From: a virus
Virus record (IMG/VR): IMGVR_UViG_3300037845_000036
Coordinates: 1-64,000 of that record
DNA: 64,000 nucleotides
Direction: 5' to 3' (one strand)
Shown here: positions 1-64,000 of the stretch, one piece after another
Numbering within the stretch: the stretch's first letter is position 1
Layout of the letters: each line of letters begins with the position of its first letter
Made by a program: the position numbers and the translations under genes
Notes under the pieces: model-generated
Told to the model about the DNA's origin: nothing
Databases searched by the model: none
What the model saw: only the letters and a program-made list of their open reading frames with translations

Positions 1-1
1 A

Positions 2-235
2 GCATCGGGCAACTACGGGGCCGCGACAGCATCGGGCAACTCCGGAGCCGCGACAGCATCGGGCTACTCCGGGGCCGCGACAGCATCGGGCTACTCCGGA
101 GCCGCGACAGCATCGGGCAACTACGGGGCCGCGACAGCATCGGGCTACTCCGGAGCCGCGACAGCATCGGGCGACTCCGGAGCCGCGACAGCATCGGGCT
201 ACTACGGGGCCGCGACAGCATCGGGCTACTCCGGT
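2..235 (+). repeat. 27-bp tandem coding repeat, about 9 units
   Basis: Each 27-nt unit encodes A-S-G-x-x-G-A-A-T. Only the x positions vary (Asn, Tyr or Asp, then Tyr or Ser). The array continues beyond the left edge. It is in frame, so it is a protein repeat and not a CRISPR: there are no unique spacers. Confidence 0.9.
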
Positions 236-394
236 AAAGTACGTGGTGCCAAGGGCTGCGCGCTGTTCCTAGTGTACCGAGATGCAAAGCGCGTGATCAA
301 ACACGCATGGGCAGGTATCGCAGGCCAAGACGGCATTAAGCCCGAGACGTGGTATAGGCTTGACAAGAACGGTAAGCCGCAGGAGTGCTCTTAA
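2..394 (+). CDS. Nonapeptide-repeat phage protein, 3' part
   Basis: The frame is open to the left edge, so only the C-terminal 130 residues are visible. They begin with nine near-perfect nonapeptide units (A-S-G-[NYD]-[YS]-G-A-A-T) and end in a non-repetitive domain of about 50 residues containing LFLVYRD, HAWAGI and GIKPETWYRLD. This architecture, small-residue repeats capped by an 'AWAG..G.kpdt.Y.Ld' module, recurs in phage and prophage proteins of unknown function. The stop TAA is the first half of a TTAA box. I cannot say whether it is a virion or an early protein. Confidence 0.75.
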   Translation, partial: ASGNYGAATASGNSGAATASGYSGAATASGYSGAATASGNYGAATASGYSGAATASGDSGAATASGYYGAATASGYSGKVRGAKGCALFLVYRDAKRVIKHAWAGIAGQDGIKPETWYRLDKNGKPQECS

Positions 395-404
395 GTACTG
401 TTAA
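391..404 (+). repeat. TTAA-N6-TTAA box (isolated left copy)
   Basis: TTAA at 391-394 and 401-404 with a 6-nt gap. The first TTAA carries the stop codon of the repeat protein. A related copy with one mismatch lies at 2386-2399 (TTAA-N6-ATAA), just before the Cys-rich gene at 2405. Confidence 0.8.
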
Positions 405-507
405 TGGTGGGAAGGGCCTCGGAGCCGCTACCGGCGAACGGCTCGCTGTGTTTGCACTTGGCCCTTGGCAACGTCCCGGAATGCCCCACCACTCGCAAAA
501 AAAAGAT

Positions 508-536
508 TTGACATGTGCGATCTATGTTGATAGAGT
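508..536 (+). promoter_or_regulatory. Sigma70-like promoter
   Basis: TTGACA at 508-513, a 17-nt spacer and TAGAGT at 531-536. It lies 30 nt before the small gene at 567, which has an AAAGGGAG Shine-Dalgarno. The perfect -35 and ideal spacing make it the best promoter candidate in the left arm. The 405-507 stretch before it holds no convincing gene. Confidence 0.55.
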
Positions 537-566
537 GACCCAGCGTCAGAAAGGGAGTTCAGCTAA

Positions 567-842
567 ATGAATCGCAAAAATCCACTCAACGAAATCAATC
601 GCCCCGAATTTCGCGATGGGTATCGGATGGGATATAGCAACACCCGGTCATCGCAATGCGGTGTTGCAAACCTCATCCCAAAACCTCGTCGCGCCGACAA
701 TCCGCTGTTCTATCGGGGATTCGTTGCCGGTCGTGCGGACGCAGAAGCCGGCGTCACCGATACGATGTATCGGCGATTTGGGCGCGATAAGATTAACGCA
801 GCGGATTGGGAAGATCATGCGCTTTTGCCGACTTGCTCATAA
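567..842 (+). CDS. Small hypothetical phage protein
   Basis: A 91-residue soluble, charged protein with two related motifs, RPEFRDGYRMGY and NPLFYRGFVAGRADAEAG, that suggest a duplicated helical motif (F.DGY..GY / FY.GF.AGR). There are no membrane segments or catalytic motifs that I recognise. It has a good Shine-Dalgarno (AAAGGGAG) 9 nt before ATG and follows a strong promoter, so expression is likely. Function unknown. Confidence 0.6.
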   Translation: MNRKNPLNEINRPEFRDGYRMGYSNTRSSQCGVANLIPKPRRADNPLFYRGFVAGRADAEAGVTDTMYRRFGRDKINAADWEDHALLPTCS

Positions 843-930
843 AAGTTTGACAACAGCACAGGCGAGCCGCTAGACGCGACTCGCTCATGGTGTTGCCAAA
901 TCGGTACGCCATCAAAACGGGAGAAACACC

Positions 931-1902
931 ATGACCACAAAACACGAGGCCGTTATCGGCAGGTTTGACGCGCTGCGCGTAGACCCGCGCAAGCTGCGGG
1001 TGAAAGATGGCTACAACGTCCGCGACTTGGACGCGGCAGCCAATCGGGTAAGCCTCGATGTTCTGAAAGAGTCGATCCGCGAAAAGGGCGGCGTTATGAC
1101 GCCGCTGCGGGTGCGGGCGGTTGCCGGTGAGACCTATATCGTTGAGGGCCATCGGCGGCACAAAGTCGTTATGGAATTGATCGGCGAGGGAATGGAAATC
1201 GAATCCGTCCCGGCGATTATGGAAGAGCGCTATATCGATGATGCCGAGCGCACGCTGGGCCTTATCCTATCAAATAGCGGCGAGCCGCTATCGGAACCGG
1301 AAAAGGCCGAGGTCGTGCGCAGATTATTCAATATGGGATGGTCGCGCGAGAAGGTGCAAGCGCGCCTCGGCTACAAGACGCCGCAGACAATCGCCAATTT
1401 CGAGCTATGGCTGTCGGCGCCGGCTGAGATCAAGGAAGCGGTGCGCGCGGGCGAAGTCGCCTACTCGACAGCCGTTGAGATCACGCGGAAGTCGGATGGC
1501 GACGAAACCAAGGCAACCGAGACCTTGCAGCAAGCCCGAAAGACCGCGAAGGAAAGCGGTAGGAAGCGCGTAACGGGACGGAGCCTACCAAACGAACCCA
1601 AGCGCGGGAAGCGCTCTGCGGCGGCTGTAGAGACTGCCACGGCGGCAAAGCTGGCGCGCCAGGATGCCGACAAGGGCGCGGCTCCGTCCTATCAGGTCGA
1701 GAAAGCGCTAGCGCTGCTGTCTGAGGCCATGACGGCTAACTACACGCCCGAGGTTGCCGCAAAATCCTATGTGGCTCTGTCGGCCTCGCGGGTAGCCCGC
1801 ATCGCCGAATGGCTCATGGAGTTGGAGGATCATCTGCGGCACAAGGAAGACGACGCGTTCAAACCAACTTCCGGGGGCCTTCCCGCGTCGGCAACGACGT
1901 GA
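931..1902 (+). CDS. ParB/Spo0J-like DNA-binding protein
   Basis: A 323-residue protein of the ParB N-terminal superfamily. Residues 15-100 contain the ParB core, with 'IREKGGVMTPLRVR' and the nucleotide-binding GHRRH motif at 73-77. Residues 110-190 hold a helix-turn-helix-like segment (LSEPEKAEVVRRLF, then REKVQARLGYKTPQTI). The C-terminus is basic and alanine-rich with a final helical segment. Chromosomal ParB proteins bind CTP through this fold and spread from parS. Phage versions may act in partition, as regulators or as nucleases. No ParA is visible nearby, so partition is unproven. Confidence 0.8.
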   Translation: MTTKHEAVIGRFDALRVDPRKLRVKDGYNVRDLDAAANRVSLDVLKESIREKGGVMTPLRVRAVAGETYIVEGHRRHKVVMELIGEGMEIESVPAIMEERYIDDAERTLGLILSNSGEPLSEPEKAEVVRRLFNMGWSREKVQARLGYKTPQTIANFELWLSAPAEIKEAVRAGEVAYSTAVEITRKSDGDETKATETLQQARKTAKESGRKRVTGRSLPNEPKRGKRSAAAVETATAAKLARQDADKGAAPSYQVEKALALLSEAMTANYTPEVAAKSYVALSASRVARIAEWLMELEDHLRHKEDDAFKPTSGGLPASATT

Positions 1903-1936
1903 ACGCATAGCGTTCGGTCCTTGATAGGAGCGCTTT

Positions 1937-1972
1937 GCCGGTTTCGTGCTAACGGAAGAGAAGCAAACCGGC
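1937..1972 (+). terminator. Hairpin with T-rich tail in leader
   Basis: GCCGGTTT (1937-1944) pairs with AAACCGGC (1965-1972) across a 20-nt loop and is followed by CACCTTTTCTC. It lies between the ParB-like gene and the gene at 1999, so it could end the first transcript or attenuate the second. The loop is long and the T tract imperfect. Confidence 0.35.
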
Positions 1973-1998
1973 ACCTTTTCTCAGAAAGGGAAAATCAA

Positions 1999-2382
1999 AT
2001 GGCACACCCGCGAACATGTACGATCGAGGTTTACCCGACAGTCAAATTCCGCGTAGCGGGACTGACCGATCTGGAAAGCGAACAGGTGCATTTGCAAATC
2101 ACTTTCCGCTACGTGCCGGGGCGCCCTGCCTACACGCCGCGCGGTGAGTATGCGCCGATCGATCCGCCGGACCCGCCAGAGTGTGATTTCCTATCGGCCA
2201 AGCTACTCGACGGCAACGGGTTGGACCCCGATCAGGGAACCATTGAAGGATGGGCGATGTCGTATCTTGACAGCGACGAAGGCTATTTCGTCGCCTGTCA
2301 GGCCGGCGAGGATGAACCGGATGGGCCAGATCCCGATGAATGGTTAGAACGCAAACGGGATGAACGTCAAGAACGGTTTTGA
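1999..2382 (+). CDS. Acidic hypothetical protein
   Basis: A 127-residue protein starting at the ATG behind AGAAAGGGAAAA; an upstream in-frame extension lacks a Shine-Dalgarno. The first 50 residues look beta-rich (TCTIEVYPTVKFRVAGL, VHLQITFRYVPG). The C-terminus is strongly acidic then basic (EDEPDGPDPDEWLERKRDERQERF). No family recognised. Confidence 0.6.
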   Translation: MAHPRTCTIEVYPTVKFRVAGLTDLESEQVHLQITFRYVPGRPAYTPRGEYAPIDPPDPPECDFLSAKLLDGNGLDPDQGTIEGWAMSYLDSDEGYFVACQAGEDEPDGPDPDEWLERKRDERQERF

Positions 2383-2404
2383 CCTTTAAGGTACAATAAC
2401 GGCA

Positions 2405-2617
2405 ATGACCTGTAAGAAGTGTCGTTTCCTAGATGTGGCCCCCGATGCTCTTGGCCGGCGTAAACCGCGCCGCGATAAGATGTACCGCTGCACCGCTCCG
2501 GTAGAGGAACCGTCGCTACCACAATCGGTTACGAAGGCTTACGGGTATAAGTGGCCTCCGAGCCGCAAGTTTATGGGACCGGACGACGGAGATGGTTGCC
2601 CGTCCTTTAACAGTTAG
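2405..2617 (+). CDS. Small Cys-rich, probably zinc-binding protein
   Basis: 70 residues beginning MTCKKCRFLD, with further cysteines in YRCTAP and DGCPSF. The CxxC...C...C pattern is common in short phage proteins that fold around one zinc ion. It follows a one-mismatch TTAA box (2386-2399). Function unknown. Confidence 0.6.
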   Translation: MTCKKCRFLDVAPDALGRRKPRRDKMYRCTAPVEEPSLPQSVTKAYGYKWPPSRKFMGPDDGDGCPSFNS

Positions 2618-2730
2618 CAAAATTCGGCTGGGGTCTCCAGGAGGTGAGCGGCGGCGTCACCAAATAGCCAGTCCTGCGTATCGGCCCAGCGTGACATTTA
2701 CCCGATAAGGATTGGCATCCGCCGCGTTAT

Positions 2731-2910
2731 CTAGGCCACTTCGGGACTATTCGGTTCGGGTTGCGGAACCACTCGCGGCAAGAGGATGTCTAGTTGCCGA
2801 CGTTCCATAACCGTTAATTGCTCGCCCCGAGCGGATTTCTGGGACAGTTCGTCGGTACGTTGGACATCCGCAAGCGTCCGGTGATCAAAGAACGGGAACG
2901 AACGCCTCAT
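2731..2910 (-). CDS. Small hypothetical protein
   Basis: 59 residues (MRRSFPFFDHRTLADVQR...), last gene of the leftward operon. Its ATG overlaps the TGA of the upstream VRR-NUC gene (ATGA), which decides the start. It has a helical middle and a Pro-rich tail. The 2618-2730 gap downstream holds nothing I can identify. Confidence 0.5.
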   Translation of the reverse strand: MRRSFPFFDHRTLADVQRTDELSQKSARGEQLTVMERRQLDILLPRVVPQPEPNSPEVA

Positions 2911-3353
2911 GGTATATCCTTCCGTTTCCGTCGCCCGATTGGCGCGCTCGCGGGCCAATCTCCGGGATTACTGAAACCACGCACGATCCGTTCGGTACTT
3001 GGTTTGCTAAAGCGCAGCGGAGCATTCCACGATAGTAATATCTCGTGGACCTGTTCTAACGAACGGGCAATCCCTGTGTGATGCCCGAATGAGCCTGCCA
3101 TATCGCCGAATATCTCTTGGTCGGATGTGAGAACTCCTCGCAAAGATTTCATCTCGATCCATCCGACAAACCGATCGGGGGCGAGAAATAAAAAGTCCCA
3201 AATCCCGCGCTTGACACCCATCCCGTGCAGGATCTTGCCCCGCAGTTCGCCGCCGCCGCCGTGTCCGATGGCGCTGAAGTACCAAGGTGGGCACAATCCC
3301 CAACGCAGCCAATCGGCAACCGTTCGCTGCAGTATTTGTTCGGGATGCCGCAT
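2907..3353 (-). CDS. VRR-NUC domain nuclease
   Basis: 148 residues matching the VRR-NUC (PD-(D/E)XK-like) pattern. It starts with an EQILQRTVADWL helix, then has 'GIWDFLFL' (D53) and 'WIEMKS' (E67, K69), the catalytic D...ExK triad, followed by 'LTSDQEIFGDMAGSFGHHTGIAR'. The upstream 'GHGGGGELRGKILHGMGVKRG' is typical of phage members. Such enzymes cut branched or flapped DNA. It is coupled to the HNH gene upstream and the small gene downstream. Confidence 0.85.
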   Translation of the reverse strand: MRHPEQILQRTVADWLRWGLCPPWYFSAIGHGGGGELRGKILHGMGVKRGIWDFLFLAPDRFVGWIEMKSLRGVLTSDQEIFGDMAGSFGHHTGIARSLEQVHEILLSWNAPLRFSKPSTERIVRGFSNPGDWPASAPIGRRKRKDIP

Positions 3354-3878
3354 TTAAGCGATATTCCGATATGTTACACCGCGCCGGATTTGTTGTATGC
3401 ACCGTTTGGTAACTCGATATTTTTTGCCGAGGGCATAATTAGATATTGAACAAGAGCGAATGCACCGTATTTCCTCCGCTGAAAATTTTCTAAGATGTGG
3501 TCGTGCCACATAGCCAGTTGGAAGTCTACCCAAAGCCAATCCAGCGAGATTAAGTCGGCCTTTTTGTTTGGCGTCTTGGCTATTCTCTTTTGGAGTTCCA
3601 ACAGATAAATGTTCTGGATTAACGCATTGGGGATTATCACATTTGTGCAGCGCGTACATGCCATGAGGAACTTCAATGTTCTTCAATAATAACAGAGATA
3701 CGTGCGTAGCTAGTCTAAGTATAGAACGACTTTCTCGTATCTGTCCGTATCCTCTTCTGTCGCAACTCCCAGTCCATAGCCAACAAGTACCCGGAGCGCC
3801 TTTCAAAACATGTTTCCAAAACCGTTGAGAGAGTGGGCGCCAAGTGGGTGTGTTAACTCCATCCAAATCTATTGCCAT
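3354..3878 (-). CDS. HNH endonuclease (homing type)
   Basis: 174 residues. The N-terminal half has the HNH_3 signature: [16 protein letters not shown], then ATHVSLLLL, then [28 protein letters not shown], with paired Cys and the His-Asn-His metal site. The C-terminal segment ([12 protein letters not shown]...[19 protein letters not shown]) is a helix-turn-helix specificity module found in free-standing homing endonucleases. It sits between a lysozyme-like gene and the VRR-NUC gene. Confidence 0.85.
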
Positions 3879-3880
3879 AT

Positions 3881-4225
3881 TTATTTGCCTTTCCCGAACC
3901 GCTCGCGCATCTCGCGGTACGCAATACTAGCGCTTTTAGTCTTCCAAAAGGTCGCGAACTTTGGGGCCTGTAGCTCCGTCATCATGAACTGCAGTTGATC
4001 GGACCAGGCGGGACAAAGTGCTGCGTTAGTGAAACGTATCAAAGCACGGCGCCGAGGCCCGAGCCACTGTAAGAGATATGCCGAGCCATTTGGGCCGCGC
4101 GTTACACATGGTTCAAATCGACTTTCCAAATAAATGTTACGGAGGACGGCATCACGTTGCGGAGGTGCAAAGCCGTGGAGTGTAAGCCAGCCAGATACGA
4201 CTAGACATAGTGCGACGCATGGCAT
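3881..4225 (-). CDS. Secreted lysozyme-like (phage tail-lysozyme fold) protein
   Basis: 114 residues with a hydrophobic N-terminus ([18 protein letters not shown]) and a core resembling the phage tail lysozyme family: '[12 protein letters not shown]' with the likely catalytic Glu, '[15 protein letters not shown]', then a QLQFMMTEL helix. It is shorter than usual and the SGL/AQW part is reduced to 'GSAYLLQW'. Its place in the integrase operon, far from the lysis cassette, suggests a role in DNA entry or a lysogenic moron rather than lysis. Activity is unproven. Confidence 0.6.
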
Positions 4226-4255
4226 CCCTCATCCCATTCTAATTGTTGTAGGGGT

Positions 4256-4690
4256 TTAGTCTGGGTTGACGCAACCCGGATGCGGGCGGCAAATCGGCTG
4301 CCCACCCTTGTCAATGTCACTCTGCCGCTCGCCAGCGTAGAGCGCAGTAAGCACATCGTGACAGTATTGGGAGGATTCGACGCAGACCTTTAGCGAGCCG
4401 CCGTCCTTAGTGGGTACAACCAATTCCCAATCGTTATCGCCGGTTCCAGCCGCCGCCGTGGCTAATACTACAAACAGAGCGAGCGCGGGCGCTAGAAACT
4501 TTTTACCTAGCGCGGCCATGCGCCGCGACGGTGTACGCATTTGGAATTTTGGTGGCTTCGAAGAACGTGACGATCGCAAGCAAATGATTTCATTACAAAC
4601 GAAAGTATTTGGCCCTACTAGCCTTCCCTGTCCAACAGCAAGATTGCGCCCACAAGAACCACAAACGCACGGTTCTTGGTTCGCGTTCAT
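4256..4690 (-). CDS. Zn-ribbon/membrane-anchored hypothetical protein
   Basis: 144 residues. An N-terminal CxCGxC...C...C segment (CVCGSCGRNLAV...FVCNEIIC) precedes a hydrophobic stretch (FLAPALALFVVLATAAAG) and an outer domain with four Cys (KVCVESSQYCHDV...PICRPHPGCVNPD). The start overlaps the integrase stop (ATGA). An internal Met before the hydrophobic stretch (MRTPSRRMAAL) could make a purely secreted form. Function unknown. Confidence 0.5.
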   Translation of the reverse strand: MNANQEPCVCGSCGRNLAVGQGRLVGPNTFVCNEIICLRSSRSSKPPKFQMRTPSRRMAALGKKFLAPALALFVVLATAAAGTGDNDWELVVPTKDGGSLKVCVESSQYCHDVLTALYAGERQSDIDKGGQPICRPHPGCVNPD

Positions 4691-5559
4691 AGTCCCAATG
4701 TTCTAAGCGCCGGATTTTCTACCGCGCGTTGTGCTTCCACGTATCCGAGAGCTATCGAGACGGTTTTATGTCGGCTAAGAAGCATCACCTCTTCAATTTT
4801 GGCACCGTTGCGAAACATCGTCGTTATGCCGCCTCGGCGGAAACTGTGCGCCCCGATTTTAGTCGGATTGAATCCAATATGAGCCGCCCAGCGTTTGGCG
4901 ATTGTAGCAACCCTCCGCGCAGGCATGCGCGCATCGCCAGAGCGGAAGATCGGCCCGGCGGTGATGTCAGCATGCGACAGCCAGCGCTCTAAAGCCGCGA
5001 TAGGGCAATAGATTGTCGGGCTGCGCAGAATTGGGACCAACTCGCCCTTGCCGCTCTTATCAGTCTTGGAGCGCCGAACGTTAATTGTCATGCTGGCGTC
5101 GTCAATAACCAGGTCATCGCGGTTGAGCGCAACAATTTCGCTGCGGCGCATCATTGATGCGATGGCGAACAGGATTACGGCGCGATCTTGAAGGTTTTCG
5201 GGCGGAATTGCGTCAATGATCTTTTTAACGTCATCGACCATGAGTGCCGCCTTGGGAGTCTTTGCGGTGCCTTTCTGCCGGCGGATCTCCGCCCAAGTGT
5301 CCCGAATGACTGTTTCGTTGACGCGCAACGGCTTGCCTTTGATCTTGTGAACCGCTACCAGCATGGCTATGCGACCCTGCAGGCTTGAAGTAGATACCGT
5401 TGCCGAGCGGTCGGTGAGATAAGCGGCTACACTCGCGGGTTTAGCGGGGAACTGTTGTGCGGAATTGGTGACACACCAATTACACCAATCGCGCCAAAAG
5501 CTTTCGTAAGCCTGTCGAGTTGCGGGCGACCAGCGCCCTCTATCGAATAATTGCTCCAT
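4687..5559 (-). CDS. int: Tyrosine recombinase / phage integrase
   Basis: 290 residues with an N-terminal SAM-like core-binding domain (about 1-100) and a catalytic domain. Visible catalytic residues are R139 (MMRRSE), K165 (RRSKTDKSG), H238-x-x-R241 (HSFR), H264 (SRHKT) and Y273 (LGYVE), the full R-K-HxxR-H-Y set. It would catalyse site-specific integration and excision. It lies downstream of the box-flanked small genes and is coupled to the gene at 4256. No attP core could be recognised by eye. Confidence 0.93.
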   Translation of the reverse strand: MEQLFDRGRWSPATRQAYESFWRDWCNWCVTNSAQQFPAKPASVAAYLTDRSATVSTSSLQGRIAMLVAVHKIKGKPLRVNETVIRDTWAEIRRQKGTAKTPKAALMVDDVKKIIDAIPPENLQDRAVILFAIASMMRRSEIVALNRDDLVIDDASMTINVRRSKTDKSGKGELVPILRSPTIYCPIAALERWLSHADITAGPIFRSGDARMPARRVATIAKRWAAHIGFNPTKIGAHSFRRGGITTMFRNGAKIEEVMLLSRHKTVSIALGYVEAQRAVENPALRTLGL

Positions 5560-5599
5560 AACCCAAGGATATCAAAAGCGATATCGTGGCGTCAAGATA

Positions 5600-6400
5600 T
5601 TAATAGGATTTAATGGCCGCAATCCGTTCGCCGATCCACCGCATGACGGGAACCGCCATGCTGTTGCCAAGCGCTCGGCAGCGTGGTCCATCGGCGGCGG
5701 GTTTGCCACGGTACCTAATCAGTGTGTAATCGTCAGGAAACCCTTGTAGGCGCTCGCACTCACGCGGCGTAAGGCGTCTAACCGCCGTGTTGGCCATAAT
5801 GGCAGTAGTGGTACTTGCCTCGCTTTGGCCCGGCGCCCGTGCCCGCAGTGGTGTATGGCAATTTGTTTCTTTGGCCCCGATAGTCGCCATCGCCCCAGTA
5901 ATGTCATAGGCAATAAGGTTGCCGCATTCACTCCCGGCTGGACCGCCGCTGTACTTTTCCCATTTGCTGACAACACAAGGGAGTTGTCTTTTATCCGGCA
6001 TGCGTTGATTTGCGCTACTCGCTGTCCAAGCGGGAAAGATTATATTTTCGGTTGTGTCTGCGTCGTTGCGGTATCCGCTACCTCCTGTAGAGCCTCCCGC
6101 AATTGGGCGGGCAACTCTTTCTCCCGCGTTTTGGCGCGGCGGAGAATCCCCGCGCAGGCTCTCGCGCTGACGCGGATGATTTGCCCCAATGAACCGGGTG
6201 ATACGGTGCGCATCTAAGTAGTTTTGACAATTGTGGCACTGACAGGGCTGACCCACGGCCCACGTATCGGTACCGCATAAATTTTTAGTAACCAGACAGC
6301 GCCGTTTCGCATCGGTAATTCGTTTGACCATTTTCACGTAGCGGCCAATGTTCCGCCGATACCTCTCCACTAGAGCGGGTCCATCATAATCTTCTTTCAT
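5600..6400 (-). CDS. C5 cytosine methyltransferase, C-terminal remnant
   Basis: 266 residues. The last 59 match motifs IX-X of Dcm-type C5 methylases: RRLTPRECERLQGFPDDYT (from residue 208) and GNSMAVPVMRWIGERI (246-261). The middle (RESLRGDSPPRQNAGERVARP) also resembles the Dcm linker. Motifs I (FxGxG), IV (PCQ in its catalytic setting) and VI (ENV) are absent. The first 70 residues (including CGTDTWAVGQPCQCHNCQ) are unlike a methylase. It is probably inactive alone, or needs a partner supplying the N-lobe. The stop lies in a TTAA box (5600-5613). Confidence 0.7.
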   Translation of the reverse strand: MKEDYDGPALVERYRRNIGRYVKMVKRITDAKRRCLVTKNLCGTDTWAVGQPCQCHNCQNYLDAHRITRFIGANHPRQRESLRGDSPPRQNAGERVARPIAGGSTGGSGYRNDADTTENIIFPAWTASSANQRMPDKRQLPCVVSKWEKYSGGPAGSECGNLIAYDITGAMATIGAKETNCHTPLRARAPGQSEASTTTAIMANTAVRRLTPRECERLQGFPDDYTLIRYRGKPAADGPRCRALGNSMAVPVMRWIGERIAAIKSY

Positions 6401-6423
6401 TTTTGTTTTCCCCTATTTTTCCT

Positions 6424-6654
6424 TTAAGTGCAATTAACGGAATCAAAAAAGAAGGCGTCTGGACCACAAAATTGACGAGGCGCATCCCGCATTATTGTTG
6501 GTTCAAGACATTCTCGGTTTCGTTCACAGAGCATCAATGAAAATCTGGTCTCACCCGTTATGTAGTCGGGGAAAGATACTTTAGCACTTGGATGAGTGCA
6601 CATATGCATGTTGTGCCACTCATTATGATGTTTGCAATCCTTACAAGCCCTCAT
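6424..6654 (-). CDS. Small Cys-rich protein
   Basis: 76 residues with CKDCKHH, MHMCTHP, LMLCERNREC and QFCGPDAFFF. The CxxC...C...R...CG..g..F layout is a widespread short phage protein type, probably a zinc-ribbon fold. Flanked by TTAA boxes on both sides. Confidence 0.6.
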   Translation of the reverse strand: MRACKDCKHHNEWHNMHMCTHPSAKVSFPDYITGETRFSLMLCERNRECLEPTIMRDAPRQFCGPDAFFFDSVNCT

Positions 6655-6682
6655 TTTCTAATTTCTCCGTCGTTAAGGGCGC

Positions 6683-6883
6683 TTAACGGTTATTGTTATA
6701 CCCATCGCCACTTTCAAATTCTCTTACTGCTTGTTCAAAGGCTTCGCCCATGCGAGTGAAGTCATTATGCGCAAAAGCCTCGGCGGCAATTTCACGCATT
6801 CGCCGGACCACCCACATTCCCTTGGGCGTAATCCGCATCGCCTGATCGTCGTCGTCATCCCGCGCCAATTCGTCGTCGCTCAT
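6683..6883 (-). CDS. Small acidic helical protein
   Basis: 66 residues, acidic at the start (MSDDELARDDDDDQ) and helical after (WVVRRMREIAAEAFAHNDFTRMGEAFEQAVREFE). Flanked by boxes; its stop TAA is in the 6673-6686 box. Function unknown. Confidence 0.55.
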   Translation of the reverse strand: MSDDELARDDDDDQAMRITPKGMWVVRRMREIAAEAFAHNDFTRMGEAFEQAVREFESGDGYNNNR

Positions 6884-6908
6884 AATTCCCCCTGTCCCTT
6901 AAAAGCGA

Positions 6909-7196
6909 TTAACGGTGTTGCGCGGCTTCTTGTTTGGCATTCATCGGTCGCGCGGGTGGGATACGCTTGTGAGCCGACTTAACCGGCGTGACGGTCAATA
7001 AATCGGGCGGTTTCCCACGCGCCGATAAATTGTTGTAGCAATGCACGGCGGTATGATCGGTCGTGCCATAGCGTTTGATGTGGCGCAGCAATGGCGCAAC
7101 CTTGTTGATTCCGCGCTGGCCTCGATTCTTATACGCCTCGCACCACTTCTTATTGCGACCGATTTTGCGACCTTTTTGAGATTTAGCGGCGGGCAT
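6909..7196 (-). CDS. Basic hypothetical protein
   Basis: 95 residues, strongly basic at both ends, with the central motif KKWCEAYKNRGQRGINKVAPLLRHIKRYGTTD. That 'C..Y...g.R..NK...L..H...yg..D' pattern is seen in short phage proteins of unknown role. It could bind nucleic acid (inference from charge). Box-flanked. Confidence 0.55.
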   Translation of the reverse strand: MPAAKSQKGRKIGRNKKWCEAYKNRGQRGINKVAPLLRHIKRYGTTDHTAVHCYNNLSARGKPPDLLTVTPVKSAHKRIPPARPMNAKQEAAQHR

Positions 7197-7208
7197 AAAG
7201 TCTCTCCT

Positions 7209-7544
7209 TTAACAAGCGTTAACGGTTGCCGCCGCTTTCAAGAACCATTCTTCGATTTCGTCGAAAGATTCCCGAGAGTTGTTATGCGCCGGAACCGCAA
7301 AAAAATGGACACTAGCCGCGTCTGCTAGACGGGCAACCGCTGCCCGCGCTTTATTCATGTCATAGTCTAAGGGGATAGATGCGACGAATTTCCCACCGAG
7401 TGCCTTGACGAGCGCTCCATTTGCGCAAACTCGTCCCTCTCCGTCGATGAGCCTCCCCCGGCACCAGCCATCACGACGCAGGATATCAAGTGCGTCCAAA
7501 ATAATTTTGGTTGTTTCGTCCAACCCCGTTCCGTCGAGTGGCAT
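7209..7544 (-). CDS. DUF6197-like protein, copy 1
   Basis: 111 residues starting MPLDGTGLDETTKIILDAL, with 'DGWCRGRL...GRVCANGALVKALGG' and a closing 'EIEEWFLKAA'. It resembles the DUF6197 pattern (WC.G......G..C..GA...A). The start at 7544 is favoured by a GGAGAGGAAG Shine-Dalgarno and by the paralogue at 22699-23052, which starts the same way. Box-flanked. Function unknown. Confidence 0.65.
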   Translation of the reverse strand: MPLDGTGLDETTKIILDALDILRRDGWCRGRLIDGEGRVCANGALVKALGGKFVASIPLDYDMNKARAAVARLADAASVHFFAVPAHNNSRESFDEIEEWFLKAAATVNAC

Positions 7545-7558
7545 GGTCTTCCTCTCCA

Positions 7559-7768
7559 TTAAGAAACATTAACGGCGCGAAGCGTTTCACCCCATCCACC
7601 GCGATCAGCCGCCAACCCAAGCTCTATTAGATATCGAATAGCCGCCGCTCGGGTAGGGGTTGCGGGTTGGCGTAGTCGCCACTCGTCCACGCGAGCTAGG
7701 CGCTCAGCCGAAATCCGCATATCGAAACGCTCGTCTTGCATGGACGGACTATGCCGTACTTTTTTCAT
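7559..7768 (-). CDS. Ribbon-helix-helix regulator
   Basis: 69 residues. After a short leader, QDERFDMRISAERLARVDEWR gives the beta-strand plus helix and RAAAIRYLIELGL the second helix of an Arc/MetJ/CopG-type RHH fold. Such proteins bind short palindromic operators as dimers. It is the first gene of the leftward integrase operon and is divergent from the ParB-like gene, so it is a natural autoregulator and a candidate reader of the TTAA boxes (inference). Confidence 0.7.
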   Translation of the reverse strand: MKKVRHSPSMQDERFDMRISAERLARVDEWRLRQPATPTRAAAIRYLIELGLAADRGGWGETLRAVNVS

Positions 7769-7797
7769 TGACGCAAGCGATAAAATATTGCTAGGTT
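7768..7797 (+). promoter_or_regulatory. Putative rightward promoter
   Basis: TTGACG at 7768-7773, 18-nt spacer, TAGGTT at 7792-7797. The -35 overlaps the start codon of the divergent RHH gene, so one operator here could control both directions. A run of nine C (7808-7816) lies between it and the GGGAGAG Shine-Dalgarno of the gene at 7840. Confidence 0.45.
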
Positions 7798-7839
7798 ATT
7801 TTTCGTGCCCCCCCCCGTGGGGAGAGAGGGAGAGCGAAA

Positions 7840-8856
7840 ATGTCTACGTGTGAAACCATTTTGATGACGCCGAAGCAGGCAAAGGTGCTCCGTCAAACAG
7901 CAAACTTCGAGTTGCAGCGGCCGTTGTCCGAAAACAATATCATCCGTCTACAAGCGGAAATGGAGGCGGATCGCTTCGTATCGGGAACTCCAATCTATTT
8001 TGCCGTTCTTCCCGACCAGACGCTACTCGCACTCAATGGGAATCATACGCTAGAAGCGTTGGGACGCATTCAGCGTGGGATTGAACTGACGATGATTTAT
8101 CAGAATGTCAAATCTCTAGCGGAGGCAGCGGCAATCTATTCGCGATTCGATCTGCAAAGGATGCGTTCGCAGCGGGATTCTCTGCGAGCACACGGTCAAG
8201 AAGCGATGTTGGCAGATTCCCCAACATGGACCGCTGCATTCGCTGCAGCCGTTGGTCTGATAATGAATAAATTCACAGATACCAGTGAGGGAGGATCGAA
8301 AGATCGCAAATTTGATCTAGTTGAAGTGCAGGTTCGTCGCAGTCGTGATATTCGGTTGCGCCTCATGCAAGATGCCCTTGGCGCTGCAAATCTTTATGCC
8401 GCCGCCATTGGTTCCAATCTACGCGGCAGGCATCTGTTTAAGCGGGCCGCAGTGATGGGCGTGGGTATTGAGATTATGCGTTACCAACCGTCAGCCGGAA
8501 CCGAGTTTTTTTCTACTGCTGCTGCTGACGACGGACTCAAAGCTGGCGATCCGCAGCGCGCCCTATTGCATTATCTAAGGGACCACCATTCAGCGGGCGC
8601 GTCGATGCGTAAACTTCTATCTCGCTCCGTATCTCTAGCGTGGAATGCATTTTTTGAGGGGCGGCGCCTAGGGTTCGTTCGGGCCGGAGACGGAGGGGAA
8701 TTCCGTTTGGCAGGCACCCCATGGAAAGAGGGGTTCGACCCAATTACAGAATATCTGCCGGACCTTCGCTCCGCAGAAAAAAAAGCGAAACCGACGCTAC
8801 GCAAAATTAAAACTGGCCTTGACTCCGATGGGAATGCCGTAGCCATTCATGCCTAA
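7840..8856 (+). CDS. ParB-like domain protein (second)
   Basis: 338 residues. The N-terminal 110 look like a diverged ParB/sulfiredoxin fold: 'NNIIRLQAEMEADRFVSGTPIYFAVLPDQTLLALNGNHTLEAL', where GNHTLEA replaces the classical GHRR. The rest is helical with no recognisable catalytic motif. The C-terminus overlaps the MT-A70 methylase start by 8 nt, so the two are translated together. It may guide or partner the methylase, or act as a regulator. Function inferred only from context. Confidence 0.65.
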   Translation: MSTCETILMTPKQAKVLRQTANFELQRPLSENNIIRLQAEMEADRFVSGTPIYFAVLPDQTLLALNGNHTLEALGRIQRGIELTMIYQNVKSLAEAAAIYSRFDLQRMRSQRDSLRAHGQEAMLADSPTWTAAFAAAVGLIMNKFTDTSEGGSKDRKFDLVEVQVRRSRDIRLRLMQDALGAANLYAAAIGSNLRGRHLFKRAAVMGVGIEIMRYQPSAGTEFFSTAAADDGLKAGDPQRALLHYLRDHHSAGASMRKLLSRSVSLAWNAFFEGRRLGFVRAGDGGEFRLAGTPWKEGFDPITEYLPDLRSAEKKAKPTLRKIKTGLDSDGNAVAIHA

Positions 8857-9436
8857 CTGGCCGTTTGGAGACCTGCGGCGTGGGTATTACGGTGCGGTGT
8901 ACTGCGATCCTCCATGGAGATTCAGGGTATGGGGACGGCGTTCGTCCCGAGATCCAGAACGGCACTATGGTACGCATGAAACAGACGTAATTGCGGAGCT
9001 ACCTGTTTCTGAATTGGCTGCACCCGATTGCGCACTGTTCATGTGGGTATCATGGCCAATGTTGGAGGACGCGCTTAACCTAATTGGCCGATGGGGATTT
9101 GAGTACAAAACATGTGCTTTCGCGTGGATGAAGGCTAGCAACAAGCAACTCGAATTGTTCCGCGAAGATGTTGATGCCCAGGTGGGGCTTGGATATTGGA
9201 CTAGAGCTAACAGTGAAGTTTGTTTGCTTGCGACGCGCGGCGCCCCCAAACGTCTTAACGCTGATGTGAGACAAGGCATTGTTGAGCCGCGAAGAGAACA
9301 TAGCAGGAAACCAACAGTCGTTTATGAAAGGATCGAAAGATTAGTTGCTGGACCATATGTAGAGCTTTTCGCGCGCTCAAGAAGGGCCGGATGGTCATCA
9401 TGGGGGAACGAATTAGATAAATTCGTAGCTACTTAG
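8849..9436 (+). CDS. MT-A70 family adenine methyltransferase
   Basis: 195 residues with the DPPW catalytic tetrad (D20-W23 in YCDPPWRF), 'HYGTHETDVIAELPVSELAAPDCALFMWVSWPMLEDALNLIGRWGF', 'NSEVCLLATRGAPKR' and 'REHSRKPTVVYERIERLVAGPYVELFAR'. This is the full order of motifs expected for phage N6-adenine DNA methylases of the MT-A70 class, using S-adenosylmethionine. It has no cognate endonuclease nearby, so it probably protects phage DNA or tunes regulation. Confidence 0.9.
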   Translation: MPNWPFGDLRRGYYGAVYCDPPWRFRVWGRRSSRDPERHYGTHETDVIAELPVSELAAPDCALFMWVSWPMLEDALNLIGRWGFEYKTCAFAWMKASNKQLELFREDVDAQVGLGYWTRANSEVCLLATRGAPKRLNADVRQGIVEPRREHSRKPTVVYERIERLVAGPYVELFARSRRAGWSSWGNELDKFVAT

Positions 9437-10001
9437 AATTGGCTGTAATATGTGGACAAACACCACCATTGTATGCGCGTCCGCAGTTACAATTAAAACA
9501 TAACAACCTATATCCTTCTTTGGGCCATCCTCTCGCTTTTAGGTTAAAAACGATATTGCCGCTGCCGCCGGCCATCGCGCGGTGCGCTCGCCCATCGCCA
9601 TTAATGTGATCAAGTGTAAGAAATCGTGGATTTGTTTCTCCACAACATTCACACGCCCCTCCGAAAATAGCGATCATCTCAAGTCTTGCGCGTTCCCTGG
9701 CTGCGCGTCTGCGCGATAGTTCTTCTGCGTGGTTGCGGTAATATCGTTCCCTACGTTTTTCAAGATCTTTTTCAATGTACTCTGGTGTTTGTTTGTCTCG
9801 CCACCTCTTTTGTCGCGCAGCAAATATTTCGGGATGCGCTTTCCTTTTTGCTTCCCGACGAGCTTGCTGCACTTCTTTGCGCAATTGATACGCCCGCTGT
9901 AGACGTAATTTTTCCTTGGCTTTCTCTTCTTCTGTTAAAGGGCGCCTACCGGTTTTACGCGCCCTACCGGATGGTAGTTTTTCTTTCATGATTGCCATCA
10001 T
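9429..10001 (-). CDS. HNH endonuclease with basic coiled N-terminus
   Basis: 190 residues. Residues 1-110 are a Lys/Arg/Glu-rich helix (EEEKAKEKLRLQRAYQLRKE...). The C-terminus carries CECCGETNPRFLTLDHINGDGRAHR and LLCFNCNCGRAYNGGVCPH, a treble-clef HNH/His-Me nuclease with two CxxC pairs. Convergent with, and overlapping by 8 nt, the methylase. Likely a free-standing homing-type nuclease. Confidence 0.85.
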   Translation of the reverse strand: MMAIMKEKLPSGRARKTGRRPLTEEEKAKEKLRLQRAYQLRKEVQQARREAKRKAHPEIFAARQKRWRDKQTPEYIEKDLEKRRERYYRNHAEELSRRRAARERARLEMIAIFGGACECCGETNPRFLTLDHINGDGRAHRAMAGGSGNIVFNLKARGWPKEGYRLLCFNCNCGRAYNGGVCPHITANSK

Positions 10002-10026
10002 ACACTAGACCGTGTATGTTCACAAT

Positions 10027-10275
10027 ATGAGCATGGGAACAAGGGAAGAGACCAAAGGCAGCGACGAATGGGATATGTCCAGTCGTCGGGCGCGCCGCGT
10101 TTGCGGGAGCAAGGCAGGCCGTTGGTCAATAGTGAAGGCTAAATTTTGGCGGCGAGTGCGCAAGTCTTGGCGGCTTCGCGCTATTAATGATCTTCGGAAT
10201 TATCCCTTTCGCGTAGGTAGCGCTATGGGTAGTATGTCGCCCGACAGGCCGGCGCAAAAACAGGATGCGTCCTGA
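10027..10275 (+). CDS. Basic small protein, 3' end altered by IS insertion
   Basis: The present frame starts near MSMGTREETKGSDEWD and runs into the IS element, adding about 26 foreign residues (RNYPFRVGS...). When the element and one 8-bp target copy are removed, the frame instead ends ...RLRAINDL followed at once by TAA inside a restored TTAA box. The native product would be about 56 residues, very basic. No clear Shine-Dalgarno; function unknown. Confidence 0.4.
   Translation: MSMGTREETKGSDEWDMSSRRARRVCGSKAGRWSIVKAKFWRRVRKSWRLRAINDLRNYPFRVGSAMGSMSPDRPAQKQDAS
10187..10194. repeat. Target-site duplication, left copy
   Basis: ATGATCTT, repeated exactly at 13152-13159 immediately outside the right inverted repeat. 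Eight bases is the usual duplication length of the IS1595 family. Confidence 0.9.
10195..10241 (+). repeat. Left terminal inverted repeat of the IS
   Basis: Starts CGGAATTATCCCTTTCGCG and shares about 37 of 47 positions with the reverse complement of 13105-13151. The match runs through GTAGGTAGC and ends near TCGCC. Confidence 0.85.
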
Positions 10276-10541
10276 TGGCGCACCCTCGCATCAGGAAGGG
10301 TACGGGTGGAGCTAACTCGCTAGAACCGTTATCGCCGTCCTATGAGCTTTCCGAGATTGAAATCACGCCCGAGATGATCGGGGTTGGCGTTGACGAGATG
10401 CTTGCTTGGCCTGAGACAGTAGCTTTGCGAGAGGACTGTGTAGCAAATATTTATCGGGCAATGGTGGAGGCCAAAGTTCGGGCCTATCCCACCGCGCGGC
10501 CCGCCGATGCCAATCGCCGAGGCGCATTGTCACGGAAATGA
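10275..10541 (+). CDS. Passenger hypothetical protein
   Basis: 88 residues. The core 'LSEIEITPEMIGVGVDEMLAWPETVALREDCVANIYRAM' follows the 'ITPEMI.aGv..L......R.D.V..IYRAM' pattern of short alphaproteobacterial and phage proteins of unknown role. Its last 179 nt lie opposite the 3' end of the convergent gene at 10363-11064. Confidence 0.6.
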   Translation: MAHPRIRKGTGGANSLEPLSPSYELSEIEITPEMIGVGVDEMLAWPETVALREDCVANIYRAMVEAKVRAYPTARPADANRRGALSRK

Positions 10542-11064
10542 TATAATTAGCTTCTTCCTTCAAAAGCTCTAAAGAAATACCGTGAAGCGGAATTTCTACG
10601 ACTTTACCTTGTCCCGCTCTATAACGATCTTTGGAATAACTACCATCCATCGCAGAAAGACCCGTCCAAGCTCCGTGTAACAGGTTGTTTCGATCTGCAT
10701 TTGCTTGCTGCAAACCACTGTAAATTGCCTCAGCGGATTTGCGCAACTGGTCATACGCAACAATTCTCGCATTTTGCGCGGAAGTGAGTTGATGCCCTCT
10801 CGGAAAAATCTCGAACGGTTGCGATGCCAGAATATAGAACAGTTCAATTCTTTGATTAGCATTCTGCATGAGCCATTCGAGAGCCGCCCCCTCGCGGTGC
10901 GACATCCGCATCATTTGTCTAAGGGTTGCCGTAAGCTGACGCTCTAGATCGGCGAACGCGACCGCAATGGCCCCGAGCGGGCGATAGAGCTTTCTGAAAA
11001 TAGGCGGCGGCTCGACATCTTTCCATTTAAGAGCGGGGATCTGTTCGTTCTTAATCCACGCCAT
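10363..11064 (-). CDS. Passenger hypothetical protein (helical)
   Basis: 233 residues, mostly helical: 'VAFADLERQLTATLRQMM', 'ALEWLMQNANQRIELFYILAS', 'QLRKSAEAIYSGLQQANADRNNLLHGAWTG'. The final 60 residues are Pro/Arg-rich and coincide with the antisense gene, so the native end may be different. The N-terminus is sound. No function recognised. Confidence 0.5.
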   Translation of the reverse strand: MAWIKNEQIPALKWKDVEPPPIFRKLYRPLGAIAVAFADLERQLTATLRQMMRMSHREGAALEWLMQNANQRIELFYILASQPFEIFPRGHQLTSAQNARIVAYDQLRKSAEAIYSGLQQANADRNNLLHGAWTGLSAMDGSYSKDRYRAGQGKVVEIPLHGISLELLKEEANYIISVTMRLGDWHRRAARWDRPELWPPPLPDKYLLHSPLAKLLSQAKQASRQRQPRSSRA

Positions 11065-11078
11065 GCTATCCTCCCCTT

Positions 11079-11252
11079 ATGAACGAGCAGGATAGCCGCA
11101 AGAGCAAAGACGGCAACGAGCAATACAGCGACGAGGAAGCGGAGCGCCGAGCTACGGACGCGCTGCGCCGCACGTTGACGACGCCATACAAGCCGCAGAA
11201 AGACATGGTCGGTAAGACGGGTCGGCCGTCACGCCGCAAATCGCCAGCGTGA
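11079..11252 (+). CDS. Small basic/acidic passenger protein
   Basis: 57 residues: MNEQDSRKSKDGNEQYSDEE, then ERRATDALRRTLTTPYKPQ and a basic tail. The 'ALRR.L.TPyKPQ..MvGK' stretch is typical of short alphaproteobacterial proteins of unknown role. The stop overlaps the GTG start of the Rap1a-like gene (GTGA), so the two are coupled. Confidence 0.6.
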   Translation: MNEQDSRKSKDGNEQYSDEEAERRATDALRRTLTTPYKPQKDMVGKTGRPSRRKSPA

Positions 11253-11635
11253 AGCCCAAACCGAAGAAGGATAAGGGCGATTCTGAGTGGAGAACCGGAT
11301 TCTCTATCGTGGCCATTTGCTGGTGCTGCCTCGGCGCGGCTGAAGCCGCCGACAAATCTCCCGCGTTTATTTCCGGTGCAGAATTGCAACGGCTATGTGA
11401 TCACGGGCAAGATAGCGACACCATATCATGTTTACGGTATATAGCGGGTGTTATAGATAGCGCTAATGCTATTGCTTCGCCTCGGATACTCTGCCTCCCG
11501 GATCTTAACATGAGGCAAATCCACGCAATAATAGTTCAGGACATGCGATCTCACCCTCAAACTCTAGGGTATTCCGCCGCTAGTGTGATCCTAGGCGTGC
11601 TCGCAACGACCTTCCCCTGCGCACCTACACAGTAG
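11249..11635 (+). CDS. Rap1a/Tai-like secreted protein
   Basis: 128 residues, GTG start. A signal peptide (FSIVAICWCCLGAAEAADK) precedes a small domain with four Cys: LQRLCDHGQ, TISCLRYIAGVID, RILCLPDL and TFPCAPTQ. It has the 'L...C......C..Yi.G..d....CLP......qi..iv..d....P......a...v...l...FPC' layout of the Rap1a/Tai immunity family. Those proteins neutralise T6SS amidases in the periplasm; many family members are of unknown role. Here it is IS cargo, so a fitness role for the host is possible (inference). Confidence 0.7.
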   Translation: MKPKPKKDKGDSEWRTGFSIVAICWCCLGAAEAADKSPAFISGAELQRLCDHGQDSDTISCLRYIAGVIDSANAIASPRILCLPDLNMRQIHAIIVQDMRSHPQTLGYSAASVILGVLATTFPCAPTQ

Positions 11636-11736
11636 AAAGTTGTCAAAGGGGAATATCGCTATTGAAAAGCTGTCTAGACAATAGATGGCTACCGTTTTAG
11701 AATGGGAGAGGTGTATATTAATCAGGCGAGCTAACT

Positions 11737-11925
11737 GTGCCTAATACCTTCGCATCCATCCCCCTTTGTACAGAAGACGAACTCGAACGCCATCAAGCTG
11801 TTTTTGAGGTAACTTATATTGACGGAAAGCCAATCACCAGCATGAGGCGAGGACGCTTATGGAAAAAGAATATCAAGAACAGCCCTATCAAGGATAGGGC
11901 AGTTGAAAATGTTATCTTGAAGTAA
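11737..11925 (+). CDS. Doubtful short frame in IS
   Basis: 62 residues from a GTG without a clear Shine-Dalgarno (PNTFASIPLCTEDELERHQ...). Its 3' end overlaps the more convincing minus-strand Cys gene. May be spurious. Confidence 0.25.
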   Translation: MPNTFASIPLCTEDELERHQAVFEVTYIDGKPITSMRRGRLWKKNIKNSPIKDRAVENVILK

Positions 11926-12063
11926 AGGAATGGAACCGTCCTTTACCTTCTCGCATATTCCAGCGATATTAGGCAACTCGCTCGTAGCCCATCGCGGCGG
12001 ATTTAAGCTACTGACGCTTACATGGATTTCAGCGGCACATGCTGGGCATATCACCTTCTTCAT
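11857..12063 (-). CDS. Small CxxC protein in IS
   Basis: 68 residues starting MKKVICPACAAEIHVSVSSL, with one CPAC knuckle and a second CEK. The start at 12063 is chosen for the GGGAGCGA Shine-Dalgarno. The last 20 residues overlap the hairpin at 11882-11900. Leftward, the same direction as the transposase. Function unknown. Confidence 0.5.
   Translation of the reverse strand: MKKVICPACAAEIHVSVSSLNPPRWATSELPNIAGICEKVKDGSIPLLQDNIFNCPILDRAVLDILFP
11882..11900. terminator. Strong hairpin between passenger genes
   Basis: GCCCTATC (11882-11889) pairs perfectly with GATAGGGC (11893-11900) with a 3-nt loop. The symmetry extends imperfectly to about 11866-11920. There is no T run, so a terminator role is tentative. 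It may mark an older element end or an operator. Confidence 0.35.
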
Positions 12064-12159
12064 GGAGTCGCTCCCTTTAGTCGCGTAGCGATTCACGATT
12101 TGTCTAAGCATTCGATGAACCGCCGCAGCCGCGCAATCTCGCGCCGCAGTCGGTTGCGT

Positions 12160-13083
12160 TCAACGAGGCTGTCGATACGTCAACCTCTTGCCGATGCCGC
12201 CCTTCACGATAGCGGCGGCACGCTCCGTATCGTTCAAATCGCGACGGTTCCAACGAAATGAAAATTCGTCGCAATAACGGTCAAGGTGCTCCTTGCTAAT
12301 ATGGTGAAACGAGCCAACAACCCCACGTTTCAGCAAAGCAAAGTAGCTTTCAACGGTGTTTGTGTTAACATCGTCTCTCGCATATTCGGAAGCCGAGTGC
12401 AGCACGACTTCGTGACCACCCTCAAACTCCTTGCCGATGCCGATATACGAGCGCCATTCATCGGTCACGATGCGCGACTTCCGATCCACGTTCTCGCGGA
12501 TAGCGCCTTTCAGCGTCGCGGCGTCCACATGCTCGATCTTGCGGCTGCGCACGCGGCCCGAACGCTCGACCAGCGCGACGACTGGCGTTTTCTTCGTGCC
12601 GCGCCCGCTCTTGCCCTTCGTGTTAGTGCCCGGCCGGGGTTTGCCGCCGATATAGGTTTCGTCAACCTCAACCGTCTTGCCCGACCCGCCAAGCGCCGGC
12701 TCCGGCGCACCCTCGCGCATCGCTTCCCTGATGCGGTGCCACAAAAACCAAGCGGTTTTGTAGGTAACGCCGATCGTCCGATGCAGTTGATGCGCCGACA
12801 TGCCTTTCTTGCTGCCAGCCATTAGCCGATAGGCCAGAACCCACTTGTTAAGCGGCAAATGGCTGCTTTCCATGACCGAGCCTGTCGTCACGGTGAACGA
12901 GCCTTGGCAGCTATTGCAGTGAATGAGACCCGGCCGGTGCGATGCGCCGTTGAGCCGATAGACCCGCGCGGTTTCGCCGCAGTGCGGGCAATACGGTTTC
13001 CCGTCCGGCCAGCGGAGCGACTCAAGGTGCTCCCTAGCCTTTGTTTCGTCAGTGAAAATCGGGTCTGTGAGGTTGATCGCCAT
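12160..13083 (-). CDS. IS1595-family (ISXO2-like) transposase
   Basis: 307 residues. The N-terminal zinc ribbon has C32xxC35...C56xxC59 (YCPHCGETA / IHCNSCQGSF). A helical linker (LPLNKWVLAYRLMAGSKKGMSAHQL) leads to the ISXO2 DDE domain with EVDETYIGGK (D141), IVTDEWRSY (D208) and NTVESYFALLKRG (N242/E245). The length is normal for the family and no frameshift is seen, so it may be active. It moves DNA by cut-and-paste or copy-in with 8-bp duplications, as seen here. Confidence 0.93.
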   Translation of the reverse strand: MAINLTDPIFTDETKAREHLESLRWPDGKPYCPHCGETARVYRLNGASHRPGLIHCNSCQGSFTVTTGSVMESSHLPLNKWVLAYRLMAGSKKGMSAHQLHRTIGVTYKTAWFLWHRIREAMREGAPEPALGGSGKTVEVDETYIGGKPRPGTNTKGKSGRGTKKTPVVALVERSGRVRSRKIEHVDAATLKGAIRENVDRKSRIVTDEWRSYIGIGKEFEGGHEVVLHSASEYARDDVNTNTVESYFALLKRGVVGSFHHISKEHLDRYCDEFSFRWNRRDLNDTERAAAIVKGGIGKRLTYRQPR

Positions 13084-13104
13084 GGCCTGAGCCTCTAAAA
13101 TCTG

Positions 13105-13151
13105 GCGATATCCTACCCCTTGTGGCTACCTATGTCAAAGGGATAATTCCG
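13105..13151 (-). repeat. Right terminal inverted repeat of the IS
   Basis: Reverse complement starts CGGAATTATCCCTTTGACA and then GTAGCC...GGGGTAGGATATCGCC, matching the left end. The outer flank is ATGATCTT (13152-13159). Confidence 0.85.
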
Positions 13152-13358
13152 ATGATCTTTAACGGCATAGTGGGGCGGTTGACAACCGCATGAGTACCAA
13201 GTAGAAGCCTCTAATCCGCAGCGGCAATTGCGGTAGAGCGCGACACGGAGTTTTCTGAACTTCCTCGCTCCGGTGTCGTAATCCACGACCCCTGTTCCAT
13301 AGCGCTCCGGGCTTTGCCGGCCGGAGCGAGGGAGACTTTGTGATGCCCGATTCCGCAA
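13113..13358 (-). CDS. Possible Cys-rich frame truncated or extended by IS
   Basis: A minus-strand frame (...LYRNCRCGLEASTWYSCGCQPPHYAVKDH...) that, with the IS removed, would end at a TAA inside the restored TTAA box, as other genes here do. It now reads 14 codons into the element. The start near 13358 overlaps the start of the divergent gene at 13343. Low certainty. Confidence 0.3.
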   Translation of the reverse strand: MRNRASQSLPRSGRQSPERYGTGVVDYDTGARKFRKLRVALYRNCRCGLEASTWYSCGCQPPHYAVKDHRNYPFDIGSHKG

Positions 13359-14965
13359 CGGCTTTTAGCCGGAAAATCTCAGAAGTTATCAATCCGGCCG
13401 TTCAGCGGCGCGCGCAAGCGCAGCCAACTGCCGTTGCCTCAATTGAGGCTAACCCAGTCTATCAAATCATGATGTCGGCTGAGACAACACCCGAGCAGAA
13501 ACGTGATGCCGTCGCGGCATTCCTGACCTGTGCTGAAACCAAACAGGAAAACCGCGCGAGAGTCGAAGCCTATCAGGAATTTGAAGAGTTTATGCAGGCC
13601 GAGCGCGAGCGTATGGCCAAAGCGATTATTCAATTAACCGATACCACGACCTTCAGCGAGTTACAGGCTGTTTATCGGGATCTTAACAATGCGCTGACCG
13701 ATTTTGACGAGAAAATGAAACCGCTAACCGATATTGTTGACGCACTCTATGTGCTGCGGACCAACGACAAAACGGTTGATGCATTTCGAGAGATTAAGGA
13801 CGACCGCCAGCGACAGGCCGAAATCGAGAAACAGAAGACGGAAAAGGCAGAACAATTCAGTGCGTTGCGCACTACTGTTGATCGTGTTACTGGGGATATC
13901 GCGGTTCTCGCCGAGCGCAAGGCATTCTTCGGCTGGGGAAACACCACGCAAGCTGCGCGGCAGGAAATTGCGCGGAAGGAAATCGAACTTCAAGGTGCCC
14001 AAGATCGCATCGCAGGGATTCAGCACGAACTTGCTGATCTAGAACAGCGCGGCCCTGGGTCAAGTAGCCTAGGCGAGTTTGCGGCACAGAAAGATAAATT
14101 ACGCGAATTGCTCGACATTTCCAGTGACGAACACAAGAAACGGCAGGATGATCTTGTCGCCTCGGCACTCAATTTCGTTACTACCGCCAAAGAACGAATA
14201 GGCGCAGTGCGCCAACACCTTGGCCAAATGAGCGGCCAAATTGATAATCTCTACGATGCCAACGCGCGGATGTCGGGAGTCTATGCTGTTCTGACTGATG
14301 GCATCAAGAATGCCGGCGAGGCCAATCAACAAATTCGTGCGACGCTCGCGCCCCCAACGGGAGATGAACCATTAATCGCAAAGATGGCCCGCGAAGATAA
14401 GAACCTTGCGGTGGAGGAACACATTGCGGCGCTAGGCGCGGCTGGTGGCCATACCACCGAAGCTTATGCCGATCTTACCTCCCAAACGATCCGCATCAAA
14501 ACCATGCGCGATTCAACTCAGAGCCAGATCGACAAGGCGCGTGATATGGGGACGCAAGGCGTTGCTGGCGTGGCCGATCGGCTTAGTGTGGTGCTACAGG
14601 CGGTCTCTTCGGCAGCGCTCGGAGAATCCTCAGCGATGGCTAGGGACACGCTCTCGCGGATGGTTGATAGCACCAACAAAATCGCCCAAAAGGAAACGGT
14701 ACGTGTAGCGATGGGCATTGACGAAGCCAACGCAGACGTGTTGAAGGCGATTGATGATCTCGGCGCTTATGGTGAAGTCGTCCGAACCTCTACGGATATC
14801 ACCCGGAAGGGGCTTACCGAGATGCGTGGCAACCTAGCCAAGATCAAGGAACTTGCGGAAAGTGTGCGCGGCGACGTGCATGAAGCCATCGCCACTAGCG
14901 CCGATGTCCAAGCTGGCGATGTTCAGCCATCGATCGCACCGCCTCGCAGTGCGTTTGGGGTTTGA
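13343..14965 (+). CDS. Long coiled-coil protein (TelA-like?)
   Basis: 540 residues, almost all helical, with coiled-coil stretches around 60-130, 150-190 (FREIKDDRQRQAEIEKQKTEKAEQF), 220-275 and 400-520. The segment 'SVVLQAVSSAALGESSAMARDTLSRMVDSTNKIAQKET' is reminiscent of TelA (toxic anion resistance) proteins, but the match is loose. No signal peptide or membrane segment, so cytoplasmic. First gene of a four-gene module; its stop is 2 nt before the ATG of the ClpB-like gene. ATG at 13343 follows GAGGGAGA. Confidence 0.65.
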   Translation: MPDSATAFSRKISEVINPAVQRRAQAQPTAVASIEANPVYQIMMSAETTPEQKRDAVAAFLTCAETKQENRARVEAYQEFEEFMQAERERMAKAIIQLTDTTTFSELQAVYRDLNNALTDFDEKMKPLTDIVDALYVLRTNDKTVDAFREIKDDRQRQAEIEKQKTEKAEQFSALRTTVDRVTGDIAVLAERKAFFGWGNTTQAARQEIARKEIELQGAQDRIAGIQHELADLEQRGPGSSSLGEFAAQKDKLRELLDISSDEHKKRQDDLVASALNFVTTAKERIGAVRQHLGQMSGQIDNLYDANARMSGVYAVLTDGIKNAGEANQQIRATLAPPTGDEPLIAKMAREDKNLAVEEHIAALGAAGGHTTEAYADLTSQTIRIKTMRDSTQSQIDKARDMGTQGVAGVADRLSVVLQAVSSAALGESSAMARDTLSRMVDSTNKIAQKETVRVAMGIDEANADVLKAIDDLGAYGEVVRTSTDITRKGLTEMRGNLAKIKELAESVRGDVHEAIATSADVQAGDVQPSIAPPRSAFGV

Positions 14966-14967
14966 AT

Positions 14968-16980
14968 ATGAATCACCTAATCCGAGGATCAGAATACCTT
15001 GATAGCCACGAAGGCTTTGAGTTAGTTGGACGAAACGCTGAACTTCAGCGCTTAGTCTCGGTTCTAATGCGGAATCGGGCTAGCTCAGTCATTCTCGTCG
15101 GACCCGGCGGCGTTGGTTGTACTGCTCTCTGTCTTGGCGTTCAAGCGGCCAAGATACGCCCTGATGCTCCGTTCGATCTTGTTAGCAAGCGACTGTTTTG
15201 GCTCGATACGAATAGTCTCTTTTCGTCCGGTGATAACGGCGCAACCAATAACTCCTTTCGCCGAATCGTTCAGAGGATTGAGCGTTCGCGCGAAGGCGTC
15301 CTAGTAATAGAAGATGCTCGCGACTTTATCGAAGGGTGCCGAAACAACAACGCGAGCCATTTCATCAATGGTCTGATTCTCGCAGTGCAAAACGGACGTA
15401 TGCAACTGATTTTCGAAACGAAAGATGAGGATCTTGATCTTGTGGTGCGATGTCATTCCGACGTGAATGAATTATTTACAATCCTTCCAATTGAGGAACC
15501 AACTGGCGATGCACTGCTTAAGATCGTGACGTCTGCTGCTCGTAGGCTGACTCATCATCATGGAATACGCATCGAAGATGACGCCATAACAACAGCGATT
15601 GAATTGACTAACAAATATCAGTCGCGGGACAGTGGCCTCTCTCGTGCCCAGCCGGAACGTAGTGTAACGTTGCTCGATCGCACGCTCGCTACCTACCGCC
15701 TAGACGTTCACCAACATCCGCCAGGTATCCCAAACTGGGGTGAGCAGCAACAACGTCTGCGCGCGCTACACGACGAGCAACGCGCTGGCGAGATGACGAT
15801 ATCTTCGCTAGAAGAACAGATAGATCACGTCAAGTCCGCTCAGCCAGACAACACACGTATGGCTGTACTAGGACAATTTGAGCCACCCGAGATCACAGAC
15901 CTGCGCAGCAAAATACGGCTTATTCAGGGCGAGGTAGACGCAAAGCATCACCAGTTCGCTGAAATCACTGCTTACATAAACAGTTCTCTGAGTGTGGCTC
16001 GCGCTCTCGTTCTTTGTGAATTTGCCGATATTTCGGGCATCCCAGCGACCAAATTGAATCAAGACGATCGGGAGAAGTTGCGTGGGATGGAAGCCGCTAT
16101 GTCACGGCGTGTCTTTGGTCAGGAAGACGCTATTCGACGCCTGGCCAACGGCGTAAGGATTGCCCGAGTGGGCCGGCGCAATAATGCTAGACCAACGTCC
16201 TACTTGTTTCTCGGGCCTTCCGGGGTTGGCAAGACCGAAATGGCGAAGGTACTCGCGGGAATTTTGCTCGACGATGAAAGCGCTTTGAGCCGCTTTGATA
16301 TGTCCGAGTACATGGAAAAGCACGCTGTCGCTAAGATGATCGGGGCGCCCCCTGGTTATGAGGGATTCGATGCTGGCGGAATCTTGACTAATCTAATGCG
16401 CCGGAATGGCAACCGCGTGCTGCTATTTGATGAAATCGAAAAAGCGCACCCGGACATATTCAATATCATGCTGCAGGTGCTAGAGGACGGCCGCCTGACC
16501 GACAATATCGGACGCACGGTTTCGTTTTCCGATGCAGTTATCATTATGACTACCAATATCGGGCAGCCGCACTTTCTCGATGAAACGCTTTCAGTTGAAG
16601 AAGCTGAAGCCCGCGCAACAGACGATCTTAACGCGACCTATCGTTCTGAATTTCTTAACCGTTTTGCTGGACGACAAAATATTGTTTGCTTCAAACGTCT
16701 TGGCATCGACTCCATGGAAAAGATTGTACGGCGAGAAATCGCTGGCATCAATACGGTCTATAGTGAGAAAGGAGTTGCAGTTCAACTTGACGACGCATCA
16801 ATAACGACTTTTTGTGAAGATCAATATGATCCGCGTATTGGGGCGCGTGGGTTGCCGGGTTTTATCGCTGCGAATCTAGAACCCATTATTGTCAATGCAA
16901 TCCTTGCGAACGAAACGATCCATGATACCGCGCGTGTTACTTATGACCGTGATCGCCATCATTTCCGTGTGGAGTTTTAG
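14968..16980 (+). CDS. ClpA/ClpB-like AAA+ protein with degenerate first ATPase
   Basis: 670 residues. NBD1 has GPGGVGCT (45-52), with Cys in place of the Walker A Lys, and VLVIEDARD in place of the usual hhhhDE, so it probably cannot hydrolyse ATP. NBD2 is intact: FLGPSGVGKTEMAK (from about 414), FDMSEYMEKHAVAKMIGAPPGYEG, VLLFDEIEKAHPDIFNIMLQVLEDGRLTD (about 483) and the EFLNRF arginine finger, ending with a ClpB-type C-domain (DPRIGARGLPGFIAANLE). The Clp N-domain is missing and the middle region is a short coiled coil (about 265-340). A disaggregase or unfoldase motor in a membrane-linked module. ATG 14968 follows GGGG; a TTG two codons earlier is less likely. Confidence 0.88.
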   Translation: MNHLIRGSEYLDSHEGFELVGRNAELQRLVSVLMRNRASSVILVGPGGVGCTALCLGVQAAKIRPDAPFDLVSKRLFWLDTNSLFSSGDNGATNNSFRRIVQRIERSREGVLVIEDARDFIEGCRNNNASHFINGLILAVQNGRMQLIFETKDEDLDLVVRCHSDVNELFTILPIEEPTGDALLKIVTSAARRLTHHHGIRIEDDAITTAIELTNKYQSRDSGLSRAQPERSVTLLDRTLATYRLDVHQHPPGIPNWGEQQQRLRALHDEQRAGEMTISSLEEQIDHVKSAQPDNTRMAVLGQFEPPEITDLRSKIRLIQGEVDAKHHQFAEITAYINSSLSVARALVLCEFADISGIPATKLNQDDREKLRGMEAAMSRRVFGQEDAIRRLANGVRIARVGRRNNARPTSYLFLGPSGVGKTEMAKVLAGILLDDESALSRFDMSEYMEKHAVAKMIGAPPGYEGFDAGGILTNLMRRNGNRVLLFDEIEKAHPDIFNIMLQVLEDGRLTDNIGRTVSFSDAVIIMTTNIGQPHFLDETLSVEEAEARATDDLNATYRSEFLNRFAGRQNIVCFKRLGIDSMEKIVRREIAGINTVYSEKGVAVQLDDASITTFCEDQYDPRIGARGLPGFIAANLEPIIVNAILANETIHDTARVTYDRDRHHFRVEF

Positions 16981-16983
16981 CCC

Positions 16984-17712
16984 ATGGCGAATCTCGCGGA
17001 CGAGATTGCTCAATTTCAAGCGCGCATGGCTGCGGAGAAAGCGCAGCGTCAGAAAGATGCGCGCTACTCTCGCACCGGGCGCATGCGTGCTGATGTTTCT
17101 AGCGGGGGTACTTTCTTAGCGCAGCTATTCGTAGCGGCTGGATGGCTTTGGCAAAGAGTTGTCTCTCCGCTTCTCCACCTATTTTGGAGATGGGGTGTTT
17201 TTCACGTTAAGCAGTACCGGCGGCTCTGGTCATTAGTCGTTTACCGTCGCACGACCGATGGCGAGTTACTGTTTTCAAAGACCCGCGCTGGCCTTTTCGC
17301 TGGTGGCAGCATTCTATTTTTCTGGTTCATTGCGATTCCCCTCATTGATGGCGTGTGGGATGCTGGCATCTACTTGTTGACCGCAGAGCGGAATGAGCAT
17401 GTCTATTTGTTAGGTTCACAGGAGATTGACTCATGGACCGGAGCACATGTTATTGAGGGGTGTTCAAAGCTTCCGTGTTCGGATCGTGATGCCATCTATT
17501 TTCGCACGGCTGGCGGGTTATTCAATAATCTCTGGAGCTTGATGCACGGTCGGGGGCTTTTCTATCCCGAATATGTCGGTGCAGCGGTACCATATGCCAC
17601 AAGCAAATGCATTGTTACGTCCTATGGAGTTCGTATCCGGCTGCCATTTCGCATCGTCAACACCTATTCATACCTTTTGGCCGTCACATGCTCCCCGCTC
17701 AGCAAAGATTGA
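16984..17712 (+). CDS. Membrane protein of the Clp module
   Basis: 242 residues. A basic helical N-terminus (LADEIAQFQARMAAEKAQRQKDAR) is followed by a hydrophobic segment near 45-75 (FLAQLFVAAGWLWQRVVSPLLHLFWRW), a clear membrane helix near 103-125 (GLFAGGSILFFWFIAIPLIDGVW) and an outer domain with Cys pairs (VIEGCSKLPCSDRD, SKCIVTSYG...VTCSPL). It begins 3 nt after the ClpB-like stop. Function unknown; it probably anchors the module in the membrane. Confidence 0.65.
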   Translation: MANLADEIAQFQARMAAEKAQRQKDARYSRTGRMRADVSSGGTFLAQLFVAAGWLWQRVVSPLLHLFWRWGVFHVKQYRRLWSLVVYRRTTDGELLFSKTRAGLFAGGSILFFWFIAIPLIDGVWDAGIYLLTAERNEHVYLLGSQEIDSWTGAHVIEGCSKLPCSDRDAIYFRTAGGLFNNLWSLMHGRGLFYPEYVGAAVPYATSKCIVTSYGVRIRLPFRIVNTYSYLLAVTCSPLSKD

Positions 17713-17996
17713 CTCGTGCTCAGCGGGCCGCCGATACTGTAACCGAGTTCTGCGGTTCCTGGACCTTTATCGCGGTCGGGTCAGTACTTACGACCGGATG
17801 GATTGCGTTGAACTCAATTCTTGTGCTGTTCGGAGAATTCGATCCGTACCCTTATATCTTATTCAATCTTGTGCTGACAGTTGTAAGCACATTTCAGGGA
17901 CCGCTGATTATGATGTCGCAGAACCGCCAATTAGAGCGCGACCGCGAAGCTGTGGCGGGATTGCACGCAAAGCTTGATGCGCTTCTTGGCCGTTAA
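17688..17996 (+). CDS. DUF1003 family membrane protein
   Basis: 102 residues from the ATG at 17688, which overlaps the upstream gene by 25 nt. LTRAQRAADTVTEFCGSWTFI, then helix VGSVLTTGWIALNSILVLFGEFDPYPYILFNLVLTVVSTFQGPLIMMSQNRQLERDRE. The DPYP, NL.L and MSQNR motifs are diagnostic of DUF1003. Two membrane helices, cytoplasmic ends. The role of the family is not known. The stop codon lies in a TTAA box. Confidence 0.8.
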   Translation: MLPAQQRLTRAQRAADTVTEFCGSWTFIAVGSVLTTGWIALNSILVLFGEFDPYPYILFNLVLTVVSTFQGPLIMMSQNRQLERDREAVAGLHAKLDALLGR

Positions 17997-18002
17997 TACG
18001 TG

Positions 18003-18398
18003 TTAACGGGCATGGTCGGGACAGTGAATGTGTCCGCAGACGACACAGGCCGGGACATCTTCGATTCCCTCTAGTTTTGCCAAATTAAGTACGCGTTTGT
18101 GCTCGCGCGCTGCCCTAATCTCAAACAGCAGTAATGCAGTGCGGAGGTGATTTATGATTGCCTCTGTCTCGGCACATGGGATTTGGTTATTCAGATAACG
18201 CGAGCGAGAAATCAGCGCCCGCAACACCTCTTGGCAATTTGTACCTTCATAACCTTCCCCAACATTACCCGGATACCGATCACCCACGCGTTTTATAAAT
18301 CGTAGATGAACTTGTGACTCAGATTTATGAGCGGGATTCGGTGACAAACACCGAAGCGCGAAGGAGTGGCCTGGGTCAAAGCAAATCATTTTGACCAT
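18003..18398 (-). CDS. Hypothetical protein with C-terminal CxxC
   Basis: 131 residues: MVKMICFDPGHSFALRCLS, RFIKRVGDRYPGNVGEGYEGTNCQEVLRALISR, a helical middle (AIINHLRTALLLFEIRAAREHKR) and 'VPACVVCGHIHCPDH', a likely zinc site. No known family named with confidence. Last gene of the leftward early operon, convergent with the DUF1003 gene. Confidence 0.6.
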   Translation of the reverse strand: MVKMICFDPGHSFALRCLSPNPAHKSESQVHLRFIKRVGDRYPGNVGEGYEGTNCQEVLRALISRSRYLNNQIPCAETEAIINHLRTALLLFEIRAAREHKRVLNLAKLEGIEDVPACVVCGHIHCPDHAR

Positions 18399-18417
18399 TA
18401 AGTTACGTTAAAGGTCA

Positions 18418-18576
18418 TCATACCCATCCCGGTAGATGGCAGGGCGTGCTAGTCGTCCCATCGTAGTTCACGTCGTCGCACCCGACCTGAACGCACCCTG
18501 AGATCGCGGCGGCGAGCACAAATAAGGCGAGCAAGGCAGCGATGACGCTGAGCTTTCGGTGGTCTGCGTCGCTCAT
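18418..18576 (-). CDS. Small lipoprotein-like membrane protein
   Basis: 52 residues: MSDADHRKLSVIAALLALFVLAAAISGCVQVGCDD... A single hydrophobic segment ends at a lipobox-like AISGC. The ATG overlaps the TGA of the upstream gene (ATGA), which fixes the start. Possibly inner-membrane-anchored; role unknown. Confidence 0.5.
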   Translation of the reverse strand: MSDADHRKLSVIAALLALFVLAAAISGCVQVGCDDVNYDGTTSTPCHLPGWV

Positions 18577-18806
18577 TGATATACTTCGTCGAGCACGGGC
18601 GTTGTGGCCGAAGCTGGGAAACCAATCATCGGTGAACCAACGCCAGTGTACTCTTCCTCGCGCCAGACTTGGAGACGGGAAAGGTATCGATCGCCGATCA
18701 TTTCCGAACGAACAATTCCCACGCAGTCCCAAGTCGGACAAATCATCTTGAACCGCTCGGCAGTGGTGCCGTTGAAGGTCAGAATCAATATGAAAGCCGC
18801 CTTCAT
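18573..18806 (-). CDS. Small secreted-looking protein
   Basis: 77 residues with a short hydrophobic N-terminus (MKAAFILILTFNGTTA) and a mature part with two Cys (MICPTWDCVGIV). ATGA overlaps on both sides tie it to its neighbours. Function unknown. Confidence 0.5.
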   Translation of the reverse strand: MKAAFILILTFNGTTAERFKMICPTWDCVGIVRSEMIGDRYLSRLQVWREEEYTGVGSPMIGFPASATTPVLDEVYQ

Positions 18807-19009
18807 GGTTTTTCCTTCGCTACGCCTAAATCAGTTATGGTGTCATTCCAACAAAAATATCCAGGCGGGTTGTTGGCCGCAGCGAGCCTCGCTTCGCATG
18901 CTGCCGCAGAGGTATCAGGGCCACTCGGCGGGTCCGGGAGCATCGCTGGTGGCACGCACCCCATACAGTAGATGTGCCAAACCGAAAATAGGACCGCTCC
19001 TATGTTCAC
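18803..19009 (-). CDS. Small Cys-containing secreted-looking protein
   Basis: 68 residues from a GTG that overlaps the stop of the upstream gene (GTGA). Hydrophobic start (NIGAVLFSVWHIYCMGCVPPAM), then 'TSAAACEARLAAANNPPGYFCW', as in short exported phage proteins. Coupled to both neighbours. Confidence 0.5.
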   Translation of the reverse strand: MNIGAVLFSVWHIYCMGCVPPAMLPDPPSGPDTSAAACEARLAAANNPPGYFCWNDTITDLGVAKEKP

Positions 19010-19227
19010 TGACGAGGTGTCCCATCTGGGTTGCGTATGATTGCGATGTTCGCCCACATCGCGCAGTCGCGGAATTGCCGCAATACATAGGTTTTGTCTG
19101 GCCCATCAGGTAGTAACTCTCCGAGCTTAAGCGCGGCATCAGCAAAGATCGTGCGAGTGGCACTCATTGTTGATAGTTGTGCCTCGGTTGGTTTTAGGTA
19201 CTCAAAAGTAGTCGGATGGAGCGCCAT
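19006..19227 (-). CDS. Candidate Acb2/Tad1 hairpin-domain anti-defence protein
   Basis: 73 residues: 'LKPTEAQLSTMSATRTIFADAALKLGELLPDGPDKTYVLRQFRDCAMWANIAIIRNPDG'. Length, all-helical hairpin layout and the 'lPDG.dK......r..AMWa..AI' core resemble the Acb2/Tad1 hairpin family. Characterised members sequester cyclic-nucleotide or gcADPR signals of CBASS and Thoeris defence. Start follows a TTAAAGGA box. The assignment is by eye only, and most family members are untested, so sponge activity is inference. Confidence 0.5.
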   Translation of the reverse strand: MALHPTTFEYLKPTEAQLSTMSATRTIFADAALKLGELLPDGPDKTYVLRQFRDCAMWANIAIIRNPDGTPRQ

Positions 19228-19242
19228 GAGTGTTTGTTTCCT

Positions 19243-19401
19243 TTAATTACAGTTAAAGACAAGATATGAAACTGCAAAGCCAACACCAGACCAAAGGATG
19301 ACGATTGCAATTTGCTTTGCTACTTCGCCGGGAGGGTACATGGCACCGCTATACAGCGCCGCCCCGCCTATGAGTAATAATGATAGCGGGATTGTATTCA
19401 T
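19243..19401 (-). CDS. 52-residue membrane protein
   Basis: MNTIPLSLLLIGGAALYSGAM, then a short loop PPGEVAKQ and IAIVILWSGVGFAVSYLVF: two membrane helices with a cytoplasmic-length loop. The stop TAA is in the 19243-19256 box and the start follows the 19407-19420 box, so it is a complete box-bounded cassette. Confidence 0.6.
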   Translation of the reverse strand: MNTIPLSLLLIGGAALYSGAMYPPGEVAKQIAIVILWSGVGFAVSYLVFNCN

Positions 19402-19422
19402 GGCCGTTAAGGTTTATTAAAG

Positions 19423-19577
19423 TCAGTGGGTTTGCGGCTGTTCATACGCCTCACGTCCGTCTGCGCTGTGATGAACCTAAAGGTTCTCATCTTCGTCATC
19501 TTGCGTCGGGTCACACCAGCAGTTCGCATCAGTGATATGATCCCGCTCATCATCCAACGGCACGATATGCTTTTCAT
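19423..19577 (-). pseudogene. Broken 'HIVPxxD...CWC' small phage gene
   Basis: One minus-strand frame reads KHIVPLDDERDHITDANCWC, then DPTQDDEDENL, TAG, VHHSADGREAYEQPQTH, TGA. This is the layout of a common 50-60-residue phage protein (VP.nDl..H...C.C.P......y.HnS.D.Re.yE). The ATG at 19577 is one frame off, and an amber codon sits where relatives have an aromatic residue. Both suggest decay, or sequence error. The frame-shifted ATG frame ends at TAA in the box. Confidence 0.6.
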
Positions 19578-19599
19578 ATATGCACGCCCAGCCGCCCAA

Positions 19600-19836
19600 C
19601 TAACGCGCCCTAAGATTGAACGATGTTTTGCTGGCGCGCCACAAAAGATCCGGCGGCAGCCCGTTCACCAAGTTGGATTGGATATGCCATACATACCCTT
19701 TTGGGATGTGATGCCCACGATAGGCCGTCACCGAGACTGTCTGGCTGCCGTGCGAAGACCAATAATCCGCGATGCGGGATACAAGCCGTCTGCATCCCAT
19801 TTCGCTAAAACTATCGACGCGCGGTTTGGTCATCAC
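19600..19836 (-). CDS. Small hypothetical protein
   Basis: 78 residues: MMTKPRVDSFSEMGCRRLVSRIADYWSSHGSQTVSVTAYRGHHIPKGYVWHIQSNLVNGLPPDL. Mixed alpha/beta with no motif I can name. It ends in TAG directly before the broken gene. Confidence 0.45.
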   Translation of the reverse strand: MMTKPRVDSFSEMGCRRLVSRIADYWSSHGSQTVSVTAYRGHHIPKGYVWHIQSNLVNGLPPDLLWRASKTSFNLRAR

Positions 19837-19838
19837 TC

Positions 19839-20123
19839 CTATATCTCATTCGATCCGCCACTTATGGTTATGAAACCATCACGGCGATTGGCTTCGCCCA
19901 CAACGTAATACGAATTCCCGCCGTAAGAAATATGTTTCCCTAATTCAGGGAACTCCGATGCATTCTCGGTGTGCCCAGTAATCTCTTGATTATAATCCGT
20001 GAATGCCACTTCCGCGCCACTCTCTGGATGAAAGATAATCCATAGGCGATCACGAAAATTCATGACCCCCGGTATGTTACCTTTGTACTTCGCTATCAAC
20101 GTATTCGCTTCGTCTTGGGTCAA
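19839..20123 (-). CDS. Small hypothetical protein
   Basis: 94 residues from a TTG start (MTQDEANTLIAKYKGNIPG...). The Shine-Dalgarno is AAAGGAAG, derived from the 20137-20150 box. Likely beta-rich middle (RLWIIFHPESGAEVAFTDY) and 'ISYGGNSYYVVGEA'. Function unknown. Confidence 0.5.
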   Translation of the reverse strand: MTQDEANTLIAKYKGNIPGVMNFRDRLWIIFHPESGAEVAFTDYNQEITGHTENASEFPELGKHISYGGNSYYVVGEANRRDGFITISGGSNEI

Positions 20124-20136
20124 GGCGGCGCTTCCT

Positions 20137-20595
20137 TTAAGGAGATTTAACGGCTACTTTTGCGGCAAGCCAATCACGGAAGGCTCGGCGCGCGAGGGTG
20201 GCGCAGCCGCCGGTCTCAGCTACATGTTCCAAGGCCGGCGGGGATGCGCCAAGTCGTATGCCAGCAACATCGGAAGACAACTCGCCAGTAGATCCTTCCA
20301 GCAAAGCCGTCACCAAACGTGCCCTAGTGGTGGGACACAAAAGGTCTCTAACGATACGTTTGGCGAGCGAATTAGTCAACGTAACAGCTTTGTTCGGACG
20401 CCGTTTATACCAATCGACGCCATCAAGGATTGATGGATGCTCCTTAATGAATCCGCGAATTTGCCCTTCTACGATCGGCTGAATGACTTTCTCAAGCGGG
20501 TCCATTCCCGGCGCGGGTAAGTCTCGCTTCGGCGCCAATTCTCGCAGCGCAGAGATTTGTTCTGGCGTCAGCAGTGAGGCGAGTGGGGTTGCCAT
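20137..20595 (-). CDS. Hypothetical protein
   Basis: 152 residues; helical start (LASLLTPEQISALRELAPK), a basic middle (DWYKRRPNKAVTLTNSLAKRIVRDLL) and a Gly/Ala-rich tail ending ...WLAAKVAVKSP. The stop TAA is in the box at 20137. No family recognised. Confidence 0.5.
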   Translation of the reverse strand: MATPLASLLTPEQISALRELAPKRDLPAPGMDPLEKVIQPIVEGQIRGFIKEHPSILDGVDWYKRRPNKAVTLTNSLAKRIVRDLLCPTTRARLVTALLEGSTGELSSDVAGIRLGASPPALEHVAETGGCATLARRAFRDWLAAKVAVKSP

Positions 20596-20604
20596 TATTG
20601 AGAC

Positions 20605-20805
20605 TTATAGGCTCGCATTAGCACTTTCGCGGCGTGCCATGCGAGCATACCGTAGTAGCCTGTTCATGCTGTCGTTTGGACCGGGACGCACATACCGCGC
20701 CCGATAACTCTCTGCGGTGTGCCGTGTGGCGCGGGGAGGCTCTAGCGGTTCCCCTGTAATGTATTTTGGGCGTGATCCTCGGTGCATATTCCGTTGCCAG
20801 CGCAT
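20605..20805 (-). CDS. Small basic protein
   Basis: 66 residues, very basic (MRWQRNMHRGSRPKYITGEP...YARMARRESANASL). Begins just after the box at 20812. Could bind nucleic acid; unproven. Confidence 0.4.
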   Translation of the reverse strand: MRWQRNMHRGSRPKYITGEPLEPPRATRHTAESYRARYVRPGPNDSMNRLLRYARMARRESANASL

Positions 20806-20811
20806 TTGCTT

Positions 20812-21024
20812 TTAACCTTCTTTAAAGTCATCGTCGCCGTAGAGCCATTTGATTCTGAGATGCGCGGCTATAGCGGTGGCTAGGGCGCATTCGGCTGGAG
20901 TTTCGCATCCGATAGTCGGCCGCTGCGAGTGTTGGATGTTGGAACGAATGTCGGGATCAGCCTTTTGTTTTTCTCCCCACCACGCGAGCGCGGCCTTCCA
21001 AAGTGGGTCATCAAAACCGATCAT
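20812..21024 (-). CDS. Small hypothetical protein
   Basis: 70 residues: MIGFDDPLWKAALAWWGEKQ...TPAECALATAIAAHLRIKWLYGDDD. Helical, Trp-rich start. Stops inside the 20812-20825 box. Function unknown. Confidence 0.5.
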   Translation of the reverse strand: MIGFDDPLWKAALAWWGEKQKADPDIRSNIQHSQRPTIGCETPAECALATAIAAHLRIKWLYGDDDFKEG

Positions 21025-21029
21025 TGCCG

Positions 21030-21380
21030 TTATTCTTCCTTAAAAGTATGACGGCCAGTACCGTCAGGTTGGATATTCCACTCCCGCCGTCGATTAATGA
21101 CCATCTTCCGGTCTATTTCTTCGTGTAGATCCACACCATTTAGCATCGCCCAGCAATATAGGAGGATGACGATATCGGCCGCCTCAACTGCAGCTAAGCG
21201 ATCATCGGGCGCATCAAAAAATTCGCGAATTTCCTCTCTTAGATGCCCCGTTACGCCAGCCGAAGTGGCGGTGGGGAAGTGATCGCGCTGCCAACTATTA
21301 ATAGTGGCTTGAGTTTCGCGAGGGGGCATTCGGATCGGACCGTGTGAGAAGTCCCATTCGTCGCATTTGTCCATAACCAT
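21030..21380 (-). CDS. MazG-like nucleotide pyrophosphohydrolase
   Basis: 116 residues: HLREEIREFFDAPDDRLAAVEAADIVILLYCWAMLNGVDLHEEIDRKMVINRRREW. The EExxE and ExxD metal-binding helices of the MazG/all-alpha NTP pyrophosphatase family are visible. Phage members clean up (d)NTPs or alarmones. The start could be Met-1 (21380) or Met-3 (21374), since the box lies directly upstream. Confidence 0.8.
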   Translation of the reverse strand: MVMDKCDEWDFSHGPIRMPPRETQATINSWQRDHFPTATSAGVTGHLREEIREFFDAPDDRLAAVEAADIVILLYCWAMLNGVDLHEEIDRKMVINRRREWNIQPDGTGRHTFKEE

Positions 21381-21571
21381 TAATCCCTGTTAACGGCGGG
21401 GTCGCGAACACGACTCAATAGATGCTCGCGATATGCGTTTAATGCGTCAAGCACGGGCGGTTCAAGAGCGATGGCTTTGCTATTCGATATACCGTCGCTC
21501 GTCCAGATCCAAATGTGGTATCCGTCTTGTGCCGCATAGACCCCATCGCCGAGATAAGTTTCATCTTTCAT
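21380..21571 (-). CDS. Small hypothetical protein
   Basis: 63 residues from MKDETYLGDGVYAAQDGYHIWIWTSDG. The start is set by the overlap with the upstream gene and a GGGAAGAGAAA Shine-Dalgarno. 'YLGDGVYA..D..ql.l.t.dG....i.L...vl..L..y' is a frequent phage protein pattern of unknown role. Stops in a box. Confidence 0.6.
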   Translation of the reverse strand: MKDETYLGDGVYAAQDGYHIWIWTSDGISNSKAIALEPPVLDALNAYREHLLSRVRDPAVNRD

Positions 21572-21749
21572 TTTCTCTTCCCTCGAAGAACGCCGCACGT
21601 GCCGCCCGATATTCTGCATGCGTGGGGAATGGCGGGCCACTTTTCAGTGGCCTCACCCGCCAAAAATACTTGTCTTTCTTCTCGCTCTCACAAGGCTCTG
21701 CTACCCACTCGCGACCGCCGTGCCCGAAGCGCTCAATGCTGACTGTCAA
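21561..21749 (-). CDS. Small hypothetical protein
   Basis: 62 residues from a TTG start behind GAGAAG (TVSIERFGHGGREWVAEPCESEKKDKYFWRVRPL...). It overlaps the end of the GapR-like gene by 17 nt. Function unknown. Confidence 0.45.
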   Translation of the reverse strand: MTVSIERFGHGGREWVAEPCESEKKDKYFWRVRPLKSGPPFPTHAEYRAARAAFFEGRENER

Positions 21750-22074
21750 CGTGCTTCTCGTCCCAGTCAAACAGGTCGAATTGCACCGCGCGACCGATCC
21801 GCTCTAACGCCTCCAGTTCTTCCTTGGCGCTAGCAAGCTGATCCCTTAGCCGCCATTTGGCGATGCGCTTCATAGCGCGGATATCCTTCGGGCCGAACTC
21901 GGCTTCGGTCGCATCAGCGACAACCTGTTTCAGATCATCGGCCGCGACTTGCTGTTGCCGCATGCACTCTTCCATGCGCGTAACGAAATCCTTGGTCGCC
22001 GTTGACCGATTGAGGTCAAACATCTTGTTGAAGTCGCGCTTCGGCTCGGTGTTGCCGGGTTCTGCGTCGGACAT
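21733..22074 (-). CDS. GapR-like (DUF2312-like) DNA-binding protein
   Basis: 113 residues. After a variable start, 'FVTRMEECMRQQQVAADDLKQVVADATEAEFGPKDIRAMKRIAKWRLRDQLASAKEELEALERIG' follows the GapR/DUF2312 pattern (a long helix, then 'a...gf..ka.r.i..lr'). GapR of alphaproteobacteria clamps overtwisted DNA and aids replication; phage homologues are common. The match is moderate, so the role is tentative. Confidence 0.5.
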   Translation of the reverse strand: MSDAEPGNTEPKRDFNKMFDLNRSTATKDFVTRMEECMRQQQVAADDLKQVVADATEAEFGPKDIRAMKRIAKWRLRDQLASAKEELEALERIGRAVQFDLFDWDEKHVDSQH

Positions 22075-22110
22075 ATCTAATATTCCTCTGAACAGTTGAA
22101 GTGGGTGATT

Positions 22111-22178
22111 CCGTCTCTTGAAACGCAGGAAATGACCCGGCTCACGCCGAGAGAGAGCGAAAAATCGCGCAGAGACGG
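22111..22178. ncRNA. Candidate structured RNA or operator
   Basis: In the 22075-22256 gap, CCGTCTCT (22111-22118) pairs with AGAGACGG (22171-22178). It encloses two small stems: CGGC-TCAC-GCCG (22138-22149) and GCGA-AAAA-TCGC (22157-22168). This gives a closed multi-branch layout. No open frame or tRNA signature is present. The strand cannot be decided. Confidence 0.35.
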
Positions 22179-22256
22179 TATTTCTGTACCCCTGATGTCA
22201 CCCCGCACTTGGTGGAGAAGTTTTCCGCTCCCTAACTGTTAATGGGCGTTAACGGT

Positions 22257-22682
22257 TTACGGCGCAGCCCACTTCCCCGTATCCTCATGAACGATCCGAC
22301 CAGCGCGAGCGAGTTTGCTCAATAGGCCAGTCACCGTTCCCCTCGCGGGCGAGCCGATGGCTTTCCGTATCTCGGGACCAGACATGGGACGTTGACTGTT
22401 GGTCAATGTCGCCATGATCCGATCGCTAACCGATATGCCATTAGAGTGCGCCGCCGGTCCCTTCTTTCTGAATAGGGGCGCGCGAAGCGGATGGGCTGTA
22501 GGCGCCGTTTCTGGCGCGGGCGCCGGCTTATCCGTTATAGCGAACGCGGCAATTGCCCACTGCAGCGTGTCATACTCCAACCGCAGCGGAGCCAATTGTT
22601 TGTCGATTTCGTTCTGTAATTCGTCAATGCGCGCTTCAAGCTTCGCAACGCGATCGGCGACAGGCTGTGGAATACTACTCAT
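22257..22682 (-). CDS. Coiled-coil plus winged-helix DNA-binding protein
   Basis: 141 residues. A coiled coil at 8-45 (VADRVAKLEARIDELQNEIDKQ) is linked by an Ala/Pro region to a winged-helix-like domain at 85-141 (DRIMATLTNSQRPMSGPEIRKAIGSPARGTVTGLLSKLARAGRIVHED). Likely a dimeric DNA binder. Flanked by boxes at 22239 and 22699, so it is a candidate regulator. Confidence 0.65.
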   Translation of the reverse strand: MSSIPQPVADRVAKLEARIDELQNEIDKQLAPLRLEYDTLQWAIAAFAITDKPAPAPETAPTAHPLRAPLFRKKGPAAHSNGISVSDRIMATLTNSQRPMSGPEIRKAIGSPARGTVTGLLSKLARAGRIVHEDTGKWAAP

Positions 22683-22698
22683 GTGCTCTCTCCTTCCT

Positions 22699-23052
22699 TT
22701 AAGGGCTGTTAACGGCAGCCATAGATGCTGCCCTCAGAAACCAATCTTCGATTTCGGTAAATGTCATGCGTGAATTATTGAAATCCGGGACGCCCTGACT
22801 ACGCTTGCCGATGGGGCAGTCACAAGCTTCCGCCAACCGATCACGCGCCAATATAAATTTATCAACGGGCCATCCATCGGGGCGAATCCTTGGATCGGTT
22901 CCCGTAACTGCTTTAACCAACGCGCCATTGGCGCACACCCGTCCCTCGCCGTCTGATAATTTGCCGCGACACCAACCTTCACGGCGCAGAATGTCGAGAG
23001 CATCCAAAATGATTTGAGTTGTTTCGTCTAAATTCGTTCCGTCGAGAGGCAT
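22699..23052 (-). CDS. DUF6197-like protein, copy 2
   Basis: 117 residues: MPLDGTNLDETTQIILDALD, then ILRREGWCRGKLSDGEGRVCANGALVKAVTG and a closing EIEDWFLRAA. It is about 60% identical to the 7209-7544 protein through the first 55 residues and again at the end, with a divergent centre. Box-bounded on both sides, like its paralogue. Confidence 0.65.
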   Translation of the reverse strand: MPLDGTNLDETTQIILDALDILRREGWCRGKLSDGEGRVCANGALVKAVTGTDPRIRPDGWPVDKFILARDRLAEACDCPIGKRSQGVPDFNNSRMTFTEIEDWFLRAASMAAVNSP

Positions 23053-23074
23053 TAGCTTTCTCCTTTAAGTCCGA

Positions 23075-23641
23075 TTAACGGGTTAATTCTTGTAGCGCGT
23101 TCTGTCGCGCCTCGTTCAGTTCAGTCATTGCCGCTGTGCTACCGCCAGTATCGGGATGTGCAACTCGCGCGCGCTCGCGGAAGACACGTTCAATTGTATC
23201 TTTGTCAATCACCCTATCCGTGATGCCCAAAACCTCTCGCCACGACTTAGGCGCAGGTAATGCCTTGAACCCCGCGAAAGAAGCACGAACCAATGCGAGA
23301 GTACCGTGCCGCAACTCTACACGACGCGCTTCAATGATATGATGAATGGCTTGTAAGTTGCCGGCGACGTTATCATAACGATCAACAGGAATACAAACCT
23401 GTAGCTGTTCCCAGGTGAAATAAACGGCCACGCCAGGATCGAGTGGACGTTCCGATCCGAGCGTCACATTTGACGACATGACAACATTCGTAACAACTTT
23501 GCCGCTATCTTGACCAAACAATCGAAGTGAAGTCTGCACGTTCTTGAGTGCGCCAGGCAGCGTCGTCTTGAATCGCCCCGGTTCATGACGAGATGCACGA
23601 GGGAACCCAGCAGGCCAAGTAAGAGGATACGCGGTTGTCAT
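23075..23641 (-). CDS. J-domain (DnaJ-like) protein
   Basis: 188 residues. The C-terminal 55 form a J domain: SWREVLGI, then IERVFRERARVAHPDTGGSTAAMTELNEARQNALQEL, with the HPD tripeptide at 162-164. The N-terminal 120 residues (PLTWPAGFPRA...) are found with J domains in phage/prophage proteins and lack other motifs. It should recruit host DnaK; the client is unknown. Confidence 0.85.
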   Translation of the reverse strand: MTTAYPLTWPAGFPRASRHEPGRFKTTLPGALKNVQTSLRLFGQDSGKVVTNVVMSSNVTLGSERPLDPGVAVYFTWEQLQVCIPVDRYDNVAGNLQAIHHIIEARRVELRHGTLALVRASFAGFKALPAPKSWREVLGITDRVIDKDTIERVFRERARVAHPDTGGSTAAMTELNEARQNALQELTR

Positions 23642-23644
23642 CTT

Positions 23645-23965
23645 TTAATTTCTATTAACGTCTAGCGCTTCAAGCGCATCCGCCACTGCAGCCGGGCTGC
23701 GATTTGATAGAGGCTCACGAAGTCCAAAAAACGGAGAGTTCTGAATATTAGCTAATGGCAAACCAAATTGTTTTGCCAACTCTCTCTTGAGCCTGTTTGA
23801 TGCTCCTCCGGTTCGCGACCCTTTGACGATGCCCAATTGTGCAGCCACCTCAATCGCGCACGTGCGGCATGAACCGTAATACCACCAATCTGGCGGGTTT
23901 TCTCGCAATTCCCGTATAAGCAGTTCACGATTCAACTTCTGTTCGTTCGCGATATCAAACGGCAT
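23645..23965 (-). CDS. Hypothetical protein of the MPFD group
   Basis: 106 residues: MPFDIANEQKLNRELLIRELRENPPDWWYYGSCRTCAIEVAAQLGI...SPAAVADALEAL. It has the same layout as the protein at 30018-30344 (MPFD, 'LI.vLR.pmP..W..', C...GCA..LA, '.FFG.', 'VAD.LEA'). The two look like diverged paralogues on opposite arms. Function unknown. Confidence 0.55.
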   Translation of the reverse strand: MPFDIANEQKLNRELLIRELRENPPDWWYYGSCRTCAIEVAAQLGIVKGSRTGGASNRLKRELAKQFGLPLANIQNSPFFGLREPLSNRSPAAVADALEALDVNRN

Positions 23966-23978
23966 AGGGGGTTCTCCT

Positions 23979-24185
23979 TTAAGAAGCCTTAACGGTTAGC
24001 GGCACGGAGGAATCCATTCCCCAATCGCGCCGATGTGCATCAGCGACGGTTTTGAGGTCGTCGATGCAGTCAAAACAGATATACGTTGGCATGCCACCAG
24101 CATGGACGCCAATCATTCCGACCGTCTCTAGATGTGGGTGCGAGCAACGGATGCACGTGGGGACGCGCGGCGGCCCTTTGCTCAT
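23979..24185 (-). CDS. Small zinc-ribbon protein
   Basis: 68 residues with PTCIRCSHPHLE and YICFDCIDDL, a CxxC...CxxC zinc ribbon. Translationally coupled (ATGA) to the HTH gene upstream, suggesting a shared regulatory role. Confidence 0.6.
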   Translation of the reverse strand: MSKGPPRVPTCIRCSHPHLETVGMIGVHAGGMPTYICFDCIDDLKTVADAHRRDWGMDSSVPLTVKAS

Positions 24186-24388
24186 TCTGCCGCACTCTCA
24201 TGTTTTGCGTTGGCTTTCCGTTCAGCTTTCATATGGCCAATGACTATCTCAACGATTTGAGGAACCGGGAGGCGCCCCCGTGCCCAGCGCGAAACTGTCT
24301 CACGCTGCCGCCCGACGATCGTGGCGAAGTCTCCATGAGTCATTTCAAGCTCTACCAGGGCGACCCGGAACTCTAGCGCTGTCATCAT
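24182..24388 (-). CDS. HTH (Cro/XRE-like) regulator
   Basis: 68 residues: 'FRVALVELEMTHGDFATIVGRQRETVSRWARGRLPVPQIVEIVIGHM' is a compact helix-turn-helix (GDFATIVGRQRETVSRWARG). First gene of the leftward early operon and divergent from 24572, so it probably controls this switch region. Confidence 0.75.
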   Translation of the reverse strand: MMTALEFRVALVELEMTHGDFATIVGRQRETVSRWARGRLPVPQIVEIVIGHMKAERKANAKHESAAE

Positions 24389-24394
24389 TGCGCG

Positions 24395-24424
24395 AGGCTA
24401 CACCGTCAGAAACCCTCATGTCAA
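24395..24424 (-). promoter_or_regulatory. Leftward early promoter
   Basis: On the minus strand TTGACA (24419-24424), 18-nt spacer, TAGCCT (24395-24400), just before the HTH start. The 24425-24571 stretch also holds two rightward TTGAC boxes (24442, 24454) that could serve the operon at 24572. GTCAA-N19-TTGAC symmetry suggests a shared operator. Confidence 0.45.
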
Positions 24425-24571
24425 AACATTTTTCGCACTAAATTGACTTTCCGCTTGACCTCAGCGACGGCGCGGCTTTATGGTTTGCCTGCCACCCGCG
24501 CTCCCGGCACCCCAACGCCGGTTAGCCCGCCCCTTAAGGCTACGACGCGCGGGTGGTCACGGAGAGGTAAG

Positions 24572-24916
24572 ATGGCTTTTGCGGACGATTTTAGAACGCA
24601 TCTTACGGCGACGATGCAGGTGCAGAGTGCGGCTTGCCAGGCGGGCGATTATCACGGCGAGAGCAACCGTCTTCTGCGCCGAATGATCGCGGAAGTTCGG
24701 GAAGCGTTGAACGAGATGGACGATCTCGCCGATAGCGACCTACAGCCTACCGTCGTGATGATGCGGCGCTTGATCCGTGAAAGCATCGCTAGAGCGCGCG
24801 AAGGATTGAAGCCGATGGACGAGGCCGCGCGACTTGAAATTGATGAGTATCGCCGCGAGAAAGAGCGGCTGCAGGGGAAGCCAGAGAGGGGTGCCGATGA
24901 CGAGCATGATTCTTGA
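24572..24916 (+). CDS. Helical hypothetical protein
   Basis: 114 residues starting at the ATG behind GGAGAGGTAAG (MAFADDFRTHLTATMQVQSAACQAGDYHGE...). All helical with a charged C-terminus (EYRREKERLQGKPERG). First gene of the rightward early operon. Function unknown. Confidence 0.6.
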   Translation: MAFADDFRTHLTATMQVQSAACQAGDYHGESNRLLRRMIAEVREALNEMDDLADSDLQPTVVMMRRLIRESIARAREGLKPMDEAARLEIDEYRREKERLQGKPERGADDEHDS

Positions 24917-25448
24917 TCGCTCGCGCGCCGAAGCGCAGCGCGATCTCCTGCTGCAATTCGTGCGGAGCCTACCGCCCGACAGCATGTGGCACGAGGCGGC
25001 GTCGCGCGTCCTGATGCGGGTTGGGGAGATCGGGGAGCGGGAGCCTACTCCGGATGCAAGAAAAATTGCTTGGAAAGCCCTTGGTTACACCTGGGAAATT
25101 GGAGGCGAAAACGTCGATCGTATCGCGCGGGCGATTTACAACGCGCCCAACGGACTAGATGGCGATCAGATCGCGGACATGCTCTACACAGACGACCGAA
25201 TGCCAGACACCCGCGAGGAGGCTCTGATAGCGACGTTCGATGTCTGTCGGCAAGCCGCCCGCGCTGCTATCGCTGCAATGCCCCGCGCCGAGGCGCTCGC
25301 TGTCGCCGTGGCGGCGCTGGAAGAAATTAGAGAAGGTCGCGTTGCGGTATCTCTCGATTTTGTACAGGAGTTCGCGCGGCTAACCCTCGCCGCGATCGAG
25401 GCTGCCGCGCCGCCGTCCAAGCTAAGCCCCAAGGGAGAACCGTCATGA
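24897..25448 (+). CDS. Hypothetical protein
   Basis: 183 residues from the ATG at 24897 (MTSMILDRSRAEAQRDLLLQ), overlapping the upstream gene by 20 nt. Helical N-terminus, a middle 'IARAIYNAPNGLDGDQIADMLYTDD', then a long Ala/Glu helix. No motif I can name. ATGA coupling to the next gene. Confidence 0.55.
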   Translation: MTSMILDRSRAEAQRDLLLQFVRSLPPDSMWHEAASRVLMRVGEIGEREPTPDARKIAWKALGYTWEIGGENVDRIARAIYNAPNGLDGDQIADMLYTDDRMPDTREEALIATFDVCRQAARAAIAAMPRAEALAVAVAALEEIREGRVAVSLDFVQEFARLTLAAIEAAAPPSKLSPKGEPS

Positions 25449-25699
25449 CATGGCAAGTGCCCGGCGCGCAGGGGAACTTCGTCCACTGGCCGCAAGAGCT
25501 TGATGATCACGAGGCTGAGATCGACTCGTGGGAGTCGGTGACGGTTGATTATATTCCACCGCCGCCGCCCGCGCCCTGGTGGCGCGCGCCGCTGTTATGG
25601 GGGTTGGCGATGGTGGGTCGCATCAATCGCGAGGCAGTGTGGGGCATGAGCGCCGGCGTCATATTGATTATTACGCTGTTCGCGCTGTTCTGCCTTTAA
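25445..25699 (+). CDS. Single-pass membrane protein
   Basis: 84 residues: acidic soluble part, a Pro run (YIPPPPPAPWW) and a C-terminal helix (MSAGVILIITLFALFCL). Starts in an ATGA overlap and ends at a TAA in the 25696 box. Role unknown. Confidence 0.6.
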   Translation: MTWQVPGAQGNFVHWPQELDDHEAEIDSWESVTVDYIPPPPPAPWWRAPLLWGLAMVGRINREAVWGMSAGVILIITLFALFCL

Positions 25700-25712
25700 T
25701 GGAGCTTAAAGG

Positions 25713-26165
25713 ATGATCCAACTCGATCCCAATAGTCTCGTGACCAAATACTTTCTGTGGCAATGCGATCACAACGTCTTCGTCACCAACGCAGATCCGG
25801 TGGATAATAAATATGTTCGTCGGAAGGGTGCATATTACTTAGAACACGGCACGACACTATGCCATATTTTTTGGGCCACACTATGGATGCCATTGGTGGC
25901 TGCCGCCATTATCGGATTTCTTCTCGTAATGCTGGCTGCGCTTCATGTTTCCGCATATGAGGCGTTTAGTGCAAAATTTGGAATTGCCGCTTTCTTCGCG
26001 CCCGAGTTTTTCGTGCTTGGATTTGTTATCGCCGCTGCTCTTTTGACCCTGATCTTGATGGGTGCTGGGAAGCTCCCGTTTTGGAAATTGGTTTGGTTGT
26101 ACCTAAAGGGGATCAAAAATCGGATTTGCCCCTTGGTTCAATTCGACGCCGTTAAGGGGCATTAA
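25713..26165 (+). CDS. Multi-pass membrane protein
   Basis: 150 residues with two or three membrane helices (ATLWMPLVAAAIIGFLLVMLAALHV; FFAPEFFVLGFVIAAALLTLILMGAG) after a soluble N-terminus with CDHNVFVT. The TAAAGG of the box is its Shine-Dalgarno. Function unknown. Confidence 0.6.
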   Translation: MIQLDPNSLVTKYFLWQCDHNVFVTNADPVDNKYVRRKGAYYLEHGTTLCHIFWATLWMPLVAAAIIGFLLVMLAALHVSAYEAFSAKFGIAAFFAPEFFVLGFVIAAALLTLILMGAGKLPFWKLVWLYLKGIKNRICPLVQFDAVKGH

Positions 26166-26169
26166 CGCT

Positions 26170-26499
26170 ATGTCAAGGCACTCGAACAATGATCGAGACA
26201 ATAAAATAATAGAATTTTATCGGACGCATAATTTGCGACAGACTGGCGCTGAATTTGGGATTAGCCACTGGCGGGTAAGCCAAATTCTTCAGGCACATAA
26301 GACTGCTCGGCGTGAAAAGCGAGAATGGTTGGAACCGCTTGATTGCCATCCCGACCCGTGCATTGAAGGTGCGGCAAAAGCTATGCATCTAGCGGATGTT
26401 CCGCCCGCTACTAGGGCGTGGAACCGACTTTATAGGAAGCGCCGTGACCGTTATCGTGCGATGGCTAGCGCGGCTCTTGCGAGCGTTAAGAGGAGTTAA
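26170..26499 (+). CDS. HTH-containing protein
   Basis: 109 residues. 'KIIEFYRTHNLRQTGAEFGISHWRVSQILQAHKTARRE' is a clear helix-turn-helix of the sigma-4/resolvase type. Basic C-terminus. Probably binds DNA; ends at TAA in a box. Confidence 0.65.
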   Translation: MSRHSNNDRDNKIIEFYRTHNLRQTGAEFGISHWRVSQILQAHKTARREKREWLEPLDCHPDPCIEGAAKAMHLADVPPATRAWNRLYRKRRDRYRAMASAALASVKRS

Positions 26500-26503
26500 A
26501 GGT

Positions 26504-26611
26504 GAGCGCTGAGACCACGGAATGGCCGGGTCGGATACGACTCTCGATGAATAGTCCTCGCCATAGTGAGGTACGATGGCGTCGGTTGTGCGGCCGTGTT
26601 TCTCAGCGCTC
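26504..26611 (+). ncRNA. Candidate structured RNA
   Basis: Between two boxes. An 11-bp perfect stem pairs 26504-26514 (GAGCGCTGAGA) with 26601-26611 (TCTCAGCGCTC). It extends by five pairs after a small internal loop (CACGG 26516-26520 with CCGTG 26594-26598). Inside are further hairpins such as CCTC-GCCATAGT-GAGG and TCG-GATA-CGA. A weak GTG frame of 54 codons also spans it but has no proper Shine-Dalgarno, so RNA is the better reading. It would be expressed with the rightward operon. Confidence 0.5.
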
Positions 26612-26640
26612 TCCTTTAAATCAATTAAAGGCGCACAATC

Positions 26641-26778
26641 ATGGCAACACTTGAAGTTCCCTACGCCGTTCGTTGGGGACATCCGCGTACTCGAACGCTG
26701 AGGAGGCATCCGAAGCGGCAAGCGCGCCGTGAGCGTGCTTATAAACGCGGCGCTCCGCGACCGAAAGCCAAGAGTTAG
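26641..26778 (+). CDS. 45-residue very basic protein
   Basis: MATLEVPYAVRWGHPRTRTL, then RRHPKRQARRERAYKRGAPRPKAKS. About a third of the residues are Arg or Lys, as in small nucleic-acid-binding phage proteins. The AAAGG from the 5-nt-gap box is the Shine-Dalgarno. Ends TAG. Confidence 0.5.
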   Translation: MATLEVPYAVRWGHPRTRTLRRHPKRQARRERAYKRGAPRPKAKS

Positions 26779-26782
26779 GAGA

Positions 26783-27043
26783 ATGTCCATGTTGGTTGCC
26801 GAGGAAATCGAGGTTGGTGTGCGCGGGCGCAACATCACTGTGCGTGGCGTCCGCGTGCCCGATGCGAAAAACACTTATGAGCGAACAGAAGAAATTTCCT
26901 TGGATCTGACTTTGGCACGAGAGTTGTTTCGTCTGCTGAGTGCGGCAATCCCGTTAGCAGAAACATTCGGACCAATCAGATCTGATGGGGATGTAATTTC
27001 GGCGCTGCATGAAGTTGTCAATCCCGCCGTTAAAGTAGCTTAA
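26783..27043 (+). CDS. Small hypothetical protein
   Basis: 86 residues: MSMLVAEEIEVGVRGRNITVRGVRVPDAKNTYERTEEISLDLTLARELFRLLSAAIP. Beta start, helical end. Stops at a box. Function unknown. Confidence 0.55.
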   Translation: MSMLVAEEIEVGVRGRNITVRGVRVPDAKNTYERTEEISLDLTLARELFRLLSAAIPLAETFGPIRSDGDVISALHEVVNPAVKVA

Positions 27044-27049
27044 AGGCAA

Positions 27050-27577
27050 ATGTATCTTCTTCCATTCACTTGTGCGCATTGCGGCAAAGCCGCGACTCAA
27101 TCCGTGAGTGCGGTCAATCGCGCTCGGAAGATTGGCGCGCCGCTCTACTGCAATAAAACCTGTGCCGGGGCAGCGCGGCGCGCAAATAAGACAATGGCAC
27201 AAAAGGTCGAAGAGAAACGGATTTACGATGCCGCGCGACGCATTAGGGAAGCAGATAGATTGAGGGTCCAAAAAGCGGCATATCACCAGCGGACTTATGA
27301 CCCAGCCAAAGCGGCAGTTGTTCGGGCAGCGCGGATGCCCCGTCATATTGAATATTGTCGGCAACCCGCGTATCGCGCATGGAAGACCGAATACGATCTT
27401 CGACGCCGCGCGGCTGAGTTTGGTGAATTTTCGGAAGCGTACCTGCTTGCGTTAGAGGTTAATCGCGAAATCAAACAGAGGATGACCCGCTATGAAATCT
27501 ACCAAGAAAGAGGCAGGCTCAACGGTTCCACAAAACGGAAACGCGCAGCCGCAGCAGGTACCGTTGCTCTCGGCTGA
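27050..27577 (+). CDS. Zinc-finger protein with basic tail
   Basis: 175 residues. The N-terminus holds 'FTCAHCGKAATQSVSAVNRARKIGAPLYCNKTCAG', a CxxC...CxxxC zinc site. The remainder is a basic helical region (RRIREADRLRVQKAAYHQRTYDPAKAAVVRAARMPRH). A known phage layout near HNH-type nucleases, but no HNH residues are visible. The 3' end overlaps the next gene by 86 nt. Confidence 0.6.
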   Translation: MYLLPFTCAHCGKAATQSVSAVNRARKIGAPLYCNKTCAGAARRANKTMAQKVEEKRIYDAARRIREADRLRVQKAAYHQRTYDPAKAAVVRAARMPRHIEYCRQPAYRAWKTEYDLRRRAAEFGEFSEAYLLALEVNREIKQRMTRYEIYQERGRLNGSTKRKRAAAAGTVALG

Positions 27578-27794
27578 AAATTTGAAAACAGCGCTTTGGG
27601 AAACGCTTCACGGCATCAAGGATGGAAGCCTTCTGCCGGGTCAAGGTGACGCCATCGCCTCTCAGGCGAGAGAGATACTACGCACCGTCAAGATCCAACT
27701 ACAGATCGCTGGACAAACAAAGCGGCGGGTTCCGATGGATGTGGTGGACTTCGCCGAACAGGCGCTGTTGCCCGCGCCGCCGCCCGCAGAATAA
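27492..27794 (+). CDS. Hypothetical phage protein
   Basis: 100 residues; after a Gln-rich leader, 'ENLKTALWETLHGIKDGSLLPGQGDAIASQAREILRTVKIQLQIAGQ' is a pattern frequent in phage early regions, of unknown function. It overlaps the upstream gene in another frame, which looks real because of this conserved core. Confidence 0.6.
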   Translation: MKSTKKEAGSTVPQNGNAQPQQVPLLSAENLKTALWETLHGIKDGSLLPGQGDAIASQAREILRTVKIQLQIAGQTKRRVPMDVVDFAEQALLPAPPPAE

Positions 27795-27824
27795 GCCGTT
27801 AACACCACTTAAAGGAAGAGAAAA

Positions 27825-28568
27825 ATGCCCCTAGACAGCACAAAGTGGCAAGAACTTGCGGCTGAATTGGAATCGGTCGAACCGTTCGCTAGTCCCACTC
27901 TGACGCTGCCAAAGAGCGCGGCGGCAAACCCGTCCCCGTTTCCGCGCATTATGTTTTTGCCTCTTTTCGTGGCGTTCGGAGCGCTTGGGTTTATAGGCGG
28001 TCTCATCATTTTTGAGACACCCAGCCCGCCGTCGCCAAATGTCCTGGTCGGCATGCCGGATGCGGATGCGCCATCCATTTCTCCCTCGGTCCCCATTGGT
28101 TTAACCACGACAGCGAGCGGGGTACTGGTAAATACAGGGATTACAATCGGGAGCGGCACTACGGGTACGGTTATATATATGGCTTCTACGGGCGTACCAT
28201 ATGGCGGCATCATTACTGTCGATGGCACTACCATCACAAGTAATAGCGGTAATTTTATGGAACACGCAATACCACCGCACGGCACTGATTATGATGTTAT
28301 GAGTGACAGCTATTATGATATGGACGGGAACTCAGTCGCGGATGGTCACGCCAATGGTGCGCGTTATCACGTCATCAGTGAAGGGTATTACGGCGCTGGC
28401 GGTGCCCTCCTAGAGCGTCGAGTATCAATGCATATCGTCGATCCGCTCTATTGCTCGCCGGGGCACGATCGCCCGATGGTCGCGAGCGGTAATGACCCTG
28501 TGCCGGGGCCTGTGTACCAGCAAATGCAGGGCAACGCACAATTCGCGTCTGTCGAGCCTAGCTTTTAA
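27825..28568 (+). CDS. Single-pass membrane protein with outer beta domain
   Basis: 247 residues starting MPLDSTKWQELAAELESV. One membrane helix near 43-62 (IMFLPLFVAFGALGFIGGLIIF), then a Gly/Ser/Thr-rich, beta-looking region (IGSGTTGTVIYMASTGVPYGGIITVDGTTIT) and an Asp/Tyr-rich part (DVMSDSYYDMDGNSVADGHANGARYHVISEGYY). Type II topology likely. Function unknown; could be a surface-exposed lysogenic protein. Confidence 0.55.
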   Translation: MPLDSTKWQELAAELESVEPFASPTLTLPKSAAANPSPFPRIMFLPLFVAFGALGFIGGLIIFETPSPPSPNVLVGMPDADAPSISPSVPIGLTTTASGVLVNTGITIGSGTTGTVIYMASTGVPYGGIITVDGTTITSNSGNFMEHAIPPHGTDYDVMSDSYYDMDGNSVADGHANGARYHVISEGYYGAGGALLERRVSMHIVDPLYCSPGHDRPMVASGNDPVPGPVYQQMQGNAQFASVEPSF

Positions 28569-28590
28569 CTTCTCTTAAAGTAAAGGTTTG

Positions 28591-28803
28591 ATGCCAACGT
28601 TTGCCGCAGACGATTACGACGCCATTCGGGCACGGATGCATGAGTTGCGTGCAGCACCCATATCAAATATGGCGGCGCCCGCATCGGGACAGCGGTGCAG
28701 TCAGAACTATGATGGGAAAACGTGTGGGTTTGGCTGCGTTTTAGCACTCACGACTGGCATAATGTGCCGCAACTTCGGTAGCAAAATCTTGGCCCCCGAC
28801 TAA
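28591..28803 (+). CDS. Small Cys-containing protein
   Basis: 70 residues: MPTFAADDYDAIRARMHELRA...GQRCSQNYDGKTCGFGCVLALTTGIMC. Four Cys late in the chain. Shares its last base with the next start (TAATG). Function unknown. Confidence 0.5.
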   Translation: MPTFAADDYDAIRARMHELRAAPISNMAAPASGQRCSQNYDGKTCGFGCVLALTTGIMCRNFGSKILAPD

Positions 28804-28952
28804 TGGAAAAGCCGAAAGACCAACAACTCAAAAGTATCGATCATTCCGTCCGCGCATACGATAGCGCACGGCTGACGTGGCGACGCGAGCAGACTGAGTA
28901 CGGTTGGGGATTCTGGTATCTGATCCGTATAGATCCGCCGGCCGATGCCTAA
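28803..28952 (+). CDS. 49-residue protein
   Basis: MEKPKDQQLKSIDHSVRAYD, then SARLTWRREQTEYGWGFWYLIRIDPPADA. Start overlaps the upstream stop (TAATG) and its end overlaps the zinc-finger gene by 8 nt, which supports it. Function unknown. Confidence 0.5.
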   Translation: MEKPKDQQLKSIDHSVRAYDSARLTWRREQTEYGWGFWYLIRIDPPADA

Positions 28953-29139
28953 GCCGAAACCGATAGAACAATTGTTCACTGAGTGCGGGATTTGTGGCGC
29001 TTCCGTTCATGTCAACGGTTTGTCCCAACATCTACGAGCGCACGGAGTGGCGAAGGACAGCGATGATGCAACCGTGGCGCACGCTCACCGTGTATGGAAG
29101 CGCATCATAGAGCATCAGAAGAAGGCAAAACTGATATGA
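28945..29139 (+). CDS. C2H2 zinc-finger protein
   Basis: 64 residues: CGICGASVHVNGLSQHLRAHG matches C-x2-C-x11-H-x3-H, a classical-looking C2H2 finger. It differs from the C-x2-C-x9-H-x5-H spacing of MucR/Ros. Basic ends. ATGA overlap with the next gene. A small DNA- or RNA-binding role is plausible. Confidence 0.6.
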   Translation: MPKPKPIEQLFTECGICGASVHVNGLSQHLRAHGVAKDSDDATVAHAHRVWKRIIEHQKKAKLI

Positions 29140-29288
29140 GCGACGATCGCTACGACGTGTTAGGCGTGAATCTCCGCTCAAAGACGGTGCGGATCATATC
29201 GCGGGATCTGAGTGCGCCGAATGCCGATGCCCTTGTGAAGCTCGCAGTCATGCGCCGGGGCATCGAAGACGAGTTCTTTGTGGAATAG
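29136..29288 (+). CDS. 50-residue protein
   Basis: MSDDRYDVLGVNLRSKTVRI, then ISRDLSAPNADALVKLAVMRRGIEDEFFVE. The 'V..vnl.......d..aAnAdA....v.RrG..d..f' layout is common in short phage proteins of unknown role. Start set by an ATGA overlap. Confidence 0.6.
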   Translation: MSDDRYDVLGVNLRSKTVRIISRDLSAPNADALVKLAVMRRGIEDEFFVE

Positions 29289-29353
29289 CCAGTTGGCCAG
29301 TACCGCGACGGCGACATATTCGGAACCGTTAATCAACCTTAAAGGAGAGGGAA

Positions 29354-29764
29354 TTGTCACGCTCTGGTTACACCGATGACTTAGGCAGCGAATGGGCGCT
29401 GATTTGCTGGCGCGGGGCAGTTGCTAGCGCCATCCGAGGAAAGAGAGGCCAAGCCTTCCTACGGGAGATGCTAGACGCGCTCGATGCGCTAGAGGCAAAG
29501 CGTCTTATTGCAAACGATTTGGTTCGTGAGGGCGAACTGCTCAGCGATGGTGTCTGCGCTATTGGTGCGATCGGCATGGCCCGTGGAATCGAAATGTCTG
29601 AGATTGATCCCGAGGATCGAGACACAATCGCCGGCACCTTTGACGTAGCTCCCGCTCTAGCCGCAGAAATTATGTATGAGAACGACGAGGGTTCTTGGCA
29701 AGAAACGCCAGAGCAGCGGTTTGCGCGAATGCGGGCATGGGTTGACAAGCAGATACGCCGTTAA
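29354..29764 (+). CDS. Hypothetical phage protein
   Basis: 136 residues from TTG behind AAAGGAGAGGG: SRSGYTDDLGSEWALICWRGAVASAIRGKRGQAFLREMLDALDA...LLSDGVCAIGAIGMARG. This 'ALicWRGaV.sAirG.RGQ.fL.emL.ALDA' family is widespread in alphaproteobacterial phages; function unknown. Stops in a box. Confidence 0.65.
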   Translation: MSRSGYTDDLGSEWALICWRGAVASAIRGKRGQAFLREMLDALDALEAKRLIANDLVREGELLSDGVCAIGAIGMARGIEMSEIDPEDRDTIAGTFDVAPALAAEIMYENDEGSWQETPEQRFARMRAWVDKQIRR

Positions 29765-29787
29765 CAACAATTAAAGGAACCATCCAA

Positions 29788-29991
29788 ATGGATATCCGGC
29801 ATATCGAAGAGCGTCACATGATCGAATATCGTGGGCAAAGTGTCTCTATTGGGGTGACTGATACTGGCGAGTGGGTTGCGGTACGCTCTGTGACCCCGGC
29901 ATTTTTGATGATGGGCGACACCCCAGAGGAAGCGGAAGAAAAGGCACGACATGCCCTCGACTTTTGGGCCGTTGAACGATTTCCCCGTTAA
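29788..29991 (+). CDS. Small hypothetical protein
   Basis: 67 residues: MDIRHIEERHMIEYRGQSVSIGVTDTGEWVAVRSVTPAFLMMGDTPEEAEEKARHALDFW. The end resembles HicB/UPF0150-type 'G.t.eEA...a..al', but the whole fold cannot be confirmed. No HicA is adjacent. Box-bounded. Confidence 0.5.
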   Translation: MDIRHIEERHMIEYRGQSVSIGVTDTGEWVAVRSVTPAFLMMGDTPEEAEEKARHALDFWAVERFPR

Positions 29992-30017
29992 GGACTATTA
30001 AAGGAAGGAGAAGGCTA

Positions 30018-30344
30018 ATGCCTTTTGATGGAACAGAGACTCCGGCGTTGCGGCGCGCTCGTTTGATTGAAGTGCTCCGTTCGCCGATGCCAAACACTTG
30101 GAAATGGGATTTCGGCGTGACGGAGGAAGAACATGAATGCGGCACCGCTGGGTGCGCGTTGGGCCTCGCCCGGCAGTTGTGGCCAGAGATGAATGATTTT
30201 CACGCGATAAGAGATCGCGAGGCCGCATTCTTTGGGATAACAAAAGACCAAGCCTTCAGTGTCTTTTTCGGTCCATATCGCGGATGTTTTGCAAGCGTAA
30301 CACCTGAGATGGTGGCCGATCGGCTTGAAGCAATTGACCGTTAA
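30018..30344 (+). CDS. Hypothetical protein of the MPFD group
   Basis: 108 residues: MPFDGTETPALRRARLIEVLRSPMPNTWKWDFGVTEEEHECGTAGCALGLARQLW...AFFGI...VTPEMVADRLEAI. Paralogue-like to 23645-23965, and its first residues match the DUF6197-like pair (MP[LF]DGT). Box-bounded. Function unknown. Confidence 0.6.
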   Translation: MPFDGTETPALRRARLIEVLRSPMPNTWKWDFGVTEEEHECGTAGCALGLARQLWPEMNDFHAIRDREAAFFGITKDQAFSVFFGPYRGCFASVTPEMVADRLEAIDR

Positions 30345-30359
30345 CTGGCCTTAACGTCA

Positions 30360-30569
30360 ATGACCGAGTGCTGCGAGTTGATGCGCCTAGAATTGGCCCG
30401 TGTTTGTGATATCCATGAATCCGATCCTTGGGGATGTGCAGACCGAGTTATCGTGAAACTGCGCAATAACGAATATGGGTTAATTATTCACGATGGCGGA
30501 AGTGCGTTCTACGGAATCAAATTCTGTCCGTTCTGCGGCACACGACTTGGAAACGAAGAACGGCAATGA
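30360..30569 (+). CDS. Small zinc-ribbon protein
   Basis: 69 residues: MTECCELMRLELARVCDIHE...IIHDGGSAFYGIKFCPFCGTRL. The C-terminal FCPFCG knuckle with N-terminal Cys pairs is a common phage protein layout. Start follows the 30341 box; ATGA overlap with the next gene. Confidence 0.6.
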   Translation: MTECCELMRLELARVCDIHESDPWGCADRVIVKLRNNEYGLIIHDGGSAFYGIKFCPFCGTRLGNEERQ

Positions 30570-30697
30570 CCCAAAGCGACGACATCGATTTCTCACTATT
30601 CAGCTTTGGCGCTCTCAGAAAATCAGACCGCGAGAGGTGTGGTGTGTACTTGGTCATCAAATCACGATGGCGTCCAAGCCGTCATGGAAAGAAGTAG
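30566..30697 (+). CDS. 43-residue protein
   Basis: MTQSDDIDFSLFSFGALRKS, then DRERCGVYLVIKSRWRPSRHGKK. Start overlaps the upstream stop (ATGA). Basic C-terminus. Function unknown. Confidence 0.4.
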   Translation: MTQSDDIDFSLFSFGALRKSDRERCGVYLVIKSRWRPSRHGKK

Positions 30698-31041
30698 CCG
30701 TTGCGATAGAGCGGTGGGCCGCGCGCCAATACGATGGTTCCTGAAGTGGCGGGTAGGTTAATGATACGAGCGGCAGGATACTTGAATCTAACCAGCGCGC
30801 TATTGACTGTTGGTTTTGTACGTTTATGTGATCGGGTTTGTCTTCGGCATGTGGCGGGTGATAATGCGCTGAGAGGAATGCCACGGTATTGGATATGTCC
30901 TTGAACCAAAGCGCGACTATCCATATGAGCAGATGAAGAAGGTCCGCCGCCCATGCCGCACCTGTGACGGATCGGGCGTTATGTCTTGCTGTGATGGTGC
31001 GGTGGGGGTGTCGGTTGACGTGACGAATCAAGAGGGCGGGA
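30698..31041 (+). other. Gap with fragmentary frames
   Basis: No clear gene. One plus frame reads a short hydrophobic peptide (LVLYVYVIGFVFGMWRVIMR), TGA at 30870, then a zinc-like segment (EECHGIGYVLEPKRDYPYEQ...PCRTCDGSGVMSCCDG) to TGA at 31047-31049, which overlaps the start of the next gene. The second part lacks a standard start codon. It could be a broken gene or use an unusual start. Long minus-strand frames here look like shadows. Confidence 0.35.
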
Positions 31042-31344
31042 ATGACTGACGCTGCTAAGATTGTTGACGATATCATCCGAGGATGGGCCGGTTTAACCGG
31101 GGCGGAGGATGAAATCGTGATGCAAGAAAGCATCGCCAGGGAGAAATTTACTCGTGCAATTGAAGAAGCAGAGGCGCGCGGGCGAGCGGTGGGGAAGGAG
31201 GTTATTGAGGCGGCTCAAGGGGTCGTAGCCGCCCACGCCGCGATGCAACAGCGTGGCGGTTCAGTTGTCCCTATAGAATTACATGAGGCCACCGCGGAAT
31301 TGCAAGAAACTCTTGATTCCTTCTCAACTCTTAACGTGAATTAA
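31042..31344 (+). CDS. Helical hypothetical protein
   Basis: 100 residues, all helical and charged: MTDAAKIVDDIIRGWAGLTG...FTRAIEEAEARGRAVGKEVIEAAQGVVAAH. Last gene of the rightward operon; its stop lies in the 31331 box and overlaps the convergent late operon end. Function unknown. Confidence 0.55.
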   Translation: MTDAAKIVDDIIRGWAGLTGAEDEIVMQESIAREKFTRAIEEAEARGRAVGKEVIEAAQGVVAAHAAMQQRGGSVVPIELHEATAELQETLDSFSTLNVN

Positions 31345-31468
31345 AGGCGATTACCGCAGACACGCCAATTACGATCAGCATAAGGAAAGCACCGAACACC
31401 ATCGAAAGCACATAATCGCTGCGAGATGGTGCCGGGGCTTCCCAATCTTCTCTGTTGCCATCGAACAC
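31331..31468 (-). CDS. 45-residue single-pass membrane protein
   Basis: GTG start, MFDGNREDWEAPAPSRSDYV, then LSMVFGAFLMLIVIGVSAVIAF. Begins 2 nt after the stop of the 39-residue gene. Very last gene of the leftward late transcript; its stop is in the 31331 box. Small tail-end membrane proteins like this are often lysis accessories, which is unproven here. Confidence 0.5.
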   Translation of the reverse strand: MFDGNREDWEAPAPSRSDYVLSMVFGAFLMLIVIGVSAVIAFNSR

Positions 31469-31470
31469 GG

Positions 31471-31590
31471 TTATCGGCCCCAATCTCGGAAAACAATCCA
31501 TACAGTCAGCACAAACAGCGGCAGCAACGGCACAGTGTAGAACAACTGATACCACTTTGGCCGGTGCAATCTATTCAATCTATCCGCCAT
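31471..31590 (-). CDS. 39-residue membrane protein
   Basis: MADRLNRLHRPKWYQLFYTV, then PLLPLFVLTVWIVFRDWGR. Basic N-terminus, one helix. The ATG lies inside the end of the endonuclease VII-like gene, behind GAGCGGGA, and overlaps its stop by 11 nt. Confidence 0.5.
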   Translation of the reverse strand: MADRLNRLHRPKWYQLFYTVPLLPLFVLTVWIVFRDWGR

Positions 31591-32014
31591 TCCCGCTCAA
31601 TTGTCCTGTACTTGGTGGGGGCCAGTAATCTGGGGGATTAGGAGGCATCCAATTCGGCTCGTCCCCTTCAAGAAAGGCAGCGGCGGTGCGCATTCTGCGC
31701 GGGTCATCGCCAAATAATCCCATCCCGACATTACACGCACGACAGACTAAGCCTCGTACCCGACCGTCTGCATGATCGTGGTCCACATCGACCGCCGCTC
31801 GCACACGACATAACGCACACAAACCATTCTGCGCTTCGAAAAGCGCCCGATATTGATCGTGATCAATACCATAGCGATGGCGCAATCGAGTTGCGCGGAA
31901 AGCTTTGGGATCGCGTGCGCGACGCGCTCGCTCCGCTGCGTTAACTTTCTCTCGGTTCAGCCGGTTGTATCGCCGTTTTTGCGCCTTCCGCGCAACCTCA
32001 TCCTTGTAGGGCAT
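31580..32014 (-). CDS. Endonuclease VII-like (HNH) nuclease
   Basis: 144 residues: 'YRALFEAQNGLCALCRVRAAVDVDHDHADGRVRGLVCRACNVGMGLFGDDP' is the recombination endonuclease VII signature: C66xxC69, the DHDH metal site near 78-81, and C91xxCN. A basic helical N-terminus (RKAQKRRYNRLNREK) may bind DNA. T4 endo VII resolves branched DNA before packaging. Start at 32014 behind GGGGGCTAAG. It ends in the peptide PPPSTGQLSGNGG, shared in part with its upstream neighbour. Confidence 0.85.
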   Translation of the reverse strand: MPYKDEVARKAQKRRYNRLNREKVNAAERARRARDPKAFRATRLRHRYGIDHDQYRALFEAQNGLCALCRVRAAVDVDHDHADGRVRGLVCRACNVGMGLFGDDPRRMRTAAAFLEGDEPNWMPPNPPDYWPPPSTGQLSGNGG

Positions 32015-32015
32015 C

Positions 32016-32273
32016 TTAGCCCCCGCCCCCACCTAGCTGTCCTGTACTCGGTGGATTAAAATGCCACCAAAAATGAACTGCAAGGCCGCCGGCAAGAACA
32101 CCGCAAATCCAGATGATCGGCGGCCAAGCCTCGGAGATATGCCATGTCCACATCGACAGAGTGAGGCCGTTATGGGTCAATGCGATTGTCTCGAATACTG
32201 CAAACGAAATGATCCACGAGGCCAGTATCACTGGCCAGATGTAGACGAGATGAGCAACGATCCAAGCCATCAT
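32016..32273 (-). CDS. Two-helix membrane protein
   Basis: 85 residues: MMAWIVAHLVYIWPVILASWIISFAVF, a loop, then WPPIIWICGVLAGGLAVHFWW and the tail NPPSTGQLGGGGG. The start at 32273 follows GGAACGGAGC; a one-mismatch box lies at 32284-32297. It resembles small phage membrane proteins; a lysis role is possible. Its C-terminal PPSTGQL is repeated in the next gene. Confidence 0.6.
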   Translation of the reverse strand: MMAWIVAHLVYIWPVILASWIISFAVFETIALTHNGLTLSMWTWHISEAWPPIIWICGVLAGGLAVHFWWHFNPPSTGQLGGGGG

Positions 32274-32311
32274 GCTCCGTTCCTTTATGACCATTAATGG
32301 CTGCGATAGCC

Positions 32312-32812
32312 TTACATCCCCACCGGAGCCGCCGCCAACGCTAGCACGCTCGGCAATGCCGTGATAATGCCAGAGGTGGAATTGATGGCTTGATTGGTTT
32401 GATGCACCTTGGCGATGCAAGCCGTTTCTAAAGTTTCGGTAGCCCAATTAAATTGGGGGGAACCGGGCTGGTAGAGAGTTGCGATCTCTGCGGCAGTGAA
32501 AGTGCCAACCTGTTTCCCCGCTGTTACTGCCTCAACTTGCTGGATCGCGGCCGCGACTGAAAGCGCTCCCGTGCCAGTAGTGGGATCGGTTGGATTTGTC
32601 GGCATGGTACCGGCGCATGCAGCGCCAGCCGTATCGGGCGGTGTAGCGGCTAGGGCGACCGCATGCTGTTGCTGAAGGTCTGTGATCAGCGTGTTGCCAA
32701 GCTGGGTCAAAACTATATTGATCTTGGCTGAGTCCGCCGCGCTAATGAGACCGCCAACGCATCCCGCAAGCAAAAGACCGATCGCCGAAGTCGCGATAAT
32801 AGTTTTGCGCAT
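32312..32812 (-). CDS. Phage lipoprotein
   Basis: 166 residues. A Lys-Thr start (MRKTIIATSAIGLLLAGC) with a textbook lipobox LLAGC at residue 18. The mature part is Ala/Thr-rich with helices (KINIVLTQLGNTLITDLQQQHAVAL) and 'AEIATLYQPGSPQFNWATETLETAC'. Probably membrane-anchored; could act as an o-spanin-like or superinfection protein, neither shown. Confidence 0.65.
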   Translation of the reverse strand: MRKTIIATSAIGLLLAGCVGGLISAADSAKINIVLTQLGNTLITDLQQQHAVALAATPPDTAGAACAGTMPTNPTDPTTGTGALSVAAAIQQVEAVTAGKQVGTFTAAEIATLYQPGSPQFNWATETLETACIAKVHQTNQAINSTSGIITALPSVLALAAAPVGM

Positions 32813-33018
32813 TAGTCAGTCCCTCCATGTATTTTGGATGATAAGATCTTGATGGCATGCTGCCCAAGCGTCATCGATTTTGTCTCGCCCGTCTGGTCCT
32901 TGTATGAGACTTCGCCGGTCACATCATCAGCCATAACCAACTCGCCTACATTGGCATTCATGAAATTGTCCAATCTCACTGCGTTATAGAATTTCGCCAC
33001 ATCGCCATCTACACGCAT
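32812..33018 (-). CDS. Small late protein
   Basis: 68 residues: MRVDGDVAKFYNAVRLDNFM...EVSYKDQTGETKSMTLGQHAIKILSSK. Beta-rich. Its neighbours overlap by single bases (TAATG type). Function unknown. Confidence 0.5.
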   Translation of the reverse strand: MRVDGDVAKFYNAVRLDNFMNANVGELVMADDVTGEVSYKDQTGETKSMTLGQHAIKILSSKIHGGTD

Positions 33019-33299
33019 CAGTGTAAACTCCGCATCACTTCACTCAGTATCCAGAATATAACGGTTGCTCCGCCCATAGCCAAATATTGTGTTCTTTCCA
33101 AACGCGCAAAGCGATTGATATTTTCTGAGTGGCGCCCTTCGCTAATCGTCTCATGCTGATCTAATTTTCGATCTAGCCCATCATTCACCTTTTCCTGAAC
33201 GCGAACATGATCCTCAAGCCTGCGCCCGAGTTCAGCGGTGCTGATGTCATCGTGCCGGCGACCGCGATCCTCACCACCTTCTCTTCTCCACCACCCCAT
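33018..33299 (-). CDS. Coiled-coil protein with C-terminal membrane helix (XhlA-like?)
   Basis: 93 residues from the ATG at 33299: a soluble coiled coil (ISTAELGRRLEDHVRVQEKVNDGLDRKLDQHE...INRFARLERTQ) followed by YLAMGGATVIFWILSEVM. This is the layout of haemolysin XhlA-type accessory holins. Sits within the lysis region. An upstream frame extension overlaps the neighbour and is less likely. Confidence 0.55.
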   Translation of the reverse strand: MGWWRREGGEDRGRRHDDISTAELGRRLEDHVRVQEKVNDGLDRKLDQHETISEGRHSENINRFARLERTQYLAMGGATVIFWILSEVMRSLH

Positions 33300-33307
33300 T
33301 GTGGCCC

Positions 33308-33991
33308 CTACGGAGTAAACTTTGGCGCACGGTGCCGAGCGCTGTATCGAGTCGCCCGATATGAAAGAGGACCGCCTAAGTACATCGCCGTCACCTGAGT
33401 CCATGCGCCGCCTTCGTACAGGCTTTGATAGCCACCGGGTAACAACGTCGGACAGGGACCAGCAAGCTTCTTCTGATAATCCCATGGACCGGGGCCGACA
33501 GAGAAATACGCCGGCAGTACAAAATCAGATATCTTGATCCCGTTCACGTCGATCGCCAGCGCATCGTCTTCAACTGGGTCTGCCAACTCAGCTAACGCTA
33601 CGCGACCGTCTCCCAGAGTGACAGTCTTGTTGATCGTTGGATTTCCGCGAAGCTCGAATGATTCGTGGCTAACATCGACGGTCCACGAAATCCCGTAACG
33701 TATACAGTCTCCAACGAAACACCGACCGAAAATCACTCCAGACTGATCGTCATGAAACCCGCCGACAGATGGATCGGCGCTACTGTTGTTAAGAAAAATT
33801 GGCCACCGTGGGTCGCCTGCCGCCGGCATTTGCCCGAATGGCATAAACGAATAGGTGCAGGGATCAAATCCCCACGCTGGGCGCAATAGCGCATCGTCAG
33901 CGACTTGGAGTGCTGCCACAACGGTTGCGGCCTCCGCGTCGCGGAGCACCTTGCTTGCGTTGACGATTACGATAGCCGTCATCACCTTCAT
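33308..33991 (-). CDS. Hypothetical late protein
   Basis: 227 residues: VVAALQVADDALLRPAWGFDPCTYSFMPFGQ, two later Cys (GRCFVGDCIRYG), and 'DDALAIDVNGIKISDFVLPAYFSVGPGPWDY'. Beta-rich. It looks secreted or virion-associated, but no signal is certain. Start in an ATGA overlap. Function unknown. Confidence 0.5.
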   Translation of the reverse strand: MKVMTAIVIVNASKVLRDAEAATVVAALQVADDALLRPAWGFDPCTYSFMPFGQMPAAGDPRWPIFLNNSSADPSVGGFHDDQSGVIFGRCFVGDCIRYGISWTVDVSHESFELRGNPTINKTVTLGDGRVALAELADPVEDDALAIDVNGIKISDFVLPAYFSVGPGPWDYQKKLAGPCPTLLPGGYQSLYEGGAWTQVTAMYLGGPLSYRATRYSARHRAPKFTP

Positions 33992-34143
33992 CCACGAAAC
34001 AAGAGAACTATCAAAACTATCAGGAGGATGAGGCCAATCCCGCCGCCGCCATAGCCATAGTGCGCTGGGAAATAACCGCCATATGCCCCTCCAAACCCGC
34101 CACAGACGAGGAGCAGAACAACGATTAAGAGAAGTAAACCCAT
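33988..34143 (-). CDS. DUF3309-like small membrane protein
   Basis: 51 residues: MGLLLLIVVLLLLVCGGFGG, then AYGGYFPAHYGYGGGGIGLI and LLIVLIVLLFRG. The two hydrophobic ends with a Gly/Tyr-rich centre are typical of DUF3309-like proteins common in Hyphomicrobiales and their phages. Role unknown. Confidence 0.65.
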   Translation of the reverse strand: MGLLLLIVVLLLVCGGFGGAYGGYFPAHYGYGGGGIGLILLIVLIVLLFRG

Positions 34144-34154
34144 GATATCACCCG

Positions 34155-34324
34155 CTACAAATGAATGGGAAACACTACGAGACCAATGATCATTGTCAGG
34201 ATGACTAGCAGGATATCGCCTCCCGCATTAACCCACACGGCCCCGTAAATGGATAATTGCGACGGACACCGAAGAAGGCCCAGATAATCCAGCAAACCCA
34301 ATAGACGACGGAGATCGGTGTCAT
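34155..34324 (-). pseudogene. Frameshifted two-helix membrane protein
   Basis: Starts MTPISVVYWVCWIIWAFFGVRRNYPF in one frame. The expected continuation, AVWVNAGGDILLVILTMIIGLVVFPIHL, lies in the -1 frame and begins at a run of four G. Together they match a common phage pattern of helix, 'YPF', 'GG..LL.ilL.lLGwkVF'. The start frame instead runs to an early TAG. Either a 1-nt loss in the G run, a sequencing error, or a -1 frameshift. Confidence 0.55.
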
Positions 34325-34337
34325 CACGTCTCTCCTT

Positions 34338-34790
34338 TTACGCTGCCGGGGTCACGACAACAGTAGGCGGAAGGGGCGGTGGTACAACAGGTACAGCGGG
34401 CGAAGGGGTAGGCGCAGTAACCTCCACCTTGTGCGCGCCAGGGGGTAATGGCAAAACGCCCGTGGTTTGTTTCTCGTCTGTTGGTGCCGGCACAGTGATG
34501 ATGTTCGGTCCAGAGGCAACTGGCTGAGGCGACGGGACATTCCAAGCTGCGGGTGCCGTAAAGCCGAGTTTACCGGACGCACCTGGGAATAACCAATGCG
34601 CAAGACCCGTGAGGATCGCGCCCATTAGCAGGATTAGCGCCTGTTGATATTGTGGATCAGAAAAGATCTGTACGCCAAATGCCTTATTTAAGGCAAGACT
34701 AATCATCGTAGCGAGGCCGCCAAGCACTTCCGGTGAAGTGAATATGCTTGTCGTGAATGCGACTTGGGCTGGCTTATCAGGCGGGTTCAT
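34338..34790 (-). CDS. Putative holin
   Basis: 150 residues. Hydrophobic helices near 22-40 (VLGGLATMISLALNKAFGV) and 50-67 (ALILLMGAILTGLAHWLF) are followed by a long Pro/Val-rich tail. It starts in an ATGA overlap with the endolysin stop, the usual place for a holin, but no holin family signature is obvious. Confidence 0.5.
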   Translation of the reverse strand: MNPPDKPAQVAFTTSIFTSPEVLGGLATMISLALNKAFGVQIFSDPQYQQALILLMGAILTGLAHWLFPGASGKLGFTAPAAWNVPSPQPVASGPNIITVPAPTDEKQTTGVLPLPPGAHKVEVTAPTPSPAVPVVPPPLPPTVVVTPAA

Positions 34791-35245
34791 GCCATAGCCT
34801 CTAGTAATAGATATAGATCCATCTCTTGTTCCCGACGTTTTGTCAATCCAGCAAGCGCGACAAGTACCCCATCGACATGAGATTTATTCCAAAATAGAAA
34901 TGCATCGGCGGCGCCTTGATATTTACCCGCTCTGTGAAGCCGTAACACAGTAGATCCCCGGAATGCGCCAATGCCAATATTGAAAGTTAGGCTCACCATA
35001 GCAGAAAATTGATTGTCTGTCGTAGATACGTCGCTGGTTACACCATTGACGCCCTCACACGCCGATGAAACATCTGCAGCTAGCAAGGCATCAGCCTGCT
35101 CTTCGGTAATCGTTGTCCCCATCGTGGCAGGAGTGTGGCCCCAACCAATAGTGGGGATCCCTGCCGGATCAAGGTAAGCGTTTAGCTGGAGACTCTCGCC
35201 AGTTTTGATGATAGCGAGACCGGCAGCATTTATTTGTCGCATCAT
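34787..35245 (-). CDS. GH24 endolysin (T4-type lysozyme)
   Basis: 152 residues from MMRQINAAGLAIIKTGESLQ. The catalytic triad E17-x8-D26-x5-T32 (in 'AYLDPAGIPTIGWGHT') has the exact spacing of T4 lysozyme. C-terminal 'FSAMVSLTFNIGIGAFRGSTVLRLHRAG' and 'GLTKRREQEMDLYL' complete the family. It cleaves peptidoglycan at the end of infection. No signal or SAR helix is seen, so a holin is needed. A UUCG hairpin lies just upstream (35262-35279). Confidence 0.93.
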   Translation of the reverse strand: MMRQINAAGLAIIKTGESLQLNAYLDPAGIPTIGWGHTPATMGTTITEEQADALLAADVSSACEGVNGVTSDVSTTDNQFSAMVSLTFNIGIGAFRGSTVLRLHRAGKYQGAADAFLFWNKSHVDGVLVALAGLTKRREQEMDLYLLLEAMA

Positions 35246-35261
35246 CGCGTAAAGCATCGCC

Positions 35262-35279
35262 GGGGTGCCGAAGCACCCC
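35262..35279 (-). promoter_or_regulatory. Very stable hairpin upstream of endolysin
   Basis: A perfect 7-bp GC-rich stem, GGGGTGC/GCACCCC. In the minus-strand transcript the loop is UUCG, an exceptionally stable tetraloop. It sits between the upstream stop (35294) and the endolysin ATG (35245), which itself has a weak Shine-Dalgarno. It could limit translation, stabilise or process the mRNA. Confidence 0.5.
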
Positions 35280-35293
35280 AGCAAGCCTTCCGA

Positions 35294-35653
35294 TTACGGG
35301 CCAGGCGCGGTAGGCGCAGGCTGTTGCCCGGTAACGGCGTCCGTGCCAACGATGTCATCGATCACGACAACCGCATAGTTGACGGTGATTACGAGTTCGG
35401 TATCGCCGGCACTGTCGGTCACGGGGATCACCATGCCCATCGTGTTGGCGCTAGGCTGCGTCAGCGCGTTGATCGTGAGCAAATTGGCGTTGATGGCAAC
35501 ATTGATCGCCGGACTCGGCGAAGTCGCCGTAAACGTATCGGTGGGCGGAACGGGTACCTGAGTGCTCGTCCCATCCACAACGAGACCGAGGGTCACGGTA
35601 TGAACGTCGGTCGCCAAGAGATTGATGGTAAGGGTCTGCGGTGTGCCTGCCAT
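35294..35653 (-). CDS. Beta-rich late protein
   Basis: 119 residues from MAGTPQTLTINLLATDVHTV (Shine-Dalgarno GAAAGGAAG). Alternating Thr/Val strands (TLGLVVDGTSTQVPV, INVAINANLLTINAL, ELVITVNYAVVVIDD) suggest an Ig-like or beta-sandwich domain. Possibly virion-decorating. Function unknown. Confidence 0.55.
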   Translation of the reverse strand: MAGTPQTLTINLLATDVHTVTLGLVVDGTSTQVPVPPTDTFTATSPSPAINVAINANLLTINALTQPSANTMGMVIPVTDSAGDTELVITVNYAVVVIDDIVGTDAVTGQQPAPTAPGP

Positions 35654-35666
35654 GGTGGTCTTCCTT

Positions 35667-35873
35667 TCAGGGGGGTGGTGGTTGCGTTGTAATAACATCG
35701 CTGACAGCTACGATTTGGAATTTCTGTCTCTCAACGTCCTTGATAATCCGGTCAACCCGCAGAAATAATTTATATAGCATCCAACCAATTTCAATTTCTG
35801 CGTCGGTCGCGTTCTCCCAAGGGTCCGCGATGCCGTGCTCATCGTAAGCTTGGACAGGCGGGTTCATTCTCAA
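35667..35873 (-). CDS. Small late protein
   Basis: 68 residues: MRMNPPVQAYDEHGIADPWENATDAEIEIGWMLYKLFLRVDRIIKDVERQKFQIVAVSDV. Helical middle, Pro-rich end. Function unknown. Confidence 0.5.
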   Translation of the reverse strand: MRMNPPVQAYDEHGIADPWENATDAEIEIGWMLYKLFLRVDRIIKDVERQKFQIVAVSDVITTQPPPP

Positions 35874-35915
35874 TGCATAACACGTTTCTTGTGTTCACGC
35901 TACCTCGGCTTATAC

Positions 35916-36473
35916 CTAGGGTAATTCCGTCCTCCGCGACAATTCTTTCGCCTGCGCGGCATCGCCGATTTCCGCCTCAACGATTTTCATTTGCGCTAGC
36001 CTATCTGCAAGGATTGCCTCAAGTTCGATTATGTGTTTTTCGGTGATGGCTACCGCATCTAACTGCGCTGCTGTCGGTTCATGCCCCATCGCCTTAGCCA
36101 TTTCGATAATGGTATTCAGCCCAACAAGGGTTATCTTGGTTTGGTCTAATTCCCCTTGGCGAGCAGCGGTCATATCGCTATTAACCAATGTATGAATCTG
36201 CTTCAACTGAGAAGCCGTATCTGCGGCATTGGTGCGCGCGACCGCCGCCACTTCATCCGTCTTGGCAATCGTAAGCTGCTGTGAACTATGCAATAATTTA
36301 GCCGCTATCGCAGCCTGTTCTGCCACGGCGTCCGCCTTGGCGGCGATGGCATCCTGCCTAGCAAAGTCTTCTACTCTTTCAGCGCGGCGTGTACGCCCCT
36401 GTAGCATAGTCAACAAAACTGGCGACGCAAAAGCAAGTCCCCCAACGATCAGCACCGCGATACCCTGATCCAT
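35916..36473 (-). CDS. Membrane-anchored coiled-coil protein (i-spanin-like?)
   Basis: 185 residues. N-terminal helix (IAVLIVGGLAFASPVLLTML) followed by a long Ala/Glu-rich coiled coil (AERVEDFARQDAIAAKADAVAEQAAIAAKLLHSSQQ...). This is the topology of an inner-membrane spanin, though it is longer than usual and no o-spanin pair is evident except perhaps the lipoprotein at 32312. Confidence 0.5.
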   Translation of the reverse strand: MDQGIAVLIVGGLAFASPVLLTMLQGRTRRAERVEDFARQDAIAAKADAVAEQAAIAAKLLHSSQQLTIAKTDEVAAVARTNAADTASQLKQIHTLVNSDMTAARQGELDQTKITLVGLNTIIEMAKAMGHEPTAAQLDAVAITEKHIIELEAILADRLAQMKIVEAEIGDAAQAKELSRRTELP

Positions 36474-36476
36474 GCA

Positions 36477-36635
36477 CTAAACCTTGACCATGCAATTCAG
36501 CACTATCGCTAACCCTATCGCTAAGAGGATAGCAGTCACAACTTCACTTCGCGTCACAATCCTGTTCCATCCGCGTGACGACATTGAGTTGCGGACGAAG
36601 CGCCCGCGCTGGTCACGATCGGCATCAGTTTTCAT
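36477..36635 (-). CDS. 52-residue membrane protein
   Basis: MKTDADRDQRGRFVRNSMSS, RGWNRIVTRSEVVT, then AILLAIGLAIVLNCMVKV. Basic soluble start and one C-terminal helix, ending TAG 3 nt before the next gene. Holin-accessory-like topology; function unknown. Confidence 0.5.
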   Translation of the reverse strand: MKTDADRDQRGRFVRNSMSSRGWNRIVTRSEVVTAILLAIGLAIVLNCMVKV

Positions 36636-36660
36636 GATTGACAGATTTGTAGAGCATCGC

Positions 36661-36762
36661 CTATATTCCCTGCCACCTACGGGACGTTGGCTGTGGTGGC
36701 CATCGAAGCGGGTCTAACCAGCCCGGTAGTTCTCGCGAAACCGGATGCATACGGTCTAGCAT
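36661..36762 (-). CDS. Doubtful 33-residue frame
   Basis: MLDRMHPVSRELPGWLDPLR... starts in the TGATG overlap of the frame below. Short and without recognisable features, but its chained starts hint at translation. Confidence 0.25.
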   Translation of the reverse strand: MLDRMHPVSRELPGWLDPLRWPPQPTSRRWQGI

Positions 36763-36881
36763 CAGAGAATCGTCCCCATATTCGGCACTACGGGTGAGCG
36801 GACGCCTAGCGACCAATCGCCCATTCCGGGGGCAGCCAACAACCGTTGGAGCGGTGGGCTGCCTTCCGTGTTTTTGCGCAT
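36762..36881 (-). CDS. Doubtful 39-residue frame after a box
   Basis: MRKNTEGSPPLQRLLAAPGM... begins directly after TTAAAGGC of the 36886 box, so the Shine-Dalgarno is only 1-2 nt from ATG. Overlaps a plus-strand hairpin (GGCAGCC at 36832, GGCTGCC at 36857) followed by GTTTTT, which may be a terminator for rightward transcripts. Confidence 0.3.
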   Translation of the reverse strand: MRKNTEGSPPLQRLLAAPGMGDWSLGVRSPVVPNMGTIL

Positions 36882-36885
36882 GCCT

Positions 36886-36899
36886 TTAATCATGCTTAA
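36886..36899 (-). repeat. TTAA-N6-TTAA box (rightmost copy)
   Basis: TTAA at 36886-36889 and 36896-36899, read on the minus strand as CCGTTAA-N6-TTAAAGGC. Follows the 37-residue membrane gene. I noticed no exact copy to its right. Confidence 0.8.
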
Positions 36900-36910
36900 C
36901 GGTTGTGCCG

Positions 36911-37024
36911 TCATCCCGCAATATCCAGCACGACGCCCCATGCGAGCGCCAGCAGCGCGAGCACGAAGACGGCATCCGAGCGGATAATGCGGAAGGCGAG
37001 ATCAGCGGTTGCCCGTATTGTCAT
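36911..37024 (-). CDS. 37-residue membrane protein
   Basis: MTIRATADLAFRIIRSDAVF, then VLALLALAWGVVLDIAG. Strong Shine-Dalgarno (GAGGAGAG) 8 nt after the SGNH gene stop. One helix. Function unknown. Confidence 0.5.
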   Translation of the reverse strand: MTIRATADLAFRIIRSDAVFVLALLALAWGVVLDIAG

Positions 37025-37032
37025 TTCTCTCC

Positions 37033-37779
37033 TCATTGCGGCACATAACTCGCGATGATCGGTTGAGCGATCGGCACCAGCAGCGATTGCCCAAGCGCTG
37101 TAGGATGGATCAGATCGGTGTTGTAATACAGCGTGTTCGTCAGGTTTGCCGGGTTTCCCATAATCGGCTGCGAAGCGAAGTCGATCACCCCGTCAATCCC
37201 GTTCGCAATCTGCCAAGCCGCGTTTGTCAGCGTCGCATTGTAGGCGAGCCGGTTCGGCTCCGTCATTGTGCCGTCGCCGCGTGGCAGCAGCGTCGTCAGA
37301 AGGATCTTGTCAAACCCGGCCGTTCGGCGCAGTTGCGCGTTTGCGGCCACAGCAGCGGCGTAGAGCGCAGGCGTCGCGTAGCTGTCGATCGCGCCATCGT
37401 TTGAGCCGATTGCGCAGATATATTCATAGACACGACGCTGCCCGCCGGGGAAACTCTTGACCGCCGCAATCGGGTCAACCCACGTCAGCGCAATGCTCGT
37501 GACGGGGTTGCTGCCCGCAGCAAGCCGCGTTCCGCTGATCGCCATGTTGCGCATAAGGATGTTACCACTCTGATAGGTGGCAAATCCCTGCATCGTCGGT
37601 TGGCCGCAGTCGCCTACCCCGACGACATTCAATAGTTGGAAAGGCCAATCGTTATTAGAAGAATAACATCCCGTAATGCTGTCGCCTGTGATGGCGAGGA
37701 CGATAAGTCCGGCGGCGTGGGCAGCGACGGTCCCGAGCAGGCAGCAACTCAGAACTACCGCGCCGAGTAACCGCTTCAT
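37033..37779 (-). CDS. Secreted SGNH/GDSL-type hydrolase
   Basis: 248 residues. Signal peptide MKRLLGAVVLSCCLLGTVAA-HAAG. SGNH blocks: block I 'LAITGDSITG' (Ser34), block II Gly in 'NMAISGTRL', block III 'IGSNDG', block V 'TDLIHPTALGQ' (Asp222, His225). Likely an esterase that trims acyl groups from surface polysaccharide, as seen in phage tailspike modules. The signal peptide is unusual for a virion enzyme. Coupled to the next gene. Confidence 0.8.
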   Translation of the reverse strand: MKRLLGAVVLSCCLLGTVAAHAAGLIVLAITGDSITGCYSSNNDWPFQLLNVVGVGDCGQPTMQGFATYQSGNILMRNMAISGTRLAAGSNPVTSIALTWVDPIAAVKSFPGGQRRVYEYICAIGSNDGAIDSYATPALYAAAVAANAQLRRTAGFDKILLTTLLPRGDGTMTEPNRLAYNATLTNAAWQIANGIDGVIDFASQPIMGNPANLTNTLYYNTDLIHPTALGQSLLVPIAQPIIASYVPQ

Positions 37780-38600
37780 CAGACGGCACCAAAGGCGTGG
37801 AGCAGCGTGTGGTTGCGATTATAAATTGCCGTAATCTGCGTGCCCGTCAGGGCGCCGCCAGCAAAATACAATGCTGGGAGGAAGTTTCCCGGATCAGACA
37901 CGATGTCGGTGTTTGGCACGGCAGACGACTCAACAGTGTACGCGGTGATTAATGTCCCATTGTGATAGAGCGAATAGCCGCTTGACGACGTGCGACTAAT
38001 GACCCAAAAGCCCGAGCTATCGCCCGCATTTGCGGAACTCTGCTCCGGGGATGCGTTGTTCAGGAGCGTCGGCGTCGTGTCGTTGGAATACTGCGGCCAG
38101 ATTTCTACAAGGGTATCGGTGGAGTCCTTGATGAGCGGGGTATTGAACTGTGCCGTCGTCAGATTCCATGAACCAATCGAGGCTGAGTTCTTCGTATAGT
38201 TGCCGCCCGCTGTCGTCGGGTTGAAGGCACTGTCCATGCTTGGCAGATTAGGACTCGCCCCCGTCCAGCCTTGATATGCCGTGAACGCTGGTACACCGCC
38301 GGCCTCAACTTCTTGTGGGTAGAAATTGCCCGAGATCAGATTGACGGCAGATGTGCCCTCGTCAGGCGCGGCACGAACAACAAGCACGTCGAGCGACGGC
38401 CAAACACCATCCGCAACCAACCCATCAATATATGCCGCGTAGAGTGCTTGGTTGGCTGGTGACGGCAGGGTGATGAGCCGGTTGAAGAACTGCGCGACTT
38501 GCGCTGATGGCGCTCCGCCTCCACTCCGTAGCAGTATGGCGCGAGCCGGCGTCGCTGCTAAAAGCCCCAATCCAGCAATTACGGCTCGGCGGTGGATCAA
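37779..38600 (-). CDS. Exported LamG-like tail/adhesin protein
   Basis: 273 residues. N-terminus MIHRRAVIAGLGLLAATPARA resembles a twin-arginine or Sec signal. The rest is beta-rich: 'NYTKNSASIGSWNLTTAQFNTPLIKDSTDTLVEIW', 'GFWVISRTSSSGYSLYHNGTLITAYT', 'ALYFAGGALTGTQITAIYNR'. This is a concanavalin/LamG-like layout found in phage tail lectin domains. Overlaps the S74 fibre stop by 4 nt. Confidence 0.6.
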   Translation of the reverse strand: MIHRRAVIAGLGLLAATPARAILLRSGGGAPSAQVAQFFNRLITLPSPANQALYAAYIDGLVADGVWPSLDVLVVRAAPDEGTSAVNLISGNFYPQEVEAGGVPAFTAYQGWTGASPNLPSMDSAFNPTTAGGNYTKNSASIGSWNLTTAQFNTPLIKDSTDTLVEIWPQYSNDTTPTLLNNASPEQSSANAGDSSGFWVISRTSSSGYSLYHNGTLITAYTVESSAVPNTDIVSDPGNFLPALYFAGGALTGTQITAIYNRNHTLLHAFGAV

Positions 38601-40396
38601 TGCACTCGCGCCTTCAATTCCTCAATCTCGACTTGCTGCTGCTGAACAGCGTGCCAGAGAACAGGAACCAACCCCATGTAGTCGAGCCGAACCGGGTTGC
38701 CTGCTGTATCGTCTCGCACGAGCGATCCCAACGCCGACACCTTCGCAACGTCCTCCGCCAAGAACCCAAACTGCTCCCGCTCTCCCCGGTCGCCGTGCTC
38801 GCTGTCGTAGCGGAAGTTCTTTGCTGGGATTGCCATGACCTCGGAAAGTCCGGCACTCACATCAGCGATACCGCGCTTAAAATGCATCGATGATGTCGTC
38901 AAACAGATCCCGCCAGTCCCCGTGCCGTAGTAGAATTGTCCGGTGCTGGTCACATCACACACCGTTGCATCGCTCTGTCCGGTATCGGCCGCAAGAGTCG
39001 CCACGAGCGATCCGGCAAGCGTCACGAGGTTGCTGCTAATGTTCCAGGTTAGAACCGGCGTGAATGATGCGCTTCCGGCACCTCCGCTAGTATTGTATCC
39101 CAACGCCGATGTCGAGTTACCCGTTGCCCCAATGCCCATATAATATGTACCTGTCCCACCTATTTGAATTGCCATGCTATTGTTGGAAGTAGCTATGGAT
39201 AATCCCTTGGTCCCGCTGCTTATTGATAAATTACCTCCAACACTAGCATTACCGCCAAAATTAACAGTCGGCGTAAAATACCACGAATTACTTTGTGTCT
39301 TGTTATAGTCCAGCTTGTCCGCGCCGCCCACGGCAACCTCAATCTCACCAGAGGCGGGAAGAAATATTCCCGTCGTCGCATCGGTCGAGAAGCTATACGT
39401 CGGCGCCCCAACCGTCCCACTCGGCGCCGCAAGCTGCGTCGGCAGCGCCGGTGCCCCATCCGATCGCGTGAAATTTGAAGATGAGCCGGGCACTGCCGTC
39501 CATCCAATCGTTGCAGTCGGATTGGCTCCGCTTGCGCCCGCGCTGTTCGTCCCGAAGAAATCGAGATGCACGCCATCCGCGTTGGCAACGAAGGTGCCCT
39601 GTGCGCCGGGGACAAGCGGCGAGGAAACGCCCGTAAGGGTCAGGCCAGTGTTGTTGGCCAACGTCCAGTTAGCGGCGCCGTTGTTCGCCACCGCGAGCGA
39701 CATTCCGGGAGCGAAGATCGTCGAAGACGCGGCCGGGAGGGTGAGGGTGTTGCTCGATCCGGTGAGGACGAGCGCGCCAGCCATGTCGGTGGCGGCGACT
39801 TGGTAGCTGGATGACTTTGTGTTGTCAGTAAGAATGTTATTAACTGAAGCCGACCCCGCTGACCCGCCAACAAGAAAGCTATTCCCAAACGTTTCTGTCG
39901 TTGTATTCGTAACGCTATGCGTTCCGTCAGTCACAGTGAGGGGACTACTACCCCCACCGCTACCCCCGCCAGGCCCAGCACCCAACATGGCACCAGACCC
40001 GACAGAGATAGTAAGCGTTGTCGTACTAGAGGCGGTGATCGCGGCGATGTATGTGGCGGCATTGACGGCCAACAAAAAGCAGGTAGGAGATGCAGCGGTT
40101 CCCCCCGGTATTGCAAAGTTCGCGGTTGTCGCCGTTACTGTACTTCCACCGAATGCTACATATGCAGCATTTGCACCAGTATTGCACACCCACGCTGATG
40201 GGGGTGCCTGATTAACAACTCCTACCCATCCCAATGAGACATTACTTGACGTGTTGGAGACTGACAGGGACGCGCTACTAACCTGTGTCCAACCGGCTGG
40301 GTAAGTCGTTACATTTTGATTAGGAGCGGCGCGCGGCGATGCTGATCCCCAGAACAAGGCTAGGGATACAGCCAAAAAAACGAACAGCCGAGACAT
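38597..40396 (-). CDS. Tail fibre/spike with C-terminal S74 chaperone
   Basis: 599 residues. Signal-like start (MSRLFVFLAVSLALFWGSAS-PRA), then repetitive Thr/Ser/Gly beta segments, a spike segment 'TYSFSTDATTGIFLPASGEIEVAVGGADKL', and a C-terminal peptidase S74 domain (about 505-599): SSMHFKRGIADVSAGLSEVMAIPAKNFRYDS...FGFLAEDVAKV, with the Ser-Lys dyad of the self-cleaving chaperone in SSMHFK. It trimerises the fibre and then removes itself. A receptor-binding protein. Confidence 0.88.
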   Translation of the reverse strand: MSRLFVFLAVSLALFWGSASPRAAPNQNVTTYPAGWTQVSSASLSVSNTSSNVSLGWVGVVNQAPPSAWVCNTGANAAYVAFGGSTVTATTANFAIPGGTAASPTCFLLAVNAATYIAAITASSTTTLTISVGSGAMLGAGPGGGSGGGSSPLTVTDGTHSVTNTTTETFGNSFLVGGSAGSASVNNILTDNTKSSSYQVAATDMAGALVLTGSSNTLTLPAASSTIFAPGMSLAVANNGAANWTLANNTGLTLTGVSSPLVPGAQGTFVANADGVHLDFFGTNSAGASGANPTATIGWTAVPGSSSNFTRSDGAPALPTQLAAPSGTVGAPTYSFSTDATTGIFLPASGEIEVAVGGADKLDYNKTQSNSWYFTPTVNFGGNASVGGNLSISSGTKGLSIATSNNSMAIQIGGTGTYYMGIGATGNSTSALGYNTSGGAGSASFTPVLTWNISSNLVTLAGSLVATLAADTGQSDATVCDVTSTGQFYYGTGTGGICLTTSSMHFKRGIADVSAGLSEVMAIPAKNFRYDSEHGDRGEREQFGFLAEDVAKVSALGSLVRDDTAGNPVRLDYMGLVPVLWHAVQQQQVEIEELKARVH

Positions 40397-40487
40397 TCTT
40401 CCCTCGCGCCCGTTCGTCGCTGTCCGTTGCGGCGATCTCGGGTGTCAATCCCTGACGAGGGACTGGTATTCTATAACAAATTCACAT
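40397..40487 (-). other. Short gap with inverted repeats
   Basis: Contains TCCCT-CGTC-AGGGA followed by TTGACA on the minus strand and a distant TCCCTCG/CGAGGGA pair. It could hold a promoter or processing site before the S74 fibre; nothing stronger is visible. Confidence 0.3.
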
Positions 40488-43400
40488 CTAAGCGGCAACT
40501 TGCTGCGGTATAATTATCTGTGTCGTTGTCGCCGGGTCCGACGCGCTAGGCGTGCCCGCAATATCTTTGGCGGAAGACGCTTCGATTGCTGAAGATGCTG
40601 CGTTGGCCTCCGCTTCCTGGGCATTTTGTTCCCTCTTCCGAAGAGAGTCTGCCAGATCGGCTAGATGCTTGCCTTGCGCCTCCACGTCAAGGTTGCGCCA
40701 CGAATCCACTGAACCACTAGTAGCGCGCTTGACGCTTCCGCCGCGAGCATATCCTTGCGGGTGCGCGGGCTGCAAATCATTAGCGCGTGAGGCATCCAAG
40801 ACACTCTGCATGATACGTTGTTTCATCCGATTCATAAACGTATTACGCGCGGCTGCACTCATCGGACCATAGGTCTGATGCATCTCTAGGGCGAATTGTG
40901 GGTCTAGCAGCATACGATCGAGAATGTGATTGGCCGCTGTTTGTTGTGCGCTCTTAGCGGCTCCAAGTGCCGTTTTAGTGGCGAGACCTGCGAAAGCACC
41001 AAGCGGACCGCCGGCCGCCCAACCAAGCAGATGGCTCCCGACGTGTTCCCCGACCAGTCCCATTAACAGACCAGTTATACCGCTACGCGCGGCGCCCGGC
41101 GGGGCATGAGAAAATAATTCGCGCGTATCAGAACCGGCTCCCATTTTCGCTCTTTCAGCCAAGGTAGAGCGCTCCAAATCAGCCGACAGTGCGTCCCATT
41201 GCTGTTGTGATCCTGAGAAAACCGTAGTTAAAACGTCCTTATTCTGCTCAATGAAATTTGGCAGCTTTGTAGGCATCAGTGTCGGATGTTCACCGCCCGC
41301 CATTGCCGTACCCGTGAAATTACTCAGCAAATGATCAATGACGGCTTTTTGCACACCCTCCGTGGCGGCTTGATTGCCTGAGACAACATCCATTAGCGTC
41401 TTGGCTTTTTGCGCGCGATCAGTACCGCTAAACAATCGCGCAACCGCTCGTTCAGGATCATCCTGCAGAAAGGCTCCCGCTACCGACTTTGTAAACGCAT
41501 TCCTCTCGTTCAGATGGCGGCTGATCGCATCATCCAATGTTTGTTTTGCCGTTACCGCATTGGTATAGCGATCCGTCACGCCAAGTTCCGACAGCGCGCC
41601 TTGGTGCTGTTGTATCCATGCAGACGCGGCTTTCGGGTCAACTTCGCCATTTTTGATGACGCCTGCACGGTTGCCAAAATCAAGCGCGGCGTAATCGCGA
41701 GCGGCTTCTATCGCTTCTGGTCGGCTGCCCGTTAATTGTAAATAACGGCGCATTGATTCCCCGCCCTGTGGGCCAGCCTTCCAAAACTGAGGCAAAATCC
41801 CCGATTCGCCCCACCCTGGCTTTAGCGGATATGTCTTCTCATGATCAGCGAGCGCCTGTTGAATGCCGTCAAGCTGTTCCTGCGCCGCCTTTGCAGTTTG
41901 GAACTTTTCTAATAACTCGGGCCGCGAAGATAACGCGCCCTCAAGCGGCTTGTACCATTTCTGATATTGATTGAGATCGAGTGTCCCGTCAGAACGCATC
42001 GCGCTCTTGCGCAGCGAGAATGATAGGGCATCGTCGAGTGCGGCTTGTGATTCGGGCGGGGCTACGGCGAGGAATTTATCAACTGCTTTCTTACCACCAT
42101 TAGCCACTAACCACGGCACCTGTTCGTCAGATAGTTTGTAACTGTCGTATGCACCTCCCTTTTGTAGCATCTTGCCAACGGCGTGAAGTTGACCTGCTGT
42201 CTCGCCGCTATAGCCGCGCTTCATCTCCGCATATTCGTTATTCCACTGAGCGAACTTGGCGCGCGCTTCGGGTGTAAGCGGTGTCAGGGCAGGAGTCTGC
42301 GGAACTCCCTGATCGAGCGGAGAACTCCCAGATCCCCCTCCCGTGCCGCTCCCGCTGATACCACCTTCAGGTAATGCTCCCTCTCGTAAGGCGACATTGC
42401 CTTGGTTCGCTGCTTCAAGTATTCCACGCCCTGTCTCATCTCGGCTTGCGGCGCGAAGGGCGGCTGGATTGCTACCGTAGACACGGGCAGCATCTTGCGC
42501 AAAATTCGGCCCTACGCCAAGCGTATTCCGTTCAATGTTGCCAAACCGCTCATTAATCCCCGGCATCCCAGGGTTGATCGCGCCCACATCTTCAAGTCGT
42601 TGGGTGTCCGAAATCGCGTCATTCGTCGCTTGGTCGATACCGCCCTTGAGTCTGATCAGCCGCACAGCCTCTTGCGGGGTATGGTCAGAAACGTTCTTTA
42701 GCCGCGCATTGATGTCGGCGCGGAGGCGGAATGCATCGTCAATCGGGATAACGTTGCCCCAATTATCAACCCGATCGTACAGTTTATTTTCCATCGCGCC
42801 GAACATATCGGGCGAAAAATCCTGCGTGAGTTGCTGGCGCGCCTGTTTGATGGCGTCAGGGCGCATACCCATTGTTCCATTGGGATCAATACTCTGCCTC
42901 AGTTGATCCAACCGCGCGCGCTCGGCGAGATATCCTTCCTGAGTTGGATCGCGCATTACACTGCCATACTTGGCAAATGCGATGTCCTGTGGCGTTGTCG
43001 CCGCTTCCTCGCCGCCTATTTGATTTGTCGCTTCAGAAAGCTTCTGCTGTGCAGCCGTTTCGGCTGATGCTAACGCTTGGCCTGCTGGCGCACGTTCTGC
43101 CTCAATTGCCGTCCGCGCTGTTTGCCCTTGTTCTTCGGGCGTCATCGTTGGCGTAATAGGCGCGCGGGCCATGGCGGCGTTTTGCTGTTCCGCATCAATC
43201 GTTTTCTGATGGGCTAAGTCAATATTTTCTAAGACCTTTCGTACCTCATCTTGCGCGTTAACGGGTGATGCATTGGCGGGTGCCATACCTTCCATCTTCT
43301 GAACGCGTGCCGCATTATTTGATATGTTCTGCTCACGCAGCGCGTTGCCCAATTCTGAATCGTTCGGGCTAAGCCGTGAACGGGCGCGCTGTAGGGCCAA

Positions 43401-44390
43401 CAACCCCGGATCGTTCGCCACTTCCGCTGTGGTCGGCTTTGAGCCTGGGATAAGCTCTGCCTGATCAGCCGCTAGCCGTTGCTGCAATACATCCATTGAC
43501 GCTTCGGGCGTGGATGCCGCACCCATTGCAGCGTTATATCCCGCTTGTTCTGTGGCGGTCTTACGTGCACTGGGTGTGAGCGCGGGAGTGACGGCACGCG
43601 CGCCCTCAATACCAAGCGCGGGGCCTAACGCCCCAGCCATCTCGCCAAGAGGCCGTGCAACTTCTGACGCAATTTTTGAATTGGGCCACTCTTTGTTCGC
43701 CGCTTCTTGCGCAATTTCCCCCGTTCCGCCGCTGACTGCCCCCAATGCGGCACTCCCGATAGGGTTGCCGGGCGAAATACTTGATAGCGCTTCCCCTACT
43801 CGCGGCAGGCCGCCAGCAGTCGCTAGTTTCCCCGCAACCCCCGGCCCCGCAAAAGCTGTTGCGGCGCTGACTGCTTGCTGCAGCACCTTGCCACCCCACG
43901 TCGTCGGTTGCGTATTTTCAGTTGTTGGCAATCCTGATTCCGTTGCTTTTTTATTCCACCACTCTGACCCGAGTGGCATATTTTGGATGAACGGTGAACT
44001 CTCAATTTCTTGCTTCCTTGCGATCATCCGCTTGTACGCTTCATCATCAATACCAAACATCGCCGCTATCGTGTCGAGCGGATGGGCAACATCGCTAGCC
44101 AATTCTCTACCAGAACCGCTAACGGCATTGATTGCCCCCTGTGCCACATCAGCGGGGATTCCTAATGCTCTTGCGCCGCCTGTAACTAGTCCAGATTCGG
44201 CGGATGAAGTCAGGGACGGCTCCTCTTTTGTTTTTGGTGGAGGCGGAATGGCACCTTTTAACCCAGACGTTATGTCGGAAGAAAATGCATCTAGCGGGCT
44301 ACCAGAGGTTAGCGCAGTTGATGACGAAGGTGGCGCGGCCGTATTAACAGCCGTCGCTAGATCTGCTGTGAACGGGTCAACGTCAGCCAT
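40488..44390 (-). CDS. Internal virion (ejection) protein, 1300 aa
   Basis: 1300 residues, predominantly Ala/Gln/Glu helices. A hydrophobic region near 185-260 (VLQQAVSAATAFAGPGVAGKLATAGG...IGSAALGAVSGGTGEIAQEA) and a second near 1125-1160 (GITGLLMGLVGEHVGSHLLGWAAGGPLGAFAGLA) could cross membranes. Size, composition and place between the hub/lysozyme protein and the fibre fit a podovirus ejection protein (T7 gp16/gp15-like role) that forms the DNA conduit. No motif proves this. Its ATG overlaps the stop of the 1829-residue gene. Confidence 0.65.
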   Translation of the reverse strand: MADVDPFTADLATAVNTAAPPSSSTALTSGSPLDAFSSDITSGLKGAIPPPPKTKEEPSLTSSAESGLVTGGARALGIPADVAQGAINAVSGSGRELASDVAHPLDTIAAMFGIDDEAYKRMIARKQEIESSPFIQNMPLGSEWWNKKATESGLPTTENTQPTTWGGKVLQQAVSAATAFAGPGVAGKLATAGGLPRVGEALSSISPGNPIGSAALGAVSGGTGEIAQEAANKEWPNSKIASEVARPLGEMAGALGPALGIEGARAVTPALTPSARKTATEQAGYNAAMGAASTPEASMDVLQQRLAADQAELIPGSKPTTAEVANDPGLLALQRARSRLSPNDSELGNALREQNISNNAARVQKMEGMAPANASPVNAQDEVRKVLENIDLAHQKTIDAEQQNAAMARAPITPTMTPEEQGQTARTAIEAERAPAGQALASAETAAQQKLSEATNQIGGEEAATTPQDIAFAKYGSVMRDPTQEGYLAERARLDQLRQSIDPNGTMGMRPDAIKQARQQLTQDFSPDMFGAMENKLYDRVDNWGNVIPIDDAFRLRADINARLKNVSDHTPQEAVRLIRLKGGIDQATNDAISDTQRLEDVGAINPGMPGINERFGNIERNTLGVGPNFAQDAARVYGSNPAALRAASRDETGRGILEAANQGNVALREGALPEGGISGSGTGGGSGSSPLDQGVPQTPALTPLTPEARAKFAQWNNEYAEMKRGYSGETAGQLHAVGKMLQKGGAYDSYKLSDEQVPWLVANGGKKAVDKFLAVAPPESQAALDDALSFSLRKSAMRSDGTLDLNQYQKWYKPLEGALSSRPELLEKFQTAKAAQEQLDGIQQALADHEKTYPLKPGWGESGILPQFWKAGPQGGESMRRYLQLTGSRPEAIEAARDYAALDFGNRAGVIKNGEVDPKAASAWIQQHQGALSELGVTDRYTNAVTAKQTLDDAISRHLNERNAFTKSVAGAFLQDDPERAVARLFSGTDRAQKAKTLMDVVSGNQAATEGVQKAVIDHLLSNFTGTAMAGGEHPTLMPTKLPNFIEQNKDVLTTVFSGSQQQWDALSADLERSTLAERAKMGAGSDTRELFSHAPPGAARSGITGLLMGLVGEHVGSHLLGWAAGGPLGAFAGLATKTALGAAKSAQQTAANHILDRMLLDPQFALEMHQTYGPMSAAARNTFMNRMKQRIMQSVLDASRANDLQPAHPQGYARGGSVKRATSGSVDSWRNLDVEAQGKHLADLADSLRKREQNAQEAEANAASSAIEASSAKDIAGTPSASDPATTTQIIIPQQVAA

Positions 44391-47300
44391 TACTGATATA
44401 ACCCATTTGCTTTAGCATATTCATTTTCTCGGGCTAGCCGTTGCAAAACCGCTTGTCCGTCACCCGTTTGTTGCCATTGAGAGAAAAGCGAACGCCGTTC
44501 TGTCGGGTCCATACGGCGTAGGACGAACGTATACGGTGTCACCGGAGCCGTTGCCTGCCAATTGCTTTCAAATCCCTCTACATGGCCTACACCGCCATGC
44601 CCTTCTTCCCATTGCTGTTGCGCCCGCGCTTTGGCGATTTTGTAATCATTAAGCCCCTCGTATTCACCAACAACTTGTTGTAGACCTTTAGGAGACATTT
44701 CTGGGCTAGGAAGTGTAGAACTAATGAACTGCATCTCTTGGAAAGCCGCCCGTGAAGATACCTCCTTAGTTGCCTGACGAGTAAGATTCCCAGCATTTTT
44801 GACAAAATCTTCAAAACTAGCCACCTGTCCATCATATGAAGGATCAATTAGGCGCAAGTACCTACTTGCCTCTTGAGCCACGCCCGCAAACGGGCCTTGT
44901 ACAAATTTCGGCGCGTCGGTTGCTAGGCGCTGCAACGTCGCCTGTTGACTCTGCGCGGACTGCGCTTCGGCAAGAACCGCCTGTCGATCTTTTTGCTCAG
45001 TTTGGGCGCGGGCGACTAGCGCCTCTCTAGCACCAGGGCCAATTTCGGCCAGCATCGGGGCAGTGGGGGATGCGGCGCTGACATTGGTTGCGGCGGGTGC
45101 GGGAGTTGGAGCAGCCGAAGGCAGTTTCTGTGCTTGAGGTTGAATCTGAGGTTGTGGGGGCGTCCCACTATTCCCCGGCAATGGTGGGGCCATATAGGTA
45201 CGGTATTTGTTCCCTTCTGCGTCGGTAGTTTCAGTCAAAGTCGGAACAGATGCGATGGCTTTGCCGCCTTGGAATATAACGCTGCCGGGACGAGTTGGCG
45301 TATACGTGTATTCTGATCGTGCCTTTTGTTCCGCTCCGGCTATTTCCCCAGCGACCTGCGGGTACATTTTTAGCAAACCAGACCTAGCCTCAATCAGTCT
45401 TGCGACGGTTGCCTGATTTTCCGTCAATTTAGTCGGCTCCCATACCATAGCGCGCCGCACTTGGGCGATTTGCGCATCTATGGATTGGATTTGATTGTCC
45501 ACTATTTCTTTAGTCGAACCAGGAGCACTATTCCCATATGTTGGTGGCAGCGGCAATCCAGTTAACGATGATGTTGCCGTCGCGCCCGCCGACGCTGTTG
45601 CTGCCCCATTTCCCTGACCAGTGGCGGCAACTGGCATTGGATTTGTATCTGTTCCCTTTACCGCTCCCGCAACAGGCGCACCCCCCGCCGCCGGTACCGC
45701 CGAACCTCCCGCCGCGTCAATTGCCGCTTGCATCTGGTGTGGTAACAACGCTGTATTTAGACGCGCAATATCGGCCTGCGCTTGCTTTAATTGACCTTCA
45801 GGTATCTGCGCCTGCTGTTGTTCAACGGTTTTCAACCCCGTCTGCAAGCCTTCACCTACTGCCACGCCCATGTGCGGCGAGCGGGACGCCAGCATGCCCG
45901 CGCCAGTCGCGATCAGCGGCATCCATGGCGAGTTATAGAAATTGGAAGTCTTGTTGTTATCGCCAGACTGGATTTTCGCTAAGATATTTTTGATCGATTC
46001 CGAGAGATCACCCGTACCTGCATTGGTAGTACCCTGAGCCGCTGGCGGTGATGGCAATCCGGTAGTCTGAACGCCCGTTGGGTGCCCCAATCCGCCGCCG
46101 CCGCCACCTGGCCCAACCGCAACCCCACGCTCAAAATACTTATCCCATAATGTTTGTGCCGATGCCCGATCGGGCGCATTCAGAATTTCCTTCCAATGTG
46201 TCGTGGCAATCGGATCGCCGCCCGTCACTTCCTTCAATGCAAATTGGTTTTGAATATTAGGATCTGTCCATGATCCACTTTGTCCCGCCGCAAACGCTTG
46301 AAGGCCAGAGAGCCGCGTATCGTGATGCTGATAGAGACCGCCGCTTGGGGAGCCTTTATCGTCAGGGTTCCACGCGTTAGGATCATAATGGCTTTCTCGG
46401 TAAACGCTATCGGCGATCCCTTCAGCCACATGCTGCGGGGCACCGCTGTTGACCCAGAAATTGACAACATCATCCCGCGATATCGCGGGCGGTTTTCCGC
46501 TCACGAGAGGCTTCACGGCTGATGGCGGAGGCGCGCCTAAGCCACCCGAGACCATGCCGCCGCCGACAGGCGAGGTAGTCGCCGGAACGCCAGCGCCCGG
46601 TGGTGCCACTAATCCCGATCCAAACACCTGATCGCTAGGCACAACAGGAAGGTGTGTGCCAGCGTTAGGATCAGCAGCATTCGCCTTCATGGCATCAACA
46701 GGCGTTATCGGTAAACCAGCACCGGCCGTGTTAGGCGTGACTCCGCCGGTAGGCTCAGTCGAATACGGCATGCCTTTTGAATTTATTTTCACTCCCGGAG
46801 GAAGTGCCGAAGTTTGCGGTAGCGATTGCGGAACCGCAACATCTGTTCCGTTATTGGTTATGGCAACAACGGGGGTTATCGGCAAATCCCCAGGGTCCAA
46901 CCCTCCGCTCGGTTGATTTGTTTTCCGCACAATCTCGGGCGGGCCAACATTGTTCGGATCATCAACGCCAGGGCTGCCGCCATCATCAAATCGCTCCAAT
47001 CCCATCCGCCCGCCACGCGCCGCCGTAGCGGTGGGAGTAGCTTGCCCCTGTGCGCCCGTCCCCACAGTCGGATTCATCTTCCGTATCTGCAACGCGCGCT
47101 GTATCGCAACACCTTGCGGCGTTGTCGCGGGATAGCGTAGCGCCAATTCTTGCAATTGTTCGGCTGGGAGTTGGGAGTATTGCGCGACAAGGTTCTGTTG
47201 TAGCGGCGCTCCCGCTCCCGACGCCATCGCACCAGCCTGCGCGACAGCAACACCACCGCCCGCATCATACGGTCTTAACCCCGACGAAGATGGTGCCACC

Positions 47301-49879
47301 GCACCGCCAAGCGATGATCCGCCACCTACAGTCCCGGAATTGCTAGAGCTACTGCCGCCATTGAACAACTTCCCCAACCCCTGTGCGCCGCTCAGCACAG
47401 AAAGCCCCTGAGTAAGTGGGTTTTGCTGTTGCGGCATCGAAGGTGTACTGGGCGCACTCAATGTCCGCGATGGCGCGCTGGTTGTCGGGATATATCCTTT
47501 AGAGAGATCTGGAATCGACAGCGTGACGGACGGCATCGAAGCCGATGTACCATTTTGCACCGCTCCGCCACCATCGTATTTGACGCGCCCACCCGCAGCC
47601 GCAAAGATCTTCGCGGCTAGCAAGCCAGCCTGAAGCAGACCGCCCAACGCGCCGCTGCCGCCCGATTGCGTTTGCGTCTGCGTCGTCACAGGCTGCATAA
47701 AGTTTTGATGTAACCCGCCGCCTAAAGATCCGGGTTGCGGAGGTGTGCCTAACCCGCTTGCTCCGGGAACAACCGAAACAGACAAATCAGGCGGCGGCGG
47801 GACTAATCCACCGCCTGCGTACCGATTCTTTGCGTTTGGTGCCGACCCATTTGGAGAATCCCCTAGAATTCTACCGCCAGCTTTAGCCGTATCTCCCATC
47901 CACGGGGTAACATCACTGCCCCCTCCGTAATCCCCGCCCTCACTCCCACCAAACAAACCCGACAGATACCCACTAGACCCAAACGCACCCGTCGCACCAA
48001 GAATACCAGCACCCGCTAATCCACCGCCTAGCAGTTCCGAGCCAAGATTTGGCCCTGGATACGTGGTTGATCCCGTACCGCCCGATGCGCCGCCCAACCC
48101 TTCAGCAATATTTGATAACCACCCCGTTGTCTGGAACGGATAGGCTTGCTGTTGGATAAACTGCTCATACGGGACATTCAATTCATTCTGCAACTGCGCC
48201 TGCTGAACGCTACCCGCATTCAACAGCGAACTCGCACCTGTTAATCCCGTGTTTAGCGCTTCATTACCAAGATTTGCTATGCCGTAACCCGCACCTTCAC
48301 CAAGCCACCCCGTCGCTTCCTGGGCACCAACACCCGCTTGCTGCTGAGTGTTGAACTCGCCCAACTCGCCCTGACCGATACCCATGCCAAGTTGCCCAGC
48401 GCCCAGCAAGCCAGACTCAGTAAGCTGCCCCGTCCCCAACTCCAACTGTCCGGCATTAGTGAGACCGGATTCTGTAAGCTGGCCGGCACCCAATCCTAAT
48501 TGACCCGTCCCCAACCCGAGTTGGCCCGCGCCCAATCCCAACTGCCCCGCACCAAGCATTCCTGATTCGGTGAGTTGCCCGGCACCTAATCCAAGCTGGC
48601 CAACACCGAGTCCCAATTGTCCCGCGCCAAGCCCCAACTGGCCGGCGCTCGCTTCCAATTGGCCAGCATTGGTCAGGCCAGACTCGGCGAGTTGACCCGC
48701 TCCCAACCCCAATTGGCCACTCGCAGCTAACCCGGCCTCCGTCAACTGGCCAGCGCCCAACTGCATCTGCTGTTCGGCGTTTAACTCTTGCTGTGCCTGC
48801 GAGAACCCCTGTTGTTGGATACCGGCGATGACAGGGGCCTCCGCCGTCTGTTGCTGCCCTGCCGTGAGAGCCTGCGCCACCGCTTCCCGATCACCACCAA
48901 AAGCACCTGCCGCAGCGGCGTTGCCTTGGATCTGCGCCTGTTGAATGGCGTTCTGTTGATTGAATTGTTGTTCTGTTGTCGCCGTTACATCTTGCTGATA
49001 CGGATTAAAATATGTCGGCAACGCACTGTAATCGGTTGCCTTAGCCGTGTACGGCGATATTGCTCCCGGAATGCTCGCCCCAGTCGCGGCAGCTTGGGTT
49101 GCGTAAGGGTTGACGGTTCCCGGCAACTGGCCCGCGATTCCCGAAATCGAATTAGCCGCTCCTTCCGCACTCGCCTCACCCGTCGCTGCCGCCCCAGCAC
49201 CCCCAGAACCAGTCGCAAAATTTGTATAATAATTAAGCGCCGAAGGAACCTGCCCCGCCAAATTTTCGGCCGTAGTAGCCCCAGTTGATGCCGTCCCTGC
49301 ACCACTCGGTCCCATAGCCAGTCCGGTATAGGGACTAAGCGCACCCGGCATGCTTCCAGCCAAACCAAGCGTCGTTGGCGACGAACCATATCCATATCCC
49401 GCAGGAGGAACGGCGGTATCGCCCTGACCAGAAATTATGGCATTAGGCGCGGGTGTTTGCGGTGTCTGCGGCGCATATGCATTATTGACACCTGTAATCC
49501 CACTCAACTCTGATGGAAGCATTCCGGCGAGGCTACCCGCATTGGTGTACTGCCCAAGCCCCATTCCCGGCAAATTATACGCCCCCGGAAATTCCATCGG
49601 CGTAATCGGATTCGATGCACTCTCCATCAAATTATTCGCAGCGCCGATGTACGGGTTCGAGACTCCTTGGAGTCCCGCAACCTCGCTTAGCGCTTGGTTC
49701 TGATACGGCTGTAACGGCGCTACAATATTCGGGGCGCCCGCGCCGCCAGTCGGATATTGATTAAGCGGAACACCCGCGACATTCTGCGCCTGTGCTAGAA
49801 CATTACTATAGGCGTCAAGAAATTGTTGCGGCGGTTGACTAGAGCTAGTCACCGTATTACTTCCACTCGACCCGCACAT
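44390..49879 (-). CDS. Giant internal virion protein with tail-lysozyme domain, 1829 aa
   Basis: 1829 residues. Residues 1-365 are Gly/Ala/Asn/Pro-rich; about 370-505 form the LGAGQL repeat (see repeat entry); about 560-1120 are low-complexity Gly/Pro with helices. About 1130-1257 resemble phage tail lysozyme ('VNFWVNSGAPQHVAEGIADSVYRESHYDPNAWN...GLYQHHDTR', Glu in YRESHYDP). The rest is coiled coil (REALVARAQTEQKDRQAVLAEAQSAQSQQATLQ) and a compact C-domain. Probably ejected into the periplasm to digest peptidoglycan during DNA entry. Confidence 0.75.
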   Translation of the reverse strand: MCGSSGSNTVTSSSQPPQQFLDAYSNVLAQAQNVAGVPLNQYPTGGAGAPNIVAPLQPYQNQALSEVAGLQGVSNPYIGAANNLMESASNPITPMEFPGAYNLPGMGLGQYTNAGSLAGMLPSELSGITGVNNAYAPQTPQTPAPNAIISGQGDTAVPPAGYGYGSSPTTLGLAGSMPGALSPYTGLAMGPSGAGTASTGATTAENLAGQVPSALNYYTNFATGSGGAGAAATGEASAEGAANSISGIAGQLPGTVNPYATQAAATGASIPGAISPYTAKATDYSALPTYFNPYQQDVTATTEQQFNQQNAIQQAQIQGNAAAAGAFGGDREAVAQALTAGQQQTAEAPVIAGIQQQGFSQAQQELNAEQQMQLGAGQLTEAGLAASGQLGLGAGQLAESGLTNAGQLEASAGQLGLGAGQLGLGVGQLGLGAGQLTESGMLGAGQLGLGAGQLGLGTGQLGLGAGQLTESGLTNAGQLELGTGQLTESGLLGAGQLGMGIGQGELGEFNTQQQAGVGAQEATGWLGEGAGYGIANLGNEALNTGLTGASSLLNAGSVQQAQLQNELNVPYEQFIQQQAYPFQTTGWLSNIAEGLGGASGGTGSTTYPGPNLGSELLGGGLAGAGILGATGAFGSSGYLSGLFGGSEGGDYGGGSDVTPWMGDTAKAGGRILGDSPNGSAPNAKNRYAGGGLVPPPPDLSVSVVPGASGLGTPPQPGSLGGGLHQNFMQPVTTQTQTQSGGSGALGGLLQAGLLAAKIFAAAGGRVKYDGGGAVQNGTSASMPSVTLSIPDLSKGYIPTTSAPSRTLSAPSTPSMPQQQNPLTQGLSVLSGAQGLGKLFNGGSSSSNSGTVGGGSSLGGAVAPSSSGLRPYDAGGGVAVAQAGAMASGAGAPLQQNLVAQYSQLPAEQLQELALRYPATTPQGVAIQRALQIRKMNPTVGTGAQGQATPTATAARGGRMGLERFDDGGSPGVDDPNNVGPPEIVRKTNQPSGGLDPGDLPITPVVAITNNGTDVAVPQSLPQTSALPPGVKINSKGMPYSTEPTGGVTPNTAGAGLPITPVDAMKANAADPNAGTHLPVVPSDQVFGSGLVAPPGAGVPATTSPVGGGMVSGGLGAPPPSAVKPLVSGKPPAISRDDVVNFWVNSGAPQHVAEGIADSVYRESHYDPNAWNPDDKGSPSGGLYQHHDTRLSGLQAFAAGQSGSWTDPNIQNQFALKEVTGGDPIATTHWKEILNAPDRASAQTLWDKYFERGVAVGPGGGGGGLGHPTGVQTTGLPSPPAAQGTTNAGTGDLSESIKNILAKIQSGDNNKTSNFYNSPWMPLIATGAGMLASRSPHMGVAVGEGLQTGLKTVEQQQAQIPEGQLKQAQADIARLNTALLPHQMQAAIDAAGGSAVPAAGGAPVAGAVKGTDTNPMPVAATGQGNGAATASAGATATSSLTGLPLPPTYGNSAPGSTKEIVDNQIQSIDAQIAQVRRAMVWEPTKLTENQATVARLIEARSGLLKMYPQVAGEIAGAEQKARSEYTYTPTRPGSVIFQGGKAIASVPTLTETTDAEGNKYRTYMAPPLPGNSGTPPQPQIQPQAQKLPSAAPTPAPAATNVSAASPTAPMLAEIGPGAREALVARAQTEQKDRQAVLAEAQSAQSQQATLQRLATDAPKFVQGPFAGVAQEASRYLRLIDPSYDGQVASFEDFVKNAGNLTRQATKEVSSRAAFQEMQFISSTLPSPEMSPKGLQQVVGEYEGLNDYKIAKARAQQQWEEGHGGVGHVEGFESNWQATAPVTPYTFVLRRMDPTERRSLFSQWQQTGDGQAVLQRLARENEYAKANGLYQ
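48355..48770 (-). repeat. GQL-type heptad protein repeat
   Basis: Inside the 1829-residue protein about 17 units of 7 residues (consensus L-G-L-G-A-G-Q), interrupted by 'LTESGLTNAGQ' units, run without break. The DNA is a degenerate 21-bp tandem repeat. Regular spacing suggests a beta-solenoid or extended linker. Confidence 0.75.
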
Positions 49880-50040
49880 TACTTGTGCGCCCCAGTGTTT
49901 ATTTTGGTTAATATTATCGAATACTGCTCAGACATTACTTCGCGCTCCGGGGCGGTACCCGGAAGAACAACCCGCTGTTCAAGCCGTGGTAGAGTAAATA
50001 GACCCAGCGCGTGAGGGTCGAACGATTACATTAGCACAAA
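49880..50040 (-). other. Gap with start-less open frame
   Basis: A minus-strand frame reads SFDPHALGLFTLPRLEQRVV...EREVMSEQYSIILTKINTGAHK and stops at TAATG overlapping the giant gene. It looks protein-like but begins after an in-frame TAA, with no ATG, GTG or TTG before the internal Met of 'MSEQYSII', which leaves a 17-codon leader peptide. It may be a truncated gene remnant. Confidence 0.3.
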
Positions 50041-50517
50041 TCAGCGAATCAAGAAAATAGCACCGATCTGTTCTCCACGCCGCGCCCACCAGCGGCGCTT
50101 GGCCTCAAATCGCTTCCGCGATGTTACCGATGTAAAAAATGGGACTTCATGACCGGATTCCAAGGCGAACAATGCCTTGATGTACTGCACCCACGCCATC
50201 AGATCATCGGAGTAGCCTGTACCCTTGCGATATTCCAGTCGGACAAACAGCCAAAGCTCGTGCCAATAGAACTGTTTGGAATACCAAAATTTATTCATCA
50301 CAAGACCGACGCTGGCGGCTATCACGCCATTGGGCGCATCGATCACGCCATGCATGCCGCCGTTTTTCTGCGTTCCCAATCGAATATGGGCGCGTACCTC
50401 ATCTTCGTCATGCGCAAAACCTAACGAATTATCGCGCTCCAATCCCAACAAAAGATCGTAAAGCGCATCTTCATCAGCCTCGCCAGCAATGCGGACGTTG
50501 GCCGGCCTCTCGATCAT
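50041..50517 (-). CDS. GNAT-like acetyltransferase, copy A
   Basis: 158 residues: VRIAGEADEDALYDLLLGLE, 'GVIDAPNGVIAASVGLVMNKFWYSKQFYWHELWLFVRLEYRKGTGYSDDLMAWV', where R/K-G-T-G-Y fits the acetyl-CoA-binding Q/RxxGxG/A loop of GNAT folds. GNAT-like genes between the ejection and tail genes are frequent in podoviruses; substrate unknown. Overlaps copy B by 4 nt. Confidence 0.65.
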   Translation of the reverse strand: MIERPANVRIAGEADEDALYDLLLGLERDNSLGFAHDEDEVRAHIRLGTQKNGGMHGVIDAPNGVIAASVGLVMNKFWYSKQFYWHELWLFVRLEYRKGTGYSDDLMAWVQYIKALFALESGHEVPFFTSVTSRKRFEAKRRWWARRGEQIGAIFLIR

Positions 50518-51020
50518 GAAACTGCGGGCAGATGACGGAAAATAGCCCCTGCTGTCTTGAAATGGCGACTTACCAGCCTCGCCTTTGGCGCATCAATCTG
50601 TGGCGTCCATTCCTCTAGTAAAATTGGACGGCCGATCTCATCGGCAAATTGGCGGGCCGCGATCAAAAGACTACGTGCATGTCCTGTTAACCGCGCTTCC
50701 GGCAGCACGACGTTCCATACCGAGCGCAGATAGTGTGAACGCGACAGCATCGGGCGCTCTATCTTGATACCAAGACTCGCCTCAATACCGCTGTCTCCCC
50801 GAATGATTAGCGCAATCCCGCCGACACGGTGCGTGAAATCCTTCACCAGCGCGGCGATCAAATCCTCTTCAGCCCGCCCCTCATCTACCTCGTCCTTTAC
50901 CTCAAACAGAAACCGCAGCAGGTCGTCATAATCATTAATCGCCGCGAACCCCACGGGTGACAACGGGCGCGGTGGCTTGGTGGCGGGGCCTTTTCTGAGA
51001 AACCCGTGTTTACTACTCAT
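50514..51020 (-). CDS. GNAT-like acetyltransferase, copy B
   Basis: 168 residues: 'DYDDLLRFLFEVKDEVDEG', 'GGIALIIRGDSGIEASLGIKIERPMLSRSHYLRSVWNVVLPEARLTGHARSLLIAARQFADEIGRPIL'. Same strand order as copy A, with 'LTGHARSLL' in the CoA loop position. Probably a diverged duplicate. Substrate unknown. Confidence 0.55.
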   Translation of the reverse strand: MSSKHGFLRKGPATKPPRPLSPVGFAAINDYDDLLRFLFEVKDEVDEGRAEEDLIAALVKDFTHRVGGIALIIRGDSGIEASLGIKIERPMLSRSHYLRSVWNVVLPEARLTGHARSLLIAARQFADEIGRPILLEEWTPQIDAPKARLVSRHFKTAGAIFRHLPAVS

Positions 51021-51817
51021 GTGTGACCCACCGATGAATTGGCAGAACCCACTGGGCCGCGTAGGCTCTTCAAATGCTTAATGACTCTGCCCCGCTGTTC
51101 TTTTACAAACCTGTCCAAAATCTCATGGCCCAGCTTCATCATTTTTTCGTGTGTAGTGGGATACGCGGCTACATCTTTGGGCGAAGAATAGTGTTGTCCG
51201 ATACGCAGAATATCTTCGGGCGGCACTATGATTTCGCCGTCAGCGCTCTGTATCGGCACTTCCTCTTTCTCCGCTACGCCACCAGCCGCCAAGGCCGGAG
51301 AAATAGGTGCGGCCTTTGTCCCTTCCATCATTCCCTGCATCAGTTCTGGGTCATGCGGCGGTGCGGGTGGTCCCCTATGCCCCGATGAATGGGGAGGCGA
51401 TATGCCATATGGCATGGTATTCAAAATCATGTCCCATGTCTTAGCGCCAGCTAGCGAGTTGCCATCACCTAACCCAGCCACAACATCGGCCGGCAAAACA
51501 TACGATCCAGAACCGACTGCGACATTGTTCTTATCGGTCCTTCCCCCTCCAAAACCAGCCGTAAACCCATAGGGGCTGATATCGCGTGCCTCGGCCCGCT
51601 CAAAAAACGGCACAGCAGGCACCGAACCACCGATATCACGCGCGATACGAATGGCACTGTTAATTCGACGATCGCCCATACCACCGTTAGCGTGAGGCAC
51701 ACGACGTTGTTCGGAATAGGCAATTGCCAATGCTTGTTTAATTGGTTTCTTGGCGGCAAGTTCCGTTTTTAGATTAGCCTTGAACGCCTCAAGAGAGTGA
51801 GAATGAGTCAGAGGCAT
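51017..51817 (-). CDS. Virion-associated protein (podovirus type)
   Basis: 266 residues from MPLTHSHSLEAFKANLKTELAAKKPIKQALAIAYSEQR, then 'GSGSYVLPADVVAGLGDGNSLAGAKTWDMIL' and 'DGEIIVPPEDILRIG'. The 'SyVlPADvVsGLG.GnT.AGak' motif marks a structural-region protein in alphaproteobacterial podoviruses. The start overlaps the previous stop (TAATG). Precise role unknown. Confidence 0.6.
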   Translation of the reverse strand: MPLTHSHSLEAFKANLKTELAAKKPIKQALAIAYSEQRRVPHANGGMGDRRINSAIRIARDIGGSVPAVPFFERAEARDISPYGFTAGFGGGRTDKNNVAVGSGSYVLPADVVAGLGDGNSLAGAKTWDMILNTMPYGISPPHSSGHRGPPAPPHDPELMQGMMEGTKAAPISPALAAGGVAEKEEVPIQSADGEIIVPPEDILRIGQHYSSPKDVAAYPTTHEKMMKLGHEILDRFVKEQRGRVIKHLKSLRGPVGSANSSVGHT

Positions 51818-52023
51818 TACACGATATCCCACTCATCATCACTAACAAATATCTTAGACCCATTTACAAATTCTATGACACGTCCAGATAAACGGAATTC
51901 ACACGGAATTGTCCGTGTTACAGAACCTTCGGTATAGTACGCATCTTTATTGGGATCGCCACTTCCTTCCCTTTTCTTGAAAAGCGGCACTCCGATAGAA
52001 TCAATAAATACGGGGTTATCCAT
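51817..52023 (-). CDS. Small late protein
   Basis: 68 residues: MDNPVFIDSIGVPLFKKREGSGDPNKDAYYTEGSVTRTIPCEFRLSGRVIEFVNGSKIFVSDDEW. Beta-rich. Overlaps both neighbours. Function unknown. Confidence 0.5.
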   Translation of the reverse strand: MDNPVFIDSIGVPLFKKREGSGDPNKDAYYTEGSVTRTIPCEFRLSGRVIEFVNGSKIFVSDDEWDIV

Positions 52024-52207
52024 TTAGCGCCTCCCGCAACACGTCTGCATATTCCCGACTAATCACGCAGCGCTTTTGCACAACCATCGCGGCTGCCATT
52101 TCGGCCTCGGCATCAGCCTTTATCGCTGCATCACTCGCGATAGCTGAGCGCAAGTTCTCAACGGAACCATGGCGAATAATAAGATCGAGGCGCGGACCCG
52201 CCATCAA
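52016..52207 (-). CDS. Small late helical protein
   Basis: 63 residues: MMAGPRLDLIIRHGSVENLRSAIASDAAIKADAEAEMAAAMVVQKRCVISREYADVLREAL. Overlaps its neighbours by 4-8 nt. Function unknown. Confidence 0.5.
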   Translation of the reverse strand: MMAGPRLDLIIRHGSVENLRSAIASDAAIKADAEAEMAAAMVVQKRCVISREYADVLREALNG

Positions 52208-52461
52208 CTCGTCCCCTTCGCCTCAACTGAAAGCCTGTCATCAATCGGAATCGCCGAACCAAACAGCGGGTGCTTAGCACACCAGTCCTTTTCGCCCACG
52301 GGTGCCCAGATCGATTGAATACGCACTGTCTGTCCCGTTATTGGGGCCGGCGGCGTTTGTACTAGGAAAGGGGTTGGTGGTCGCCCATGACAATACCCCA
52401 ATTTCGGGGTTTCCATGACGCAACAAGGGCAAGAAAAACACGAGATTCCGATCTCAGACAT
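52204..52461 (-). CDS. Cys-rich late protein
   Basis: 85 residues starting MSEIGISCFSCPCCVMETPK, with CHGRP and WCAKHP later. A CxxCxxC start and further Cys/His suggest zinc binding. Function unknown. Confidence 0.5.
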   Translation of the reverse strand: MSEIGISCFSCPCCVMETPKLGYCHGRPPTPFLVQTPPAPITGQTVRIQSIWAPVGEKDWCAKHPLFGSAIPIDDRLSVEAKGTS

Positions 52462-52494
52462 ACAGACACTCCGAAGTGTGTACCAAGTTCTATA

Positions 52495-53253
52495 TCACGC
52501 GATAGCCCCAATCACAATCCTAGCCCACCCCGTTAGCGATTGAGTGAATGACGTAACAGCAGAAATATTGAACGCATAGACATTCCCGACAAGACTTGAC
52601 CCCGGAGGCCATGCCAACAGTTGCGTTACCACGCTCCCATTGATAGCGACAGCACTGCTACTGTAGGCTGTTGGCGACGCCGTGACCACGGCATCGGTCC
52701 CACTCAATATCGCTAAGAAGATCTCCGCCGAAATGATATTCTCTCCCGGTGCCAGTCCCGGCGCAAAATCAAAGCCGTAATTTAGTGATTCCCCCTGATT
52801 TGCAACTGGCAAATCCTGTCCAACATAGCCGCCTTCTAAAATTGGCAGCGTGTAAAACAATGGCGATGCGGGCAGCACAACGCTTTGTGCTCCGCTTGGT
52901 ACTACTCCACCCGTGTACGCGGTAACACCAAATCCAGGCGCGATACCAAACCGCGCCCATGGCATCATTAGCTGAGCGGCGCTTGTCGTTACTGAAAACG
53001 ACAACGCATAATCGTTGCCAATCAGGAAATTCGCGGGGTCATTAAACGATGTCAGTTGCGATACGACGGTACCTGAAAATTGCGGGGTTACAGAGAGATG
53101 AGAACCAGGGAAATTATCAGTTCCAGAAAGCGTCCGCAGCCGAGACGTTACGGCTTGAATGGTTTCGCTCACTCCCAATAACTGCGCCAGATCAAAACCT
53201 AATATCCGTGCGGCTTGATCTTGGAATGGCGGGAAATCGCGACCAACGTACAT
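52495..53253 (-). CDS. Tail-associated protein with duplicated domain
   Basis: 252 residues made of two related halves. The first runs YVGRDFPPFQDQ ... LSGTD ... GNDYALSFSVTT ... PWARFGI. The second runs YVGQDLPVANQGE ... LSGTD ... GNVYAFNISAVT ... GWARIVIG. Each half looks like a beta-sandwich, as in phage tail/decoration proteins ('G..Y.l...v.ts.g......ar'). Sits next to the hub gene. Confidence 0.6.
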   Translation of the reverse strand: MYVGRDFPPFQDQAARILGFDLAQLLGVSETIQAVTSRLRTLSGTDNFPGSHLSVTPQFSGTVVSQLTSFNDPANFLIGNDYALSFSVTTSAAQLMMPWARFGIAPGFGVTAYTGGVVPSGAQSVVLPASPLFYTLPILEGGYVGQDLPVANQGESLNYGFDFAPGLAPGENIISAEIFLAILSGTDAVVTASPTAYSSSAVAINGSVVTQLLAWPPGSSLVGNVYAFNISAVTSFTQSLTGWARIVIGAIA

Positions 53254-53495
53254 CAGGGCGTCGTATCATTGACAATAAGACCAGCGGCCGCTAGTGCGGC
53301 TAGCAAGCTAGTCAGCGCTGCTCCGCCCGTTCGCGACCCCGTAACCACCTGTGGTGTTGGCGATAATAGAGTCGCTATGTTATTCACAGACACAATCAAC
53401 CGCTGAATGTCGGTATCGATCTGCTGTAGTGGATTAATCCCGAGCGCCGTATTATTTGTGGACGCGAGGCTAACCCCAGTCACGTTATCCGACAT
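53253..53495 (-). CDS. Small tail-region protein
   Basis: 80 residues: MSDNVTGVSLASTNNTALGINPLQQIDTDIQRLIVSVNNIATLL... and 'GGAALTSLLAALAAAGLIVNDTTP'. A Thr/Asn/Ala-rich helical segment typical of small podovirus tail genes. Function unknown. Confidence 0.5.
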   Translation of the reverse strand: MSDNVTGVSLASTNNTALGINPLQQIDTDIQRLIVSVNNIATLLSPTPQVVTGSRTGGAALTSLLAALAAAGLIVNDTTP

Positions 53496-53497
53496 TC

Positions 53498-55465
53498 TCA
53501 GCCGCCTTTGCCATCTGCCTGTGCTACATATTCAATACGACCAAGCCGCCATTGGCTCCCAAGATCGGTACTCTGAAACTCGAATTGCAAACCGCGCCCT
53601 CGCCCCCGACACGGGATTGAACGCGTGCGCGCATTTATCGGATATGGCCCTTTGATACGCGGTGCTTCTTGCGGGTTCCGATAGACATAGACCGACATCA
53701 GAACAGTTCCCGGTCCCGGCACTGGCCCGTTGCTGAATTTTACGTCAGGTCTGATCTGACTAAAAAACGCAAACTCATCACCCTCGGCTATAGCCACGAT
53801 CCCCGATAATAGGTTCGCCTTTAGCGGTACGGTATCCGCATCGTTCCCCGTTTCCTCCTGATACACCACACCAAGCGGAGTAGACCCCATCGGAGGACCA
53901 AATACATTCTGATCGATGGCCGCTGAGCGAATGCCGGGATCGCCCGATTGAAGAACGGTGTAGTCCCAAAGACCAGTATCAAGTTGCAATTTCGCCTTAG
54001 TAACCGCCCCACCCATCTGAGGGACATACCACACTACCTCGTTAAAATAGGCATTAGAAACGCAGTTCGTGTTTTGGATATTCGATGAGTCAACGTTTCT
54101 GAACACCTGATCCCAAATAGAGCATGGCAATATAGTCGGGACACCCCCAGCAGAGAAAACATAGAACTGTTCTTTGCTCATCCAAACGACGGTGCTCCCA
54201 ATGACGGCAAAAGCATGCGGCCCGATCAACCCACAATTCACAGCAATTGGCTGAAACCCCCAAATGTACGGGAGACCTTCATATTGCATGATGTAAAGGC
54301 AAATATCAGTCCAAATTACGCACCCACTGGCAACAGCGGCCCCTCCGACAATTTTATTGCCAAGCTGCAATCTAAAACTGCCCGCTTGGTTTGTCACCGT
54401 TGGCGTGAAATCCGTATAATCGCCGGCATCCGACCATCGTAAAAGTAGCGGATCAAAAAGTCCCGTCGCTGAGTTTACGGAGCCACCAACGATCAGGATT
54501 TGCTGCTGAGATGCCACAAAACCGATGTTATTTGCTAAAGGCGCGGTGGGAACTGCTGCTGCAGGCGTATTTACGCCAGTACTCGGCTGCCAAATATAAA
54601 TCGGATATCCGGCGGGGATAATGACGAGAAATTCACCCCAATTGTCTAATGATATGGATTGCGCCTCAAGACTGCTTTGCGCGCCCCCGCTAGTAGGGTC
54701 CATAAAGATGATGTTTATATTCCCACTGTTCTGAAATACGTTTTGCGTTGATATTGCTGCCGCACCCGCATTTATTGTATATACGTTACTGCTGACAACG
54801 CTCTCTACGGCGTAATTATCCTCTAGCCGCAATCCTCCCACCGTTATGGGATCAGTTATTTGTACCGTCTGCCCCGTGAAAAATCCGTGGTTGGGCAGCG
54901 TGATCGTTACTATTTCGCTCCCAACTTGAGTCGCAAACTGCTGTACCGCACCGCCGCCCGTTACCGATATAGACGCCTTCTGCGCCGTCGTTATGCTGTA
55001 ATTACCAAAACTCGTGGCGACAACAGAATATGAGCCATAAAGTACAATCCCGCCGACTGAAACTGGCTCGCGGATACGGAGCCATTGTCCCACGCTTGGC
55101 GTGTTGATGGGATCATTGATAACAACAATCGCGCTTCCCGCAACCGTATTCAGATTGACTGAAACCAGCGCTGAGATGGTTAGGGGCGTGATGTCATAAA
55201 CGTTATCTGAACTAAATAGCGATATCTTATGGCGCCCACCGATCGCGAGATAACAAATTTGTGATAGAGCCGCCCACGCCCGCAGCGCCGTCACACGTAT
55301 CCCCGACCCAGCAACAGCCTGCGTAAAATAACGAAAACCACCCGCCTTCTGCATCAACCCCTGGAAACAACGCATATTACCCGATTGCGTCCAGCCGCCA
55401 GAATTCAGCGCGGGCGTCTGTTCAGCATTTATACCTGGGGTTAGGGTGATTGGGACTGTGGGCAT
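53498..55465 (-). CDS. Tail hub / packaged-DNA stabilisation protein
   Basis: 655 residues, nearly all beta: PGINAEQTPALNSGGWTQSGNMRCFQGLMQKAGGFRYFTQ, WAALSQICYLAIGGRHKISLFS and repeated 'G..V.I.dP..VGG....g.Y.V' strands. Resembles P22 gp10 / tail tubular B-type hubs (long beta-propeller-like chain after the adaptor). Follows the adaptor by 5 nt. It forms the tube that closes the portal after packaging (family knowledge). Confidence 0.75.
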   Translation of the reverse strand: MPTVPITLTPGINAEQTPALNSGGWTQSGNMRCFQGLMQKAGGFRYFTQAVAGSGIRVTALRAWAALSQICYLAIGGRHKISLFSSDNVYDITPLTISALVSVNLNTVAGSAIVVINDPINTPSVGQWLRIREPVSVGGIVLYGSYSVVATSFGNYSITTAQKASISVTGGGAVQQFATQVGSEIVTITLPNHGFFTGQTVQITDPITVGGLRLEDNYAVESVVSSNVYTINAGAAAISTQNVFQNSGNINIIFMDPTSGGAQSSLEAQSISLDNWGEFLVIIPAGYPIYIWQPSTGVNTPAAAVPTAPLANNIGFVASQQQILIVGGSVNSATGLFDPLLLRWSDAGDYTDFTPTVTNQAGSFRLQLGNKIVGGAAVASGCVIWTDICLYIMQYEGLPYIWGFQPIAVNCGLIGPHAFAVIGSTVVWMSKEQFYVFSAGGVPTILPCSIWDQVFRNVDSSNIQNTNCVSNAYFNEVVWYVPQMGGAVTKAKLQLDTGLWDYTVLQSGDPGIRSAAIDQNVFGPPMGSTPLGVVYQEETGNDADTVPLKANLLSGIVAIAEGDEFAFFSQIRPDVKFSNGPVPGPGTVLMSVYVYRNPQEAPRIKGPYPINARTRSIPCRGRGRGLQFEFQSTDLGSQWRLGRIEYVAQADGKGG

Positions 55466-55470
55466 TACAA

Positions 55471-56181
55471 CTACGATTGGGGCGGCGTAACAATTGGATT
55501 TGGTAGGCGGCTACCCCACCCCGCGCTCGCTACACGTTTCCGCGCTTCTTCAGTAAGGCTCGGGACCATCAACCGTGCATACTCCGCCTCCCATCCCAGC
55601 GCCGTTGCGGGGTCGTTCCCCTGAGTTGACCAATTCTTCTGCCACGCGCCACCCAGCCAACACATCTCGGCCGCGATAAACAGATCCGGTAATTGATTGG
55701 ATATAAATGTCCCCGTCGTGTTTTGCGGACCCAGCGTCGCGGGGCGCTGCGTGCCAAAGCACGACATCCCGTACCCTTGATCTGGCGCGGGCGCCACCAA
55801 TACGGTTGCCTGATCAAGCGGTGCCCAATACGCGGGTACACTCGGCTGCGACGGGGCAGTTTCACTTGGGAATAGATTATCAAGCGTCTCACGGCTCGCG
55901 GGCAGTAGCGGTGTCCCGAATACTCCGCTCACAATCGGTCGCAGCACTTCTAAGACAATGAATGTCCCCACGTCAGTCGGCAATATAAAGGTGCGGCTAT
56001 TTTGGGTTAATTTGCCCGTATCATCCGTTACGCGAGTTGACAGCAGATCGAGATCGCGCAAGATACGATCTTCTGCAGCCAAAATTGCGGACGGCAGAAT
56101 ATCATTGAAGTCTGGGTCTTGCTCATACGCCGAATCTCCACACAATTGGGCCAGGGCTTTTAGGTTCTCGGCGTAATTCAC
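55471..56181 (-). CDS. Head-to-tail adaptor (gp4/gp11-like)
   Basis: 236 residues: MNYAENLKALAQLCGDSAYEQDPDFNDILPSAILAAEDRILRDLDL, then 'TFILPTDVGTFIVLEVLRPI', 'PSVPAYWAPLDQATVLVAPAPDQGYGMSCFGTQRP' and 'LPDLFIAAEMCWLGGAWQKNWSTQGNDPATALGWEAEYARL'. This is the layout of podovirus head-tail connector/adaptor proteins (T7 gp11 or P22 gp4 type). Directly upstream of the hub, as expected. Confidence 0.82.
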   Translation of the reverse strand: MNYAENLKALAQLCGDSAYEQDPDFNDILPSAILAAEDRILRDLDLLSTRVTDDTGKLTQNSRTFILPTDVGTFIVLEVLRPIVSGVFGTPLLPASRETLDNLFPSETAPSQPSVPAYWAPLDQATVLVAPAPDQGYGMSCFGTQRPATLGPQNTTGTFISNQLPDLFIAAEMCWLGGAWQKNWSTQGNDPATALGWEAEYARLMVPSLTEEARKRVASAGWGSRLPNPIVTPPQS

Positions 56182-56193
56182 TGATGACCCCCA

Positions 56194-58341
56194 CTACCCG
56201 CTAGAGCGTGTGATGACGCCACTATTGCTCCAGAGCGCGCCGCCAATATGAGGGTCGGAAGACGGCATAGACGGGATGATAATGAAATTGGACGCCCCCA
56301 CCGTAATGTAGTACCCATATACTCCCGTACTAATCAGTGCGAAATTCGTATAATCCGTCGAGTCATATTCAATTTTTGAATTAGTGCCACTGGTGTTCCC
56401 CAGATATATCCCAGCCGTCGATATGTTAGTAGAAGCGGGGATCGCTAAACCATATTGCCAATTTCCACTTACCTGGAATCCATACTGACTCGCAGTTGGG
56501 CTGCCCGTACTATTCGCGGTAAACCCATTGGCACTTCCGCCCCCCGGCGCGAACATATTTACGCCGGATGAAAGATCGGCGGTGAAAAATGGTAATCCCC
56601 CATTTGAACCATCAAACCAACGGTACTGACCGCCATTAGTGCTGCCTAGCCAATCCGTCCACGCACCGCCACTGGGAGCGCCATTGTTCGTACCATAATT
56701 TATCTTAGTTCCGACAAAACCGCTCGCCGACCCCGGCATCACGATACCTTGAGTCGTAACCACAGCAGACCCGGCGTCAAGCAGGCTTAGGTATTGAGTC
56801 GGACCAGCCGCTCCAAATGCGGCAGTCGCAACATCGCCACCAATATTACCCGCAAGGAAACTATACGCTAGATGTCCACTGCTGGCAGCGGCATAACTAT
56901 TATCGACGATGCCCTCAACCCCGAAAAGCGTAAGCGCCTGCGCGAGACTGCCATTCGCTGCGCTCGGATTGTGTGCTGAGAAAACGTTCCCTCCGTTCCC
57001 CGCACCGTATTGGTATGCATCTGCCGTCAACCCAGAAATAATAGGAACTGGACCTTGTGTTAATACAGTGCCAATCGTAGCGCCCAATCCATATGCATAA
57101 AGACCAACGATGTTCTTAGAGGTATTCTGCCACACTCCATCATTCGGCCCGAACGTCGCGAACCGACCACCATAGTTTGTATGCGGATAGGCATATATTT
57201 TGGTATCGCTATCACTGCTTTGCACATAGAGTGTATCTTGGAATGAATTTACCGTGTCACCTATTGTGCCAGACAACGGTAACTCAATCGCGTAAGCAGC
57301 ATTCTGTGTATACGTCGGGAAGAACAATGAGTTATTTGACGGTGCGCCATTGTATATCCCAGAAAGCACCGCCCCAAAAACTGGGTTGCTCAGAGTCCCC
57401 GTGCTGAGCAATGGATAGCCAGAAGCGGCAGGAGCGGCATTCGCTATGCCACCTGTGCCGTTCCCCAACAACACAGAGAATTGGGGTAAAATCGCGTCAC
57501 CCGTGCCGCCATTCGGTACAGGAAGTATACCAGTTACACCAGAGGCAAGAACCAATTGACCAAACGCCGGATCGCTAGTGGCCCCCTGCGAAAGCAGGGG
57601 ATACCCAGCCGTTCCGGGAACTGCGAAATTAACAGGTGATGTACCCTCACCCAACAACGCAGCGTGAGCGGTAAGTGATGTGCGCCCCGTCCCGCCTTGC
57701 CCCACAATCAGCGCCGCCGAGGTATAATAAAACACTTGCCAATTGCCCGAACCAAGCGCTGTGGCGAGCGCCATATCCCCTGCGCTAGTCGTGATCGTTG
57801 AACCCCCTGGCAAAATCAGCGACGTTGAATTGTAAACAAGTTGGGTTGCCCCTGTGAAAGAGAGAAATTTAACAATCCCCGGCGGGGCGCTTGTGCCAAA
57901 CGAATAAACTGGACCAGCGCCAGTAATTGTTATCAATGCTTGCGGTGCAGATCCTAAATCAGTCGTATCCTGCGCCAATAGCGATGTAGGCAATCCACCG
58001 CCAACATTGGTCATCCATATGTTATTGAGGCTGTCGAGATACGCGATGGGCAACCACAGGCTTTGTCGATTGTCCCAAATATTCAATATGTACGTGGTGG
58101 CATTCTGCGGCGTATTCAGCCACAGCGTCCCGAGCGAGGGGTTGGCAGGCGCGGTCGGCCCCGCATTCATCGATTGCAACGCATTAATGTCGCTCGCAGC
58201 GTCACCAAAGTTCTGGCGGATCGGTGCCGCGTTGTATGGGACGCCCTGGACTGGCTGCGTCGTGTTAATTGAAGACGCGGCGTGCGCCGAAGCGCACACC
58301 GCCATCACAAATATTAACGCGAACGCAGTAGCCAGTTTCAT
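56194..58341 (-). CDS. Tail fibre-like protein A with signal peptide
   Basis: 715 residues. MKLATAFALIFVMAVCASAHAAS is a clear Sec signal. Residues 24-80 (TQPVQGVPYNAAPIRQNFGDAASDINALQSMNAGPTAPANPSLGTLWLN) are nearly identical to protein B (58620). The rest is repeated beta segments ('GQGGTGRTSLTAHAALLGEGTSPVNF...AGYPLLSQGATSDPAFGQ' three times), then a unique tip. Exported tail fibre or adhesin. Coupled (ATGA) to the gene at 58338. Confidence 0.7.
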   Translation of the reverse strand: MKLATAFALIFVMAVCASAHAASSINTTQPVQGVPYNAAPIRQNFGDAASDINALQSMNAGPTAPANPSLGTLWLNTPQNATTYILNIWDNRQSLWLPIAYLDSLNNIWMTNVGGGLPTSLLAQDTTDLGSAPQALITITGAGPVYSFGTSAPPGIVKFLSFTGATQLVYNSTSLILPGGSTITTSAGDMALATALGSGNWQVFYYTSAALIVGQGGTGRTSLTAHAALLGEGTSPVNFAVPGTAGYPLLSQGATSDPAFGQLVLASGVTGILPVPNGGTGDAILPQFSVLLGNGTGGIANAAPAASGYPLLSTGTLSNPVFGAVLSGIYNGAPSNNSLFFPTYTQNAAYAIELPLSGTIGDTVNSFQDTLYVQSSDSDTKIYAYPHTNYGGRFATFGPNDGVWQNTSKNIVGLYAYGLGATIGTVLTQGPVPIISGLTADAYQYGAGNGGNVFSAHNPSAANGSLAQALTLFGVEGIVDNSYAAASSGHLAYSFLAGNIGGDVATAAFGAAGPTQYLSLLDAGSAVVTTQGIVMPGSASGFVGTKINYGTNNGAPSGGAWTDWLGSTNGGQYRWFDGSNGGLPFFTADLSSGVNMFAPGGGSANGFTANSTGSPTASQYGFQVSGNWQYGLAIPASTNISTAGIYLGNTSGTNSKIEYDSTDYTNFALISTGVYGYYITVGASNFIIIPSMPSSDPHIGGALWSNSGVITRSSG

Positions 58342-58610
58342 TTCTTAGGTACCGCGCACCCTGGCGCGTCACCGCACCATCCTTTCCAGTATTTGGCTGT
58401 TTCCTCAGCTTGCGCACGTGCCGAATTGGCGCTCAACATATAAGCGCGCAACCTCTCCATGACGTGCTCTTGCTCATTCATGTACGCCTGCCACTCAGCG
58501 CCAAGTTGCGCTTGAGGATCGGGGGCTTGCGGCGCCAATCCCTGCGCCATCACCAACGCGGGAACCGCAACCAATATCGGCAACAAAATCGAAAGCTTCA
58601 TCCGCATCAT
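58338..58610 (-). CDS. Small exported coiled-coil protein
   Basis: 90 residues; a signal (MKLSILLPILVAVPALVMAQG) and a helical mature part (EWQAYMNEQEHVMERLRAYMLSANSARAQAEETAKYWKGWCGDAPGC). Lies between the two related fibres. Possibly their assembly partner; function unknown. Confidence 0.55.
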   Translation of the reverse strand: MMRMKLSILLPILVAVPALVMAQGLAPQAPDPQAQLGAEWQAYMNEQEHVMERLRAYMLSANSARAQAEETAKYWKGWCGDAPGCAVPKK

Positions 58611-58619
58611 TTAGTTCCT

Positions 58620-60146
58620 TTAGTTGCAAGAGGTAACAATGCCATTCACGATGACAAGATTCGTAAAACCTATATGAAAAGTGCATGAAGCGCCAGTCGC
58701 CAACGCTAGCGTTCCACTAGCGGCGGGAAACGCAATGCTGTAATTCGTAGCGCTGGCATTCAGGGTGGAAATTGCTGTATATCCCATCGAAGATCCGAAA
58801 AGATCAATAGGCATCGTTGCCGAAATAACACCGTTGAACGTCGCGGCACCATCTACCGTCAACGGCACATTCAAGATATGCACTAACCCTGTACCAAGCG
58901 CGGTGATATTAAGATTTTGATTCGTATCGCAAGTGCTTTGCGGTTGAATTGAAGCGGGGATCGATGTGGCACGCGCAAGAAACAGAATATAATTGCACGC
59001 GGTACCGATAGAGTTGAAATTTGCGACCTGATTACCGAGATAATCGTAAACTGCAAGCGCATTGCCGTTTGAGCCAGTCAGACGGCCGTTCACCAAATCA
59101 AAATTCAAGCCGCCATTGCTCAAAAATACCTGTGTGCGTCCAGCTTCGTCGAGAATTTCGTCTATATATCCATTTTTCCACGCCTGCCCTACTCCCCCGA
59201 GATTCCAGATGTCCCCAATCGCGGGAGTAAATGCCGGAAGTGACCCATTTATGGCTACTATCTGAGGCGTCCCGTTAACATATACCGACCAATCGCAATC
59301 ACCGTTCTCTGCGCCCGCAGTAGTCGTCGCCAAACCGCAATTCTGCACGACTCCATTGATCTCTGTGGACGCAGCATTGGGCGATGTCCACGTAATCGTT
59401 CCCGCCGCACCGTTCATCACTGTATAATTCGTGGCGCTACCGTCAAAAAATGTGCCGGTCATCGCCAGCGTATTCGACCCGAGTGATGCGCCCCCCAGAG
59501 CCAACGTCGTAAAGGCCGGATTAGGACTAGGACCGACAAAGCCAACCTGCCAGCGACCGCCTCCGAGAGAAAGGGCGATAGTCGAGCTATTAGCCCGCGG
59601 TATGTAATTCGCCGAACCCGGCAACTGCATATACGTTGCGTTGTAAACAAGCGTGGGCGAACCAAGGAAAATCAAAAATTTCATCACGCCAGCGGGCGTA
59701 GACGCACCAAATGACGCAATCGATTGCGAGCCAGTTATCTGCACCGCTGCTTGAGGAACAGACCCCAAATCCGTTGTCGCCGCACTCAATAAACTCGGAA
59801 GTGTCCCGCCCCCTACAGGTGGCTCCCAAATTCCCGTCGATGAATTGATGGACGCGATTGGTACCCAGGAATTTGATGCGGGTATCCATATGCTAAGTGC
59901 ATAAGTGACTCCGCTTGTATTGAGCCATAGCGTTCCGAGCGATGGATTGGCAGGCGCGGTCGGTCCCGCATTCATTGACTGGAGCGCATTGATGTCGTTC
60001 GCAGCGTCACCAAAGTTCTGACGGATCGGCGAAGCGTTGTACGGAACGCCTTGGACTGGCTGCGTTACGTCAATCGATGATGCGGCATAGGCGGGCACTA
60101 CCCCGATGGTAATTAGCGCGGTAATAATGCAACGGGTAAGGAACAC
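58620..60146 (-). CDS. Tail fibre-like protein B with signal peptide
   Basis: 508 residues, GTG start (AGAGG directly before it). Signal MFLTRCIITALITIGVVPAYAAS, then the same anchor module as protein A (TQPVQGVPYNASPIRQNFGDAANDINALQSMNAGP...). The centre and C-terminus are different, with single-copy beta segments and two Cys near the end (ASCTFHIGF...VTSCN). Same anchor, different tip: a modular receptor-binding pair. Confidence 0.7.
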   Translation of the reverse strand: MFLTRCIITALITIGVVPAYAASSIDVTQPVQGVPYNASPIRQNFGDAANDINALQSMNAGPTAPANPSLGTLWLNTSGVTYALSIWIPASNSWVPIASINSSTGIWEPPVGGGTLPSLLSAATTDLGSVPQAAVQITGSQSIASFGASTPAGVMKFLIFLGSPTLVYNATYMQLPGSANYIPRANSSTIALSLGGGRWQVGFVGPSPNPAFTTLALGGASLGSNTLAMTGTFFDGSATNYTVMNGAAGTITWTSPNAASTEINGVVQNCGLATTTAGAENGDCDWSVYVNGTPQIVAINGSLPAFTPAIGDIWNLGGVGQAWKNGYIDEILDEAGRTQVFLSNGGLNFDLVNGRLTGSNGNALAVYDYLGNQVANFNSIGTACNYILFLARATSIPASIQPQSTCDTNQNLNITALGTGLVHILNVPLTVDGAATFNGVISATMPIDLFGSSMGYTAISTLNASATNYSIAFPAASGTLALATGASCTFHIGFTNLVIVNGIVTSCN

Positions 60147-60157
60147 CTCTTACATCC

Positions 60158-61558
60158 CTAACAGGTATGAGTTGGGCTAGGCGGTGTGCCTACCTGCGAC
60201 GGCATGAAGCCTGGCGGCCCCCAAAATCCGGGAGTACCCCAAGTCGCTGGCTGAACAGGGAACGAAACTGGCGACGCATAAACTGGGCTGTTACTCGGCA
60301 ATGTGTATTCCCAACCGCAGGTAAAATTTGGATTACTGGTTTGCGGATTGCTGTCGCTGCCTGCGCTCCCCGAAGTCGAGAGCGTACCCGATGTACCATA
60401 GTTATAATAATTATTCGGGCCAATCGTACTTGTACCGCAAGGCCCAGTATTGCAGGGATAGCCGCCTCCTGAACCACTATTGAGTTTTGCCAATATAAGC
60501 GAAGCTGTAAACGAGTTCCCGCTTGGCGTACCACTTTCATTTTGAATAGTCAGGATTTGCCCACTCGCACCCGTCGAGAGATCGCAGATATTCCCGGTCG
60601 AAACGTTATTGCTGCCGCCGTGATAGAAGACGCATGGATATGCGCTACCGCCACCCACACGCTCAACATTGCTCAGAATCGTGAAATTGCTGCTTAGATC
60701 GTCAATGTAGATGGCGTTCGCCCCGCCACCCGCCGATCCATCTTGCACGTAATTATATTCAATAATTTCGCCACTCTGCGTCTGTGCGCTGTTGTTCTCC
60801 ATATAGATGCCGCCACAGTCAGAGAATGCAGTCGCGTAGTTGTAGACATAATTGTAAGCAATCAGGAGATTGTTCGCCCCACCAGAGGTTTGCGGAAATG
60901 TCGCAATTCCCATACAGACTGTCGTATCAACACGATTATGAATGATCTGGCCGTTGGCCGCGTTCTGAGTAACAATCCCAGCGCTGCCCTGCACGCCAGT
61001 ATCAGTGATATTTGTAACCCAGACATTCTTGATTAATGGCGCACTGCCTGTTGTTTCGATCCCGTAGGCCCGATAATTCTCAAATACCAAACCGTTAACC
61101 GTTAGGTTATTGGCGGCAGAATAGATTCCACAACCCACCCCACTACTACCACTCGCTCCGCCATTTATGAACGCCGACAGATACCCATCGGGGGGGTAAT
61201 AAGACCATATTTCGCCATTATCTGCCGTCGTCAGATCAAGAATCGAAGACAGACTTCCATCACAATCCGTGCCAGTCCCGCTAGGCGCATAGGTACCTGC
61301 GCGGACATAGCAAGTTTTGATCGTGCTCGCGCGCATCGCTGTTTGACATTTTCCAAGGGTTTGGAACGGTGCGGCAAGTGTGCCAATATTGCTGTCACTG
61401 CCTAACGGAGACACAACAAAGCCGGGAGGCAACGGCGCAGGACGCGTGCGTGAATACAGCGACGATTTAGCGCGCGCCCCAACATCGATCGTGGCACCAG
61501 CAAAAACGGGTGCCGCAATGCCAAAGACAAAAAATAGACAGGCAACGATACGTTTCAT
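60158..61558 (-). CDS. Exported right-handed beta-helix protein
   Basis: 466 residues. Signal MKRIVACLFFVFGIAAPVFA. A 'GSDSNIGTLAAPFQTLGKC' opening typical of pectate-lyase-like phage spikes, then stacked turns (NNLTVNGLVFENYRAYGIETT, APLIKNVWVTNITDTGV, GQIIHNRVDTTV, GEIIEYNYVQDGS). Many Cys and Asn ladders. Could bind or cleave polysaccharide; no catalytic residues identified with confidence. Confidence 0.8.
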   Translation of the reverse strand: MKRIVACLFFVFGIAAPVFAGATIDVGARAKSSLYSRTRPAPLPPGFVVSPLGSDSNIGTLAAPFQTLGKCQTAMRASTIKTCYVRAGTYAPSGTGTDCDGSLSSILDLTTADNGEIWSYYPPDGYLSAFINGGASGSSGVGCGIYSAANNLTVNGLVFENYRAYGIETTGSAPLIKNVWVTNITDTGVQGSAGIVTQNAANGQIIHNRVDTTVCMGIATFPQTSGGANNLLIAYNYVYNYATAFSDCGGIYMENNSAQTQSGEIIEYNYVQDGSAGGGANAIYIDDLSSNFTILSNVERVGGGSAYPCVFYHGGSNNVSTGNICDLSTGASGQILTIQNESGTPSGNSFTASLILAKLNSGSGGGYPCNTGPCGTSTIGPNNYYNYGTSGTLSTSGSAGSDSNPQTSNPNFTCGWEYTLPSNSPVYASPVSFPVQPATWGTPGFWGPPGFMPSQVGTPPSPTHTC

Positions 61559-61561
61559 CGG

Positions 61562-62053
61562 TCAATAATCTGCGCAAGAGATCACGGCATTTACAACGGT
61601 TGACGACGTTAGGTTGGTCGCAAAGGTCATCTGCACTGTGTCGCCACTGATCAGCCGCAGAAATGGATTGCCATCACTATTGAGCGGCAACCCAACCCAG
61701 ATTGTCGGCGCGAACAAATTCATTGGCGGGACACCATTGGCAAAGCCCGCGCTTGCCACGGTCGTAACTGCTGTTCCACCATATTTGACAGTGCTATTCA
61801 CGATCTGCACTGTAATGAGATGCGTCGCGCTCCCGTCATTGGTTGTCAGCCACAAAGCGCTACAATCGGAGCCATTTGACCCCGCCGCATAGAGAGTCTT
61901 ATACGTGCCCGCGCTATCGGTACCCTGAAGAAATTGGACAACGCCCCGATTAGGCGTCTGCGGCGTAACCGGACTGTTTGGTGTGACCGCAGCGCTCGCC
62001 GGTAATGCCAGTAGCGACAAAAACGCAAGACATAACAAGAAACGACGGAACAT
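61562..62053 (-). CDS. Exported small beta protein
   Basis: 163 residues from the ATG at 62053. Signal MFRRFLLCLAFLSLLALPASA, then 'VVQFLQGTDSAGTYKTLYAAGSNGSDCSALWLTTNDGSATHLITVQIVN', a compact beta fold with 'PPMNLFAPTIWVGLPLNSDGNPFLRLISGDTVQMTF'. It resembles small phage structural/decoration proteins but has a Sec signal. Confidence 0.6.
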   Translation of the reverse strand: MFRRFLLCLAFLSLLALPASAAVTPNSPVTPQTPNRGVVQFLQGTDSAGTYKTLYAAGSNGSDCSALWLTTNDGSATHLITVQIVNSTVKYGGTAVTTVASAGFANGVPPMNLFAPTIWVGLPLNSDGNPFLRLISGDTVQMTFATNLTSSTVVNAVISCADY

Positions 62054-62055
62054 TA

Positions 62056-64000
62056 TCAAATCCCTCCATAAACAGCGTGCGTGATCGTTGCTGTTGCAGC
62101 CTGTATCGCCTTAACTGCCAATGTATTAATTGTTGTAAAGGTTGCCGCACCCGGCACCGCCCCGCCAATAGTGCCTGGCGATGCAAAGGTAGCTCCGTTC
62201 AAGCTCGATGCATTTAGGTTCGCAACGTTTGTTGTACTGCTTACCGTAAATGGCGCTGTCCCCGTCGAAACAGTAGAGGTAAACGTTACGCAATTCAGGC
62301 TTGTTGTATTAGTTGGCAACACGCACGCTGGCGTACCACCAGAATTCAATAAGGTAAGATCGTTTACGCTGCCCTTGCCTATAAGAGTGAGACCGCCCGT
62401 TGTAGATGTTAAGTAAATATCACCTTCGCCATTCGCAGCTAAGGTCGGGGCGCTCGCCTCGCCACCAATCCCGAGCGTGCCTGCCCCTTGCGTCGGCAAG
62501 GTCGTTCCCGTAACCGCCTCATAACCTGTTACGGTAACGCTAGTCGAAGCCGTCAACCCGGAAATCGTTGGGTTTGTCCCGCCTACAGGTGAACCCGATC
62601 CCGTAGCGTTTCCCCCCAGCAACGTAGCAACGCCTGTACCCAACCCACTCACGCCAGTAGAAATCGGCAGACCTGTCGCATTAGTTAACGTGCCAGATGC
62701 CGGCGTACCCAACGCAGGAGTCGTCAAGGTCAAATTCGTTGCCGCAAGCCCGCTCGGCAGCGTAGTTGAAATAGAAGGCACTCCAGAAGCCGATGTCACC
62801 AGCACACCGCTGTTCGCGGTAGCCAAATTCCCCAAGACACCCGCATTATCGTAAAGTAATCCTTTTGTCGTTCCGCTTGAAATCGTAGTTGTGCCAACGG
62901 CGATGCTTGATGCAGCGGCACCAACTGCCGTGATAACGCCGCCAGATGCGGTAATCGTCACGTTATCGACTTCAACCACACCGAACGCACTCGCAGATCC
63001 TTTTGCGACCGTAATCGCACCAGCGGTGTCCGTAATGATCGTCCCATCAGGCTTCACACAACCAATCTGTGATGAGGTTGCCGTCGTGCAAGCGATAGTC
63101 CCAGCGGTTATTGTAAGCGTTGAACCGTCGCCCTGCAGGATGCCCTCGGCCACACTCGTGCCAACGGGCAGCCCGACGTAATTCCCGGCTGTAACCGACC
63201 CTGAAACATTCAGAGATGTGCCCGTTGCCGCGCCTAGAACTGGCGTAACAAATGTCGGCGTTGTAGTGCCCGCTGGCCCACCTGACCCAGACGCAGTACC
63301 GCTCAATAATGTCGCGACCCCCGTGCCGAGACCGCTAACACCCGTTGAAATCGGCAACCCCGTAACATTGGTCATTGTTCCCGACGCGGGGGTACCCAAA
63401 ACGGGTGCGGTCATCGTCGGTGCCGTAAGGGTCTTATTTGTTAATGTCTGAGTAGCCGCCAGCGTAACGACCGTCCCCGTAGTGCTAGGGAACGTCATTG
63501 TTGTTCCATCGGTCCCAGCCAATGTCAATGAATTGCTGAATGTTAGCGTTTTCCCGGCACTGCCCGTTAATGTATAGGTTCCTGTCGTAAATGCATTTCC
63601 GTTTATGCTTGTCGCTGTTGCCACTCCTAAAGATGGCGAAGTCAGCACCATATTACTCGCAGAAAGACCACTTGGAAGCGCAGTAGAAAACGATGGAACA
63701 CCACTTCCGTTGGCGCTTAAAACACCATTATTCGTAGTAACGATATTGCCTAATGTCCCCGCATTGTCATAAAGAATCGCGTTACTAGTTCCACTAGTAA
63801 CCGTCGTCGAACCAACCGCGATGCTCGTGAGTGCCGACCCTACGGCGGTAATCACACCCCCCGAAGCCGTAATGGTGGTCCCGTCCACCTCCACAACCCC
63901 AAACGTACTAGACGAGCCTACTGGCAATCCGACATAGGTTGACCCCGTAAGCGTCGTAAATGTGCCCGCAGCCGCGACCGTTTGCCCAATCGCTGGCGGA
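62056..64000 (-). CDS. Tail fibre with duplicated repeats (5' end outside window)
   Basis: The frame is open through 64,000, so the N-terminus is missing; the first in-frame TTG at 63927 is not a convincing start. The visible 648 residues contain two copies of a block of about 150 residues ([20 protein letters not shown] ... LYDNAG.LGN ... GVPS.ST.LPSGL ... [20 protein letters not shown]), as in collar/fibre shafts. The C-terminal domain has '[18 protein letters not shown]'. Whether it has a signal peptide cannot be seen. Confidence 0.75.

Follow-up and report, generated by a model that had tools for sequence, protein, structure and literature searches.

A phage-borne gene module that pairs a ClpB-like motor carrying a degenerate first ATPase domain with a coiled-coil protein and a membrane protein

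The locus and the phage that carries it

The window, that is, the whole 64,000-nucleotide stretch of viral DNA analysed here, belongs to a virus record of 97,058 bases and contains four consecutive open reading frames (ORFs) on the plus strand, which encode a coiled-coil protein (P1), a ClpB-like AAA+ protein (P2), a membrane protein (P3) and a DUF1003 protein (Table 1). A preliminary description, made from the sequence, had called these genes tightly spaced, and they are: the gap is 2 nt between P1 and P2 and 3 nt between P2 and P3, and P3 and the DUF1003 ORF share 25 nt. The fourth ORF had also been named correctly, as it scored 81.3 bits with the Pfam model against a gathering score of 27.4.

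Table 1. Features of the module in the window
Feature	Position	Strand	Description
P1	13343..14965	+	540 aa; all-helical coiled-coil protein; core module member
P1 C-terminal tail, residues 508-540	14864..14962	+	low-confidence linker; PF-like end AFGV
P2	14968..16980	+	670 aa; double-ring AAA+ protein, ClpB-like; Clp N-domain absent
P2 NBD1 large domain, residues 19-180	15022..15507	+	catalytically degenerate; Cys51 (codon 15118-15120) at the Walker A Lys position, E115-D116 in Walker B
P2 NBD2 large domain, residues 346-560	16003..16647	+	intact; K422 codon 16231-16233; D488, E489, pore Tyr464
P2 Arg565 and sensor-2 Arg627	downstream of NBD2 large domain		
P3	16984..17712	+	242 aa; membrane protein with basic N-terminal part, one TM-like segment and four-Cys beta domain
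P3 TM-like segment, window residues 103-121	17290..17346	+	Kyte-Doolittle 19-residue mean 2.09
P3 C-terminal beta domain, residues 135-238	17386..17697	+	Cys160, 165, 209, 236; weakly OB-fold-like; putatively periplasmic
DUF1003 membrane protein	17688..17996	+	102 aa; overlaps P3 end; Pfam DUF1003, E = 6.7e-23; local passenger

The virus record carries genes for an integrase, a ParB-like protein, an endolysin, a terminase, a portal protein, a major head protein, a primase and a RecE-like exonuclease, and, judged by this gene content, its source is a temperate tailed phage or a phage-plasmid. In the window, the ParB-like protein (931-1902) and a tyrosine integrase (4687-5559) are found together, possibly reflecting a phage-plasmid or integrating lifestyle. 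An IS1595-like transposase ORF (12160-13083) lies directly upstream of the module. The sole candidate terminal repeat found for this element is a right end, GGGGTAGGATATCGCCAG, on the reverse strand at 13102-13119, and no matching left end was present in the window (the best match elsewhere had 4 mismatches). A compound transposon around the module was rejected, as the window holds no second copy of the candidate end. Just upstream of P1, an imperfect inverted repeat (13260-13334; two arms of 14 nt with 93% complementarity, separated by 47 nt) may represent an operator or a structure in the mRNA.

Several other features of the window were recorded. Three small proteins (7209-7559, 22699-23052 and 30018-30344) have like starts of the MPLDGT...LDALDILRR..W...CANGAL type, on which basis they would form a small family of paralogues dispersed over the phage genome. 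Furthermore, an adenine methyltransferase of the MT-A70 family (Pfam, 1.2e-26) is encoded at 8849-9436, and the reading frame at positions 2-394 consists of ASG-x-x-GAAT repeats and encodes a repetitive, low-complexity protein that is truncated at the window edge.

Recurrence of P1, P2 and P3 in phages and bacteria

When viral contigs were searched with P2, ~16 close relatives (37-67% identical) were obtained, after which identity dropped to that of ordinary ClpB, at ~33%. P1 lay upstream of P2 in 15 large-phage loci, the window included, while two more loci ended at a contig edge, and all phage loci examined had a co-directional P3 downstream. As a single-protein query, P1 gave no matches in viral contigs and an alignment of P1 was needed. 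With this alignment, 28 loci, nearly all proteobacterial, were retrieved from bacterial genomes. P2 followed P1 in 28/28 of them, and P3 came next in 23 as detected by profile and in one more by a wider profile; the loci without P3 were either cut by a contig end or came from Gilliamella. The preliminary description had staked its module on the joint recurrence of the genes elsewhere, and this was found, the P1-P2-P3 order standing in ~15 phage loci and in most of the 28 bacterial loci, although these counts are not an unbiased rate since P1 or P2 had served to select the seeds.

The four-gene composition proposed in that description, however, stood only in part. P1, P2 and P3 keep the same order in other phages and bacteria, but the other module loci searched yielded no relative of the DUF1003 protein; DUF1003 was therefore rejected as a core member, and the conserved core consists of three genes, not four. 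No further gene beyond these three was shared among the phage and bacterial loci. Distances of P1, P2 and P3 were correlated (Mantel r 0.80, 0.64 and 0.59, with 0 of 2000 permutations as high), as expected if the three travel together, and the correlations partly reflect shared descent. The earlier remark that no described system has this gene set agrees with our searches: no model in Pfam, NCBIfam, PADLOC or PHROG names the set, and it was not found in the open-licence papers searched. Given the joint recurrence in large phages and scattered proteobacteria, P1-P2-P3 appear to form a single machine of the cell membrane that can be transferred as a unit.

The module is rare. Carriers beyond the seed amounted to 1 of 273 genomes in the Halopseudomonas class, 0 of 288 in the Plastoroseomonas class, and 2/147 and 1/149 in the two families tested, and no P1 was found on plasmids. 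In Gilliamella, 14 of 35 genomes were carriers, and these have a two-gene P1-P2 form without detectable P3 (L117, L161-L165) at one constant site downstream of fxsA-groESL. All carriers examined have the pair between groL and a gene next to rlmN, and in most of the non-carriers examined these two flanks adjoin. A genome of the Halopseudomonas family (L166, G597) holds a P1-P2 pair with 74-77% identity to that of Gilliamella, and none of the P3 sequences used as queries had a match in it; this likeness is probably due to transfer between gut-type bacteria. In Halopseudomonas laoshanensis, a protein with a VasX N-terminal domain, of the type VI effector type, is encoded upstream of the module (L109:2815-6351), and the other loci scanned did not share it.

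Copies from phages and from bacteria were interspersed in the P2 tree, with 5 phage-bacterium changes, at least 3 of which are forced by well-supported (starred) branches. The frequency of the module in large phages would be explained if it were a chaperone for virion assembly or takeover specific to such phages, and in a relative of the window phage (L017, head protein 89% identical) P2-P3 are indeed ~6 kb from the head gene on the same strand. However, the same operon occurs in bacterial chromosomes without surrounding phage genes, and in the window phage itself the module is far from the head (capsid) gene and on the opposite strand, so that we consider a virion chaperone quite unlikely.

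Features of the three proteins

Pfam domains detected in P2 were AAA_2, AAA_lid_9 and ClpB_D2-small. The missing Clp N-domain reported previously was confirmed, as no match to it was obtained in Pfam and the alignment of Thermus ClpB (1qvr) to P2 begins at ClpB residue 172. The motifs had been read correctly as well: in NBD1, Walker A is GPGGVGCT, with Cys51 in place of Lys, and Walker B is VIED, so that the Walker A Lys and the Walker B Glu are both missing, whereas the NBD2 motifs (GPSGVGKT and LLFDE) are intact. Among homologues, Lys was found at the NBD1 Walker A position in 0/40 (C in 22, V in 9, A in 4, and R, T, S, I and L in 1 each), while the Gly residues of the loop were kept and Walker B was mostly [E/D]D instead of DE. 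On the other hand, Lys422, Asp488, Glu489, Arg565 and Arg627 of NBD2 were present in 41/41 and the pore Tyr in 40/41. From this alignment, the dead NBD1 is best taken as a fixed trait of the family, and its explanation by a single mutation, which the preliminary description had held open against itself, is rejected.

Mean pairwise identity was 0.52 for the NBD1 large domain, 0.63 for NBD2 and 0.31 for the middle coiled coil. The NBD1 large domain is thus conserved though dead, implying that it is retained for a purpose besides hydrolysis. The KYRG-type pore loop, which we take to be the usual one of ClpB NBD1, was not recognisable in the P2 alignment.

These features bear on two conventional roles. 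P2 matched phrog_4871, labelled ATP-dependent protease, at 8.6e-169 and has ClpA-like and ClpC-like similarity, as would be expected of a Clp protease component that feeds ClpP; however, the ClpP-type I/L-G-F/L tripeptide is absent from the D2 loop in 40/41 homologues, P2 included, and present in 1/41, which makes such a component very improbable. Alternatively, P2 may be a general ClpK/ClpG-like disaggregase, with P1 and P3 as accessories, by which the cell, and with it the phage, is shielded from heat or envelope stress. Its membership of the Hsp100 sequence family and the position of the Gilliamella pair next to groESL are in line with this idea, and the authors of the Atu_ph07 genome, who named the P2 homologue gp492 ClpB, suggested that it has a role in surviving infection stress (PMC6102473). 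Nevertheless, P2 scored far under the cut-offs for ClpB (TIGR03346; 398.6 bits, equivalog cut-off 1232.1) and for ClpK/ClpG (NF033606 and NF033607; 302.4 and 303.6 bits, cut-off 1900), as it also did for ClpV (TIGR03345; 316.8 bits, cut-off 884.95). In addition, the lack of the N-domain, the dead NBD1 without the usual pore loop and the constant presence of P1, unneeded by a general disaggregase, speak against it, and we regard the disaggregase as unlikely.

P1 was modelled by AlphaFold2 as all helix (mean pLDDT 73.5), with a C-terminal third of low confidence; residues 508-535 had pLDDT under 50, and the C-terminal tail is accordingly predicted by the model to be disordered. Neither P1 nor P3 had a convincing match to a named family in Pfam, NCBIfam or PHROG. 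Foldseek of P1 against the PDB returned coiled coils only, none at E <= 0.001, and the one match of P1 to a solved structure by sequence, a 53-residue stretch of Rnf subunit G (E 5e-4), was rejected as a chance match of low-complexity helix. The loose likeness to TelA seen in the preliminary description was not sustained. A Ter/TelA-type stress system with P1 as the TelA homologue is suggested by the general helical coiled-coil resemblance and by a survey of 224 jumbo phages, which treats Clp proteins and TelA separately and reports TelA in some of these phages (PMC7824862); yet none of the 41 P1 proteins had a Pfam TelA (PF05816) match at the levels listed, and hhalign of P1 against a TelA alignment gave a probability of 0.3%. 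TelA homology of P1 was therefore rejected, and a system of this type is hardly credible here.

A PF-like C-terminal end of P1 was found in 37/41 homologues (SPF, NPF or DPF in relatives, AFGV in the window). Gilliamella copies keep an SPFKL end although they have no detectable P3 (three genomes tested), so that the motif would address P2 rather than P3.

The description of P3 as a Cys-rich membrane protein proved apt. The AlphaFold2 model (mean pLDDT 93.1) has long N-terminal helices, one hydrophobic segment at ~103-121 and a beta domain, with basic residues before the hydrophobic segment and four Cys after it. In relatives, the Cys residues were either all gone (L099, L100 and L102) or reduced to the last two (L013 and L007). 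Such a loss as a set or as a pair is expected for two disulphides, putatively 160-165 and 209-236, and suggests that the four-Cys domain is periplasmic. The top Foldseek matches of P3 in the PDB were OB folds, albeit weak (best E 0.056), and the modelled beta domain is possibly OB-like; no convincing solved-structure relative was found by sequence, and the best BFVD match was the Atu_ph07 homologue (2.2e-21).

A membrane protein with a putative periplasm-facing domain, carried by a temperate phage (integrase) as well as by large phages and patchily distributed in bacteria, could also belong to a superinfection-exclusion or anti-phage module, in which a membrane complex stops the entry of competitor phage components or dismantles them. 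However, PADLOC-DB 2.0.0 gave no specific match to the set: P2 had partial, generic AAA+ matches to PDC-M37B and DolB, and P1 had coiled-coil matches to LmuB. The bacterial neighbourhoods scanned contained mostly housekeeping genes and did not resemble a defence island, with which a defence role is still compatible. We judge exclusion or defence to be an improbable primary account of the module.

A possible membrane-anchored threading machine and its known parallels

We give roughly even chances to the reading that P1-P2-P3 are an Hsp100 threading machine, anchored in the membrane and spread by horizontal transfer, in which P1 is a dedicated substrate or adaptor and which works like Pex1/Pex6. 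P2 would assemble into a double-ring hexamer in which NBD1 serves as a structural or docking ring without ATP hydrolysis and NBD2 threads protein through the pore, the machine acting on envelope proteins. The inner-membrane anchor of the complex would be P3, its N-terminal part cytoplasmic and its four-Cys domain periplasmic. P1, as the dedicated partner, would replace the usual N-domain or adaptor system, being either a polymer or substrate remodelled by P2 or an adaptor feeding it, and would use its flexible tail, together with the C-terminal PF peptide, for docking. Note that P3 is missing from the Gilliamella genomes, so that membrane anchoring would not be universal.

As to function, the occurrence of the module in a temperate phage and in large phages speaks for envelope protection or exclusion, and the groESL adjacency in one genus for proteostasis. 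A bolder version is that of an envelope machine, in which the Hsp100 with its obligatorily dead ring, coupled by the C-terminal peptide of P1 to a transmembrane P3 with a disulphide-bonded periplasmic domain, would remodel an inner-membrane or P1-based assembly and would be exchanged between large phages and proteobacteria as envelope protection against phage entry or damage, thereby forming a new bacterial class; we advance this only tentatively and think it rather doubtful. If the threading machine is real, gene order links an Hsp100 motor to two fixed partners that have no family otherwise, of which one is membranous, and bacteria offer a case in which to test why a dead ring is retained in double-ring motors, as so far known from Pex1/Pex6. 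The same question concerns large-phage biology and bacterial genetics, and could be addressed in cultured Halopseudomonas or Gilliamella carriers.

Among known systems, ClpB/Hsp104 (TIGR03346) resembles P2 in its two AAA+ domains, AAA_lid_9, ClpB_D2-small, middle coiled coil, NBD2 residues and pore Tyr, but P2 differs in having no N-domain, an NBD1 that is dead in all homologues, and P1 and P3 as fixed partners. ClpV, which acts with TssB/TssC in type VI secretion, is an Hsp100 motor for one dedicated protein assembly and has an N-domain and an active NBD1. P2 may be likened to it by analogy, as a motor for one dedicated assembly, and differs from it in the N-domain and NBD1. The ClpA-like ATPases of the jumbo phages 121Q, GAP32, Phosso and MIJ3 are, like P2, phage-encoded Clp ATPases, but their genes have other neighbours (DnaJ, peptide deformylase and tail genes). 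In Sinorhizobium phage Phosso (L083) and Pseudomonas phage MIJ3 (L087), the ClpA-like gene adjoins a DnaJ-like gene, a different chaperone pair.

Atu_ph07 was the only match when the phage collection was searched with P1 and P3. Its gp492-gp493 and P3 homologue (353397-354110) are members of the family, 51% (P2), 39% (P1) and 36% (P3) identical to the window proteins, and the locus differs in having three extra genes between P2 and P3. gp493 and the P3 homologue were published as hypothetical proteins (PMC6102473).

Pex1/Pex6 is a eukaryotic heterohexamer from another AAA+ branch, and the partner proteins are likened without a claim of kinship. In this complex, translocation is driven by D2, the D1 ring having no catalytic activity (PMC10518020), and Pex15 is a tail-anchored recruiter that brings Pex1/Pex6 to the membrane (PMC5762779). 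By analogy only, the two systems are alike in placing a dead D1 over an active D2, and they would also be alike in a membrane-anchored recruiter, which is Pex15 there and is proposed to be P3 here.
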